Source: an uncultured Caryophanales bacterium
Lineage (GTDB): Bacteria; Bacillota_I; Bacilli_A; RFN20; CAG-826
Direction: 5' to 3'
Assembly: GCA_937873795.1 (NCBI GenBank)
Contig: CALMWE010000257.1
Location: 1-42,779, forward strand
Length of the DNA: 42,779 bases
Below are positions 1 through 42,779 of the stretch, one piece after another; the first letter of the stretch is position 1; every line of letters starts with the position of its first letter. The translations under genes and the position numbers were made by a program. Below the pieces are notes generated by a model. That model saw nothing but the letters and a program-made list of their open reading frames with translations, was not told the DNA's origin and ran no database searches.

Positions 1-22
1 TGATGCTTAAGGAGGAAAACAT

Positions 23-562
23 ATGGAATTAAAAGGCAGTCAAACTGAGAAAAACTTAAAAGAAGCCTTTGCCGGCGAATCGATGGCGCGTAACAAATAT
101 ACGTACTATGCTTCTGCCGCCAAAAAAGAAGGGTATGAGCAAATCTCTGCGCTCTTCCTGGAAACCGCCGAAAACGAAAAAGAACACGCCAAAATGTGGT
201 TCAAAGAGCTCCATGAAGGAAAAGTCCCCGATACCATCGAGAACTTAGCCGATGCCGCTGCGGGCGAATACTACGAATGGACCGACATGTATGCCGGATT
301 CGCCAAGACCGCCCGTGAAGAAGGATTCACTTCGATCGCCATTGCCTTTGAAATGGTGGCAAAAGTCGAAAAAGAACACGAAGAACGTTATCGCAAACTT
401 TTAGCGAACGTGAAATCCGGAAAAGTTTTCATCCGCGAAGACATCGTCGTGTGGAAATGCCGCAACTGTGGTTACATCCATGTCGGCAAATTCGCTCCCG
501 AACTTTGCCCCGTGTGCAAACATCCGAAGGCTTTCTTCGAACTCCGCGAGAAGAATTATTAA
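23..562 (+). CDS. rbr: Rubrerythrin (diiron peroxidase)
   Basis: Reduces hydrogen peroxide to water in the cytoplasm of anaerobes, taking electrons through its own rubredoxin domain. The 179 residues match the family length. The N-terminal four-helix ferritin-like domain carries the diiron ligands: E19, E52 with H55 (ExxH), E82, E85, and E116 with H119. The C-terminal rubredoxin-like domain has the pairs C146/C149 and C162/C165, in CRNCGY and CPVCKH. The start at the ATG is set by an AAGGAGG site at 9-15. An intrinsic terminator follows directly, so it ends its transcript; anything upstream lies outside the window. Nothing is missing among the key residues. Identification is by direct recognition of family motifs. 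Confidence 0.97.
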
Positions 563-576
563 ACCCAAAAAGAAAG

Positions 577-602
577 TCCCTCACTATGTGAGGGATTTTT
601 TT
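577..602 (+). terminator. Terminator of rubrerythrin
   Basis: Eight-base-pair stem TCCCTCAC/GTGAGGGA with a three-base loop, followed by seven T, starting 15 bases after the rubrerythrin stop codon. Confidence 0.92.
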
Positions 603-625
603 ATGGAATCGCATGCTTTTTCATC

Positions 626-654
626 TTGCTTTTTTCCTTTATTTCCACGATAAT
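626..654 (+). promoter_or_regulatory. Promoter of the tRNA pair
   Basis: TTGCTT (626-631), a 17-base spacer and GATAAT (649-654), placed 17 bases before tRNA-Asp and just after the rubrerythrin terminator. Confidence 0.65.
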
Positions 655-671
655 AAATAAGCGTATCGAAT

Positions 672-747
672 GGATCAGTGGTGTAGCGGTTAACATGCCT
701 CCCTGTCACGGAGGAGACCGCGGGTTCGATTCCCGTCTGATCCGCCA
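672..747 (+). tRNA. tRNA-Asp (GTC), CCA encoded
   Basis: Full cloverleaf: acceptor GGATCAG pairs with CTGATCC, anticodon stem CCTCC/GGAGG around the loop CTGTCAC gives anticodon GTC (705-707), and the T arm reads GCGGGTTCGATTCCCGT. Discriminator G744 is followed by a genomic CCA at 745-747. It is five bases upstream of tRNA-Phe and probably co-transcribed with it. Confidence 0.96.
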
Positions 748-752
748 TACGT

Positions 753-829
<77 letters not shown>

Positions 830-838
830 CGTACCAAT

Positions 839-867
839 AAATGGGATAGCAATGTCCCATTTTTTTG
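839..867 (+). terminator. Terminator of the tRNA pair
   Basis: AATGGGA (840-846) pairs with TCCCATT (855-861), followed by a T run, 11 bases after the tRNA-Phe CCA. Confidence 0.9.
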
Positions 868-988
868 TTCTTATGATTGAAAAATAAAACCCAAAAACAA
901 CTTTTAATTTTCAAAAAACACCAAAAAGTGAAAAATAAAATAGAATAATTTTCAATTCTGCGTTATAGTTACATCAGAGGATTCCATC

Positions 989-2110
989 ATGAACCAATCA
1001 GGAAGTTATCGAAAAAATCTATCCGGTGACCTTTCTTTTCAATCGTTTATCCCGACCCCTCTACAAGAAATACACATCGAGAGTTCGCGTGAAATTCAAG
1101 GCCTTCTTTCGCAGGCCTATCTTCTTTTGGGACAATTGAATGGCGTTTCAAGGAGTATTGCTGATTTTGATTCCTTATTAGGGGCGTATATCCGCAAAGA
1201 AGCGTTGCTCAGCAGCCAAATTGAAGGAACCCAAGCAACGATCGAAGATATCTTTGAAATCGAAAAACCGGAAAATAACGATACCGATATTGGAGACGTG
1301 TATAACTATATCCACGCCATGAAATCGGCATTAGAACTCTCCTCCCGTTTGCCTTTATGCAATCGTTTATTGCGGCGCGTTCACGAAGAGTTACTTCAAG
1401 GGACTCGTGGGGAAGATAAGAATCCGGGTGAGTTTCGGAAAAGCCAAAACTGGCTTGGGCGCAAAGGATCCACGCTTGCCAACGCTCGTTTTATTCCTCC
1501 ATCGCCTCAAGATATGGAGGATGCTCTCACGGCTCTTGAAAAATATATTCAGGAAGATGCACGAGAGGATTCCCTCATCCAAGCCGCTTTGGTTCACTAC
1601 CAATTTGAGACCATTCACCCCTTTTTGGATGGTAATGGACGCATCGGGCGTATGCTGATTGTTCTTTTTTTGATGGAAAAGAAAATTTTGGATTTTCCCG
1701 GTTTTTACATGTCTTATTATCTCAAGAGCAATCAAACCGAGTATTACGACCGTCTTAATGAGGTCCGTTTGAAAAATCATTACGAGGAGTGGTGCCAGTT
1801 TTTCCTCAAAGGAATCATTGAAACGTGCCAAAATATGATCCACTCCATTCGTTTACTTGTTGCCCTCCGTGAAAAAAACCGCCACCTCGTTCTTTCAAAG
1901 GACCTTTGGCTTTTGGATTATTTGGAAAGAGTACCTTTGATGACCGCGTCAAAAACCAGCAAAGCATTCCCATCAAAAAGCTATGCTTCAGTCAACCGAA
2001 CGATTCAACGATTCGTTGAAATCGGAATTTTGCGTGTGGGTTCACAAAGCAAAAAGACACGATCCTACGTTTACGAAGAATATCTTTCGATATTGAAGAA
2101 GGATATTTAA
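989..2110 (+). CDS. Fic/DOC-family protein with N-terminal inhibitory motif
   Basis: Fic enzymes usually transfer AMP from ATP to hydroxyl groups of target proteins. The 373 residues show a Fic_N region, the catalytic motif HPFLDGNGRIGR (210-221) with catalytic H210 and the phosphate-binding GNGR, and an upstream S75-SQI-E79-G80. That fits the (S/T)xxxE(G/N) inhibitory motif of class II Fic proteins, so the enzyme should autoinhibit in cis. The C-terminal 60 residues look like a winged-helix DNA-binding end, common in this subfamily. The start is supported by AGAGGAT upstream. The gene sits alone between tRNA-Phe and a broken copy of its 3' half, behind an AT-rich leader with a TATAGT box at 964-969, and has no antitoxin partner. 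Transfer into this site is likely; the target is unknown. Confidence 0.93.
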   Translation: MNQSGSYRKNLSGDLSFQSFIPTPLQEIHIESSREIQGLLSQAYLLLGQLNGVSRSIADFDSLLGAYIRKEALLSSQIEGTQATIEDIFEIEKPENNDTDIGDVYNYIHAMKSALELSSRLPLCNRLLRRVHEELLQGTRGEDKNPGEFRKSQNWLGRKGSTLANARFIPPSPQDMEDALTALEKYIQEDAREDSLIQAALVHYQFETIHPFLDGNGRIGRMLIVLFLMEKKILDFPGFYMSYYLKSNQTEYYDRLNEVRLKNHYEEWCQFFLKGIIETCQNMIHSIRLLVALREKNRHLVLSKDLWLLDYLERVPLMTASKTSKAFPSKSYASVNRTIQRFVEIGILRVGSQSKKTRSYVYEEYLSILKKDI

Positions 2111-2149
2111 TCTGAGGCACCTTTTCTCGGCAAACGAATGAGGGATTGA

Positions 2150-2202
2150 CAACGGACTGAAAATCTGTGTGTCGCCTTTTCAATCCCGGTTTGGGCCACC
2201 AT
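2150..2202 (+). pseudogene. tRNA-Phe 3' fragment (right repeat copy)
   Basis: Carries the tRNA-Phe anticodon arm, variable loop, T arm and CCA but no D arm or 5' acceptor strand, so it cannot fold as a tRNA. Four substitutions separate it from the intact gene. The GG-to-TT change and the C-to-T change in the T arm break its stem, showing decay. A terminator similar to that of the intact tRNA follows at 2214, so the duplicated unit probably included the downstream terminator. It forms the right border of the Fic islet. Confidence 0.88.
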
Positions 2203-2213
2203 TCTTCCAACAA

Positions 2214-2238
2214 AACGGGACCTCGTGTCTCGTTTTTT
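2214..2238 (+). terminator. Terminator after the tRNA-Phe fragment and Fic gene
   Basis: AACGGGAC (2214-2221) pairs with GTCTCGTT (2227-2234) with one G-U pair, followed by a run of T. It resembles the terminator at 839-867 in position and surrounding sequence. Confidence 0.8.
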
Positions 2239-2264
2239 CTTTAATTTCGTAAGAAAAATGTCAT

Positions 2265-2293
2265 TTGAATGTGCGATTCCATGCTGATAAAAT
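2265..2293 (+). promoter_or_regulatory. Promoter of the zinc-ribbon membrane protein gene
   Basis: TTGAAT (2265-2270), a 17-base spacer and TAAAAT (2288-2293), 24 bases before the start codon. Confidence 0.7.
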
Positions 2294-2317
2294 GAAGATA
2301 CTGTAAAGGAGAAAAAT

Positions 2318-2968
2318 ATGAATTGCCCAGTATGCCAACAAGTTGTTGATGAAAACAGCCGTTTTTGCACGCATTGCGGTCACCCTATGCAAGCCCCTAT
2401 TCCTCCTGTTCCGACGGCCCCCACGCAAGTGACGCCGATGAAATTCCACTCTTCCTACATCTTCGTCGTTTCGCTTATCTTCATGATTTTATTGGCCTTT
2501 GCTTTATTTGGCGATATGTCCTCGGTCACCGATTTACGAGAACTTTTGGTGACGTATGGCGCTTCGTTGACGCCGAATGAGGAGGCTCAGATCACTTGGC
2601 TTAGTACCCTTGTTTCCATCGAAGGTGTGTTTAACGCCATTCTCATGGGAGTATCCTTAACGTTGATGATTTTTGCTTCGAGCATCAAGAAAAAAGCGGC
2701 GGAACGGTTCCCCAAAGAGGATTTAATCAAAAAGGCCAAAATGCAACGCCTTTTTGCCATCATTCTTTTAGCGGGTTTCGTCGTCTACTTTGGCTTCGAA
2801 CTTTATGCTTCGCGAGCGATTAACATTGTTTACCAAAATTTAGGCATCGCGGCCCAAGATTTCACGTCCGTTTTCTTTAGTACCGCCGTCCGTATCGGTC
2901 TCTCGATTCCGATGGTCATCAAATCTGTTTCCCGTCTTCATCGTGTCGAAACTTCCTATGCGTATTAA
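2318..2968 (+). CDS. Zinc-ribbon membrane protein, unknown function
   Basis: A 216-residue protein with an N-terminal zinc ribbon (C3, C6, C17, C20, in CPVC and CTHCGH), a proline-rich linker, and about four hydrophobic segments near residues 47-65, 100-120, 143-162 and 185-205. The ribbon should be cytoplasmic and the rest in the membrane. The start follows AAAGGAG at good spacing. It has its own promoter and terminator, so it is probably monocistronic. The same cysteine spacing opens two other proteins in this window (15402 and 31826). I do not recognise a specific function. Confidence 0.85.
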   Translation: MNCPVCQQVVDENSRFCTHCGHPMQAPIPPVPTAPTQVTPMKFHSSYIFVVSLIFMILLAFALFGDMSSVTDLRELLVTYGASLTPNEEAQITWLSTLVSIEGVFNAILMGVSLTLMIFASSIKKKAAERFPKEDLIKKAKMQRLFAIILLAGFVVYFGFELYASRAINIVYQNLGIAAQDFTSVFFSTAVRIGLSIPMVIKSVSRLHRVETSYAY

Positions 2969-3011
2969 TTAAGAAACGCGACTTTCGCATCCAACATTTT
3001 GACGAATCCTT

Positions 3012-3036
3012 AGGGACAGCAATGTCCCTTTTCTTT
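3012..3036 (+). terminator. Terminator after the zinc-ribbon gene
   Basis: AGGGAC (3012-3017) pairs with GTCCCT (3024-3029) around AGCAAT, followed by a T-rich tract. Confidence 0.85.
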
Positions 3037-3090
3037 TCTTTCGTCAAAATCTTTTGGTGTTTCTAAGCGGTGGGGAAACCGAATGGGTTA

Positions 3091-3118
3091 AAATAGCTCA
3101 AAAATGGGGCTATTTTTG
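3091..3118 (+). terminator. Second terminator-like hairpin in a non-coding stretch
   Basis: AAAATAGC (3091-3098) pairs with GCTATTTT (3110-3117) around an 11-base loop. It lies in the 302-base stretch 2969-3270, which otherwise holds the terminator at 3012 and a very AT-rich tract with a TAGAAT box at 3221-3226 ahead of the next gene. No protein or RNA gene was seen there. Confidence 0.45.
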
Positions 3119-3270
3119 AAAAAACTTTTCAAATTTGGCACTTTTTGACTCTTTTTTCGTTTTTTTTATACTTTTTTCTTACTTTTTGATGAAATTACTT
3201 TTAATTATAAAAAATTAGCATAGAATAGAGAAAATATTGAACCCAAAACCAAAGGAAAGAGGGGATCACC

Positions 3271-3618
3271 ATGAAAAAATTATTACTCATGTTTCTTCCG
3301 GATGTCGCCTGTGCCATACTCTCCATTGTGATTGCCTCGTTTGTTCTTTCGCAATGGCCGTTTGTTTTCTATATCGTGTTATTGGCCGATGTCGGGCTTT
3401 TCGCCTTTGATTTCTATGTCTTCATGAAAGCCTCGCGTCGCCCGGTGAATGCGTATCTGATCGGCTTTCTGGCTGCCTTTGCGTTCTCGTTGGCGTTATT
3501 CCTCATGGAAGTCTCCCGCAATTGGCAATGGGATTTCCTGATTGCGTTCGCTAGCGCCTATGCCTGTTCTTTAATATTCAAAATCGATCGTTCCATTTTC
3601 GCCAAGAAAGCAGTTTAA
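3271..3618 (+). CDS. Small four-helix membrane protein, unknown
   Basis: A 115-residue, very hydrophobic protein with about four membrane segments (roughly 5-25, 28-50, 60-80 and 87-105) and short charged loops (KASRRP; RSIFAKK at the end). The start is supported by AGAGGGG ahead of the ATG. A TAGAAT box lies 45 bases upstream and a strong terminator follows, so it is probably a single-gene transcript. No family is recognised; small integral membrane proteins of this type are often accessory or stress proteins, but nothing here says which. Confidence 0.8.
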   Translation: MKKLLLMFLPDVACAILSIVIASFVLSQWPFVFYIVLLADVGLFAFDFYVFMKASRRPVNAYLIGFLAAFAFSLALFLMEVSRNWQWDFLIAFASAYACSLIFKIDRSIFAKKAV

Positions 3619-3632
3619 ATAAGTAATCTCCC

Positions 3633-3659
3633 GCCTCGGTATAATACCGAGGCTTTTTT
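3633..3659 (+). terminator. Terminator of the small membrane protein gene
   Basis: GCCTCGGT pairs with ACCGAGGC (3633-3653, loop ATAAT), followed by six T. Confidence 0.93.
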
Positions 3660-3680
3660 CTTATCAATTGACACGTGGTT

Positions 3681-3709
3681 TTTCCTAAGCCGTGCTTTTT
3701 TGTTATAAT
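3681..3709 (+). promoter_or_regulatory. Extended -10 promoter of the E1-like gene
   Basis: TATAAT (3704-3709) is preceded by TGT, an extended -10. The -35 position (TTTCCT, 3681-3686, 17-base spacer) is weak. A TTGACA at 3668 is too far away to pair with it. Confidence 0.6.
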
Positions 3710-3746
3710 TTCATTAGTAGATTTTCGTAATGGGTGGTGAAGCTTT

Positions 3747-4436
3747 ATGGCATTCCCCTTAGATAATCGTTTCGAAAAAAATACCGGCATCATGACGATG
3801 GCGGAAATGGAAAAAATCGCCCAAACGCGGGTCCTATTGGTTGGCCTTGGAGGTTTAGGCGGATTTGTGGCGTCTTCTTTAGCCCGCTTAGGGGTCAAGT
3901 CACTGGTCCTCGTCGACTATGACCGCTTTTCCCCTTCAAACCTCAACCGTCAGCTTTATGCGTCCGTGGATACGCTTGGGAAATCCAAAGTCGATGTTTT
4001 AGTCGGCGAACTCAAAAAAATCAATCCCGACATCGAGATAACCGCCTTTTTGGATTCCGTCTATAACCTGGACGCTTCCGTTTATGAAAAAGTCGGACTG
4101 ATCATCGATGCCGTCGATGAAATCAAAACCAAACTTTTCTTGGAAACCATCAGCGAAAAGCATCATAAGCCCTTACTTCACGGGGCTGTCGGGGGCTGGT
4201 ACGGTCAAGTCGGTATTTCCCTTCCCGGATCCTCGTTACTGCATGATTTCTACGGCAGCGTTTCCGAAGGCTTGGAGAAAACGATGGGGGCACCCACGTT
4301 CATTCCTCCGATTGTCGCCAACCTGATGGTGGCCGAGATGATCAAATTCGTGAACCGCCGACCCGGTGTCCTGACCAACAAAATCATGATGGTGGATACG
4401 CTCAATAACGTCGAAAAAATCGTCTTTACGAAATAA
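3747..4436 (+). CDS. E1-like ubiquitin-activating family protein (ThiF/MoeB/HesA), cysteine-free
   Basis: Family members adenylate the C-terminal glycine of a ubiquitin-like sulfur carrier. The Rossmann nucleotide site GLGGLG is at 33-38, with D57/D59 and the NLNRQ motif at 65-69 that contact ATP, K81, and D124 at the magnesium position (the usual following N is E here). At 229 residues it is slightly shorter than MoeB and ThiF. It contains no cysteine at all: it lacks both the paired CxxC zinc site of MoeB and any thioester or persulfide cysteine, so it can at most adenylate, as HesA-like members do. Ten bases downstream is a MoaD/ThiS-like gene ending in GGG, its obvious substrate. The pathway is not clear because no molybdopterin or thiamine genes are near. 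Confidence 0.9.
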   Translation: MAFPLDNRFEKNTGIMTMAEMEKIAQTRVLLVGLGGLGGFVASSLARLGVKSLVLVDYDRFSPSNLNRQLYASVDTLGKSKVDVLVGELKKINPDIEITAFLDSVYNLDASVYEKVGLIIDAVDEIKTKLFLETISEKHHKPLLHGAVGGWYGQVGISLPGSSLLHDFYGSVSEGLEKTMGAPTFIPPIVANLMVAEMIKFVNRRPGVLTNKIMMVDTLNNVEKIVFTK

Positions 4437-4446
4437 AAGGAATCTT

Positions 4447-4695
4447 ATGGTCAAAATCACATTTCTCAATTTGCTTCGAAGTAAATACGGCATTGAAACC
4501 CTCCTCGTCGAACCCGGAAAGATGGAGGTCATTTTCAAGACCCTGTTATCGAAGCATCCGGAAATCGAACCCAAAGATTTCCAAGACAGCGTGATGTTCG
4601 TCAACCAAAAACGGATTCCTCATGCCACCCGTTTTGATATCACTCTCCAAGACGGCGATGACGTTGTCTTTACCCATTTTTTGGGTGGCGGATGA
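4447..4695 (+). CDS. MoaD/ThiS-like ubiquitin-fold sulfur carrier
   Basis: An 82-residue protein of beta-grasp size, ending in the sequence DGDDVVFTHFLGGG. The terminal glycine pair (here three) is the hallmark of MoaD, ThiS and related carriers whose C-terminus is adenylated and thiocarboxylated. It lies 10 bases after the E1-like gene with its own AAAGGA site, so the two are co-expressed. Length and sequence fit MoaD better than ThiS. In the cell it would donate sulfur to a cofactor (molybdenum or tungsten pterin, thiamine, or another acceptor). The window has no MoaA, MoaC, MoaE or ThiG, so the acceptor is unknown. Confidence 0.88.
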   Translation: MVKITFLNLLRSKYGIETLLVEPGKMEVIFKTLLSKHPEIEPKDFQDSVMFVNQKRIPHATRFDITLQDGDDVVFTHFLGGG

Positions 4696-4724
4696 ACCCA
4701 CGAATCAATTAAAAGGAGTTTTAT

Positions 4725-5432
4725 ATGAATAAAATTGCCGTTGTGACGGGAGGCGCCAAAGGCATCGGCCGCGCCATCGTCAAAGCATTCGAACGCAATG
4801 GTGACCGCGTCGCCATCATCGACCTTCTCGATAATCCTTATTTCATCGGGGATATCGCTGATGAGAAAACGCTCATCAAATTTGCGGAAAAAGTCATCAA
4901 AGATTTTGGCCAAATCGATTATTTGGTCAACAATGCTTGCCTTTCCAAAGGCGGTATCGAGACGTGTTCCTATGAGGATTTCAATTATGTGCTCCGCGTA
5001 GGAGCCACGGCCCCTTTTTTCTTGGCCAAACTTTTTAAAGACCATTTTGCTCCGGGAGCCTCGATTATCAACATTTCTTCGACGCGCGAACGCATGAGCC
5101 AAGCCAATACCGAGAGTTACAGCGCTGCCAAAGGCGCCATCGGCGCATTGACCCGCGCTCTTTCGATTTCACTTGCCGGAAAAGTCCGAGTTAATGCCAT
5201 CGCACCCGGTTGGATCGACACGTTTCCGTATGAATTTTCCGAAGCCGATTACCTCCAACATCCGACCCACACCGTGGGAAGACCTGAGGACATTGCCGAA
5301 CTTGTTCTATTCCTTGTCAGCGACAAAGCCAAGTTTCTCGACGGGGAAACCATCGCGGTCGACGGTGGGATGACCAAGCAGATGATTTACCATGGCGATT
5401 TCGGTTGGAGTTTTGATCCCAAAAAGAAATAA
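4725..5432 (+). CDS. Short-chain dehydrogenase/reductase (classical SDR)
   Basis: A 235-residue NAD(P)-dependent oxidoreductase. The cofactor motif TGGAKGIG is at 8-15, an acidic D33 ends beta strand 2 and favours NAD(H), NNA is at 69-71, and the catalytic residues are S119, Y132 and K136 (YSAAK), followed by the N-A-I-A-P-G segment. The C-terminal dimer segment (LDGETIAVDGG) is typical of SDRs annotated as 3-oxoacyl-ACP or sugar dehydrogenases. Some members are a little longer. The gene follows the sulfur-carrier gene after 29 bases with AAAGGAG and probably belongs to the same operon. The substrate cannot be read from sequence. Confidence 0.93.
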   Translation: MNKIAVVTGGAKGIGRAIVKAFERNGDRVAIIDLLDNPYFIGDIADEKTLIKFAEKVIKDFGQIDYLVNNACLSKGGIETCSYEDFNYVLRVGATAPFFLAKLFKDHFAPGASIINISSTRERMSQANTESYSAAKGAIGALTRALSISLAGKVRVNAIAPGWIDTFPYEFSEADYLQHPTHTVGRPEDIAELVLFLVSDKAKFLDGETIAVDGGMTKQMIYHGDFGWSFDPKKK

Positions 5433-5487
5433 AAAAGTAACGAAGAGCATCGAGCCTTTTTCCTTTAAAAAAACCCATTTTTTCTTA

Positions 5488-5515
5488 TTGCATTTTTTAG
5501 TGGGGGTTGTATTGT
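5488..5515 (+). promoter_or_regulatory. Candidate promoter of the DUF975 gene
   Basis: TTGCAT (5488-5493), a 16-base spacer and TATTGT (5510-5515), 26 bases before the chosen start codon. The preceding 55 bases are AT-rich with no clear terminator. Confidence 0.5.
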
Positions 5516-5541
5516 AAAAATTGTTTAGGAGGTCACTAACA

Positions 5542-6162
5542 ATGAACCGTAAAGAGTTGAAGTCTAAAGCCCTTGAACATTTGAAGGGGCACTGGGGTTA
5601 CGCGATCTTATCCGTTTTCCTTTGTATGATTATTATCGATGGCGTCGGAGCGGCAACCGCCGGAATCGTGGCGCTGCTTTTTACTGCGCCGATGTTGATC
5701 GGACTTTACAGCATCTTTCTTGATGGATCCCGCAAAGGCGAATATGACATCGCCACCTTATTTGTGGGTTTCAAAGAAAACTTGGTCGAAAAAATCATTC
5801 TCAGCCTTTATAAGGCCTTGATGGTCTTCCTTTGGTCACTCCTTTTCATCATCCCGGGCATCATCAAATCCTATGCCTACTCCGCGGCCGAATACATTGC
5901 CGCCGAACACCCGGACTATTCCTTTAAGAAATGCCTCACCGAATCCGAACGTTTGATGAAGGGTCACAAATGGGAATTGTTCGTTCTCCAATTGAGCTTC
6001 CTCGGCTGGATGATTTTGGGTATGTTCACCTTCGGTATCCTTTATTTCTGGTTGGCTCCGTACATGATCGCGACGCAAACCGAATTCTTCATCGTTTTGA
6101 TGGGCCAAGACAGCGAACTTTCGAAAAAAGGCACTGTCGTGACCGCCGAAATCGTCAAATAG
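5542..6162 (+). CDS. DUF975 family membrane protein
   Basis: The 206-residue protein begins MNRKELKSKALEHLKGH, the typical DUF975 opening. I take the ATG at 5542 because a GGAGG lies eight bases before it; the in-frame TTG at 5521 has no site. Four or five hydrophobic segments surround the conserved central stretch with PGIIKSYAYS (about 107-116) and a later membrane pair near 150-190. Members are common in Bacillota and Mollicutes-like genomes; their role is unknown. It is flanked by its own promoter and terminator. Confidence 0.9.
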   Translation: MNRKELKSKALEHLKGHWGYAILSVFLCMIIIDGVGAATAGIVALLFTAPMLIGLYSIFLDGSRKGEYDIATLFVGFKENLVEKIILSLYKALMVFLWSLLFIIPGIIKSYAYSAAEYIAAEHPDYSFKKCLTESERLMKGHKWELFVLQLSFLGWMILGMFTFGILYFWLAPYMIATQTEFFIVLMGQDSELSKKGTVVTAEIVK

Positions 6163-6183
6163 CCTGTTTCTTACGTACTTACC

Positions 6184-6211
6184 AAAACCACCTCGAAAAA
6201 GGTGGTTTTTT
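6184..6211 (+). terminator. Terminator of DUF975
   Basis: AAAACCACC (6184-6192) pairs with GGTGGTTTT (6201-6209) around TCGAAAAA, followed by more T. Confidence 0.92.
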
Positions 6212-6219
6212 GCTTTTTT

Positions 6220-6248
6220 CTTACAAAAACATGAAAAAATGGTATAAT
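6220..6248 (+). promoter_or_regulatory. Promoter of the CarD-like gene
   Basis: A perfect TATAAT (6243-6248) with CTTACA (6220-6225) 17 bases upstream. Transcription would start near 6255, giving a leader of about 70 bases. Confidence 0.65.
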
Positions 6249-6276
6249 TAATTCGTTCAACCGATGTGATGAACAA

Positions 6277-6308
6277 AACGGTAAGTCGATGTTGGGCTTA
6301 CGTTTTTT
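6277..6308 (+). promoter_or_regulatory. Terminator-like leader hairpin before the CarD-like gene
   Basis: AACG-G-TAAG (6277-6285) pairs with CTTACGTT (6297-6304), eight pairs with one bulged G and an 11-base loop, and runs into six T (6303-6308). It lies between the promoter and the ribosome site, so it could act as an attenuator. No ligand-binding fold is recognised. Confidence 0.5.
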
Positions 6309-6326
6309 AATGAAAGGGGGAAGCAA

Positions 6327-6797
6327 ATGTTACCGATTGGCCATACAGTTTTCCATCGCGTACATGGTGTTTGTCAGATTACGGCAACGACCATCATGGA
6401 AAGCAAACCTTACTACAAATTATCCCCCATCAGCAATTTGAAACTCACGTTATTCGTTCCTGTGGAGACCCCGTTGATCCGCGAGCTGATTACCAAAGCT
6501 CAAGCCAATGATCTGGTTATTTTCATGAATGGTGTGGATGATGTCATTTTGTCCGATGCCCGTGTCACCAAAGATGCTTATGGGAAAAAACTCAACTCCG
6601 GGAATCCCGCCGATTTAGCGTTTTTAACCAAAAAGTATTTGGTGTCGCAAAAGACGATCGCCGAAAACGGCCGCGTCAATGCCAGTGCGATTAAAATCTT
6701 GGACACCGCGAGTCAAATGTTCTTGTCCGAATGCGCCACCGTTTTTAATCAGACGCCACAGGATTGTTTGAGTTATCTCAAAGCGAATGTGAACTAA
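6327..6797 (+). CDS. CarD/CdnL-family transcription regulator
   Basis: CarD/CdnL proteins bind the beta lobe of RNA polymerase through a Tudor-like RID domain and stabilise open complexes. The 156 residues start with the typical IGHTVFHRVHGVCQI strand pair, then YYKLSP and a VPVET segment (about residues 44-48) that aligns with the family VPV. A helical C-terminal half follows. The length fits CdnL. The start follows AAAGGGGG. It is transcribed alone between a promoter with a hairpin leader and a terminator. The leader suggests control of transcript elongation. The C-terminal half is poorly conserved, so function beyond RNAP binding is inferred. Confidence 0.85.
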   Translation: MLPIGHTVFHRVHGVCQITATTIMESKPYYKLSPISNLKLTLFVPVETPLIRELITKAQANDLVIFMNGVDDVILSDARVTKDAYGKKLNSGNPADLAFLTKKYLVSQKTIAENGRVNASAIKILDTASQMFLSECATVFNQTPQDCLSYLKANVN

Positions 6798-6798
6798 G

Positions 6799-6817
6799 CG
6801 CCCAAGGGCGTTTTTTT
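6799..6817 (+). terminator. Terminator of the CarD-like gene
   Basis: CGCC/GGCG stem with a CAAG loop (6799-6810) and seven T, immediately after the stop codon. Confidence 0.85.
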
Positions 6818-6854
6818 CTTTCTAAAGATAAATGTAGGTAATGCTACACGTTTG

Positions 6855-6863
6855 TGATATGAT
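6855..6863 (+). promoter_or_regulatory. Extended -10 promoter of the DEAD-box helicase
   Basis: TGA followed by TATGAT (6858-6863), an extended -10 box. Transcription would start near 6870, which excludes the in-frame GTG at 6870 as translation start and favours the ATG at 6924. Confidence 0.6.
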
Positions 6864-6923
6864 TACCGAGTGCGTTTCAACCCAACTTCGATACGAAGCC
6901 TAGGTAAAGCGGCAGGAGTACAA

Positions 6924-8753
6924 ATGGATTTTAAAGAATTAGGTATTATAGAGCCCATCCTTCGGGCATTAACAGAAGAAGGATATACGGAACCGACCCC
7001 CATTCAAGTCGACGCCATTCCGGTGCTTTTGGAAGGCAAAGATTTATTGGGTTCGGCCCAAACCGGAACCGGTAAAACGGCCGCGTTTGCCGTTCCGATT
7101 TTACAAAAACTGGTGAAAGACACGTCAACCCGTCCGTCGGCCCGTGTCATCCGCGCGCTCATTTTAGCGCCGACCCGTGAATTGGCCAGCCAAATCCGCG
7201 ACAGTTTTAAAAGCTACAGTCAATTTTTACCGCTGAAAACCGCGGTCATTTTTGGTGGTGTTAACCAAAGCAGCCAAGTGATGACTTTACGCTCCGGCGT
7301 GGATATCCTCGTTGCGACGCCCGGACGTTTATTGGATTTAATGCAACAAGGCCATGTCGATTTACGCTACGTCCACACCTTCGTCCTCGATGAAGCTGAC
7401 CGTATGTTGGATATGGGCTTTGTCAAAGACGTCGAAAAAGTCGTTGCCAAACTTTCCAGCCAACGTCAAACCATGATGTTCTCGGCCACCATGCCCCCGG
7501 AAATCGCCAAGCTTGCCGCAAGCATCCTAATGGCGCCGGTCCGCATTGCCGTGACCCCGGTGGAAGCCACGATTGATACGATCACCCAAGGTTTATATTA
7601 TGTCGGTAAAAAGCAAAAGAACGATATGATTCTTTATCTCTTGCAAAATCCCGCCATCGTCCAAGCGCTCATTTTCACCCGCACCAAACACGGAGCCAAC
7701 AAACTGGCTACCTATTTAGGTGAATATGGCGTGGAAGTGGATGCCATTCACGGAAATAAATCGCAAAACGCCAGAGAACGTGCCCTCAGCAGTTTCAAGA
7801 GCCGCCGTCTCCGTGTCCTCGTCGCCACCGACATCGCTGCCCGTGGTATCGATATTGCCGAACTGTCCCACGTCATCAACTATGATTTGCCGGAAGATCC
7901 AGAAACCTATATTCACCGTATGGGCAGAACCGGTCGTGCCGGTTTCAGCGGAACCGCGCTTTCGTTGTGCGAACCCGGAGAAGTGGGGCGCCTCAAAGAC
8001 ATTCAACGCCATATCCATGCGTCTATCCCGGTGATCAAAGATCATCCCTATGCCGCGACGTTTGCCAATGCCAGTTTGGAAATCAAGTCCGTTTTCGAAC
8101 GGGTCGAACCTTCCCAACGGGTTATAATCAGCGGAGACCGTGAAGAAAGACCTGCGTTCCGGAAATCATCCCGTTCTTCCGAACATTCATCCTATCGCCG
8201 TTCACCAAAACCCACCGATTTCGCTAAGCACGAGGATCGCCCGAGCGAAAGACCTCATCGCGAGAAAGATGCTTCCCGTGAATTCGTGAAGCACAACGAT
8301 CGTCCGAGTGAAAGACCGCATCGCGAGAAAGATGCTCCTCGGGAAGTCATTGATCCCGAACTTCGTCGTGCGAAAAAGGAATACCAAGAACAACAAAAAA
8401 TGAGAGCCGAAAAAGAAGCGGCTCGTAAGGCATGGAAAACCAAAGGACGTTATGAACAACATCGTAACAAACCGGAAGGCGCTAATGCCGATATTGTCAC
8501 GACGCAAGAGAATTCCACCTACCCCAAAAAGCCCTCTTACCGAAAAAGTTACGGCTCATCGTCCAAATCCTATCCTCGTTCGAACGAAGGCTACAAACGC
8601 CCGGAATCGCAGGATAACCGTTCCAATAAACGCCCATTCCGCTCAAAAAACGAGACAGTGTCAAGAGATTTGAAAACGGAAAAAAAGCCTTTTGAAAAGA
8701 AATCATACGAGTCCTACTCAAGAACCGGTTTCAAGGGTAAAGGTAAACGATAA
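6924..8753 (+). CDS. DEAD-box ATP-dependent RNA helicase with basic repeat tail
   Basis: Unwinds RNA duplexes using ATP, with likely roles in ribosome assembly, RNA decay or cold adaptation. I start at the ATG preceded by GGCAGGAG, giving 609 residues. The helicase core (about 1-380) has the Q motif (EPTPIQ), motif I AQTGTGKT near 44, motif II DEAD near 155, SAT near 186 and motif VI HRMGRTGR near 330. The tail from about residue 395 is rich in R, K, S and E, low in complexity, and contains a 21-residue unit repeated twice (8226-8351). Such tails bind RNA in RhlE- and CsdA-like helicases. It is a single-gene transcript with a long leader. Confidence 0.95.
   Translation: MDFKELGIIEPILRALTEEGYTEPTPIQVDAIPVLLEGKDLLGSAQTGTGKTAAFAVPILQKLVKDTSTRPSARVIRALILAPTRELASQIRDSFKSYSQFLPLKTAVIFGGVNQSSQVMTLRSGVDILVATPGRLLDLMQQGHVDLRYVHTFVLDEADRMLDMGFVKDVEKVVAKLSSQRQTMMFSATMPPEIAKLAASILMAPVRIAVTPVEATIDTITQGLYYVGKKQKNDMILYLLQNPAIVQALIFTRTKHGANKLATYLGEYGVEVDAIHGNKSQNARERALSSFKSRRLRVLVATDIAARGIDIAELSHVINYDLPEDPETYIHRMGRTGRAGFSGTALSLCEPGEVGRLKDIQRHIHASIPVIKDHPYAATFANASLEIKSVFERVEPSQRVIISGDREERPAFRKSSRSSEHSSYRRSPKPTDFAKHEDRPSERPHREKDASREFVKHNDRPSERPHREKDAPREVIDPELRRAKKEYQEQQKMRAEKEAARKAWKTKGRYEQHRNKPEGANADIVTTQENSTYPKKPSYRKSYGSSSKSYPRSNEGYKRPESQDNRSNKRPFRSKNETVSRDLKTEKKPFEKKSYESYSRTGFKGKGKR
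8226..8351 (+). repeat. Two tandem 63-base repeats in the helicase tail
   Basis: 8226-8288 and 8289-8351 encode near-identical 21-residue units containing the core DRPSERPHREKDA. The copies differ mostly at third codon positions, which suggests the unit is kept at protein level. Confidence 0.85.
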
Positions 8754-8789
8754 AGTAGTCCGTATAAAACTAGTTAACCGCTAAATGAT

Positions 8790-8836
8790 AAAAAGTTTCA
8801 GCGTCGCTTATAAGCGATTAAGCCGGAACTTTTTTT
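8790..8836 (+). terminator. Long branched terminator after the helicase
   Basis: AAAAAGTTTC (8790-8799) pairs with GGAACTTTTT (8825-8834, one G-U), enclosing a perfect inner palindrome TCGCTTATAAGCGA, and runs into a T tract. Confidence 0.85.
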
Positions 8837-8945
8837 CATATCATATCAAAAGGCTTAAACGCTTTCCTGCAAAAACGACGCATTTTCTTGGAAAAAGATA
8901 TGCTTTACCATTGCGGTAATGAAACAGATGAACAGGAGACACCCG

Positions 8946-10829
8946 GTGAAAAGCATTCGCAAGGTTTCGTTTTTGCTTTTTATCTTCGGTCTGGCGATGG
9001 GAATCAAGATTCCTCTCGACCGTCCGGAGCATAAAATCATCCTCGAGCGTTTCGACCGAGACGACGCTATCGTCGCGGAAGCTGTTCACCATGTCCGTAC
9101 CACCGAGATGACTTCCTCTCAAAACGTGATGTCCGTCCGTTTGAGTTATCCTTCATTTGAAGAAAGCCGTTTAGGAAGACGATGGGCGCATTCCACTAAC
9201 CTTCAAGGTTTACGGATTGCTTCGGCTAAATACTACTATGAGATGAACCGTTCCTTGGCACGGACTTTCAAAATCCACCATGACGGCATTTTCATCAGTC
9301 AGTACTCACCCTATGTTTTCTATAGTTACCAAGACCATCCGATGTCCGACGTCTTCGATTTAGCCCGAAAGGTTCAACCGCAGCGGTCCATTGGCCAAAT
9401 CCATCTTTTTCCACGCGAGCTCTACAACACTTCGGTCATCGATCTTGACCCTAACGTCAACCCACCCACAGTAGTGCAAGAGATTACTCGCACAGTCGAT
9501 ATCGGCGCGACCACGGACTTACGTGATTTTTCTTGGGACCATTTTCCCGAGAATACCCAGTACACGGGCAAAGGCGTTAAAATCGGCTTACTGGACTCCG
9601 GATTTTTGGATGTAACCTCCAAGGCTTTTGCCGGCGTCAAGATTTCTACCCTATACGATACCTATACCGCTAATGATGACATCAGCCATCCAACCACGTT
9701 GGCTGCCATTATTGGCGGTTTTTTTGGCCTCGCTCCGGCCGCTGAAATGTTCTATGTCGACGTCAACTCCGAATTCAACTTCGTCGGTATCGAACGATTG
9801 ATCAACGCCGGCGTCGACGTCATCAACATGAGCGTTGCGCTCGAATCCAACTTCGTCCATGGCGAATATCCCACCAATTTGGAAGGTTATATCGATTATC
9901 TCTACAGTTCGACTCGAATTCCGATGATTGCCGCTTCAGGAAACACGCTCGGTATCGAAGGCAGCGGGGGTTACGTGACATTCCCGGGCTTATGCGCCAA
10001 CGTCATTACGGTTGGTAGCATTTACTGGGGCGGCCAACCATCGGACTTCTCCTCCTTCCGCATTAAAAACGATGTCTATAGCAAACCCAACATCGTGGCG
10101 TTCGGCGAATCCCGCCCGGTCGAAGGTATCGGCTATGTTTCGGGAACCTCGTACTCAACCGCGGCAACCACCGGAGCAGCGGCCTTACTCTTAGAGAAAT
10201 ACGGGTCCATGGATATGCCGGAATTGGCCTCTGTTTTGATGGCCAGTGCCAACTACGATAAAATCTATAAAAATGCGGATATGATCATTTCGGTTCAAAC
10301 ACGAGACAATGACGACATCGATGACGATGGCAATACCGCGGAACTCTTCTCGACCGGCAAAACCGAACTCATCGACACGAAAGAAATTCCGGGTTCGGGG
10401 ATGATCAACCGCTTTGGTGCCGGAGCCCTTGATATCACCCGTGCCCTGGAACTTGATTTATCGTCGCAGTTTAAAACAAAACTCTCACTTTCTTCAGCAA
10501 ATCCCACCTATTTAACAAGATTCCCCTTAGAAAAAGGCCAAAAGTTGGATGTCGCAGGCGTATGGGAACGGCCGTCCCAATTGATAGATAAAAACTCGGT
10601 TTTCCGTTTTAACTGGAAGTATCAGACAGGCGTGTTGGCCAACTATGATTTGGAACTCTATGACTCGAACGGAAAATTGGTGGCGTCCACATCCTTTGCA
10701 CAAGGCAATTGCGAAGTGCTTCGGTTTACCGCAACGGCGACGGACGACTTCACGCTCAAACTCAAGCCGCAAACGAATTGTCGGCTCTCGGACGCCAACC
10801 AGTTTGATTATTCGTACTCCATTCATTAA
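8946..10829 (+). CDS. Exported subtilisin-like serine protease (S8)
   Basis: A secreted or membrane-anchored peptidase. I start at GTG 8946, seven bases after AGGAG; the ATG at 8919 lacks a site. The 627 residues open with a basic end and a hydrophobic stretch (VSFLLFIFGLAMGI), then a prodomain-like region up to about 195. The catalytic triad is D217 (LLDSG), H248 (SHPTTLAAIIGG) and S402 (GTSYS), with oxyanion N333 (AASGN). The His motif departs from the usual HGTHVAG, but the His and the following IIGG are kept. Residues after about 490 form a beta-rich C-terminal domain. No LPxTG or lipobox is seen. A terminator follows. Confidence 0.9.
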   Translation: MKSIRKVSFLLFIFGLAMGIKIPLDRPEHKIILERFDRDDAIVAEAVHHVRTTEMTSSQNVMSVRLSYPSFEESRLGRRWAHSTNLQGLRIASAKYYYEMNRSLARTFKIHHDGIFISQYSPYVFYSYQDHPMSDVFDLARKVQPQRSIGQIHLFPRELYNTSVIDLDPNVNPPTVVQEITRTVDIGATTDLRDFSWDHFPENTQYTGKGVKIGLLDSGFLDVTSKAFAGVKISTLYDTYTANDDISHPTTLAAIIGGFFGLAPAAEMFYVDVNSEFNFVGIERLINAGVDVINMSVALESNFVHGEYPTNLEGYIDYLYSSTRIPMIAASGNTLGIEGSGGYVTFPGLCANVITVGSIYWGGQPSDFSSFRIKNDVYSKPNIVAFGESRPVEGIGYVSGTSYSTAATTGAAALLLEKYGSMDMPELASVLMASANYDKIYKNADMIISVQTRDNDDIDDDGNTAELFSTGKTELIDTKEIPGSGMINRFGAGALDITRALELDLSSQFKTKLSLSSANPTYLTRFPLEKGQKLDVAGVWERPSQLIDKNSVFRFNWKYQTGVLANYDLELYDSNGKLVASTSFAQGNCEVLRFTATATDDFTLKLKPQTNCRLSDANQFDYSYSIH

Positions 10830-10843
10830 CGACCTTTCCGAAG

Positions 10844-10875
10844 ACATCCGGATGTATCTCGGATGTTTTCTTTTT
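10844..10875 (+). terminator. Terminator of the subtilase gene
   Basis: ACATCCG (10844-10850) pairs with CGGATGT (10860-10866), followed by TTTCTTTTT. Confidence 0.85.
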
Positions 10876-10943
10876 GTAAGCGTTTTTTCATTTCTTTTCT
10901 TAGAAAAGAATGTAGAATAGACACGTCAGAGGACAGACCCTAA

Positions 10944-11633
10944 ATGAAAAAAGTAACCAACGAGCAAAAGAAAGCTTCCGCCCTAGCGGTTAAAAAATAC
11001 ATTAAACAATGGATCATTTTTATCCTAGGTGCCTTAGTTCTCTATAACGGCATCGCTTTGATGGTCGTCGCCAATGTCGGTATGTCCCCTTACGATGCTT
11101 TTACGAAAACGCTTTCCGAAATCATTGGTATTCAATACGGGACCGCAGGCATGATTACCGGCGGAACCTTCTTTTTACTCAACATCCTTATCTTAAGAAA
11201 AAAGTTCCCTTTGCGCGAACTTGCCCAGGTCGTCATCTTCATCGGCGGTGGCTTTTTCATCAATTTCCTCGTCGGTGTGGTTTATCAAGGCCTTTCCTTT
11301 GATTCCTTGTGGGTCAACATTGCGCTTTTCACGCTGATGACGGTCGTCGTTGACTTTGGTTGCTTGATTATCTTTGAAGCCCGCTTAATGACTACTCCGT
11401 TAGAGAGTTTCTGCGCGACCATCGCTCCCAGAATCCATTTGACTTTGGGAACCGTACGGTGGATTGCGGATGGCATCTTCCTCGTGGTTACGCTGGTCTT
11501 GATTTTACTCTTAGATTTACCTTGGGCATTGAGTTTCGGAACCGTCATTTCGTTGGCTCTGTTTGGCCCGTTATTAGACTTGCTTCGTAAGCCGACTTCG
11601 GCCTTGATCCGTTGGCTTAAACTAAAAGATTAA
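10944..11633 (+). CDS. YczE/YyaS-family integral membrane protein
   Basis: A 229-residue membrane protein with about five or six hydrophobic segments. The stretch ALMVVANVGMSPYDAF (about 34-49) matches the conserved family pattern in which a helix is followed by a G-x-x-P-[WY]-D turn, and GIQYGTAGMITG follows as in YczE. Bacillus YczE is known only as needed for normal surfactin or antibiotic production; the biochemical role is unsettled. A TAGAAT box lies at 10913-10918. It sits just before an ABC exporter pair with about 135 bases between, so co-transcription is uncertain. Confidence 0.82.
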   Translation: MKKVTNEQKKASALAVKKYIKQWIIFILGALVLYNGIALMVVANVGMSPYDAFTKTLSEIIGIQYGTAGMITGGTFFLLNILILRKKFPLRELAQVVIFIGGGFFINFLVGVVYQGLSFDSLWVNIALFTLMTVVVDFGCLIIFEARLMTTPLESFCATIAPRIHLTLGTVRWIADGIFLVVTLVLILLLDLPWALSFGTVISLALFGPLLDLLRKPTSALIRWLKLKD

Positions 11634-11726
11634 AAAATTTTCTTAAAGGACATTCGGTAAGCTGAAAAACCCATTCTGCAACCGATATTTGTCATTTTGA
11701 CAAGTAAAAAGGGCTTTTGGAAACTA

Positions 11727-11767
11727 ATAAGTTCTTATGATTTTATACATGCCATGTTAGTATGGCA
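11727..11767 (+). promoter_or_regulatory. Two inverted repeats before the ABC exporter, no ribosome site
   Basis: ATAAG-TT-CTTAT (11727-11738) overlaps a TATGAT box (11736-11741), and TGCCAT-N6-ATGGCA (11750-11767) ends two bases before the start codon. No Shine-Dalgarno sequence is visible. The first repeat could be an operator over the -10 box; the second lies where the ribosome would bind. Confidence 0.4.
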
Positions 11768-11769
11768 GT

Positions 11770-13587
11770 ATGAAAAAAGTAACAACTCCAAAGATGCCCA
11801 GCATGTGGGCCATGATGAAACGCCAACGCCAAGATATCCGCAAAGACAAACAAAAGCGGATCTTTTGGGCAAGTGGTTTCAATATGGTCGTGGCCGGAGC
11901 GATTCCTGCTTTGGCGGTTTTACTCCCGATGGTCATCATTGATCAACTTTCTTCTCCTAATACAAACCAACTCATCTTGTATATTGTCATTTTTGCCGGC
12001 GTTTCCGCCATCCTTTACATCATCTCGGCGTTTTTGAAAGCCATCGTCAATGGCAGTGCGCTTTCGGTCCGGATGAACCGTTTTATTGATTTCAACCGTA
12101 AGTTTTTAGCCCTTGATTATAAATATATGGAAGACAATCCGTTTCTGGACAAAATGTATGCTTCGTTACGGTGCCTCAACAATGACAATACCGGGTATGA
12201 AGGCATCATGCATACGATGTTTTCGATGCTTCCGCTTTTCTTCTCGGCGGCCCTGTATGTTGCCTTACTCGGAACCTATAACGCTTGGGTCATCATCGCT
12301 TGCTTCTTCGGTGCAGGGGTCTCTGTAGTCGGCAACATGATGGCCAACCGTTACCAATACAAAAAGAAAGATGAACTGGAACATGCCCTTCGCAAGACCA
12401 ACTATCTGAATGATGTCGCTTTTGATTTTACCTATGGCAAAGATATCCGCATGTTCAACCTCAATGAAAAGTTGAGAAAAGATTTTCGTAACAGCGCCAA
12501 TTCGTTTTTCAAAATCTACGGGGACATCAAAGCCCATGCCTTCGGTTGGGCGATGCTCGATATCCTCATGCTTTTAATCCAAGACGGGTTAGCTTATTTC
12601 CTGATCATCAGCGGCTATTACAAAGGCGAAATGTCTTTAGGTACGATGAGTGCCTATATCGGAGCGGTCATCGCTTTGACGACCTCTTTGAAAGCCATCT
12701 CTAAATACTTTGCGGATTTGCATGATTACACGCGATATATGGGGGATTTCTATCACTTCATGGATGATCAAACCCTGTTTTCCTACCAAGGCAAGAAGAC
12801 GCGGTTGGACGGTTCGTTTACCGTCGAATTCAAAGATGTTTCCTTCAAATATCCCCATAGCGATGTCTATGCGTTACGCCACCTCAATCTCCGTCTGGAA
12901 AAAGGTGAGAAATTAGCATTGGTCGGTGCCAACGGCGCTGGTAAAACGACGTTAGTCAAACTCCTCACAGGGCTTTTCGTGCCCGATGAAGGGCAAATCC
13001 TGCTAGATGGCGTCGACATCAAGGAATTCTCTCAAAAAGAGCTCCAAGCGATGTTTGGGGTCGTTTTCCAAGACTTTACGATTTACGCCGCCAGTGTTCT
13101 AGAAAACGTCAAGGGCGATGATGCCCAAGGCAAAGAACTGGCCATGCAAGCCATTGCGTCGGTCGGTTTACAAAAGAAAGTCGAAAGTTTGCCTCATAAG
13201 GAAGACACCTCCCTTCTGAAAGTCATCGATGAAGAAGGCACGCTTCTCTCCGGTGGCGAAACCCAAAAATTGGCCATCGCCCGAGCGTTGTATAAAGATT
13301 CCAACATGATTATTCTTGACGAACCCACGAGCGCTTTGGATGCTTTAGCCGAAGAAGCCATCTACCGTGATTTCGACCAATTGGTCAAACACAAAACGGC
13401 GATCTATATCTCGCACCGTTTGTCGTCGACCAAATTCTGTGATCATATCGCTTTATTGACCTCCAACGGATTAGCTGAATACGGAACTCACGATGAATTA
13501 ATGGCGCAAAAAGGCCTTTATTATGAAATGTTCGTCACCCAAGGTAAGTACTATCAAGAAAAGGAGTCGGACCATGAAGAACGGTAA
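11770..13587 (+). CDS. ABC exporter half-transporter, subunit A
   Basis: A 605-residue fused membrane and ATPase protein. The N-terminal half has about six membrane helices; the C-terminal half has Walker A GANGAGKT near 385, a Q loop (VFQDF), signature LSGGETQK near 494, Walker B IILDEPTSALD near 514 and a switch His in ISHR. The catalytic glutamate after Walker B is present. There is no N-terminal C39 peptidase domain. It overlaps the next gene by 14 bases and forms a heterodimer with it. Pairs like this export drugs, lipids or peptides; the cargo is not shown by neighbours. No ribosome site precedes the ATG; in-frame ATGs at 11794 and 11803 are no better. Confidence 0.92.
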   Translation: MKKVTTPKMPSMWAMMKRQRQDIRKDKQKRIFWASGFNMVVAGAIPALAVLLPMVIIDQLSSPNTNQLILYIVIFAGVSAILYIISAFLKAIVNGSALSVRMNRFIDFNRKFLALDYKYMEDNPFLDKMYASLRCLNNDNTGYEGIMHTMFSMLPLFFSAALYVALLGTYNAWVIIACFFGAGVSVVGNMMANRYQYKKKDELEHALRKTNYLNDVAFDFTYGKDIRMFNLNEKLRKDFRNSANSFFKIYGDIKAHAFGWAMLDILMLLIQDGLAYFLIISGYYKGEMSLGTMSAYIGAVIALTTSLKAISKYFADLHDYTRYMGDFYHFMDDQTLFSYQGKKTRLDGSFTVEFKDVSFKYPHSDVYALRHLNLRLEKGEKLALVGANGAGKTTLVKLLTGLFVPDEGQILLDGVDIKEFSQKELQAMFGVVFQDFTIYAASVLENVKGDDAQGKELAMQAIASVGLQKKVESLPHKEDTSLLKVIDEEGTLLSGGETQKLAIARALYKDSNMIILDEPTSALDALAEEAIYRDFDQLVKHKTAIYISHRLSSTKFCDHIALLTSNGLAEYGTHDELMAQKGLYYEMFVTQGKYYQEKESDHEER

Positions 13588-15337
13588 ACTTCTCTCACGT
13601 TTATTGAAAGAATCGTTCCGGGCCAATCCCACGCTCTTTTTCGTGATGCTCGGTAATGCCTTGTTCTCTGCCGGAGCGACTGTGTTCAATATCTTTGCCC
13701 TGAAAATCGTTTTGGATGCCGTCGTGACCAAACCTCTTGAAACCTCACTCTTCTATGCCGCCGTCGTGGTCGGCGTTGATGTCGGCGTGGCATTTTTCAA
13801 TCAACTCTTTGAAAAACTGATGGACTACCATCGGAACCTTACCGAACAAAGACTTCGGGAGACGGTCGCCAAGAAGTTGATGAACGCCCCGTTCTCCTAT
13901 TTGGAAGATCCCTACTATTTGGACTTGAAAGAAAGAGCTAAATTCGCAAACGAAAATCAAAATGCCATCTATCACTTATTGGAATACATGGGCCATTTCA
14001 TTTCCTACGGCATCTCCATCGCCTTCTTGGTTTCTTTGTTAGGTACTTTCGATGCCTGGCTTCTCCTTGTTATGGGTGGTTATGTCGCTTTAACGATCGT
14101 GACCCAATTGTTCTCGCTGAAGTTCATCGCCAAATTCTACCAAGGCTTAATCCCATTAAACCGCCGGTACGGCTATTACATTGATACGATGGGCAATAAA
14201 GAAAAAGCGAAAGAGTTCCGTTTGAACGATAAAATCCGGTCCTTGATGTTCAACAAATTCGTCTTTTTTAACCAACAAACCCAAGTCCAACTCAAGAGTT
14301 TTAACAAAAAGAGTGCTTTGTTCTCGAGCTCCCTGGGTTTCATCAACTACCTTCACATGGGTGTCGTTTATGTGCTTGTGGCGTTGAAAACGATCCGCCA
14401 AGGTTTATCCGCCGGTACGTTCTCTTTGTATGTCGGTGGGGCCATTGCCTTTGCCACCAACGCCGTATCGTTACTTACCGAAACCCTTCAAATGGCTAAT
14501 TATTTGAATTATCTCCGTCCTTGGGGTGAACTGATGGACTTGCCCGAAGATAAACAAGAAGGCGACCGGCCTTTCTCGGGTGAATTCGAAAGTCTTGAAT
14601 TCGACCACGTCAGTTTCGCCTATCCGAAAACGAAAACCGAAATCTTGTCCGACATTTCGTTCAAAGTCAAAAAAGGCGAACGTATTTCCATCGTCGGTCT
14701 TAACGGTGCCGGCAAAACGACCTTGATCAAATTAATCTGTCGGCTTTACCATCCGACCTCCGGAAAAATCCGCGTGAACGGTCATGACATCTTTGATTAC
14801 CAATACCGTAGCTATATGGACACGCTCGCCAGCGTTTTCCAAGATTTCCGCTTATTTGCCTACTCCATCGAAGAAAATATCGCGGGCAGTGGTCCCGATG
14901 CCGAGAAAGTCCTTCGTTTGGCGCATGCGGTGGGACTCAAAGAAAAACTGGAAACGCTTCCGAATGGCCTAAAATCCAATCTTTCCAAGGAATACGATGA
15001 AAATGGCATCGAACTCTCAGGCGGACAAACCCAAAAGATCGCGATTGCCCGAGCCCTGTATAAAAATGCCTCGTTGGTCATCCTGGACGAACCTACCAGC
15101 GCGCTTGATCCCCTTGCCGAAGCCGAAATCTATCAGCACTTTAACGAACTGGTCAACGACAAAACCGCCATCTTCATTTCCCACCGTCTCAGTTCCAGCG
15201 TTTTCTGTGACCGTGTGCTTTTGATTCAAGATGGTCATACGGTGGACTTTGACACCCATGCCAACCTGATGAAGAAAAAAGACTCGCTCTATTTCAAAAT
15301 GTTTACGACACAAGCCAAGAATTATCAATTGGATTAA
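13574..15337 (+). CDS. ABC exporter half-transporter, subunit B
   Basis: A 587-residue partner of the upstream exporter. The start at ATG 13574 follows AAGGAG and lies inside the end of subunit A, typical of translational coupling. Membrane domain to about residue 320; ATPase with Walker A GLNGAGKT near 373, Q loop VFQDF, signature LSGGQTQK near 481, Walker B VILDEPTSALD near 501 and ISHR. Both nucleotide sites keep the catalytic glutamate, so unlike many heterodimeric exporters neither site looks degenerate. A short hairpin (15336-15350) follows without a strong T run. Confidence 0.92.
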   Translation: MKNGKLLSRLLKESFRANPTLFFVMLGNALFSAGATVFNIFALKIVLDAVVTKPLETSLFYAAVVVGVDVGVAFFNQLFEKLMDYHRNLTEQRLRETVAKKLMNAPFSYLEDPYYLDLKERAKFANENQNAIYHLLEYMGHFISYGISIAFLVSLLGTFDAWLLLVMGGYVALTIVTQLFSLKFIAKFYQGLIPLNRRYGYYIDTMGNKEKAKEFRLNDKIRSLMFNKFVFFNQQTQVQLKSFNKKSALFSSSLGFINYLHMGVVYVLVALKTIRQGLSAGTFSLYVGGAIAFATNAVSLLTETLQMANYLNYLRPWGELMDLPEDKQEGDRPFSGEFESLEFDHVSFAYPKTKTEILSDISFKVKKGERISIVGLNGAGKTTLIKLICRLYHPTSGKIRVNGHDIFDYQYRSYMDTLASVFQDFRLFAYSIEENIAGSGPDAEKVLRLAHAVGLKEKLETLPNGLKSNLSKEYDENGIELSGGQTQKIAIARALYKNASLVILDEPTSALDPLAEAEIYQHFNELVNDKTAIFISHRLSSSVFCDRVLLIQDGHTVDFDTHANLMKKKDSLYFKMFTTQAKNYQLD

Positions 15338-15348
15338 CGCTTTTAGCG

Positions 15349-15377
15349 TTGATAGACTTTTATAACAATGGGATAAT
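15349..15377 (+). promoter_or_regulatory. Promoter of the zinc-ribbon/DUF1295/GrpB-GNAT operon
   Basis: TTGATA (15349-15354), a 17-base spacer and GATAAT (15372-15377). The -35 box overlaps the 3' arm of the small hairpin AACGCT-TTT-AGCGTT that follows the ABC genes. Confidence 0.7.
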
Positions 15378-15401
15378 GACCTTATAACGAGGTATATCAT
15401 C

Positions 15402-15752
15402 ATGAAATTCCGTTGTCCCGAATGCCTAGAATGGGTCGATAGCGAAGATAAAATTTGCCCTTATTGCGGTTATGACCTGGAAAACGCCCATCTGAAGTTT
15501 GCGACGATTCGCGGGCTGCCATCGAGCTTAGGCCCTAAGTTCAAAGGTCCGGTCTGGATTTATAGTAACAACAAGAAAATCGGTGAAGTCCTTCCGGATG
15601 AAACCTTTGTTTATGCCTATGGTAAAAAAGAAACCTTGAAATTCATCTTTGGCGTACACTCCGATGAATTGATGTTAAAACACGAAGCCGATGAAACATT
15701 CGCCCTTTCCTATGATCGTTTATGGGGAAAGTTAGCAATAGTAAAGGAATAA
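15402..15752 (+). CDS. Small zinc-ribbon protein, unknown function
   Basis: A 116-residue soluble protein. An N-terminal zinc ribbon (C5, C8, C19, C22 in CPEC and CPYCGY) is followed by a mostly beta region with GPVWIYSNNKKIGEVLPDE, suggestive of a small beta-sandwich or SH3-like fold. No membrane segment is present, unlike the other two zinc-ribbon proteins in the window. GAGGT precedes the start. It leads an operon with a DUF1295 membrane enzyme (start four bases after the stop) and a GrpB-GNAT protein. No specific function is recognised. Confidence 0.82.
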   Translation: MKFRCPECLEWVDSEDKICPYCGYDLENAHLKFATIRGLPSSLGPKFKGPVWIYSNNKKIGEVLPDETFVYAYGKKETLKFIFGVHSDELMLKHEADETFALSYDRLWGKLAIVKE

Positions 15753-15755
15753 TTT

Positions 15756-16673
15756 ATGGAAGCCACAATGAAAAAAACTTGGAAGCAATCCCGAATTGCA
15801 TCGCTTTTCGCAGTAGGTCTCATGTACTTCATTGCCATCTTCGGTGGGGTACTGACCTATGCTTTCTTGCCCGCCGGCATGTCGTTTTTGCTCAAAATCT
15901 TTTTAGCCGATGTCACCATGACCTTGGTTATCTTTTTTTTCTCGCTGATCACCAAGAACGCTTCGTGTTATGACGCCTATTGGAGTTTCATCCCACTCGT
16001 TTTAGTTATCGCCCACGTTTTGTTTCTGAAGGGAATCTCATGGGTGCATATCCCGTTTATCATTGCGATTACATTTTGGGGAACGCGGCTGACCCTCAAT
16101 TGGATCAAATCGTTCTACTCCTTTGACTACATCGATTGGCGTTACACCATGCTTCAAAAGTCCCATCCCAAGATTTGGCTTCTGACCAATTTCTTCGGCA
16201 TCCATATGATCCCGACCGTCGTCGTTTTCCTTGCAATGCTCCCTTATATTTATTTAATTGAAATTCCGGCCGCCTCTTTTTCTTGGTGGTCTTTGATCGG
16301 TTTGGCGGTCTCTATATTTGCCACAATTCTGCAACTAGTCAGCGACCGTCAAATGGCCGCCTTCCGGGCGAAACCCGAAAACAAAGGAAAATGCGTCAAC
16401 GTCGGTTTCTGGAAATACTCTCGTCACCCCAATTACTTCGGCGAATGTTTAATGTGGTTGGGCATTTATCTGATGGCGGTGCCGTATGCTTACGCTATCC
16501 GTCCTATATACGCGCTTTATTTGGCACTTGGAACGGTTGCCATGTTTGCCTTGTTCTTAGGCATTTCGATTCCCATGATGGAGAAACGGCAGAAGAACAA
16601 GATCGGTTACGAGGACTATTGCAAGCAAACCTCTGTTTTCCTCTTGGCTCCTCGCCGCAAGAAAAATGGCTAA
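15756..16673 (+). CDS. DUF1295 membrane protein (steroid 5-alpha-reductase-like)
   Basis: A 305-residue membrane protein with seven or more hydrophobic segments. The C-terminal block has the family pattern around RQMAAF, then GFWKYSRHPNYFGECLMWLG (about 213-232), shared by DUF1295, steroid reductase C-terminal domains and isoprenylcysteine methyltransferases. The RHPNYFGE stretch binds NADPH or a methyl donor in relatives. The true substrate is unknown; a lipid or isoprenoid acting at the membrane is likely. AAAGGA precedes the start. The gene starts four bases after the zinc-ribbon gene and overlaps the next gene by eight bases. Confidence 0.9.
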   Translation: MEATMKKTWKQSRIASLFAVGLMYFIAIFGGVLTYAFLPAGMSFLLKIFLADVTMTLVIFFFSLITKNASCYDAYWSFIPLVLVIAHVLFLKGISWVHIPFIIAITFWGTRLTLNWIKSFYSFDYIDWRYTMLQKSHPKIWLLTNFFGIHMIPTVVVFLAMLPYIYLIEIPAASFSWWSLIGLAVSIFATILQLVSDRQMAAFRAKPENKGKCVNVGFWKYSRHPNYFGECLMWLGIYLMAVPYAYAIRPIYALYLALGTVAMFALFLGISIPMMEKRQKNKIGYEDYCKQTSVFLLAPRRKKNG

Positions 16674-18009
16674 ACCTACCGATTCGATTGGCCAAATGAC
16701 GCCTTCCGAACGCGGCCATCTTTTTCCCATTATCTTAAGCGAAAGTTTGCCTATATGGCGAACCCTTTACCGCGAAGAAAAAAAGAAAATTATCAGCGCT
16801 ATCGGACAAGAAAACATTGAACGCATCCATCATATTGGAAGCACCTCGGTTCCCGGTCTTTTGGCGAAGCCGACGATTGATATTTTGCTTGAGATCCAAG
16901 GATCAACCGACTTAAAAAGACTCATCCTTCGTCTTGAAAACATTGGCTATATCTATGACCCAAAACCGATGAATCCGGCACCGGGAATGATGTTCATGAA
17001 AGGTTATACTCTTGAAGGTTTTTCGGGGCAGGCTTTTCATCTTCATGTTCGTTATCTAGGTGACTGGAATGAACTCTATTTTTGCCACTATCTTCGTAAG
17101 CATCCGGAAGTGGCTCAACGCTATGCTTTCGTTAAGCTTTCGCTCAAGGAACAGTTTGAGTTCGACCGGGATGCCTATACCGAGGGAAAAACGGCTTTTT
17201 GCAGGGAAATTACGGCTTTTGCACGCGACGAACTTGGCACTCGATATGCCATTCCAAAACGTAAATTGCAGGCCCGTCTTAAAAAAGCGGAAATCGATTA
17301 TCCTTCCCTCTTTTCAAAACGGGTGAATCGCCCTTGGGGGGTCATTTTCCTTGATCCCAATAACCCAACCTCCCATGATTCCAACCATGCGGTCATTACC
17401 CGTGGAAAAGCCTATCGTCGGATTCTTGACGAAATCATGGTCATTTTCGAAAAATACAAAATCAAACCGCGACTCTATGATGCCTTTCGCCCAGGTCAAT
17501 GGGAGGCCCTGGAACCGCTCTTGACCGAGCGAGGTTTCGCCATTAAAAAAAGAACCTGGTCCCTCATGATTCATCAGACTGGAAAAACCCATGAAGTATT
17601 AACAACGTTAACATTCAAACGGCAGAATTCTTTTGATGAAAACCTCTTTAAGCAACTTTTTGAAGAAAGCGAATGGCCCTATGCGATGCCCGTTCAAAGA
17701 GCCTGTTTTTCCTCTCCAAAGTTTTATAATTTCGTCGGTTATCTTGGTGAAGCACCGGTCGTCAACGCTTCCATTTTGAATTTGGGAAACGGCCTGTATC
17801 GAATCGACGATGTCGAAACAATGGAAGCTTATAGAAGCCATGGATATGCTCGTGAAATGATGGCATTTCTTGTTCGCTATTTTGAAGAGAACATTCGTGG
17901 AACGCTTTACCTTTGGGTAAGTAATCCTGTTGCACGAAGGATTTATGAAGAGTTTGGTTTTGCCGGTTCCGACGTTCTCCCTTCAGGTTCTTCTGCGTAT
18001 CGCAAATAA
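16666..18009 (+). CDS. GrpB-family nucleotidyltransferase-like protein fused to a GNAT acetyltransferase
   Basis: A 447-residue two-domain protein. Residues about 15-190 are a GrpB/UPF0157 domain, a minimal nucleotidyltransferase fold, with HHIGSTSVPGLLAKPTID at 55-72 carrying the GS motif and the D72 region of the metal site. Residues about 230-447 look like a GNAT N-acetyltransferase; the segment YRSHGYAREMMAFLVRYF (about 387-404) fits the acetyl-CoA pyrophosphate loop and helix, and NPVARRIYEEFGF is the typical final strand-helix. It overlaps the DUF1295 gene by eight bases. Both domains may act on the same small molecule, such as an aminoglycoside-like or nucleotide compound; this is inference. 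Confidence 0.85.
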   Translation: MAKPTDSIGQMTPSERGHLFPIILSESLPIWRTLYREEKKKIISAIGQENIERIHHIGSTSVPGLLAKPTIDILLEIQGSTDLKRLILRLENIGYIYDPKPMNPAPGMMFMKGYTLEGFSGQAFHLHVRYLGDWNELYFCHYLRKHPEVAQRYAFVKLSLKEQFEFDRDAYTEGKTAFCREITAFARDELGTRYAIPKRKLQARLKKAEIDYPSLFSKRVNRPWGVIFLDPNNPTSHDSNHAVITRGKAYRRILDEIMVIFEKYKIKPRLYDAFRPGQWEALEPLLTERGFAIKKRTWSLMIHQTGKTHEVLTTLTFKRQNSFDENLFKQLFEESEWPYAMPVQRACFSSPKFYNFVGYLGEAPVVNASILNLGNGLYRIDDVETMEAYRSHGYAREMMAFLVRYFEENIRGTLYLWVSNPVARRIYEEFGFAGSDVLPSGSSAYRK

Positions 18010-18121
18010 TTCACTTTCGATGGGAGTCATTTCTTTTTATATTCCCCAGCTCGACTCGTTTGTGACAAAATATCGTTAGTATGCTTTTTCATTATTCCAA
18101 AATGTTTGCGGAGGAAACATT

Positions 18122-18919
18122 ATGAACTTCTTTGAACTCTTCTTCGGCTACTTCAGCGACGGTCCCGGTGATCCTCCCAGCCAATATTGGGACGGTCTCG
18201 GTCAAGGGGCTTATGAAGATTGGCGCCACTTTGCCTGGATGGCAGCGGTTATTCTTCTTAGCGTCCTCGGTTACCAAATCGCCAAACGGAAACCTAAACT
18301 TGGAAAGATCCTTGTGATTTCGCTTTCCAGTGCTTTATTCATCACGCGTTTAGTCCATCAAACCTTCCGAGGTATTGCGGGTGTCGAAGTCCCTTGGTTT
18401 TCGGCATTTCCATGGCATATGTGCACGGTCTTAACGTTCCTTTTACCGATTGTGATTGTCTTTAACATCAGAGTATTGAAACAAGCGGTGTACGTACTTT
18501 CGATTATGGGTGGGATCATCACCGTGTTAGTCGGAGATTATTTCGTTGATTTATTTCTGCCATTTTCCGCGATGGAAGGCATCAGTGCGCATACGTTATT
18601 AGTGGTTCTCCCGATCATGGAAATCGGTCTTGGACATTTCAAACTGGATATCAAAAAATACTGGCACGTTCTTGCAGGCATGCTTGTTTTCATGGGTTGG
18701 GCCACATTGGCCAACGAGGTCGTGTTTAAAGGTTATGACACCAATTACATGTATTTACGCCACAACGGTCTTCCCGGAGACCTAGGCGGAGACAATTACT
18801 TCTTAATCTATATCGCCATTTTCATTGTTTTCTCGGCCTCCATCTATGGACTTCCGTTAGCCTATAAAAAACTATTTGCCAAGAAGAACACAATGTCAGC
18901 TGTTCATGCGGAGGGATAA
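18122..18919 (+). CDS. YwaF/TIGR02206-type integral membrane protein
   Basis: A 265-residue membrane protein with about seven helices. It shows the family pattern in which a helix carries a P-W-H-M-C motif (FPWHMCTVLTF, about 98-108), then conserved GG and D residues in the next helices (MGGIITVLVGDYFVD), and an HTLLVVLP stretch with an intramembrane His. The family is widespread in Bacillota and has no proven function. The start is preceded by GCGGAGGAAAC. The EFR1 ferredoxin gene begins two bases after its stop, so the pair is one operon. Confidence 0.82.
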   Translation: MNFFELFFGYFSDGPGDPPSQYWDGLGQGAYEDWRHFAWMAAVILLSVLGYQIAKRKPKLGKILVISLSSALFITRLVHQTFRGIAGVEVPWFSAFPWHMCTVLTFLLPIVIVFNIRVLKQAVYVLSIMGGIITVLVGDYFVDLFLPFSAMEGISAHTLLVVLPIMEIGLGHFKLDIKKYWHVLAGMLVFMGWATLANEVVFKGYDTNYMYLRHNGLPGDLGGDNYFLIYIAIFIVFSASIYGLPLAYKKLFAKKNTMSAVHAEG

Positions 18920-18921
18920 TC

Positions 18922-19689
18922 ATGATTCTCTATTTTTCCGGAACCAATAATTCCAAATATGTTGCCGAAGCCCTCGCCGAGCTTCTGGGTGACCGCGTTA
19001 CTTCCATCGGTTTGGCTCACAAAAAGAAAGAGACTACGTTTGCCTTAGGAGAAGGTGAAAGTCTTGGCATTGTTTGCCCTGTTCACGGATGGAATCTTCC
19101 CTACATCATGGACGTTTTCTTTAATGAACTGACCATCGACGGCTACAAAGGGAATTACATTTATGGCGTCTTTACCTGTGGCGCCAACGACGGTCTGGCC
19201 AGCAAAGATCTCAGCAAACTTCTGGACAAAAAAGGCATTAAGATGAATGCGTCGTTTGCCATCGAAATGCCCGACAACTACATTCCTTTTTATGATGTTC
19301 AACCTGTTGACGAACAGACCAAAATGCTCGAAGCCGCAACCCAATGGGTGCCTCAAATTGCCGAGCGGATCAAAGCCAAAGAAAATGTCATTCTTCATAC
19401 CAAGAAAAACCCACCCAAAATCTTCAGCAGCGTCGTCGGTAAATTGATGAAGATGGGCATGAAATATCCCAACGAATTCTTTGTCACGGACGCCTGCATC
19501 TCCTGTGGTTTGTGCGCCGCCAATTGTCCGATGTCGACCATCACCATGACGGATGGAAAACCCGTTTGGAAAGGCGAATGCACCAAGTGCCTCAAGTGTG
19601 TCCATTATTGCCCGGTCGCTGCCATTCAAATGAGCAAAAAGACTGCAAAACGCGGCCGTTATCACCACCCCCATTACCCATTACCTTAA
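18922..19689 (+). CDS. EFR1-family ferredoxin (flavodoxin-like domain plus two [4Fe-4S] clusters)
   Basis: A 255-residue electron carrier. Residues 1-160 form a flavodoxin-like domain opening with IILYFSGT-type phosphate-loop sequence (SGTNNSKYVAEAL), and the C-terminus is a bacterial 2[4Fe-4S] ferredoxin with C192, C195, C198, C202 and C220, C223, C226, C230. This is the EFR1 arrangement, in which flavin and clusters sit in one chain. It probably moves low-potential electrons to a partner reductase. The tight coupling to the YwaF-like membrane protein suggests a membrane-linked redox step, which is inference. The last residues (RGRYHHPHYPLP) are histidine-rich. Confidence 0.92.
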   Translation: MILYFSGTNNSKYVAEALAELLGDRVTSIGLAHKKKETTFALGEGESLGIVCPVHGWNLPYIMDVFFNELTIDGYKGNYIYGVFTCGANDGLASKDLSKLLDKKGIKMNASFAIEMPDNYIPFYDVQPVDEQTKMLEAATQWVPQIAERIKAKENVILHTKKNPPKIFSSVVGKLMKMGMKYPNEFFVTDACISCGLCAANCPMSTITMTDGKPVWKGECTKCLKCVHYCPVAAIQMSKKTAKRGRYHHPHYPLP

Positions 19690-19695
19690 GTGTTG

Positions 19696-19701
19696 TATAA
19701 T
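19696..19701 (+). promoter_or_regulatory. -10 box before the LURP-one-related pair
   Basis: A perfect TATAAT seven bases after the ferredoxin gene stop codon; no clear -35 box. Confidence 0.45.
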
Positions 19702-19721
19702 AAAAATCAGAGGTGAACGCT

Positions 19722-20210
19722 ATGCAACTGAAATTCAGGCAACGCGTCTTTTCGTGGTTTGATACGTACGACATTACCGATGGCATTGGAGCAACCGTCT
19801 TCAGCGCCAAAGGCAAATTCTCGCTCTGGGGCCATAAACTGATCATCCTCGACAACAACGGCCAAGAAATTGGCATGCTGAAAGAATGCATGATGCGCAT
19901 TCGTCCGCAATTCAAAGTCATTATCAACGGAACGCTGCAAGGCAAAATCATTAAACGGATTTCGCTGTTCCGTCCGAAATTCAAATTCACTTTCAACCCA
20001 TGGGAAGTCAAAGGCAATCTCTTCGCGTTTGACTACCAGATCGTCGATGGCCAACAGCTGGTGGCCACGGTCTCCAAAGAACTTTTCCATCTCTCAGATA
20101 CGTACACCATCGATGTGGTGGATCCCAAAGATGCTTTGTTATCTTTGATGGTGGTTCTCGGCATCGATATTGCCAAAGAGCGTAAAGCTCGTCGGCGTTC
20201 GAATCATTAA
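19722..20210 (+). CDS. LURP-one-related (LOR) family protein, copy 1
   Basis: A 162-residue protein beginning MQLKFRQRVFSWFDTYDI, with alternating beta strands such as DNNGQEIGMLKE and KFKFTFNPWEVKG. This fits the LOR/YxjI family (tubby-like beta-barrel with a central helix). I use the ATG at 19722 because AGAGGTG precedes it. The C-terminal helix region (DPKDALLSLMVVLGIDIAKERK) is also kept in the next gene. Function is unknown; the fold is related to phospholipid-scramblase and tubby proteins that bind membranes. A second copy starts 28 bases later. Confidence 0.82.
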   Translation: MQLKFRQRVFSWFDTYDITDGIGATVFSAKGKFSLWGHKLIILDNNGQEIGMLKECMMRIRPQFKVIINGTLQGKIIKRISLFRPKFKFTFNPWEVKGNLFAFDYQIVDGQQLVATVSKELFHLSDTYTIDVVDPKDALLSLMVVLGIDIAKERKARRRSNH

Positions 20211-20238
20211 CTAATTATTTCCCGTCGAAAGGATTTCT

Positions 20239-20709
20239 ATGAAACTGTGCATTCGACAACGTGTTTTTTCTTGGCTCGATACCTATGACGTCACCTCTGA
20301 AGAAGGGGTGACTTTCTTTACGATCCGTGGGGAATTTGCCGTGTTTTATCATCGCCTTCATGTCATCAACAATTACGGCCAAGAAGTAGCCACGCTTGAA
20401 GAACGGGTTTTCACCTTTCGAAAACATTATTACATTGACATTCCCGGACAACAATCAGGAGACTTGGTTAAAGAATGGACTTTTGTACAGCCACGTTACT
20501 TTCTTGATTTTTTGCCCTGGACCATCGAGGGAGATATCTTCGGATGGGATTACGTCATCCGTAACGGTGACACCGAAGTGGCAAGCATCTCCAAACAGTT
20601 ATTCACATGGGGCGACACCTATGTCATTGACGTTGCCAACCCTAAAGATGCCCTCTTATGTCTCTTGATTGCGGTAGGCATCGACATAACGAGAGAAAGT
20701 CGTAATTAG
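20239..20709 (+). CDS. LURP-one-related (LOR) family protein, copy 2
   Basis: A 156-residue paralogue of the upstream gene, with matching landmarks: IRQRVFSWLDTYDVTSEEG at the start, NNYGQEVATLEERVF, DFLPWTIEGDIFGWDY, WGDTYVIDVANPKDALL and GIDITRES at the end. The two differ enough in sequence to be an old tandem duplication. GAAAGGA precedes the start. The pair shares a transcript that ends at a bidirectional terminator facing the flavodoxin gene. Function is unknown. Confidence 0.82.
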   Translation: MKLCIRQRVFSWLDTYDVTSEEGVTFFTIRGEFAVFYHRLHVINNYGQEVATLEERVFTFRKHYYIDIPGQQSGDLVKEWTFVQPRYFLDFLPWTIEGDIFGWDYVIRNGDTEVASISKQLFTWGDTYVIDVANPKDALLCLLIAVGIDITRESRN

Positions 20710-20716
20710 TAGCCAT

Positions 20717-20759
20717 AAAAAAACCGATTCCGGAATTCCAAGAATCGGTTTTCTTTTTC
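20717..20759. terminator. Bidirectional terminator between LOR pair and flavodoxin operon
   Basis: AAAACCGATTC (20720-20730) pairs with GAATCGGTTTT (20742-20752), with an A run on the left and a T run on the right, serving the two convergent transcripts. Confidence 0.93.
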
Positions 20760-21232
20760 TATTTGGAAAGTATTTTTTCGGCCCAAGCTTGAACGAGCGT
20801 TTGGGTATCGTCTTTGAGCGGTCCTGCTTGCTCTTTGACATAGAAATTGCCGGGTTCGCAAACGATTTGAGCATGTGCTTTCTTAAAAGCCTTCATGAAA
20901 AAGTCGTTGGCATAGCCGAAGTGCTTGGCCATGAAGGTCAAAAATTTGTTGTTGACTTCAACCACGTCCATGCGGGTGTCGAAACAAGCGACTTTCTTAT
21001 CTTTCAATAGACCCTTAAACGCGCGGACAAAGGATTGCATGTTTGGCGTGGGACGGAAGGCTCGGGTGGGGGAGCCGAAAATGATCATGTCCGCTGAAGG
21101 AAAATTGTTCTCGGTGACTTGAGCAATCGAGACCATTTCAACCGCTTCGCCTTTTTGGGTGAGTGCTTCTTTGAGCATGCCGGCGACTTTACCCGTATTT
21201 CCGAATACCGTATCAAAGATAATGAGAATCAT
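20759..21232 (-). CDS. Flavodoxin-domain protein
   Basis: A 157-residue FMN-binding electron carrier. The phosphate-binding loop is DTVFGNTGKVAG near residues 7-18, followed by a GSPTRAFRPTP segment that corresponds to the flavin-stacking 60s loop, and a CFDTRMD segment in the 90s region. The start at 21232 follows GGAGC; the longer reading upstream lacks a site. It is the last gene of a minus-strand run and starts 19 bases after the ABC-2 permease stop. It could serve as a low-potential carrier under iron limitation or act as a protoporphyrinogen-oxidase-like or reductive partner; the sequence does not decide. Confidence 0.87.
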   Translation of the reverse strand: MILIIFDTVFGNTGKVAGMLKEALTQKGEAVEMVSIAQVTENNFPSADMIIFGSPTRAFRPTPNMQSFVRAFKGLLKDKKVACFDTRMDVVEVNNKFLTFMAKHFGYANDFFMKAFKKAHAQIVCEPGNFYVKEQAGPLKDDTQTLVQAWAEKILSK

Positions 21233-21251
21233 AAATTGCTCCTTTTCTGTT

Positions 21252-22043
21252 TTAACTGCCAGCGGATTCATACCGCTTGAGACCGAGTTTAAAAAGCAAA
21301 TAGCCCAAACCGACCAGGAAGCTGACGACCAAACCAATTATTCCCGTCAAAACCCAAATACTTTTGCCTTCATAGAGGTAAGAAACGGGATAGTACATGA
21401 CAAGGGAGAAGGGAATAATCGCGACCAAAATAACTTTAACGATGTCGTGGAAGATTTCCAAGGGATACTTGGTGAAGTTGCTGAGTTCATAGATGCCCGA
21501 CATCAAGGAGATGCTCCGTTTCATCCAAAACGCCAACGAGGCGGTGATGAGTTTAATGCCAAAGAAAAGGAAGATGGCAAAGAAGCCACAAAGGACTAGG
21601 GGCATAACATTATTGAATGTCCAAACGATGTTTTGTTTGGGTCCGTAAATCGCCAAGAAGATAATGCCTAAAATCAATTCGCCAAAGCCTTCATATTGGA
21701 ATTCCCTGGCCACGATTTGGAACAAAGGATTCAGCGGGCGTGTCAGAATGGGGTCGAGATCGCCTTTGGTCACCATCCAGTTGCCTAGACTCCACAAGTT
21801 ATCACTCAGGATGTGGTCGATGGCTTTAGGGACTAAACAGAAACCATACAAGAAGACCATCTTTTCAATCGTCCAGACCCCTAACGCTGGAATCGCGGTG
21901 ATGGTGAGATAAAGTGTGAAAAACGCTGCGGTATTGCTGGCAATAAAGCCAAAACTGCCGATAATCGCATCCATTCGGTAGGCCAATTTAGATTTGATGG
22001 CCATAGCGAGGTATTTAGGATAGATTTTTAAATATTTGAGCAT
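21252..22043 (-). CDS. ABC-2 type permease (DUF990-like), second subunit
   Basis: A 263-residue membrane protein beginning MLKYLKIYPKYLAMAIKSKLAYRM-like (basic, then a tyrosine-rich amphipathic opening), with about six helices. The region around GNWMVTKGDLDPILTRPLN (about 105-123) is typical of this permease family, in which a cytoplasmic loop contacts the ATPase. The start follows GGGAGGA. The stop of the preceding permease gene lies two bases upstream. With the ATPase and the other permease it forms a three-gene exporter; the cargo is unknown. Confidence 0.9.
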   Translation of the reverse strand: MLKYLKIYPKYLAMAIKSKLAYRMDAIIGSFGFIASNTAAFFTLYLTITAIPALGVWTIEKMVFLYGFCLVPKAIDHILSDNLWSLGNWMVTKGDLDPILTRPLNPLFQIVAREFQYEGFGELILGIIFLAIYGPKQNIVWTFNNVMPLVLCGFFAIFLFFGIKLITASLAFWMKRSISLMSGIYELSNFTKYPLEIFHDIVKVILVAIIPFSLVMYYPVSYLYEGKSIWVLTGIIGLVVSFLVGLGYLLFKLGLKRYESAGS

Positions 22044-22045
22044 AA

Positions 22046-22870
22046 CTATCCTCCCACGCTGATGACGCGCTTGACGGTGCGTCCAAACGTCGCATACGAA
22101 AGTAAACCGAGGAAAACGACCCACACGCATTGCCACGCGATCTTGATGAGCGCCTCTTCAAAACTATACATACCCAAGGCAATGAAGGCCGGGGTTTGAA
22201 GCATCGATGAAAAGGGTAAGAATTTAAAGACCGTTTGAAACCCTTGAGGGAAGAAGGATAACGGAATCATTCCGCCCGATAAAAAAGACATCACCGCGTC
22301 TTTAACCAACATCACTCCGAAAAGGGCACCTGTGAAAAAAGCCACTTGCCCGATGATGAAATCAAAACTGTCGATGATGAGCATCGATAAGAAACTGGAA
22401 ACAAGGAATAAGAGGATGTTGTACCACGCGGGGAAAGCTACTCCGAATGCAAAGTGAAGAATCAATTGTGCGGGAACATAAAGCGGAAAGAAGAACAAGA
22501 TGAATGAACCGATGTATTGTCCGATGGAGGAGTACATTTGGGTTCTGCGGTAATTGATCGGTTTGCTGAGGCGATTGGCAATCGTTCCTTCGCGGATGTC
22601 GCTGCCTACGTTATAAAAGGAACTGGAACTGTTGACCAAGTGGCCGATGATCCGGGCGCTGACGACATACGCGAGCATGCCGGTGCTGGTAAACCCGTTG
22701 ATCGTCGCCGTGGGGGAATTGGCAAAGACGGCAATCCAAAGGAAACAATAGATGACAAGGGCCACGATATCGCCGACGAGCCAGCCGAAAATCGAGAACT
22801 TATAAACGAACGTTCCCAAGACACCGGCTTTGATAAATCCCGTATAGCGGTTAGTAGGCCTTTTTCTCAT
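22046..22870 (-). CDS. ABC-2 type permease, first subunit
   Basis: A 274-residue membrane protein with about six helices. The start at ATG 22870 (MRKRPTNRYTGFIKAGV) lies within the end of the ATPase gene, overlapping by 20 bases, so the two are translationally coupled; the ribosome site is weak, as expected for coupled starts. The segment DIREGTIANRLSKPINYR (about 100-117) parallels the loop seen in the second permease and marks the two as paralogues. It makes the membrane channel together with that subunit. Confidence 0.9.
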   Translation of the reverse strand: MRKRPTNRYTGFIKAGVLGTFVYKFSIFGWLVGDIVALVIYCFLWIAVFANSPTATINGFTSTGMLAYVVSARIIGHLVNSSSSFYNVGSDIREGTIANRLSKPINYRRTQMYSSIGQYIGSFILFFFPLYVPAQLILHFAFGVAFPAWYNILLFLVSSFLSMLIIDSFDFIIGQVAFFTGALFGVMLVKDAVMSFLSGGMIPLSFFPQGFQTVFKFLPFSSMLQTPAFIALGMYSFEEALIKIAWQCVWVVFLGLLSYATFGRTVKRVISVGG

Positions 22871-23846
22871 AAATGACTTTGACAACCTTTTCAATCGAGT
22901 TTTCTTTGATCTTGACGTCGATGACTTCGCAATGATTGAAAACATAACGAAGGACATCTTTGGTTTGAACTTTATCGGCATCAAACGTAATGCTGAGGTA
23001 GTGGTCGATGACTTCAAATTGAAGTTGACCCGCAAATTTCTTGTTGAATTCCTCTAAGTCCATCCGGTCTTTGGCCGAGACGAACACTTGGCGGGTATCG
23101 CCAAAACGGTTCTTGACGTCTTGAAGCGGTCCGTCGAAAAGAATCTTGCCTTCATCGATGATGATGATCCGTTCACACAAATTGGCGATATCGTTCATAT
23201 CGTGCGTCGTCAAGATAATGGTCGTTTGATATTGCGCATGGATTTGTTTAATCGCAGCGATGATTTTTTCTTTGACTAAAACATCCAACCCGATGGTGGG
23301 TTCATCAAGGAACATGATATCGGGGTTATGCAAAAAGGCCGCGGCTAAATCAGCTCGCATGCGTTGGCCTAAGGAAAGCGTCCGAACCGGCGAATCCATG
23401 AACTTATCCAGTTCCAAAATGGATTTCAGATTCGTCAATCGTTCGTTATAGTCTTTTTCGGGAATTTCATAAATGGATTGAAGCAATTTAAAAGATTCGA
23501 CGAGCGGGAGGTCCCACCAGAGCTGTGTCCGTTGGCCAAAGACGACGCCGATATGTTTAAGAACTTTATTCCGGTACTTGCCTTTATAAGGTTCCATGCC
23601 ATCGATGAGAATTTTGCCTTCGGTCGGTGTCAAAATGCCGCACATCATCTTGATGGTCGTGCTCTTGCCGGCGCCGTTAGCCCCGATATACCCGACGATT
23701 TCACCTTTTCCAATTGAAAAATTGACATCGTTGACAGCAACGATTTTTTCTTTTCTGGTGGAGAAAAGGGTCTTGGCCATGCCCGATAGCCCTTGTTTTC
23801 GGATCGGCCGATAAAAGACTTTGGTGACGTGTTGCGCTTCAATCAT
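22851..23846 (-). CDS. ABC transporter ATP-binding protein of the ABC-2 exporter
   Basis: A 331-residue ATPase that drives the two downstream permeases. Walker A GANGAGKST is at 55-63, signature LSLGQ at 157-161, Walker B IMFLDEP at 177-183, and a switch His in TTHDM. The VFGQRTQLWWDLP segment (about 102-114) is diagnostic for the subfamily paired with DUF990-type permeases. A C-terminal extension of about 100 residues follows the ATPase core. The start follows GAGGAATT; in-frame upstream codons lack a site. It heads the minus-strand operon and is read from a promoter at 23871-23898. Confidence 0.95.
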   Translation of the reverse strand: MIEAQHVTKVFYRPIRKQGLSGMAKTLFSTRKEKIVAVNDVNFSIGKGEIVGYIGANGAGKSTTIKMMCGILTPTEGKILIDGMEPYKGKYRNKVLKHIGVVFGQRTQLWWDLPLVESFKLLQSIYEIPEKDYNERLTNLKSILELDKFMDSPVRTLSLGQRMRADLAAAFLHNPDIMFLDEPTIGLDVLVKEKIIAAIKQIHAQYQTTIILTTHDMNDIANLCERIIIIDEGKILFDGPLQDVKNRFGDTRQVFVSAKDRMDLEEFNKKFAGQLQFEVIDHYLSITFDADKVQTKDVLRYVFNHCEVIDVKIKENSIEKVVKVIYEKKAY

Positions 23847-23870
23847 AGAGAATTCCTCATTCCATGTTTT

Positions 23871-23898
23871 ATTGTAGCCCATCCCTTTGCTTAAGCAA
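23871..23898 (-). promoter_or_regulatory. Promoter of the ABC-2/flavodoxin operon
   Basis: On the minus strand, TTGCTT (23898-23893), a 16-base spacer and TACAAT (23876-23871), 24 bases before the ATPase start. Confidence 0.65.
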
Positions 23899-23916
23899 AA
23901 TAAAAAAAGGTGACAG

Positions 23917-23944
23917 TTGAAATTTATAAAGATGGGACTATAAT
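23917..23944 (+). promoter_or_regulatory. Promoter of the PII-like/antiporter operon
   Basis: TTGAAA (23917-23922), a 16-base spacer and a perfect TATAAT (23939-23944). It lies back to back with the divergent promoter of the ABC-2 operon. Confidence 0.75.
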
Positions 23945-23972
23945 GACTACGTTATCAAAAAGGAAGGTTCTT

Positions 23973-24305
23973 ATGAAACAACTCTTATTTGTCATTCTCC
24001 AAAACACTGACTCCGCGCACCTTCTGTTCAAGGAACTCCATGCGCGAGGCTATAACGGGACGACCGCTTCGACCAGCTCGATTTCGCGGACCTTACTCGA
24101 AGATCCGAACTTTGAACCGATCATCGGCAATCTCCGTCAGGTCGTCAACTCCGGCTTCGAAACCAACATCTCGCTTTACATTATTTTAGAGGAATCGCGG
24201 CTTGAAGAAGTTCAAAATCTCATCCGCAAATTCACGGATAATTTCCAAGGCACCCACGGCGGTATGGCCGTCATCCCTTTAATTAAATTCGAAGGAAGTT
24301 TCTAA
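23973..24305 (+). CDS. Small PII/CutA-like protein, putative regulator of the antiporter
   Basis: A 110-residue protein. The apparent order is strand (KQLLFVIL), helix (AHLLFKELHARGY), strand (GTTAST), strand (ETNISLYIIL), helix (RLEEVQNLIRKFT) and strand (GGMAVIPLIKF). This is the beta-alpha-beta-beta-alpha-beta ferredoxin-like layout of PII-like trimers, which bind nucleotides and control neighbouring transporters. Sequence identity to named PII families is not obvious to me, so the assignment rests on pattern and context. The start at 23973 follows AAGGAAGG. The CPA2 antiporter gene begins three bases after its stop, the usual arrangement for a PII-like sensor with its transporter. Confidence 0.6.
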   Translation: MKQLLFVILQNTDSAHLLFKELHARGYNGTTASTSSISRTLLEDPNFEPIIGNLRQVVNSGFETNISLYIILEESRLEEVQNLIRKFTDNFQGTHGGMAVIPLIKFEGSF

Positions 24306-24308
24306 ATC

Positions 24309-25592
24309 ATGCTTGATTCGATTGGCGTGCTCTTACCGCTCATTTTAGCCATGCTCTTTGGCCTCTTGGCCACCCGTTTGATGAAGCCATTGGGTCTGCC
24401 CAATGTCACCGGCTTTTTGCTTGCCGGGGTGTTGATCGGACCGTTTCTTTTAGGCCGTTTATTTCCAAACTTTTTTCTCAGTGCCGCGGATGTCCAAGGC
24501 TTTGGTTTAATTACGGAAATCGCCTTAGGCTTCATTGCGTTCTCGATCGGTACTTCCTTTAAGAAGGAAACACTCAAGTCGGTTGGCAAAAAGATTGTCA
24601 TCATCACAATTTTGGAAGGCCTCGGTGCCTTATTTGTTACGATGTTGGCGCTCTTCATTGCTTACCTTTTAATCCCCGGAATCCCGTTAGCGGTGGTCAT
24701 CGTTTTAGGCGCTATTGCCACGGCGACCGCACCGGCGGCCACCCTGATGGTCGTCCGTCAATATAAGGCCCATGGACCTGTGACCGATACCCTGTTACCG
24801 GTCGTGGCCTTGGATGATGCGGTGGCGTTGATGAGCTTCGCGGTTTGCTTCCCCATCGGCGAAGCCTTAGCCAGCGGGGCTTCCATCACCATCGTCGATG
24901 TCTTACTCATTCCTTTGGCGGAAATCGTCTTGTCGCTCGCCATTGGTGCTTTGATTGGTTTCTTGTTGTCCTTCGCCATGCGCTTTTTCCACTCGCGTGC
25001 GAACCGTTTATCCTTAATGATTCTTGCGGTCTTGATTGGTGCAGCCCTTGCTCGCATCAAAGTTGGTTCCAAAGAAGCGACCTTATCCTCATTACTTACC
25101 TGCATGATGATCGGTGCGATTTTGGTCAACGCACGGGCCGACGGGGACAAAATCCTTGAAGGTTCCGAACGGTGGACACCTCCCTTATTCATGCTCTTCT
25201 TCGTCATCAGTGGTGCAAGTTTGGATTTATCGGTGTTCCTCAGCGGTGGCATCATCCTTGCCATTGCCTCCATCTACATCGTCTTCCGTATGGCGGGCAA
25301 GTTCCTTGGCGCTTATGCCGGAGGCAAAGTCACCCATGCCGACCCGGTGGTTCAAAAATACTTAGGTTGGACCCTATTCCCGCAGGCGGGTGTGGCCATT
25401 GGCATGGCTACTCTTGCTTCCAGAGGATTTGAAACGCATCCCGAATACGGCGCGTTGATTCTTGCCGTTGCGTTAGCTGCCACCTTGATTTACGAATTAA
25501 CCGGACCGATCATCACCAAAATCGCGCTTCAAAAAGCCGGCGAAATCGCTCCCGATGCACCCAAAAACCCACAAGTGTCGCACAATTCCTAA
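24309..25592 (+). CDS. Cation:proton antiporter, CPA2/KefB-like
   Basis: A 427-residue membrane protein with about 12 or 13 helices. It has the CPA2 discontinuous-helix signs: GAIATATAPAATLMV (about 137-151) and LDDAVALMSFAV (about 165-176), whose acidic residues form the ion site. No C-terminal TrkA-N nucleotide domain is present, so gating must come from elsewhere; the small PII-like protein encoded three bases upstream is a good candidate. It would exchange Na+ or K+ for H+ across the cytoplasmic membrane. GAAGGAAG precedes the start and a terminator follows. Confidence 0.93.
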   Translation: MLDSIGVLLPLILAMLFGLLATRLMKPLGLPNVTGFLLAGVLIGPFLLGRLFPNFFLSAADVQGFGLITEIALGFIAFSIGTSFKKETLKSVGKKIVIITILEGLGALFVTMLALFIAYLLIPGIPLAVVIVLGAIATATAPAATLMVVRQYKAHGPVTDTLLPVVALDDAVALMSFAVCFPIGEALASGASITIVDVLLIPLAEIVLSLAIGALIGFLLSFAMRFFHSRANRLSLMILAVLIGAALARIKVGSKEATLSSLLTCMMIGAILVNARADGDKILEGSERWTPPLFMLFFVISGASLDLSVFLSGGIILAIASIYIVFRMAGKFLGAYAGGKVTHADPVVQKYLGWTLFPQAGVAIGMATLASRGFETHPEYGALILAVALAATLIYELTGPIITKIALQKAGEIAPDAPKNPQVSHNS

Positions 25593-25599
25593 ACGAACT

Positions 25600-25628
25600 G
25601 CCATCTTAAAGGATGGCTCTTTTATTTA
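25600..25628 (+). terminator. Terminator of the antiporter operon
   Basis: GCCATC (25600-25605) pairs with GATGGC (25612-25617), followed by TCTTTTATTT. Confidence 0.85.
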
Positions 25629-25671
25629 TCATTGGAAATCGCTAAAAGATATCCAACACTTTCATGGAAAT

Positions 25672-25700
25672 TTGGTGGTTTTTTTCGAGTGTGCTATGAT
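25672..25700 (+). promoter_or_regulatory. Promoter of the GNAT-like gene
   Basis: TTGGTG (25672-25677), a 17-base spacer and TATGAT (25695-25700) with an extended TGC. Confidence 0.7.
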
Positions 25701-25721
25701 AATCCAAGCGAGGAATAAATT

Positions 25722-26864
25722 ATGCCCCAAACGCCAGCGATCACCATCGTCGTGGTCAACTCTCATCGGCTCTTACGAAAGTTCATTGATTTTCCGTTAT
25801 CCCTTTATAAAGGAAATCCCTATTTCACCCCCTATATCTTTGAGGATGAAATCGATAATTTGACGCCCGGGAAAAACCCTGCGAATAAGTATTGCGATTT
25901 CCGTCTTTTCTTAGCGTACCGCGGTAAAACGATCGTGGGTCGCGTGTGCGGCATCATCAACCGCTTTGCCAACGAAAAATACCATCAAAAACGTGTCCGC
26001 TTCAACCGGATCGACATGATCGATGATATCGAAGTCACCAAAGCCTTATTGGGCGCGGTGGAAGCGTGGGGCAAAGAAAACGGCCTCACCGAGATCAACG
26101 GCCCGTTAGGTTACAGCGACCAAGATAAAGAAGGCCTGCTGACCAAAGGCTTTGATCAACATAACATGTTCGCCACGTTCTATACCCATCCGTACTATGT
26201 CACCCATTTGGAAAGCCTTGGTTTCAAGGTCGATGCCACCTGGGTCGAATACCGTCTTTACTTCCCCGAAAACCTTGATGCCAAGTTCACCAAGCTTGCC
26301 GACTACGCCAAAAAGAAATTCAACGTCCACTTGGTGCACATCAAATCCAAACGCAAGAAACACCTCAAACCGTACGTCTACCAAGTCCTCGGTTTGGTGA
26401 ACCGTGCCTACAAAGATTTGTATGGCTACGTCCCCATCGACGAAAAGCAAATGGATCACTTGGCCGATATGACGATTCCGCTCATCAACCTCGATTACCT
26501 TCAAGTCGTCTGTGACGAAAACGAAAAAGTCGTGGCCTTCGGCTTAATGATGCCTACGCCCGTCTTTGCCCTCAAAAAATGCAACGGCCATCTCTTACCC
26601 TTCGGTTGGATTGGCATGCTGAGCGCCATCAAACACAGCAAAGTGCTCGATATGTTGCTGGTCGCCATCGAACCCGAACTGAAGAACTCCGGCATTCTCA
26701 CGATCGTCTTTGAAGCCGCCCTCAAAAATGCCATCAAGAACAAGGTCAAATACGCCGAAACCGGTCCTGAGCTGGAATACAACACCAACGTTCAAGCCCT
26801 GTGGAAATCGTTCCGCAGCGAACAACACAAGACCCGTTCCGCATTCTTGAAAAGTATCGATTAA
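25722..26864 (+). CDS. YghO-like protein with GNAT-type acyltransferase fold
   Basis: A 380-residue cytoplasmic protein. The N-terminal part (FPLSLYKGNPYFTPYIFEDE, then NKYCDFRLFLAYRGKTIVGR) and the central NGPLGYSDQDKEGLL (about 126-140) are conserved in a family of bacterial proteins of about 370-390 residues related to E. coli YghO. The C-terminal half has the strand-helix pattern of a GNAT domain (LQVVCDENEKVVAFGLMMP). No acetyl-CoA loop of the canonical Q/RxxGxG type is obvious. The catalytic reaction is unknown. GCGAGGAA precedes the start. It is a single transcript between an extended promoter and a bidirectional terminator. Confidence 0.8.
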   Translation: MPQTPAITIVVVNSHRLLRKFIDFPLSLYKGNPYFTPYIFEDEIDNLTPGKNPANKYCDFRLFLAYRGKTIVGRVCGIINRFANEKYHQKRVRFNRIDMIDDIEVTKALLGAVEAWGKENGLTEINGPLGYSDQDKEGLLTKGFDQHNMFATFYTHPYYVTHLESLGFKVDATWVEYRLYFPENLDAKFTKLADYAKKKFNVHLVHIKSKRKKHLKPYVYQVLGLVNRAYKDLYGYVPIDEKQMDHLADMTIPLINLDYLQVVCDENEKVVAFGLMMPTPVFALKKCNGHLLPFGWIGMLSAIKHSKVLDMLLVAIEPELKNSGILTIVFEAALKNAIKNKVKYAETGPELEYNTNVQALWKSFRSEQHKTRSAFLKSID

Positions 26865-26870
26865 TCAAAG

Positions 26871-26898
26871 AAAAACCGTCCCTTCCGAGACGGTTTTT
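26871..26898. terminator. Bidirectional terminator
   Basis: AAAAACCGTC (26871-26880) pairs with GACGGTTTTT (26889-26898); T runs on both strands serve the convergent GNAT-like and lipoprotein genes. Confidence 0.92.
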
Positions 26899-27729
26899 TT
26901 ATCGGTTATAAAGTTGTGTGGCGAACCCAGACCAGTAGGATGATGTTTGATACGCGGTCAAGGCATCCGAAGGGACGTAGAAGTCCAAACCCGAGGGGCA
27001 TCCTTCAAAACTGTTATTGGCCCGAATCGGAGGGACGCTTCCGTAAAGGTCGACTCGACCCAAATAAAGGCAATCGGCGAACGCTCGGGATTTGATCTCG
27101 GTCAACGAAGAAGGCAAATCAATCTGCGCCAACGGACATTCTTCGAACGCGTTATTGCCGATGGTGGTTAATGTGGCGGTGCTGCGATTACTCCAGGTCA
27201 CGGAGGATAACTGCGAACATCCGCTGAAAGCGTCGGTTCCTAGGCTTATTAGGCTCGAAGGCAAGACAATCGCATAAAGTTGCGTCGCCCCTTTAAACGA
27301 GGCCATACCAATCGTTTTCAGGGTGCTTGGCAAGGTCACATTCAAAATCGTGGCGTTTTGATAGAACAAATAATCTCCGACTCCGATGACGGGTTTGCTG
27401 TCATAGTTATCGGGAATGATGATAGATGTGGCGTTGCCGCCATAGGAAATGGCGATATAGCCGGAGGAGTCGTTCGCTAACGCAAACGTGAAATCGGTAT
27501 CGTTGGAAAACGAAGAAGAGCCGCTATGGCTGGAAGGTAAGGAGGTCGAGGGCACCGAACCATCTTCCGAAGAGGTCCCTTGACTGCTTGAGGAGGTCGC
27601 ACACGAATCGCATCCGGTGGTGGCCTCTTCCGACGAAGTCGGCGTTGACGAGGACGTTGAAAAAGAACACCCGGTCAGGATAAACAATAAGAGACTTCCT
27701 TCAAGAAAAAGTTTCCGTTGATGGGTCAT
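26899..27729 (-). CDS. Surface lipoprotein with BspA-type leucine-rich repeats
   Basis: A 276-residue exported lipoprotein. The signal peptide ends in LTGC, a lipobox with C21 as the lipidation site. A Ser/Thr-rich spacer of about 55 residues follows, with a GCDSC pair inside it. From about residue 80 there are LRR_5 (BspA-type) repeats, recognised by units such as LPSTLKTIG-ASFKGATQL and LPSSLTEI-SRAFADC. BspA-like repeats mediate binding to host proteins or to other cells. The GGACAC start context is adequate. The gene is divergent from the amylase gene and read from the promoter at 27753-27780. Confidence 0.92.
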   Translation of the reverse strand: MTHQRKLFLEGSLLLFILTGCSFSTSSSTPTSSEEATTGCDSCATSSSSQGTSSEDGSVPSTSLPSSHSGSSSFSNDTDFTFALANDSSGYIAISYGGNATSIIIPDNYDSKPVIGVGDYLFYQNATILNVTLPSTLKTIGMASFKGATQLYAIVLPSSLISLGTDAFSGCSQLSSVTWSNRSTATLTTIGNNAFEECPLAQIDLPSSLTEIKSRAFADCLYLGRVDLYGSVPPIRANNSFEGCPSGLDFYVPSDALTAYQTSSYWSGFATQLYNR

Positions 27730-27752
27730 ACCGTGTCCTCAAACTATTTTTG

Positions 27753-27780
27753 ATTATATCGGGCATGAATGCTTTTGACA
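27753..27780 (-). promoter_or_regulatory. Promoter of the LRR lipoprotein gene
   Basis: On the minus strand, TTGTCA (27781-27776), a 17-base spacer and a perfect TATAAT (27758-27753). The -35 box overlaps a forward TTGACA at 27775-27780. Confidence 0.75.
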
Positions 27781-27797
27781 ACTCGAGGGGTTTGACA
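27775..27797 (+). repeat. Two TTGACA hexamers 17 bases apart upstream of amylase
   Basis: TTGACA at 27775-27780 and at 27792-27797, each preceded by T-rich sequence. Neither has a good -10 box at the right distance (the nearest, TATACT, is at 27839-27844), so they may be regulator half-sites rather than -35 boxes. Confidence 0.4.
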
Positions 27798-27866
27798 CGA
27801 GTCCAATACCGTCCTCTTCCTTTTCCTTCTTTTTTCGTTATACTTTGGATTTATGAGGAAGAATTT

Positions 27867-30332
27867 ATGAAGCGAATCATCACGTTGGTCATGACGATGA
27901 CGGTCCTACTTTCCTTTGGCGCACTCGAAAGCATTGCCCAAGCCGCCGATGCCACGGGCATCACGGTCCATTACAAAGGCGATTATGCCACGCCTTATAT
28001 TTACTATTGGAATTCCATCCCTACGGGAACCGCCTCCAGCGGCTGGCCCGGCGAAGCGATGGTCCAAGATTCGGGTTCGGATTGGTACACCAAAGCCTTT
28101 CCCGGAGTCACGTCCATCAACTTGATTTTCAACAATAAAGGATCTCCGCAAACCTCCGATTTGTCGCGAACGACAGGCGAGTGGTGGTTCTATGAAAACC
28201 GTTGGTATGCTTCCGTTGATGATATCGGCAAAACACCTGCAGATACCTCTTCCAAAGCCATGGCCGCTCACGTCTATGCCCCAGGGGCTGTCCCGCAAAT
28301 CCAATATGGCGAAACCTCCGCCAGTTCATCCAAAACCGACATGATCAAGGAACCCAACAACTGGTACCGTTACGGTTGGGATGACTTTGTCTCACTAAAA
28401 GCTAAATTCACCATCGGCGGAACAACCACTTCGGAATTCGATTTGGTTCCCGGCGATTGGTACTACAAAGACGGCCGTTTGACCAACTTCATGCCGCTCG
28501 TGGATGAATATAACCGCAGCGACTTCCGCGAAGAAACGATTTACTTTGTAATGACTGCCCGATTCTATGACGGCGTCACCGGCAATAACGTCCATTGTTG
28601 GGATGACAGCAAAGCGCAAAACCCGGAAAGCGATCCCGCCTGGCGGGGCGACTTCCAAGGGCTTATCGATAAACTGGATTACATCAAAGCCTTAGGCTTC
28701 TCCGCGGTATGGATTACACCCGTCGTGGAAAACGCTTCGGGATACGACTATCACGGCTACCACGCGATCGATTTCTCGCAAGTCGACCCCCGATTAGAGA
28801 CGCCGGGAGCGACCTATCAAGACTTAATCAATGCCGCCCATGCCAAAGGCATGAAAATCATTCAAGACGTGGTCTTTAACCACTCCGGCAACTTCGGCGA
28901 AGAAAACCTTTTCCCGATGTTTGAAAAAGACCATTCCAAAGCCGATACCGTGGCTAACCTCATTAAAACCGATCCTTATGGCGTGCTTCCCGAAAACTAC
29001 GCCACGCTCAACGGCGACTCCCAATACGGGGCCCGCATCAACGCGATGAAAGAAGACTTCAACGATACCCGTTTCATCTACCACCATGGGAAAAGCATGG
29101 GCTATGAACAATACATCGAACAAACCGGACAAATCGCCGGCGACTGTGTCGACCTCAATACCGAAAATCCGTATGTGACCCGGTATTTGATTGATAGCTA
29201 TAACCGCTACATCGATATGGGCGTGGATGGTTTCCGCGTCGATACCGCCAAACACATTTCCCGTCTTGTCTTTGATAAGGAATTCAATCCCGCCTTTATG
29301 AACCGCGGGGGCGAAAACTTCTTCATGTTCGGCGAAGTCTGCACCCGTGTGCGTGAAGTCTGGAACCACGGACAACCCGCCGATTCGGCGCCTTTCTATA
29401 CCTGGAAAGAACAAAAAGATTATCCTTGGGGCACGATGGCGGAACGCACCGCCAGCGCCGAAGACAACTGGTATGACAATTTGGATGTTGGCACCCAACC
29501 GACCTCGGCTAACCATTACCTCAATGGAAATAACTACCGTACCGTGGATTACAGTAAGAAAAGCGACCTCAACGTCATCGACTTCCCGATGCATTGGAAC
29601 TTCAAAAACGCTTACGACGCGTTCAACGTCGCCAAAGGCGGAGACCATTATTATGCTGATGCCACTTGGAACGTAACCTATGTCGACTCACACGACTACG
29701 CCCCCGATGGCGCCCCCGAAGGCCAACGCTTCAATCAAGGCCAAGACGTGTGGGCCGAAAACTTGTCGTTAATGTTTACCTTCCGCGGCATTCCTTCCAT
29801 CTACTACGGCAGTGAAATCGAATTCCAAAAAGGCGCTCCGATCGATGTCGGACCCAATGCCCCCTTGTCCACGACCGGAAGAGCTTACTATGGCAGTCAC
29901 CTCGAAGGCACCGTCACCGCGACGTCTTTTGGACAATATGAAAACGCCACCGGCGAAGTGGCCAATACGCTCAATCATCCCTTAGCCAAGCATATCCGTA
30001 GTTTAAACCTCATCCGTCGTGCCATCCCGGCATTACAAAAAGGCCAATATTCCACCGACAATGTCTCGGGTGGCATGGCGTATAAACGGCGGTTCACCGA
30101 TTCGACCACCGATTCCTTCGCCCTTGTCAGCGTCAGCGGTGGGGCGACCTTCAATAACATCCCTAACGGCACCTACGTCGATGCCGTCACCGGTAACTCA
30201 ATCCCGGTCACCAACGGAACGCTTTACACCGGTTCCATCGGAAAAGGCAATGTCCGCGTGTATGTGTTGAATACGTCATTAACTCCGGCTCCTGGCAAAG
30301 TCGCGCTTAGTGGCGGAACCTACATCAACTAA
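27867..30332 (+). CDS. Secreted alpha-amylase family enzyme (GH13) with N-terminal starch-binding modules
   Basis: Hydrolyses alpha-1,4-glucan links in starch or glycogen outside the cell. The start follows GAGGAAG and gives 821 residues with a signal peptide (MKRIITLVMTM... up to QAAD, cleavage near 28). Two aromatic-rich modules (about 30-115 and 130-210) resemble starch-binding CBM26-type repeats, each with a W-Y or G-x-W-Y motif. The GH13 barrel shows all four regions: DVVFNH (D334-H339), FRVDTAKH with nucleophile D459, FGEV with acid E490, and SHD with D610. A C-terminal beta domain ends the protein with no sorting signal. No sugar transporter is adjacent. Confidence 0.94.
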   Translation: MKRIITLVMTMTVLLSFGALESIAQAADATGITVHYKGDYATPYIYYWNSIPTGTASSGWPGEAMVQDSGSDWYTKAFPGVTSINLIFNNKGSPQTSDLSRTTGEWWFYENRWYASVDDIGKTPADTSSKAMAAHVYAPGAVPQIQYGETSASSSKTDMIKEPNNWYRYGWDDFVSLKAKFTIGGTTTSEFDLVPGDWYYKDGRLTNFMPLVDEYNRSDFREETIYFVMTARFYDGVTGNNVHCWDDSKAQNPESDPAWRGDFQGLIDKLDYIKALGFSAVWITPVVENASGYDYHGYHAIDFSQVDPRLETPGATYQDLINAAHAKGMKIIQDVVFNHSGNFGEENLFPMFEKDHSKADTVANLIKTDPYGVLPENYATLNGDSQYGARINAMKEDFNDTRFIYHHGKSMGYEQYIEQTGQIAGDCVDLNTENPYVTRYLIDSYNRYIDMGVDGFRVDTAKHISRLVFDKEFNPAFMNRGGENFFMFGEVCTRVREVWNHGQPADSAPFYTWKEQKDYPWGTMAERTASAEDNWYDNLDVGTQPTSANHYLNGNNYRTVDYSKKSDLNVIDFPMHWNFKNAYDAFNVAKGGDHYYADATWNVTYVDSHDYAPDGAPEGQRFNQGQDVWAENLSLMFTFRGIPSIYYGSEIEFQKGAPIDVGPNAPLSTTGRAYYGSHLEGTVTATSFGQYENATGEVANTLNHPLAKHIRSLNLIRRAIPALQKGQYSTDNVSGGMAYKRRFTDSTTDSFALVSVSGGATFNNIPNGTYVDAVTGNSIPVTNGTLYTGSIGKGNVRVYVLNTSLTPAPGKVALSGGTYIN

Positions 30333-30336
30333 ACAA

Positions 30337-30367
30337 AAGGACCTCATCGCGAGGTCCTTGTTTTTTT
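30337..30367. terminator. Bidirectional terminator after amylase and DUF1097
   Basis: AAGGACCTC (30337-30345) pairs with GAGGTCCTT (30351-30359), followed by GTTTTTTT; the other strand reads into TTTTGTTT. Confidence 0.92.
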
Positions 30368-30908
30368 ATTTGCTTTTTTCTTTGAAAAACTTGTGATTGA
30401 AGAAGTTGCCGAGCGATCCCGAGACAATGCCGAGCACCGCGCCAAGGGCTAAACCCAAGAAGGTGGTGAATAAGACCGGGAAAGTGAAGACCCCGCCACA
30501 CGCGACGAACGCGGTGGAACCGAGGAACATTGCCGGTAACGAATTGAGGTAACGGATGTTCGCCGTCAAGACGATGCCCGCACCGCCGAGGCCGATGCCG
30601 ATAAACGCGCCGAGGTAGTTTTGCCAACCGTCACGGCCGATCAACGTCCAAAGGGCGACCATGGCCATGCCCCATAAGACACCGACGTAGTTGTGCGAAA
30701 CGCCTTTGAGGAAATCCGATTTCCGGCTGCCTAATAAGCAGAAGCTCGACCAACCGATAAACGCGGCAATGCCAATGTTAGTTAACGGGAAGCTGACGGA
30801 AAGCGGACTATTTTGATATAAGAGCACCGACACTTGCCATAATCCGGCGATGATGCCGACGGCTAATGCGATACCCCATAGTTTTTGATGTAGATTTGGA
30901 CCCTTCAC
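30366..30908 (-). CDS. DUF1097-type integral membrane protein
   Basis: A 180-residue membrane protein with about five helices and glycine-rich segments (GAFIGIGLGGAGIVL; GLALGAVLGIVSGSLGNFF), matching DUF1097 and YcdZ-like inner-membrane proteins of unknown function. I start at GTG 30908 because GGAG lies eight bases upstream; the longer reading from 30980 would run through the promoter. Its promoter contains a perfect inverted repeat that could be an operator. Confidence 0.8.
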   Translation of the reverse strand: MKGPNLHQKLWGIALAVGIIAGLWQVSVLLYQNSPLSVSFPLTNIGIAAFIGWSSFCLLGSRKSDFLKGVSHNYVGVLWGMAMVALWTLIGRDGWQNYLGAFIGIGLGGAGIVLTANIRYLNSLPAMFLGSTAFVACGGVFTFPVLFTTFLGLALGAVLGIVSGSLGNFFNHKFFKEKSK

Positions 30909-30941
30909 AGAAAACACTCCTTTAATAATGACAACTTTCCT

Positions 30942-30970
30942 ATGATACACACCTTTTGGTGTTCCCCCAA
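30942..30970 (-). promoter_or_regulatory. Promoter of DUF1097 with an inverted repeat in the spacer
   Basis: On the minus strand, TTGGGG (30970-30965), a 17-base spacer and TATCAT (30947-30942). The spacer contains ACACC-AAAA-GGTGT (30949-30962), a perfect inverted repeat fit for a dimeric repressor. Confidence 0.55.
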
Positions 30971-31043
30971 GTGGAAACATCCGAAAACATCATGAAACCG
31001 ATTACAAAGCCGTTTTCATTCCTTCTATGCCTATGGCATACCG

Positions 31044-31087
31044 CAAAAAGCATATCATTACCGCTTTTTGTTTCATTCGCTTACAAT
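31044..31087 (+). promoter_or_regulatory. Inverted repeat and -10 box before nitroreductase
   Basis: CAAAAAGC (31044-31051) and GCTTTTTG (31063-31070) form a perfect 8-base inverted repeat with an 11-base spacer, covering the -35 position of the TACAAT box at 31082-31087. Confidence 0.5.
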
Positions 31088-31128
31088 AGAGTCAGTCGAA
31101 CAAAAATAACATCATAAGGAGAAAACAT

Positions 31129-31728
31129 ATGAAATCATTTTTAAAATCCATTCAAGAACGCCGCAGTGTCTACGCCCTCTCGAACGCCTCGCCGATCAGC
31201 GATGCCCGCATCGAAAAACTGGTGGGGGAAGCCGTCAAACACGTCCCCAGCGCGTTCAACATGCAAGATCAACGCGCGGTCTTACTTTTTGGTAAAGACC
31301 ACGCCAAACTGTGGAGCATCGTCCTCGAGACCCTCCGCAAAATCGTCCCTGCCGCCTCATTTGCCAAAACCGAAGCCAAGATTCAAAGCTTCGCCGCGGG
31401 ACACGGAACCGTCTTATTCTTCTCGGATAACGCCGTCGTCGAAGGCATGGCCACGCAGTTCCCGCTGTACGCTGACAACTTCCGTGCTTGGGCTCCGCAT
31501 GGTGCCGGCATGCTTCAATACGCGGTTTGGAACCTGCTAGAAAGCGAAGGCCTCGGAGCCAGCTTACAACACTACAATCCGTTGATCGACGAAGAGGTCA
31601 AAAAGACCTGGAAACTTCCTGCGGATTGGAAGCTGATCGCGCAGATGCCGTTTGGTACGCCGACCGCCCTTCCCGAAGAAAAAGAATTCGAACCGCTTGA
31701 AAAACGCTTCCACGTGTTTGGAAAGTAA
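31129..31728 (+). CDS. Nitroreductase-family flavoprotein (HBN1/Frm2-like)
   Basis: A 199-residue FMN-dependent NAD(P)H oxidoreductase. The opening ERRSVYALSN (10-19) holds the RRS phosphate-binding residues, HVPSAFNMQ (37-45) matches the substrate loop, and PHGAGMLQYAVWNLLESEGLGASLQHYN (given in two halves: 123-136 and 137-151) the central helix and C-terminal FMN site. This fits the nitroreductase subgroup that includes yeast Hbn1 and Frm2. Natural substrates are unclear; roles in redox stress are usual. AAGGAG precedes the start. The upstream inverted repeat suggests a dedicated regulator. A terminator follows. Confidence 0.92.
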   Translation: MKSFLKSIQERRSVYALSNASPISDARIEKLVGEAVKHVPSAFNMQDQRAVLLFGKDHAKLWSIVLETLRKIVPAASFAKTEAKIQSFAAGHGTVLFFSDNAVVEGMATQFPLYADNFRAWAPHGAGMLQYAVWNLLESEGLGASLQHYNPLIDEEVKKTWKLPADWKLIAQMPFGTPTALPEEKEFEPLEKRFHVFGK

Positions 31729-31734
31729 TTAACG

Positions 31735-31759
31735 AAGGTGAGTAAAACTCACCTTTTTC
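31735..31759 (+). terminator. Terminator of nitroreductase
   Basis: AAGGTGAG (31735-31742) pairs with CTCACCTT (31748-31755), then TTTCTTT. Confidence 0.9.
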
Positions 31760-31769
31760 TTTCCCGTGA

Positions 31770-31798
31770 TTGACAAAAAGGCCGAGACTACCTAGGAT
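31770..31798 (+). promoter_or_regulatory. Promoter of the third zinc-ribbon gene
   Basis: TTGACA (31770-31775), a 17-base spacer and TAGGAT (31793-31798). Confidence 0.7.
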
Positions 31799-31825
31799 AT
31801 TCTTAATTGCGAGGAATACAACGTT

Positions 31826-32191
31826 ATGGAATGTCCTTTTTGCCACCAACAGATCGCTGACGGCACCCGTAAGTGTTATCACTGCGGTGCGGAAATCCCC
31901 GGACCCGACGGAAAAAAACGCCGTCATAAAACCGGGACCACGATTGCCTTTGAAACGTTCTTAAAGCATTTGAATAAAGCCCGAGCCCTTTTAACCGTCT
32001 CTTTGATTTTATCCGGAGCGGCCTTTGCCGGCGGCGGCGTCTGGTTCCTCGTGTTGATTCTGGACCGCGTGCCTTTGATGGACACGCTTCAACTCATTTC
32101 CCCGTTAGTGGTCATCTCGGGTCTTCTCTTCTTCGTTTTGTCCATCATCCGTCACATCCTCAAAGCGATGGAATTCTACGTACCCAAGTAA
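31826..32191 (+). CDS. Zinc-ribbon protein with two membrane helices
   Basis: A 121-residue protein: an N-terminal zinc ribbon (C3, C6, C17, C20 in CPFC and CYHCGAE), a basic linker (GKKRRHK), then two hydrophobic segments near 56-78 and 89-112. The ribbon cysteines have exactly the spacing of the 2318 gene. GAGGAA precedes the start. The gene has its own promoter, and no terminator lies between it and the RNA units that follow. Function is unknown. Confidence 0.83.
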   Translation: MECPFCHQQIADGTRKCYHCGAEIPGPDGKKRRHKTGTTIAFETFLKHLNKARALLTVSLILSGAAFAGGGVWFLVLILDRVPLMDTLQLISPLVVISGLLFFVLSIIRHILKAMEFYVPK

Positions 32192-32242
32192 TCTTGACAA
32201 AATCTTTACAGCATTCCTCTTTTCTTTTTAAAACGAGGGTGC

Positions 32243-32248
32243 TATATT
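32243..32248 (+). promoter_or_regulatory. Extended -10 box of RNA unit 1
   Basis: TATATT preceded by TGC (32240-32242), an extended -10. The -35 region is a pyrimidine tract with weak match. Transcription would start near 32255. Confidence 0.5.
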
Positions 32249-32254
32249 ATGTCC

Positions 32255-32338
32255 GTGAGTTGGTGCCGACTGCTAAACCAACGCATCGTGGGCAACCACG
32301 CAAAACAAGTGAAATATGGAGTCTTCGGACTCCTTTTT
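32255..32338 (+). ncRNA. Putative small structured RNA, unit 1
   Basis: About 84 bases between an extended -10 box and an intrinsic terminator, with no ribosome site or reading frame. Visible helices: GTTGGT (32259-32264) with ACCAAC (32277-32282) around a 12-base loop; CGTGG (32287-32291) with CCACG (32296-32300) closed by a GCAA GNRA tetraloop; and GGAGTC-TTCG-GACTCC (32318-32333) followed by TTTTT as terminator with a UUCG tetraloop. A GACU in the first loop could pair with AGUC in the terminator arm and compete with it. The order of hairpins faintly recalls small pseudoknotted riboswitches such as preQ1-II, but conserved sequence does not match and no gene follows directly. It does not match tRNA, SRP RNA, tmRNA or 6S RNA. 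Confidence 0.55.
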
Positions 32339-32357
32339 ATTTGATAAAGCATATCAT

Positions 32358-32386
32358 TTGAAACTTGCCTTCCCCTTGTCTAAAAT
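32358..32386 (+). promoter_or_regulatory. Promoter of RNA unit 2
   Basis: TTGAAA (32358-32363), an exact 17-base spacer and TAAAAT (32381-32386), placed 20 bases after the terminator of unit 1. Confidence 0.7.
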
Positions 32387-32392
32387 GACGCT

Positions 32393-32459
32393 GTAAGTTT
32401 TTTCCAAAAGAAGACTTACCAGAGAAACCGCTTCAAGGGCTTGAGTCGGTTTCTTTTTT
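32393..32459 (+). ncRNA. Putative small RNA, unit 2
   Basis: About 67 bases from the predicted start to a T run. GTAAGT (32393-32398) pairs with ACTTAC (32414-32419), and GAAACCG (32424-32430) pairs with CGGTTTC (32447-32453), enclosing CTTCAAG/CTTGAG and followed by six T, a strong terminator. No reading frame with a ribosome site fits inside. It could instead be the attenuated leader of the LRR gene at 32537, but that gene has its own -10 box downstream of the terminator. Confidence 0.5.
32424..32459 (+). terminator. Terminator of RNA unit 2
   Basis: GAAACCG/CGGTTTC outer stem, CTTCAAG/CTTGAG inner stem with one bulged T, then TTTTTT. Confidence 0.88.
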
Positions 32460-32504
32460 GTTTATGACACCTGTCGTGAAGTGCACTTAACAAAGTTTCA
32501 TTTT

Positions 32505-32513
32505 TGCTATGAT
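32505..32513 (+). promoter_or_regulatory. Extended -10 promoter of the first large LRR protein
   Basis: TGC followed by TATGAT (32508-32513), 23 bases before the start codon; the -35 position is weak. Confidence 0.6.
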
Positions 32514-32536
32514 GACTTTAAGGTGAGGAAAAAGTT

Positions 32537-34741
32537 ATGAATTTCCCGAAAAAGACAGCCCTGCTTTCAGTCAGTTCGCTTCTTTTGGTTGCGCTTGCGA
32601 TGGTCCTAAAAATCGATCCTCCGGAAACGATTGCCGACAGCCCGACCCCATATACGGTTTCGTTGACCACCGAAGATCCCGCACTCATCAGTTCGGGAAC
32701 CTATGGCAGTGGCACCAAAACAGTGAAATACGTCACCTTCGAATATTATCTAGCTAAGGATAATGCCTCTTACCACACCGAGCTCAATACCTCAGGCTAT
32801 ATCGGCAATGCCTCAACCAGCCAAATAACGTCCATCACCCAAATCGAAGCCAGCTTCATCGGGAATGTCAAACTCGAAGTGGGTTACGACTACGGCACGG
32901 TGATTCACACCACCAGTCCGTTTTTCTCGTCCACACCGGTCGTCTTCACCGATAATCCCTACTTTTTCCGGATTACCGTATTGTCCGGTGTCTTGACTTT
33001 AAATAGTCTCACCGTGACTTACAGTTGCTTGCCCACTCCGGCAAGTCCTGTCTATACGTTTGATACCGACCATTATGTCGTCTCCGGATACACCAAACGT
33101 CCGACCTCTGTGGTCATCCCATCCACCTATAACGGCTACCCGGTAACTCAGATTGCCTCGGGTGCGTTCATGAACGCTTCCATCCTACAAAGCATCTCCA
33201 TTCCCAGCAGTGTCACGGTCATCGGCGATGGTGCTTTTGGAAACTGTGTTTCCCTGAGTTCCATTACCCTTCCCGATGTTTCCTTCATCGGCTCCGGTTT
33301 ATTCTATAATTGCCCTTCTTTGATGAGTATCACCATCCCCAGTACGGTGACCATGATTGGTGAATCCGCCTTCTATGGCTGCACGGGCTTAACAAGCATC
33401 ACGATTCCCAGCGGAGTAACTTCGTTAGGACAATCGACGTTTGAAACCTGCACCAACCTCGCCACGATCAACGGCGGAAGTGGACTGACCAGCATCGGCC
33501 GTGACGCCTTTACCGGCACCCCATGGTTAACTACGTTACGTAGCGGCGACGCCGATAAAGTCATTGTTTATCGCAACATTATCATCGATGCCTTAACCGC
33601 GACCGGTGATATCGATGTGCACCTTGAAACCATCACGAAAGTCTCCGATGGCGCGTTTGCCGGTTGCACCGACATCACATCCGTCGTCCTTCCCGAAGGT
33701 GTCACCTATATCGGTGAATACGCGTTCCAATACTGCAATAGTATGACCAGCTTCACGATGCCCAGCACCGTGACCACGATCGGTAAGAGTGCCTTCTATG
33801 GCTGTTCAAAAGTGACTTCGATGACCCTTCCCAGCGGTATCACCCGCATCGAAGATGAAACGTTCTATCAATGCTTCGCCATCAATAACTTAGTCATCCC
33901 CAGTGGTGTGACCCATATCGGCGAAAATGCGTTCCATTCGTGTGCTTCGCTCGCCAACCTTACGATTCCCTCCAGCGTAACTTCCTTAGGTTCGTATGCC
34001 TTTGCCAACACCGCGTGGTTGACAGCCCAACAAGGGATTAACCCGATGGTCATCCTGAATAACCTCTTTCTCATCGACGGTTCCACGATTACGACCGCCT
34101 CGGTCAGTGTTCCTTCCGGAGTCACCCATATCATGAAGAGCGCGTTTGAATATAACGCCTCCATCACCTCCGTGACGCTTCCCGACGGACTCGTCAAAAT
34201 CGAAGACAATGCCTTCGCCGGGTGCAGTAACCTTGCCTCCATCAATTTACCCGAAAGTATTACTTCGATCGGCATCTATGGCTTTGCCATGTGCGAGATG
34301 TTGACTTCACTGACTTTCCCCAGCGGCATTACCCGGATGGAAGACTATGTCTTATTCGATTGCATCCGTTTGACTTCGTTCACGATTCCTGCGGGTGTCA
34401 CATATATCGGTGTTAGTGCGTTCCATTACTGCTCCGGTTTGACTTCTTTAGTTTTACCCAGCGGGGTCACCGAAATCGGCTTGAACGCCTTTAATAACTG
34501 CACCCATTTGGCCAGCATCACCATCCCCGTGGGGGTTACCGAGCTTGGCAACTTCACGTTTGATACCTGCAGTGCTTTAACCACGATTTACTACGAAGGT
34601 ACGACCATGGCCCAATGGAACGCCATTGTCCTCGATACGTACACGTTCAATAATGCTGCCTCCCATACGGTGTATCTCTACAGCTCCGAAAACTATACCG
34701 GCTATTGGCGTTACGTCACCGGTGTTCCGACGTTGTGGTAA
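32537..34741 (+). CDS. Large exported BspA-type LRR_5 surface protein
   Basis: A 734-residue exported protein. It has a hydrophobic N-terminal segment (about 8-24) followed by KIDPPETIADS, then a beta-rich domain to about residue 170 that recurs in the protein at 40029, and then LRR_5 repeats to about residue 700 (units of the type ITIPSGVTSLGQSTFETC). The last 40 residues (YYEGTTMAQWNAIV...) are the standard BspA-type end with a strand pair. No LPxTG, lipobox or C-terminal membrane helix is visible, so attachment is unclear. Such proteins bind host matrix or other bacteria. GGTGAGG precedes the start. Two RNA-like units lie directly upstream. Confidence 0.93.
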   Translation: MNFPKKTALLSVSSLLLVALAMVLKIDPPETIADSPTPYTVSLTTEDPALISSGTYGSGTKTVKYVTFEYYLAKDNASYHTELNTSGYIGNASTSQITSITQIEASFIGNVKLEVGYDYGTVIHTTSPFFSSTPVVFTDNPYFFRITVLSGVLTLNSLTVTYSCLPTPASPVYTFDTDHYVVSGYTKRPTSVVIPSTYNGYPVTQIASGAFMNASILQSISIPSSVTVIGDGAFGNCVSLSSITLPDVSFIGSGLFYNCPSLMSITIPSTVTMIGESAFYGCTGLTSITIPSGVTSLGQSTFETCTNLATINGGSGLTSIGRDAFTGTPWLTTLRSGDADKVIVYRNIIIDALTATGDIDVHLETITKVSDGAFAGCTDITSVVLPEGVTYIGEYAFQYCNSMTSFTMPSTVTTIGKSAFYGCSKVTSMTLPSGITRIEDETFYQCFAINNLVIPSGVTHIGENAFHSCASLANLTIPSSVTSLGSYAFANTAWLTAQQGINPMVILNNLFLIDGSTITTASVSVPSGVTHIMKSAFEYNASITSVTLPDGLVKIEDNAFAGCSNLASINLPESITSIGIYGFAMCEMLTSLTFPSGITRMEDYVLFDCIRLTSFTIPAGVTYIGVSAFHYCSGLTSLVLPSGVTEIGLNAFNNCTHLASITIPVGVTELGNFTFDTCSALTTIYYEGTTMAQWNAIVLDTYTFNNAASHTVYLYSSENYTGYWRYVTGVPTLW

Positions 34742-34814
34742 GTTTCTTATCACTTCGTTTGTGTCTTATCTCATTATTGGTTATGCTTAGATCATCCCCA
34801 AGGAGGGCAAACCC

Positions 34815-35147
34815 ATGATTGAAAAAGTGTTTGGTTATACAGTCTCCGAAAGTAAAGTCATCGAAAAAGCGGTGGTGGACGAAACCGTCAACCTGATGCA
34901 TATGGTCCTTCCCCAAGGCGAAGGCTTACCCATCCATATGAGCAATGCCAACCTCTACATGACCGTCGTGCGAGGAACATTGACGATTACCTTAGGAAAG
35001 AATCCGCCGAATGTCTATGAACGCGGCAAAATCCTCAGCATCCCCTATGGCGTGTTGATGAATGTCCGTAACGAACATCCCGAGGTTCTCGAATTGTTCG
35101 TGTTCAAAACCCCGGTTCCGGGTTCAGAAATCTACACCAAGAAATAA
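34815..35147 (+). CDS. Small cupin-domain protein
   Basis: A 110-residue single-domain beta-barrel protein. Cupin motif 1 is recognisable from GEGLPIHMSNANLYMTVVRG (about 36-55) with only part of the usual metal-binding set (H41, then N rather than a second His), and motif 2 as IPYGVLMNVRN (about 79-89), where the His is also absent. Metal binding may therefore be weak or lost. Cupins of this size are sensors, isomerases or small-molecule binders. AAGGAGG precedes the start. The transcript ends at a bidirectional terminator facing DegV. Confidence 0.82.
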   Translation: MIEKVFGYTVSESKVIEKAVVDETVNLMHMVLPQGEGLPIHMSNANLYMTVVRGTLTITLGKNPPNVYERGKILSIPYGVLMNVRNEHPEVLELFVFKTPVPGSEIYTKK

Positions 35148-35151
35148 CAAA

Positions 35152-35178
35152 AAAAGGACTCAGCTCGAGTCCTTTTAC
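35152..35178. terminator. Bidirectional terminator between cupin and DegV
   Basis: AAAAGGACTC (35152-35161) pairs with GAGTCCTTTT (35167-35176), with A and T runs outside. Confidence 0.92.
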
Positions 35179-35180
35179 TT

Positions 35181-36008
35181 TTAGTAAGAAACGATGATGC
35201 CTTTTTCTAAGGCGTAATAGGAAGTCAGTCCACGCATCTTCGAGACGATGACTTCCTTGAACGGATAGAACTTGCGGATCAAACCCGCTAAGAAGGAGGC
35301 CGTCTTTTCGTCGTCGCAGTGGGACACGACACAGGTCTTATCGGCTAATGGTGTCTTATCCTTACCGATGGTTTCCACCAACGTATGCAGGGCCACTTTC
35401 AAGGTCCGGATTTTAGCGAGCACTTTGATTTCGCCGTCTTGACCCGCGCATAAGGGTTTGATGTTGAGGAACGAAGCGATGCTTTTGGCAATCTTGCTCA
35501 TCCGTCCGTTACGGACCAAGTTGTCGAACTTTTGAAGCACGAACAATAACTTTTGGTCTTTGACTTTCTTATCGATCGCGGTAACGATTTCTTCATAGGA
35601 TAAGCCTTCGTTGATCAATCCTACCAATTGGTCGACGATCAAGCGTTCGGCGCCGCTGACGAGTTTGGAGTCGATGACGTGTACTTTGTTACTGGCCATC
35701 GTAGAGGCTAAGAAAGCAGAATTGAAGGAACCGCTCAGCTTGGACGATAACGTGACGCAGAAGACGTATTCGGCGCCTTCGTAGGCATTGAGGAACACGC
35801 CGGGAGACGGGCACGACGAAGAGGTCTTGGCGTTGGCGTTCTTGAGTGAACTCATCAACGCTTCGAGTTTTAGGGCATCATCATCCACGAATTCGACGCC
35901 ACCGACGGTAATCGTCAAGGGGCACACTTCGAATCCGATATCGGTATTTTTAAGGTAGTCACTCGTGAGGTCGCTCGCGCTATCCACGACAATTTTGAAC
36001 TTGGTCAT
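35181..36008 (-). CDS. DegV-family fatty-acid-binding protein
   Basis: A 275-residue cytoplasmic protein that binds a fatty acid, usually as FakB for the fatty acid kinase FakA in Bacillota. It begins with KIVVDSASDL (DegV opening), has TSSSCPSPG (about 62-70) where the carboxylate-binding Ser lies, SSKLSGSFNSA (about 87-97), and RNGRMSKIAKS (about 166-176), all typical. The start at 36008 follows AGGAGG, with a rather long 12-base gap. No fakA-like gene is in the window. The promoter region carries a TGCAT-N5-ATGCA palindrome. Confidence 0.93.
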   Translation of the reverse strand: MTKFKIVVDSASDLTSDYLKNTDIGFEVCPLTITVGGVEFVDDDALKLEALMSSLKNANAKTSSSCPSPGVFLNAYEGAEYVFCVTLSSKLSGSFNSAFLASTMASNKVHVIDSKLVSGAERLIVDQLVGLINEGLSYEEIVTAIDKKVKDQKLLFVLQKFDNLVRNGRMSKIAKSIASFLNIKPLCAGQDGEIKVLAKIRTLKVALHTLVETIGKDKTPLADKTCVVSHCDDEKTASFLAGLIRKFYPFKEVIVSKMRGLTSYYALEKGIIVSY

Positions 36009-36032
36009 TTCTATAGAAATCCTCCTAGGAGA

Positions 36033-36047
36033 TGCATAATTAATGCA
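36033..36047. repeat. Inverted repeat in the DegV leader
   Basis: TGCAT (36033-36037), five bases, ATGCA (36043-36047). Further TGCA copies follow at about 36057 and 36064. It could be an operator for DegV. Confidence 0.4.
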
Positions 36048-36198
36048 CGAAAAAAATGCAAGATGCAAGGAATATTATTTGAAACCGACAAATTGATGTG
36101 AAATGTTGAATAAACGAACACCTCCAATTTTTCAAAAACGTGGAAAGCCACAGAAACCGAAAATGGGAATGTTCATTCTTTTTATGATGGTTTGTTTG

Positions 36199-36204
36199 TA
36201 TAAT
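36199..36204 (+). promoter_or_regulatory. -10 box of the membrane protein gene at 36256
   Basis: Perfect TATAAT, 51 bases before the chosen start; no clear -35 box. Confidence 0.5.
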
Positions 36205-36255
36205 AAAAGCGTCAATAAAAATATTTACCATAAGAAATATCAGGGAGTGGTCATC

Positions 36256-37284
36256 ATGACACACGTCTATCGTCAATCCGGGAAAACACTTTTATCACTC
36301 ATCACCGCGGGTCTTTCCTTCTTATTCTGTGTGCTTTTCATCATTCTTCCCGTCGGAGTCAACTTCTACTGGAAGATTGGCATCCTAGCGGTTTCCATCC
36401 TCATCTGCATTCTTTCGCTTTTATCGTTCTTCAAACGGATGCAGAAGATCGATGCCATCTTCGTGAAAGATAAGAAAATCACTTTAATGACGCGTAAAAA
36501 TAGGTTCTTCGAAAGTGCGGACCAACTCAACCCGCCCGAAAAGAAGAAAAAACGGATTTGGGTCCGTGAATGCCTCGCCGACGATCTTGCCGGATTTGCC
36601 TTATGTGACGGAAGGGAAATTCTCACCGGAACGTATCTCACCGATCAAAACGTGCGCAAAGAAATCACGCCCTTGATTCATACGATGTATCTCTTCGGCG
36701 GCTTTGCCTTGGTCGGTTTAGCCAACATCTCCTCCAAACCCATCGTCATGATTCCGGAAACCTCACCCAAAGCGAAACGTTACGACCTTCCCAAAGAAGA
36801 CCGTGAGGCCTTCATGGCGATGCAACGGTATCTCGTCTTGAAACTCAAAAACGGCCACGAATGGGTGCTCAATGCCGAAGGGTATACCCCCATGGATTTA
36901 CTGGCCTTCATCAGTGAACTGGAAACCCTCACCGGACTCAAAGCGTTATGCCCCGAAAAAGTCACGCCCATCGACTATCCCGGCTATGAAAAGAAGTATT
37001 GGAAGTTAACCCTTGCCTATGGCATCGCCACCTTGGCGTTTACTTTAGTCACAAGCCTTCTTCTCTTACTGCTTCCGTCACCTAGCAACGGTGTTTATTA
37101 TCTCGAAGCCTTACTCGTCTTGATTTCCTGTTTTGCCGGTGTGTTCTTTGCGATGCTTCTGGGTGTTTCCTTCTTTGACGGTAAATCCGTCTTGCCCCAA
37201 CGTGCGAAGAAGTACATCCTCTGGAACGGCATCATGATTCTTTTGGTCTTATCCTTATTGGCCTTCATCGTCAAAATCCTGTAA
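36256..37284 (+). CDS. Membrane protein with a large cytoplasmic insert, unknown
   Basis: A 342-residue protein: two N-terminal helices (about 11-33 and 37-58), a charged soluble region of about 190 residues (with KKKKRIWVRECLADD), then three C-terminal helices (about 258-280, 288-310 and 325-342). I start at ATG 36256 because AGGGAGTGG lies before it; longer readings start upstream of the TATAAT box. The soluble part, sitting between helix pairs and opening with IDAIFVKDKKITLMTRKN, has a PH-like strand pattern. No family is recognised. Confidence 0.75.
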   Translation: MTHVYRQSGKTLLSLITAGLSFLFCVLFIILPVGVNFYWKIGILAVSILICILSLLSFFKRMQKIDAIFVKDKKITLMTRKNRFFESADQLNPPEKKKKRIWVRECLADDLAGFALCDGREILTGTYLTDQNVRKEITPLIHTMYLFGGFALVGLANISSKPIVMIPETSPKAKRYDLPKEDREAFMAMQRYLVLKLKNGHEWVLNAEGYTPMDLLAFISELETLTGLKALCPEKVTPIDYPGYEKKYWKLTLAYGIATLAFTLVTSLLLLLLPSPSNGVYYLEALLVLISCFAGVFFAMLLGVSFFDGKSVLPQRAKKYILWNGIMILLVLSLLAFIVKIL

Positions 37285-37322
37285 ATCCATAATCCCATCG
37301 ACACATCCCGTGGTTTTGCCTT

Positions 37323-37328
37323 TATAAT
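37323..37328 (+). promoter_or_regulatory. -10 box of the NYN-LOTUS gene
   Basis: Perfect TATAAT, 29 bases before the start codon; TCGACA further upstream gives an overlong 19-base spacer. Confidence 0.5.
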
Positions 37329-37357
37329 GGAACTATCGAGAAACTGAGGAACCCTGA

Positions 37358-38149
37358 ATGGAAAAAAGCATAGCGTTATTAATCGATACCGAAAATATCT
37401 CCGCGACCTACGCGTCGATCATCATCGACGAACTCAATAAGATGGGCACGATCACTGTAAGACGTGTCTACGGCGACTGGTCCAGCGACGTCATCCGCCC
37501 GTGGAAAGAAAAGATTGCCGAATACGGCTTAACCCCAATCCAACAATACGCCTACGTCAAAGGCAAGAACGTCTCGGACTTCACCCTTGTCATCGATGCG
37601 ATGGACTTACTCTATAAAGACAAAGTCGATACCTTCTGCATCGTCAGCTCGGACTCCGACTTCACCAAACTCGTGACCCGCCTCAAAGAAGACAACAAAA
37701 CGGTGGTGGGCATGGGCGAAAGCAAATCGCCTTTATCATTGGTCAACTCCTTTGAACAATTCATTTATTTGGACGCTTTGAAGAAAGACGCCATCAAGCA
37801 AAAGAAAGTCAAAGAAGCCGTCAAACCCGACGAACCCAAAGAAGTGCTCAAAGACAAAACCCCGAAAGACTCGATTTCTCCGTTGGAAGATATCTTGGAT
37901 TACCTGAAGAAAGTACTCTCCGAACTCGAAGATCAAGGCGAAGGCTGGGTCTTCTGGAGTGCGGCCTATAATTTACTGCAAAAGAAATTCCCAGGATTCA
38001 ATCCCCGTAACTACGGACGCATCGCCAAGCCGATCGAATTCTTCAAAACGAAAAACTTCGATTTCAAGAAAGATGGCTTAGTGGTGTTCATCAAATCACA
38101 AGAATTCGCTCCGGATCCCACCGAGAACTACAACTTGTTCAAGCCGTGA
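37358..38149 (+). CDS. NYN-domain RNase-like protein with C-terminal LOTUS (OST-HTH) domain
   Basis: A 263-residue protein with a PIN-like NYN nuclease domain: D10 and N13 in LIDTEN, D80 and D83 in VIDAMDLL, and D99/D101 in SSDSDF form the metal site. After a lysine-rich linker (about 145-175) comes an OST-HTH/LOTUS domain (about 185-255, with GWVFWSAAYNLLQKKFPGFN) that binds RNA or G-quadruplex-like structures. This is the LabA-like arrangement widespread in bacteria, believed to act in RNA processing. GAGGAACC precedes the start. A 57-residue membrane peptide gene follows 20 bases later. Confidence 0.92.
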   Translation: MEKSIALLIDTENISATYASIIIDELNKMGTITVRRVYGDWSSDVIRPWKEKIAEYGLTPIQQYAYVKGKNVSDFTLVIDAMDLLYKDKVDTFCIVSSDSDFTKLVTRLKEDNKTVVGMGESKSPLSLVNSFEQFIYLDALKKDAIKQKKVKEAVKPDEPKEVLKDKTPKDSISPLEDILDYLKKVLSELEDQGEGWVFWSAAYNLLQKKFPGFNPRNYGRIAKPIEFFKTKNFDFKKDGLVVFIKSQEFAPDPTENYNLFKP

Positions 38150-38169
38150 TCGAAAAGAGGTCATGAACC

Positions 38170-38343
38170 ATGATTCGTCGCTTACTAGGTCTGGTCTTCT
38201 CGTTGGTCTTCGTCGTCATCGTCTTTGCGGTCCTCTTCGCCATCGGCGGGTTGGCCCTCATCGGGACGATCTTTACCGCGATCTGGGGCTTCCTCGTGGT
38301 GATTTGGAACATCGTCTTCGGCTTCTTCGCCGGCCTTTTCTAA
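38170..38343 (+). CDS. 57-residue hydrophobic membrane peptide
   Basis: A short gene missed by a usual length cut-off: ATG at 38170, stop TAA at 38341, with GAGGT about 9 bases before the start. The peptide starts MIRRLLGLVF and continues as two hydrophobic segments (about 6-29 and 33-55) joined by a glycine-rich turn (AIGGLALIG), giving a positive-inside hairpin. It lies 20 bases after the NYN-LOTUS gene and before a terminator, so the two genes share a transcript. A reading in another frame across this region lacks a ribosome site. Its function is unknown; type I toxin-like peptide or membrane anchor are possibilities. Confidence 0.72.
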   Translation: MIRRLLGLVFSLVFVVIVFAVLFAIGGLALIGTIFTAIWGFLVVIWNIVFGFFAGLF

Positions 38344-38367
38344 TTCAAGACAAAAACAATCAAACGA

Positions 38368-38396
38368 AACCTCATCATCGCATGATGGGGTTTTTT
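38368..38396 (+). terminator. Terminator of the NYN-LOTUS operon
   Basis: AACCTCATCAT (38368-38378) pairs with ATGATGGGGTT (38382-38392, one G-U), then a T run. Confidence 0.92.
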
Positions 38397-38436
38397 GTTT
38401 GAGGTGCTTTTCAGGTTTAGAAAAAGGAAAGGAGTA

Positions 38437-38496
38437 TGCAAAACGCGGAAACAAAAAAATGCAAAACACGGAAGCAAAACATTGTAAAACACGGAA
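38437..38496 (+). repeat. Three 14-base iterons at exact 23-base spacing in the DUF4143 promoter
   Basis: TGCAAAACGCGGAA (38437-38450), TGCAAAACACGGAA (38460-38473) and TGTAAAACACGGAA (38483-38496), consensus TGYAAAACRCGGAA. The third copy includes most of the -35 box and the spacer of the promoter. Period 23 puts the copies on nearly the same DNA face (about two turns). Confidence 0.9.
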
Positions 38497-38510
38497 ATGT
38501 GGGTTATATT
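38482..38510 (+). promoter_or_regulatory. Promoter of the AAA/DUF4143 ATPase, overlapped by iteron 3
   Basis: TTGTAA (38482-38487), an exact 17-base spacer and TATATT (38505-38510), so binding to the third iteron would block RNA polymerase. Confidence 0.75.
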
Positions 38511-38528
38511 TAGAACGGGTGATAAACG

Positions 38529-39791
38529 ATGGAAAAGTATTTAAATCGAGTCGCTGATGACATCTTGGCCAAAAAACTTGAAGCTTCAGGAGCTGTTTTA
38601 ATCGTTGGCCCCAAATGGTGTGGAAAAACATCAACAGGGGAACGCTATGCCCGAAGCGTTCTATACCTCCAAGATCCTCGTCAATCGGAAATATATAAAC
38701 GAATTGCCGATGTCGATCCAACCCTCCTTCTGGCTGGAGAAACGCCACGTTTGATTGATGAATGGCAGATGGCTCCAAGCCTTTGGGACGCCATACGTTT
38801 CACCATCGATCAAAGGAAAAAAGAGAATCAATTCATTCTTACTGGCTCTACGTGTGTGGATTGGAATTCTGTTTCCCATAGCGGAACGGGAAGAATTTCT
38901 CGTATGTTGATGCGCCCTATGAGTCTTTTTGAGTCTTTAGACTCTTCCGGTGTGGTTTCGTTGAAGGCGCTTTTCGACAAAGAAAAAAAGATTCAGGGTT
39001 CTTCAAATCATTCGATTTCGGACTTGGCAAAACTCATCATCCGTGGCGGGTGGCCTTCTTCGATTGGCAAAAGTGATACAGTTGCTTTGCAAAAAGCCAT
39101 TGACTATGTCGAATCCATTATTCAGATTGATATCAGCCGTGAGAATGGCGTCGAGAAAAACCCTGTTTTGGTTCGTGCATTTATGAAGTCTTATGCCCGC
39201 AATTTGGCAACCATGGCCTCCATTCCAACCCTTCAAAAAGATATCGTTGGTTATGATGAAACGCTCTCCGATAAAACCATCGCTTCGTATATTCAAAGTC
39301 TTCGCAATCTTTTTGTGATCGAAGATCTTCCGGCATGGAGTCCTGCACTGCGCTCAAAGACCTCGATGCGAACTTCCCTCAAACGGTTTTTTGTCGATCC
39401 TTCGATTGGCACGGCTTTGTTTCGCATGACCCCCGGAAAACTGATGGAGGATTTCAATTATTTTGGGTATTTGTTCGAATCGCTTTGCATTCGTGACTTG
39501 AGAGTTTATGCCTCAGCGTTGGATGGGGAAGTTTTCCATTATCACGACCGAAATGACGTCGAGGTGGATGCGGTGGTTTGTTTAAACGACGGCCGCTGGG
39601 GAGCTATCGAGATCAAATTGGGAACGAGTGAAATTGAGAAAGGCGTCAATCACCTTCTGAAGCTTGCCGATATGGTAGATACCGAAAAAATGAGTGAACC
39701 TTCTTTTTTAATGGTCCTTACCGGGACGGGTTATGCCTTTACTCAAAAAGATGGGATTATCGTTGTTCCCATCGGCTGTTTAAAAGATTAA
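38529..39791 (+). CDS. AAA ATPase with C-terminal DUF4143 domain
   Basis: A 420-residue protein of a widespread, often multicopy bacterial and archaeal family. The N-terminal AAA part has Walker A VGPKWCGKTST (about 27-37), Walker B RLIDEWQM (about 75-82) and a sensor-like ILTGST (about 102-107); the C-terminal DUF4143 part (about 205-385) has a PD-(D/E)xK-like core E-V-D-A-V-V ... A-I-E-I-K (about 347-364) resembling a nuclease-fold site. Function is unproven; the family is often carried on mobile or defence islands. The ribosome site is weak (GGGTGAT). The promoter lies within three regularly spaced repeats, implying its own regulation. Confidence 0.93.
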   Translation: MEKYLNRVADDILAKKLEASGAVLIVGPKWCGKTSTGERYARSVLYLQDPRQSEIYKRIADVDPTLLLAGETPRLIDEWQMAPSLWDAIRFTIDQRKKENQFILTGSTCVDWNSVSHSGTGRISRMLMRPMSLFESLDSSGVVSLKALFDKEKKIQGSSNHSISDLAKLIIRGGWPSSIGKSDTVALQKAIDYVESIIQIDISRENGVEKNPVLVRAFMKSYARNLATMASIPTLQKDIVGYDETLSDKTIASYIQSLRNLFVIEDLPAWSPALRSKTSMRTSLKRFFVDPSIGTALFRMTPGKLMEDFNYFGYLFESLCIRDLRVYASALDGEVFHYHDRNDVEVDAVVCLNDGRWGAIEIKLGTSEIEKGVNHLLKLADMVDTEKMSEPSFLMVLTGTGYAFTQKDGIIVVPIGCLKD

Positions 39792-39827
39792 TATTTTCTT
39801 TTCCTCTTAGGTTTTCCAAAAGCAGTA

Positions 39828-39849
39828 ACCCTTTCTAGGAGGGTGTTTT
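39828..39849 (+). terminator. Terminator of the DUF4143 gene
   Basis: ACCCT (39828-39832) pairs with AGGGT (39840-39844), then GTTTT. Confidence 0.65.
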
Positions 39850-39862
39850 GATATCCTTTGAG

Positions 39863-39891
39863 TCCCTTTCAAAAAGAAAAGAGGGATTTTT
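39863..39891 (+). terminator. Second terminator-like hairpin before the LRR gene
   Basis: TCCCT (39863-39867) pairs with AGGGA (39882-39886), with TTC/GAA inside, then five T. Confidence 0.55.
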
Positions 39892-39996
39892 CATTTCCAT
39901 GACGATAAGTTTCATCCGAGGCAAAATGGAGTGATAAAATCTGCCGTTTTCTAAGGCTTAAAGGAAAACACTACTGTAAACTTAAACATTTAACGT

Positions 39997-40002
39997 TATA
40001 AT
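39997..40002 (+). promoter_or_regulatory. -10 box of the second large LRR protein gene
   Basis: Perfect TATAAT; CTGTAA lies 17 bases upstream (39974-39979). A transcript start near 40009 leaves no room for a ribosome site before ATG 40014, so ATG 40029 is used. Confidence 0.6.
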
Positions 40003-40028
40003 AAGGCTATTGAATGAGGAAAAAAGCA

Positions 40029-42287
40029 ATGTCAACCTATGCCATGAAACCCCGTTTTGTTTGGTCCGCTTTTTTGCTTTGCTCTCTTATGGCCATCGCC
40101 CTAATTTCCAAAGAGGGAGATCCCCCTTCGCCCATCCACGGCGAGAGTGATTACACGATTACCTTGAACGCTGCCAACGCACCCACGACGTCTTCGACCT
40201 ATACGGACACGCTTCAGACGGTCCGATACACCGAATTCGCCTATGGCGATGTCAAAGCCAGCGAAGGGAACCACGTGGAAATGAGCTCCAACGCGTGGAT
40301 CCGTAACAATTATCAAATCACCTCGATCACCGGCATTACCGTCACCTTCTCGGGTGATGGCTATCTGGATATCAGCGTGAGTTACGACACCAGCAATTAC
40401 TTCGAATATCCTTTGACTTCCGGAGTCCGCAAAGACTTCGCCAATCTTCCCTATTACTTTCAACTCATGTCTTGCAATGCCCCGGTCATCATCGAAAGCA
40501 TCGTCTTGACTTATTCCTGCGTGGACCATCCCGAAACCCTCGATAAATATGAAATATCCTGGTATGACGAGGATGGCATGACGCTGCTTGAAAAAGACGT
40601 CGACGTCGAACCGGGCACTATGCCTTCTTATGATGGGCCGACGCCCACCAAACCCTACGATCCGGGAGAAGGAACCTTCTTTACCTTCGCCGGATGGGAT
40701 TGGCCCTTAGAACCCGTCAGTGGCAATTTTAGTTATTTCGCGACCTACACACCTTATATGGCGACCTATAGCTTAATCACCGAAGGAACCGCATATGAAC
40801 TGACCAGCGTTTCCGATAATACCATGGTCCGTATTTCCATTCCCTCGAGTTATGAAGGCCTTCCGGTTACCTCGATTGCCGCCGAAGTGTTCGATGGCTT
40901 TACCAGCCTCGAAGCGGTGGATTTGCCTTCGACACTCGTCACCATCGGCGATGGCGCCTTTGCCGGATGTACCTCTTTGACCACGATCCATTTACCGGCC
41001 TCGTTGGGCAGTTTTGGTCAACTCCCCTTTGTCGGTGATTCATCGTTGACCTCGATTACCGTCGATGAGGCCAATACGCACTTCTCATCGTTGGACGGCG
41101 TTTTATTCAATGAAACCCAAGATACCTTGCTTATTTATCCCGACGGTAAAGGAACTTCTTACAGCATTCCTTCGGGCGTAACCACCGTTGCCGAGGGTGC
41201 TTTCTTCCATGCCACCCTCCTTGAAAGCGTCACCATTTCACCCAGCGTTACCACCCTCGGCAGCAGCGTCTTTGGCTTTTGCTCATCGCTGGATAACGTG
41301 GTGATCCCGAATACCGTGACCAACCTCGGCGTTTCGACGTTCGTGTATTGCACCGGACTCACCTCGGTCACCTTGCCTTCCGGATTAACCACACTCCCGT
41401 CCTCGACCTTCCAAGGATGTTCAAGTCTAGGCAGTGTCACGCTTCCTTCGGGCATTACGACCATCGACATGGATGCGTTCTATAACTGTTCTTCCTTGAC
41501 GTCGCTGACGCTTCCCAGTGGGTTGACCACCATCGGTACCCGTGCCTTTGCGTATTGCTCGCTCTTAGGCAACATGACGTTACCCGAAGGTTTAGTGACC
41601 ATCAATGGTAATGCTTTCCTCGGCTGCACCACGATGACTTCGATTACGATTCCCTCCACAGTGACCAGCATCGGCGCGTTTGTTTTCGTCGGCTGTTCCT
41701 CGCTCACCGAAATTGTGGTCGCCTCGGCCAATGCCAACTATGCTTCGCTCGCGGGTGTCCTATTCAATAAAGACTTCACGACCTTGATCAACTATCCCAC
41801 CGGAAAAGCCGATGCGACCTATGCGATTCCCAGCGGTGTGGTGAGTATCCTCAACAATGCTTTCCGCGATAACCTCTCCTTAGCCGCGGTCAGCATTCCC
41901 AGCAGCGTCACCTCCATCCTTGAATACAGTTTCCGTTCCTGCCTCAACCTGACGCTCACCATCGATCCCGCCAACACGGCCTATGCCATTGTCGATGGCG
42001 TGTTATTCACCGAAGATATGACGACCTTAGTGATGTTCCCCTCGGGAAAATCGGATGCTTCTTATACCGTCCCCAGCAGCGTCACGACCATTCAAGGCAA
42101 TGCCTTCCGGGATATTTCGACGTTGACTTCCGTAATCATCCCCAGCTCCGTGACCACGATCGGTTACCATGGCTTCTACTTGTGCAATAACCTCACCATC
42201 AACTGTGTCGCCAGTGCTAAACCCGCAGCATGGAATACGGACTGGAACGCCAGTAGCCGTCCCGTCGTGTGGGGGTATGTCGCGTAA
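40029..42287 (+). CDS. Large exported BspA-type LRR_5 surface protein with InlB-like B-repeat
   Basis: A 752-residue exported protein. It has a hydrophobic N-terminal segment (about 10-26, VWSAFLLCSLMAIALIS) and a beta-rich domain up to about 170 that matches the N-terminal domain of the 32537 protein (shared landmarks ITSIT, PYYFQL, LTYSC). A B-repeat-like module with WYDEDG and FAGWDW follows (about 172-246), then LRR_5 repeats to the end. Within the repeats, a unit with GVLFN...YP-GK appears three times (about 360, 570 and 655). No sorting signal is seen. GAGGAAA supports the start at 40029. Confidence 0.93.
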   Translation: MSTYAMKPRFVWSAFLLCSLMAIALISKEGDPPSPIHGESDYTITLNAANAPTTSSTYTDTLQTVRYTEFAYGDVKASEGNHVEMSSNAWIRNNYQITSITGITVTFSGDGYLDISVSYDTSNYFEYPLTSGVRKDFANLPYYFQLMSCNAPVIIESIVLTYSCVDHPETLDKYEISWYDEDGMTLLEKDVDVEPGTMPSYDGPTPTKPYDPGEGTFFTFAGWDWPLEPVSGNFSYFATYTPYMATYSLITEGTAYELTSVSDNTMVRISIPSSYEGLPVTSIAAEVFDGFTSLEAVDLPSTLVTIGDGAFAGCTSLTTIHLPASLGSFGQLPFVGDSSLTSITVDEANTHFSSLDGVLFNETQDTLLIYPDGKGTSYSIPSGVTTVAEGAFFHATLLESVTISPSVTTLGSSVFGFCSSLDNVVIPNTVTNLGVSTFVYCTGLTSVTLPSGLTTLPSSTFQGCSSLGSVTLPSGITTIDMDAFYNCSSLTSLTLPSGLTTIGTRAFAYCSLLGNMTLPEGLVTINGNAFLGCTTMTSITIPSTVTSIGAFVFVGCSSLTEIVVASANANYASLAGVLFNKDFTTLINYPTGKADATYAIPSGVVSILNNAFRDNLSLAAVSIPSSVTSILEYSFRSCLNLTLTIDPANTAYAIVDGVLFTEDMTTLVMFPSGKSDASYTVPSSVTTIQGNAFRDISTLTSVIIPSSVTTIGYHGFYLCNNLTINCVASAKPAAWNTDWNASSRPVVWGYVA

Positions 42288-42306
42288 TCGCTGATTACTT
42301 ATGATG

Positions 42307-42329
42307 AGCGGTCCTTTGGGGCCGCTTTT
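42307..42329 (+). terminator. Terminator of the second LRR protein gene
   Basis: AGCGGTCC (42307-42314) pairs with GGGCCGCT (42319-42326), loop TTTG, then TTTC. Confidence 0.88.
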
Positions 42330-42347
42330 CTCTCACCGTGTAGTTTC

Positions 42348-42376
42348 TTGACACTTACGGTATAATATCTACTAAT
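42348..42376 (+). promoter_or_regulatory. Candidate promoter of the last gene
   Basis: TTGACA (42348-42353) with ACTAAT (42371-42376) 17 bases on; a perfect TATAAT at 42361-42366 is too close to pair with it and has no -35 of its own. Confidence 0.45.
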
Positions 42377-42408
42377 ACCCCATCCTAAATCCGCTTGGAG
42401 GAAACCTT

Positions 42409-42779
42409 ATGATCAATAAAAAGTGGTTCTTGTATGTGACCGAGTTCTTTTCGGGTCTATCCGTCATGGCCATTGAAATCGGAGCCAGCCGTTTATTAGC
42501 CCCGTATTTCTCAAGCTCACAAATTGTCTGGACCTTAATCATCGGCACCATCATGATTGCGATGGCCATCGGTAATATCTGGGGCGGCAAGAGTGCGGAT
42601 AAGAACCCAAGCCCTTCAAAACTGTATTTTCGGCTTCTTTTAGCCGCTGTTTGGGTCGCCGCCATCCCATTCCTCGGAAAATACGTGATCGCCGGCATAT
42701 CGCTGTTTTTGGCCCTTTTCGTGACCAGCAATTATCTCGTCGTCAGTGCGATGGTCTCGTGTATCCTGATCTTCGTCTT
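42409..42779 (+). CDS. Spermidine-synthase-like membrane protein, cut by the window edge
   Basis: The first 123 residues of a protein that continues past the right edge. After MINKKWFLYVTEFFSGLS-type opening there are four hydrophobic segments, with AIEIGASRLLAPYF (about 20-33) and IMIAMAIGNIWGGKSADK (about 45-62). These are typical of the fused MFS/spermidine-synthase-like family, in which a membrane part precedes a SAM-binding methyltransferase-like domain. The catalytic part is outside the window. TTGGAGG precedes the start. Its substrate is unknown, and despite the name such proteins often do not make spermidine. Confidence 0.87.
   Translation, partial: MINKKWFLYVTEFFSGLSVMAIEIGASRLLAPYFSSSQIVWTLIIGTIMIAMAIGNIWGGKSADKNPSPSKLYFRLLLAAVWVAAIPFLGKYVIAGISLFLALFVTSNYLVVSAMVSCILIFV

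Follow-up and report, generated by a model that had tools for sequence, protein, structure and literature searches.

The 345-nt gap between a gene for a zinc-ribbon protein (end 32191) and a gene for an LRR protein (start 32537) raises the question of whether this interval has genes of its own or consists of the trailing and leading segments of its neighbours. The window, that is, the whole stretch of DNA analysed, is one 42.8-kb contig of a 1.54-Mb assembly (344 contigs, 93% complete, 5.7% contaminated) from a lineage of small genomes. Both flanking genes lie on the + strand and the gap contains two units on that strand, each with a promoter, one or more hairpins and a terminator, and no ordinary gene. 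A sequence-only reading of the DNA had described such a tandem pair without a protein gene; all of the signals that it named were found where it had placed them and, as detailed below, the pair exceeded what shuffled sequence yields. The features of the locus are as follows.

31826-32191, + strand: upstream gene, 121-aa zinc-ribbon protein (open reading frame list; weak Pfam Zn_Ribbon_1 match just below the cut-off)
32240-32248, + strand: unit 1 promoter, extended -10 TGCTATATT, predicted start about 32255 (sequence; motif specificity in the genome)
32255-32286, + strand: unit 1 hairpin H1, GTG-A-GTTGGT/ACCAAC-G-CAT, with the 12-nt loop GCCGACUGCUAA (folding, pair probability about 0.5-0.7)
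32287-32300, + strand: unit 1 hairpin H2, CGTGG-GCAA-CCACG, with a GNRA loop (folding)
32308-32342, + strand: unit 1 intrinsic terminator, GGAGTC-UUCG-GACTCC (32318-32333) plus TTTTTATTT (sequence, folding)
32358-32386, + strand: unit 2 promoter, TTGAAA-N17-TAAAAT, 10 of 12 matches, predicted start about 32393
32393-32419, + strand: unit 2 hairpin, GTAAGTTTTTT-CCAAA-AGAAGACTTAC, 11 bp (folding, comparison with shuffles)
32421-32459, + strand: unit 2 intrinsic terminator, stem 32421-32456, T-run 32454-32459 (sequence, scan, folding)
32505-32528, + strand: promoter of the LRR gene, extended -10 TGCTATGAT (32505-32513), and ribosome site AAGGTGAGG (sequence; motif specificity)
32537-34741, + strand: downstream gene, 734-aa BspA-type LRR protein (Pfam LRR_5, E=1.5e-122)

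The promoter of unit 1 has an extended -10 of the form TG-N-TATATT (5 of 6 matches) and lacks a good -35. An A-rich linker separates H2 from the terminator, which has a loop of the cUUCGg type and a stem extended by pairing between the A-tract and the U-tract. The whole of unit 1, terminator included, folded better than shuffles (p=0.009), whereas the core consisting of H1 and H2 did not (p=0.12), so the low folding energy of the unit is attributable to the terminator and not to H1 and H2. The structured look of unit 1 is mostly that of an ordinary terminator. For the unit 2 promoter, the chance of one or more such promoters in the gap was 0.028. The entire unit 2 folded better than shuffles (p about 0.001), as did its first hairpin alone (p=0.002). 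The notion that the unit 2 dyad is a repeated operator was ruled out, the sequence occurring once in the genome. In each unit, the predicted start coincides with the first paired base of the first hairpin.

Over 222 kb of the genome, a scan that required a promoter, a terminator 35-160 nt past the start and no gene between them detected 2 units, and the gap at 32192-32536 holds both; the genome statistics given here are based on subsets of contigs (159 kb or 222 kb) rather than on the whole genome. When the gap was subjected to exact dinucleotide shuffling (n=5000), at least one unit arose with P=0.0008 and at least two in 0/5000, values whose significance is somewhat inflated, as the scan thresholds were fixed after the finding had been seen. 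Given the dozens of gaps that might have been picked, the two units stay significant, while a single unit is marginal. The same scan applied to 400 kb of a family member gave one match, which was rejected: it reads as coding sequence skipped by a simple gene caller, and an Rfam scan was empty there. The extended -10 motif was also informative. All 8 of the TGNTATAAT-like sites (at least 5 of 6 matches) on the + strand of the window are intergenic; 7 of these sense-strand sites lie 15-87 nt upstream of a gene start, the remaining one being that of unit 1. Over 159 kb of the genome, 18 intergenic extended -10 sites were observed versus 5.9 expected. The promoter and terminator signals are thus present in the gap in an arrangement that is improbable by chance. 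The scan for orphan units is a usable yardstick, such units being rare in this genome.

The reading favoured here, which is given about an even chance, is that the gap encodes two short, constitutively terminated, lineage-restricted candidate regulatory sRNAs that are probably not translated. RNA polymerase would start at about 32255 for unit 1 and at about 32393 for unit 2, and in both cases the strong terminators would halt it, giving RNAs of about 85 nt and about 68 nt, respectively, each made up of the 5' hairpin or hairpins and the terminator hairpin. Transcription, these transcript ends and the lack of translation are inferred. On folding, both hairpins of unit 1 and that of unit 2 formed before the terminators and separately from them at all of the transcript lengths tested, and termination should hence be constitutive; since both terminators appear constitutive, two short stand-alone transcripts are favoured. 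Base-pairing sRNAs are the commonest kind of stand-alone sRNA gene, and the two units may be young sRNA genes that act in this way, in which case the contact sites of unit 1 would be the 12-nt loop of H1 and the A-rich linker before the terminator. The base-pairing function is a guess; a search for pairing targets among the translation starts of the window gave no significant partner.

Like generic stand-alone bacterial sRNA genes, the units have their own promoter, a predicted length of 60-100 nt, 5' hairpins and a strong terminator, and they are situated between flanking genes without an open reading frame of normal size. They differ from such genes in that there are two in tandem in one gap and in that no homologue or target was found among the genomes and translation starts searched. 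Their own promoters and terminators, and the lack of coding capacity, are recognised here from sequence signals.

The region was compared with related genomes and with known RNA families. The earlier statement that no known RNA family could be recognised was borne out by Rfam scans of the gap, which gave no family match either at gathering cut-offs or permissively; the best sub-threshold Rfam 15 score was 22.3 against a cut-off of 47, and on the opposite strand. The blastn searches with the whole gap (39 relatives), with unit 1 (196 family genomes) and with unit 2 (220) returned only the sequence itself and short chance matches, and those chance matches that were inspected and did not involve a terminator fell mostly within coding sequence. 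A covariance model of the entire unit 1 (R1) gave weak matches that were driven by the terminator and had no common core. Apart from the locus itself, a model of the unit 1 core (R2) gave just two matches in 224 family and 279 order genomes, both with E=0.046 and in coding DNA, and none at E<=0.01 in 395 class genomes. These large covariance searches relied on single-sequence models and stricter filters and could miss distant relatives. The sole congener searched (82% complete) lacks the whole region, the entire stretch 30366-32540 having no match in it. Viral pattern scans and blastn against phages and plasmids gave chance matches only. When the neighbouring nitroreductase gene was searched against contigs, the best non-self match (L032) showed no synteny to the gap.

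Homologues in other species, which would mark a conserved structured noncoding RNA, were not found in the family, order or class genomes searched, of which the only congener lacks the whole region. The sequence-only reading had named a lack of conservation beyond strain level, together with a lack of transcript, as refuting it, and the first half of this was observed, with the limit set by that congener. The suggestion that the GTTGGT/ACCAAC and CGTGG/CCACG helices represent such an RNA is unsupported, given this result and the unremarkable stability of the H1 and H2 core. Because no relative carrying the RNAs was found, the units are regarded as candidate species-specific sRNAs and not as a new RNA class. 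Should the two units be transcribed, they would represent candidate sRNAs of an uncultured lineage, confined to one species among those searched; no new mechanism is indicated by the paired units.

It is quite unlikely that unit 1, with H1, the GNRA hairpin and the terminator, is the first known member of a structured RNA not yet described, arranged in tandem with a second sRNA and confined to a poorly sampled genus whose other species lie outside the collections searched. Among known structures, the preQ1-II riboswitch (RF01054) has as its first stem one of the UUGGUG...ACCAA type, with another small hairpin after it. Unit 1 is similar to this structure in both elements. Rfam does not list this riboswitch in the gap even at E=10, the neighbours of unit 1 are the zinc-ribbon and LRR genes and not queuosine transport, and a constitutive terminator comes next.

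The flanking genes suggest other explanations. The terminator scan found no terminator directly 3' of the zinc-ribbon gene, nor any other before 32318, as would be expected if unit 1 were merely a structured 3' terminus of the mRNA from the zinc-ribbon gene, with its terminator ending that transcript and its extended -10 accidental or weak. The absence of a good -35 is in keeping with this, and another gene of the window (ending at 2110) is likewise about 100 nt away from its terminator, with a tRNA fragment in between. On this reading, processing could still free a fragment derived from the 3' UTR. Against this unlikely explanation, the distance from stop codon to terminator is no more than 44 nt for 22 of 28 terminators in the genome, while the unit 1 terminator is 127 nt past the zinc-ribbon stop codon and ranks 25th of the 28, which is far for this genome; moreover, the extended -10 motif is promoter-specific in the genome and unit 2 is left unexplained. 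It is similarly doubtful that the LRR gene has an attenuated leader consisting of unit 2, or perhaps of both units, in which transcripts from the inner promoters are usually stopped at the terminators and a signal permits read-through into the gene. A filter for attenuators (PMC2965389) admits a terminator that shares its strand with the downstream gene, lies no more than 300 nt from the start codon and is closer to that gene than to the one upstream. The unit 2 terminator passes this filter, since it shares the strand of the LRR gene, precedes the LRR start codon by about 80 nt and has this gene as its nearer neighbour, and the succession of hairpin, terminator and same-strand gene is like that of 5' transcription attenuators. 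The unit 1 terminator fails the filter, being 195 nt from the LRR gene versus 127 nt from the upstream gene. The LRR gene was previously said to have its own promoter, and this proved correct: the extended -10, the ribosome site and the ATG at 32537 all lie 3' of the unit 2 terminator, a difference from such attenuators. In addition, no mutually exclusive antiterminator was favoured at the transcript lengths tested in folding without pseudoknots or ligands. Few of the LRR relatives with readable upstream DNA have such a terminator, these relatives being distant, and linkage of the unit to the LRR gene was not seen in them.

The remaining alternatives concern unit 1 by itself. The claim that the units have no ribosome site needs a slight qualification. 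A GAGG at 32235-32238 is located 10 nt 5' of an ATG at 32249 that opens a frame of 31 codons (32249-32344), but this ATG precedes the base at which the transcript is predicted to start, and the frame continues across the unit 1 terminator, with its stop codon past the T-run. That unit 1 encodes a small peptide, either from this ATG or from a leaderless GTG at 32255, is very improbable. The codon score of the 31-codon frame, 0.04, was reached by 1.1% of stop-free shuffles and corresponds to about the 5th percentile of real in-frame segments; the portion of the frame before the terminator scored -0.11, and the peptide matched no family and had no homologue among 206 family genomes. It is scarcely credible that unit 1 is a decayed tRNA fragment, a reading prompted by the CTGCTAA between GTTGGT and ACCAAC, which recalls the anticodon arm of tRNA-Ser(GCU). 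The resemblance is visual, and a genuine tRNA-Phe fragment does occur elsewhere in the window (2150-2201). However, the best score of unit 1 against 66 tRNAs was 30, a value that 6.5% of shuffled sequences and 7% of random segments also reached, while the true tRNA-Phe fragment scored 88 in the same comparison, and the permissive Rfam scan gave no tRNA match in the gap. A tRNA-Ser/Lys remnant was rejected on this basis (p about 0.07).

Several other observations were made on the flanking genes and the genome. No convincing full-length homologue of the zinc-ribbon gene (31826-32191) was found in 116 family genomes. Its product and that of 2318-2968 are two separate small proteins of the window, each of which starts with a zinc ribbon. 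The window has a second BspA-type LRR gene (40014-42287), similar to that at 32537-34741 (40% over about 260 aa), and no terminator was detected in the gap upstream of it.

The tRNA-Phe fragment at 2150-2201 comprises 52 nt that are 92% identical (48/52) to the 3' part of the tRNA-Phe gene (753-828), CCA included. It is directly 3' of a Fic-domain gene (989-2110), which separates it from the intact tRNA, and was not called by ARAGORN or Rfam. Its appearance is that of an attachment end duplicated by a small integrated element, or of the remnant of a tRNA-gene duplication. On another contig of the same genome (L296, 10379-10610), an extended -10 is followed by a long structured leader that scored below the Rfam gathering cut-offs. 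This leader contains a T-box-like stretch, GGATGGCACCACGG, and a stem resembling a terminator, and the gene after it reads as phenylalanyl-tRNA synthetase alpha.
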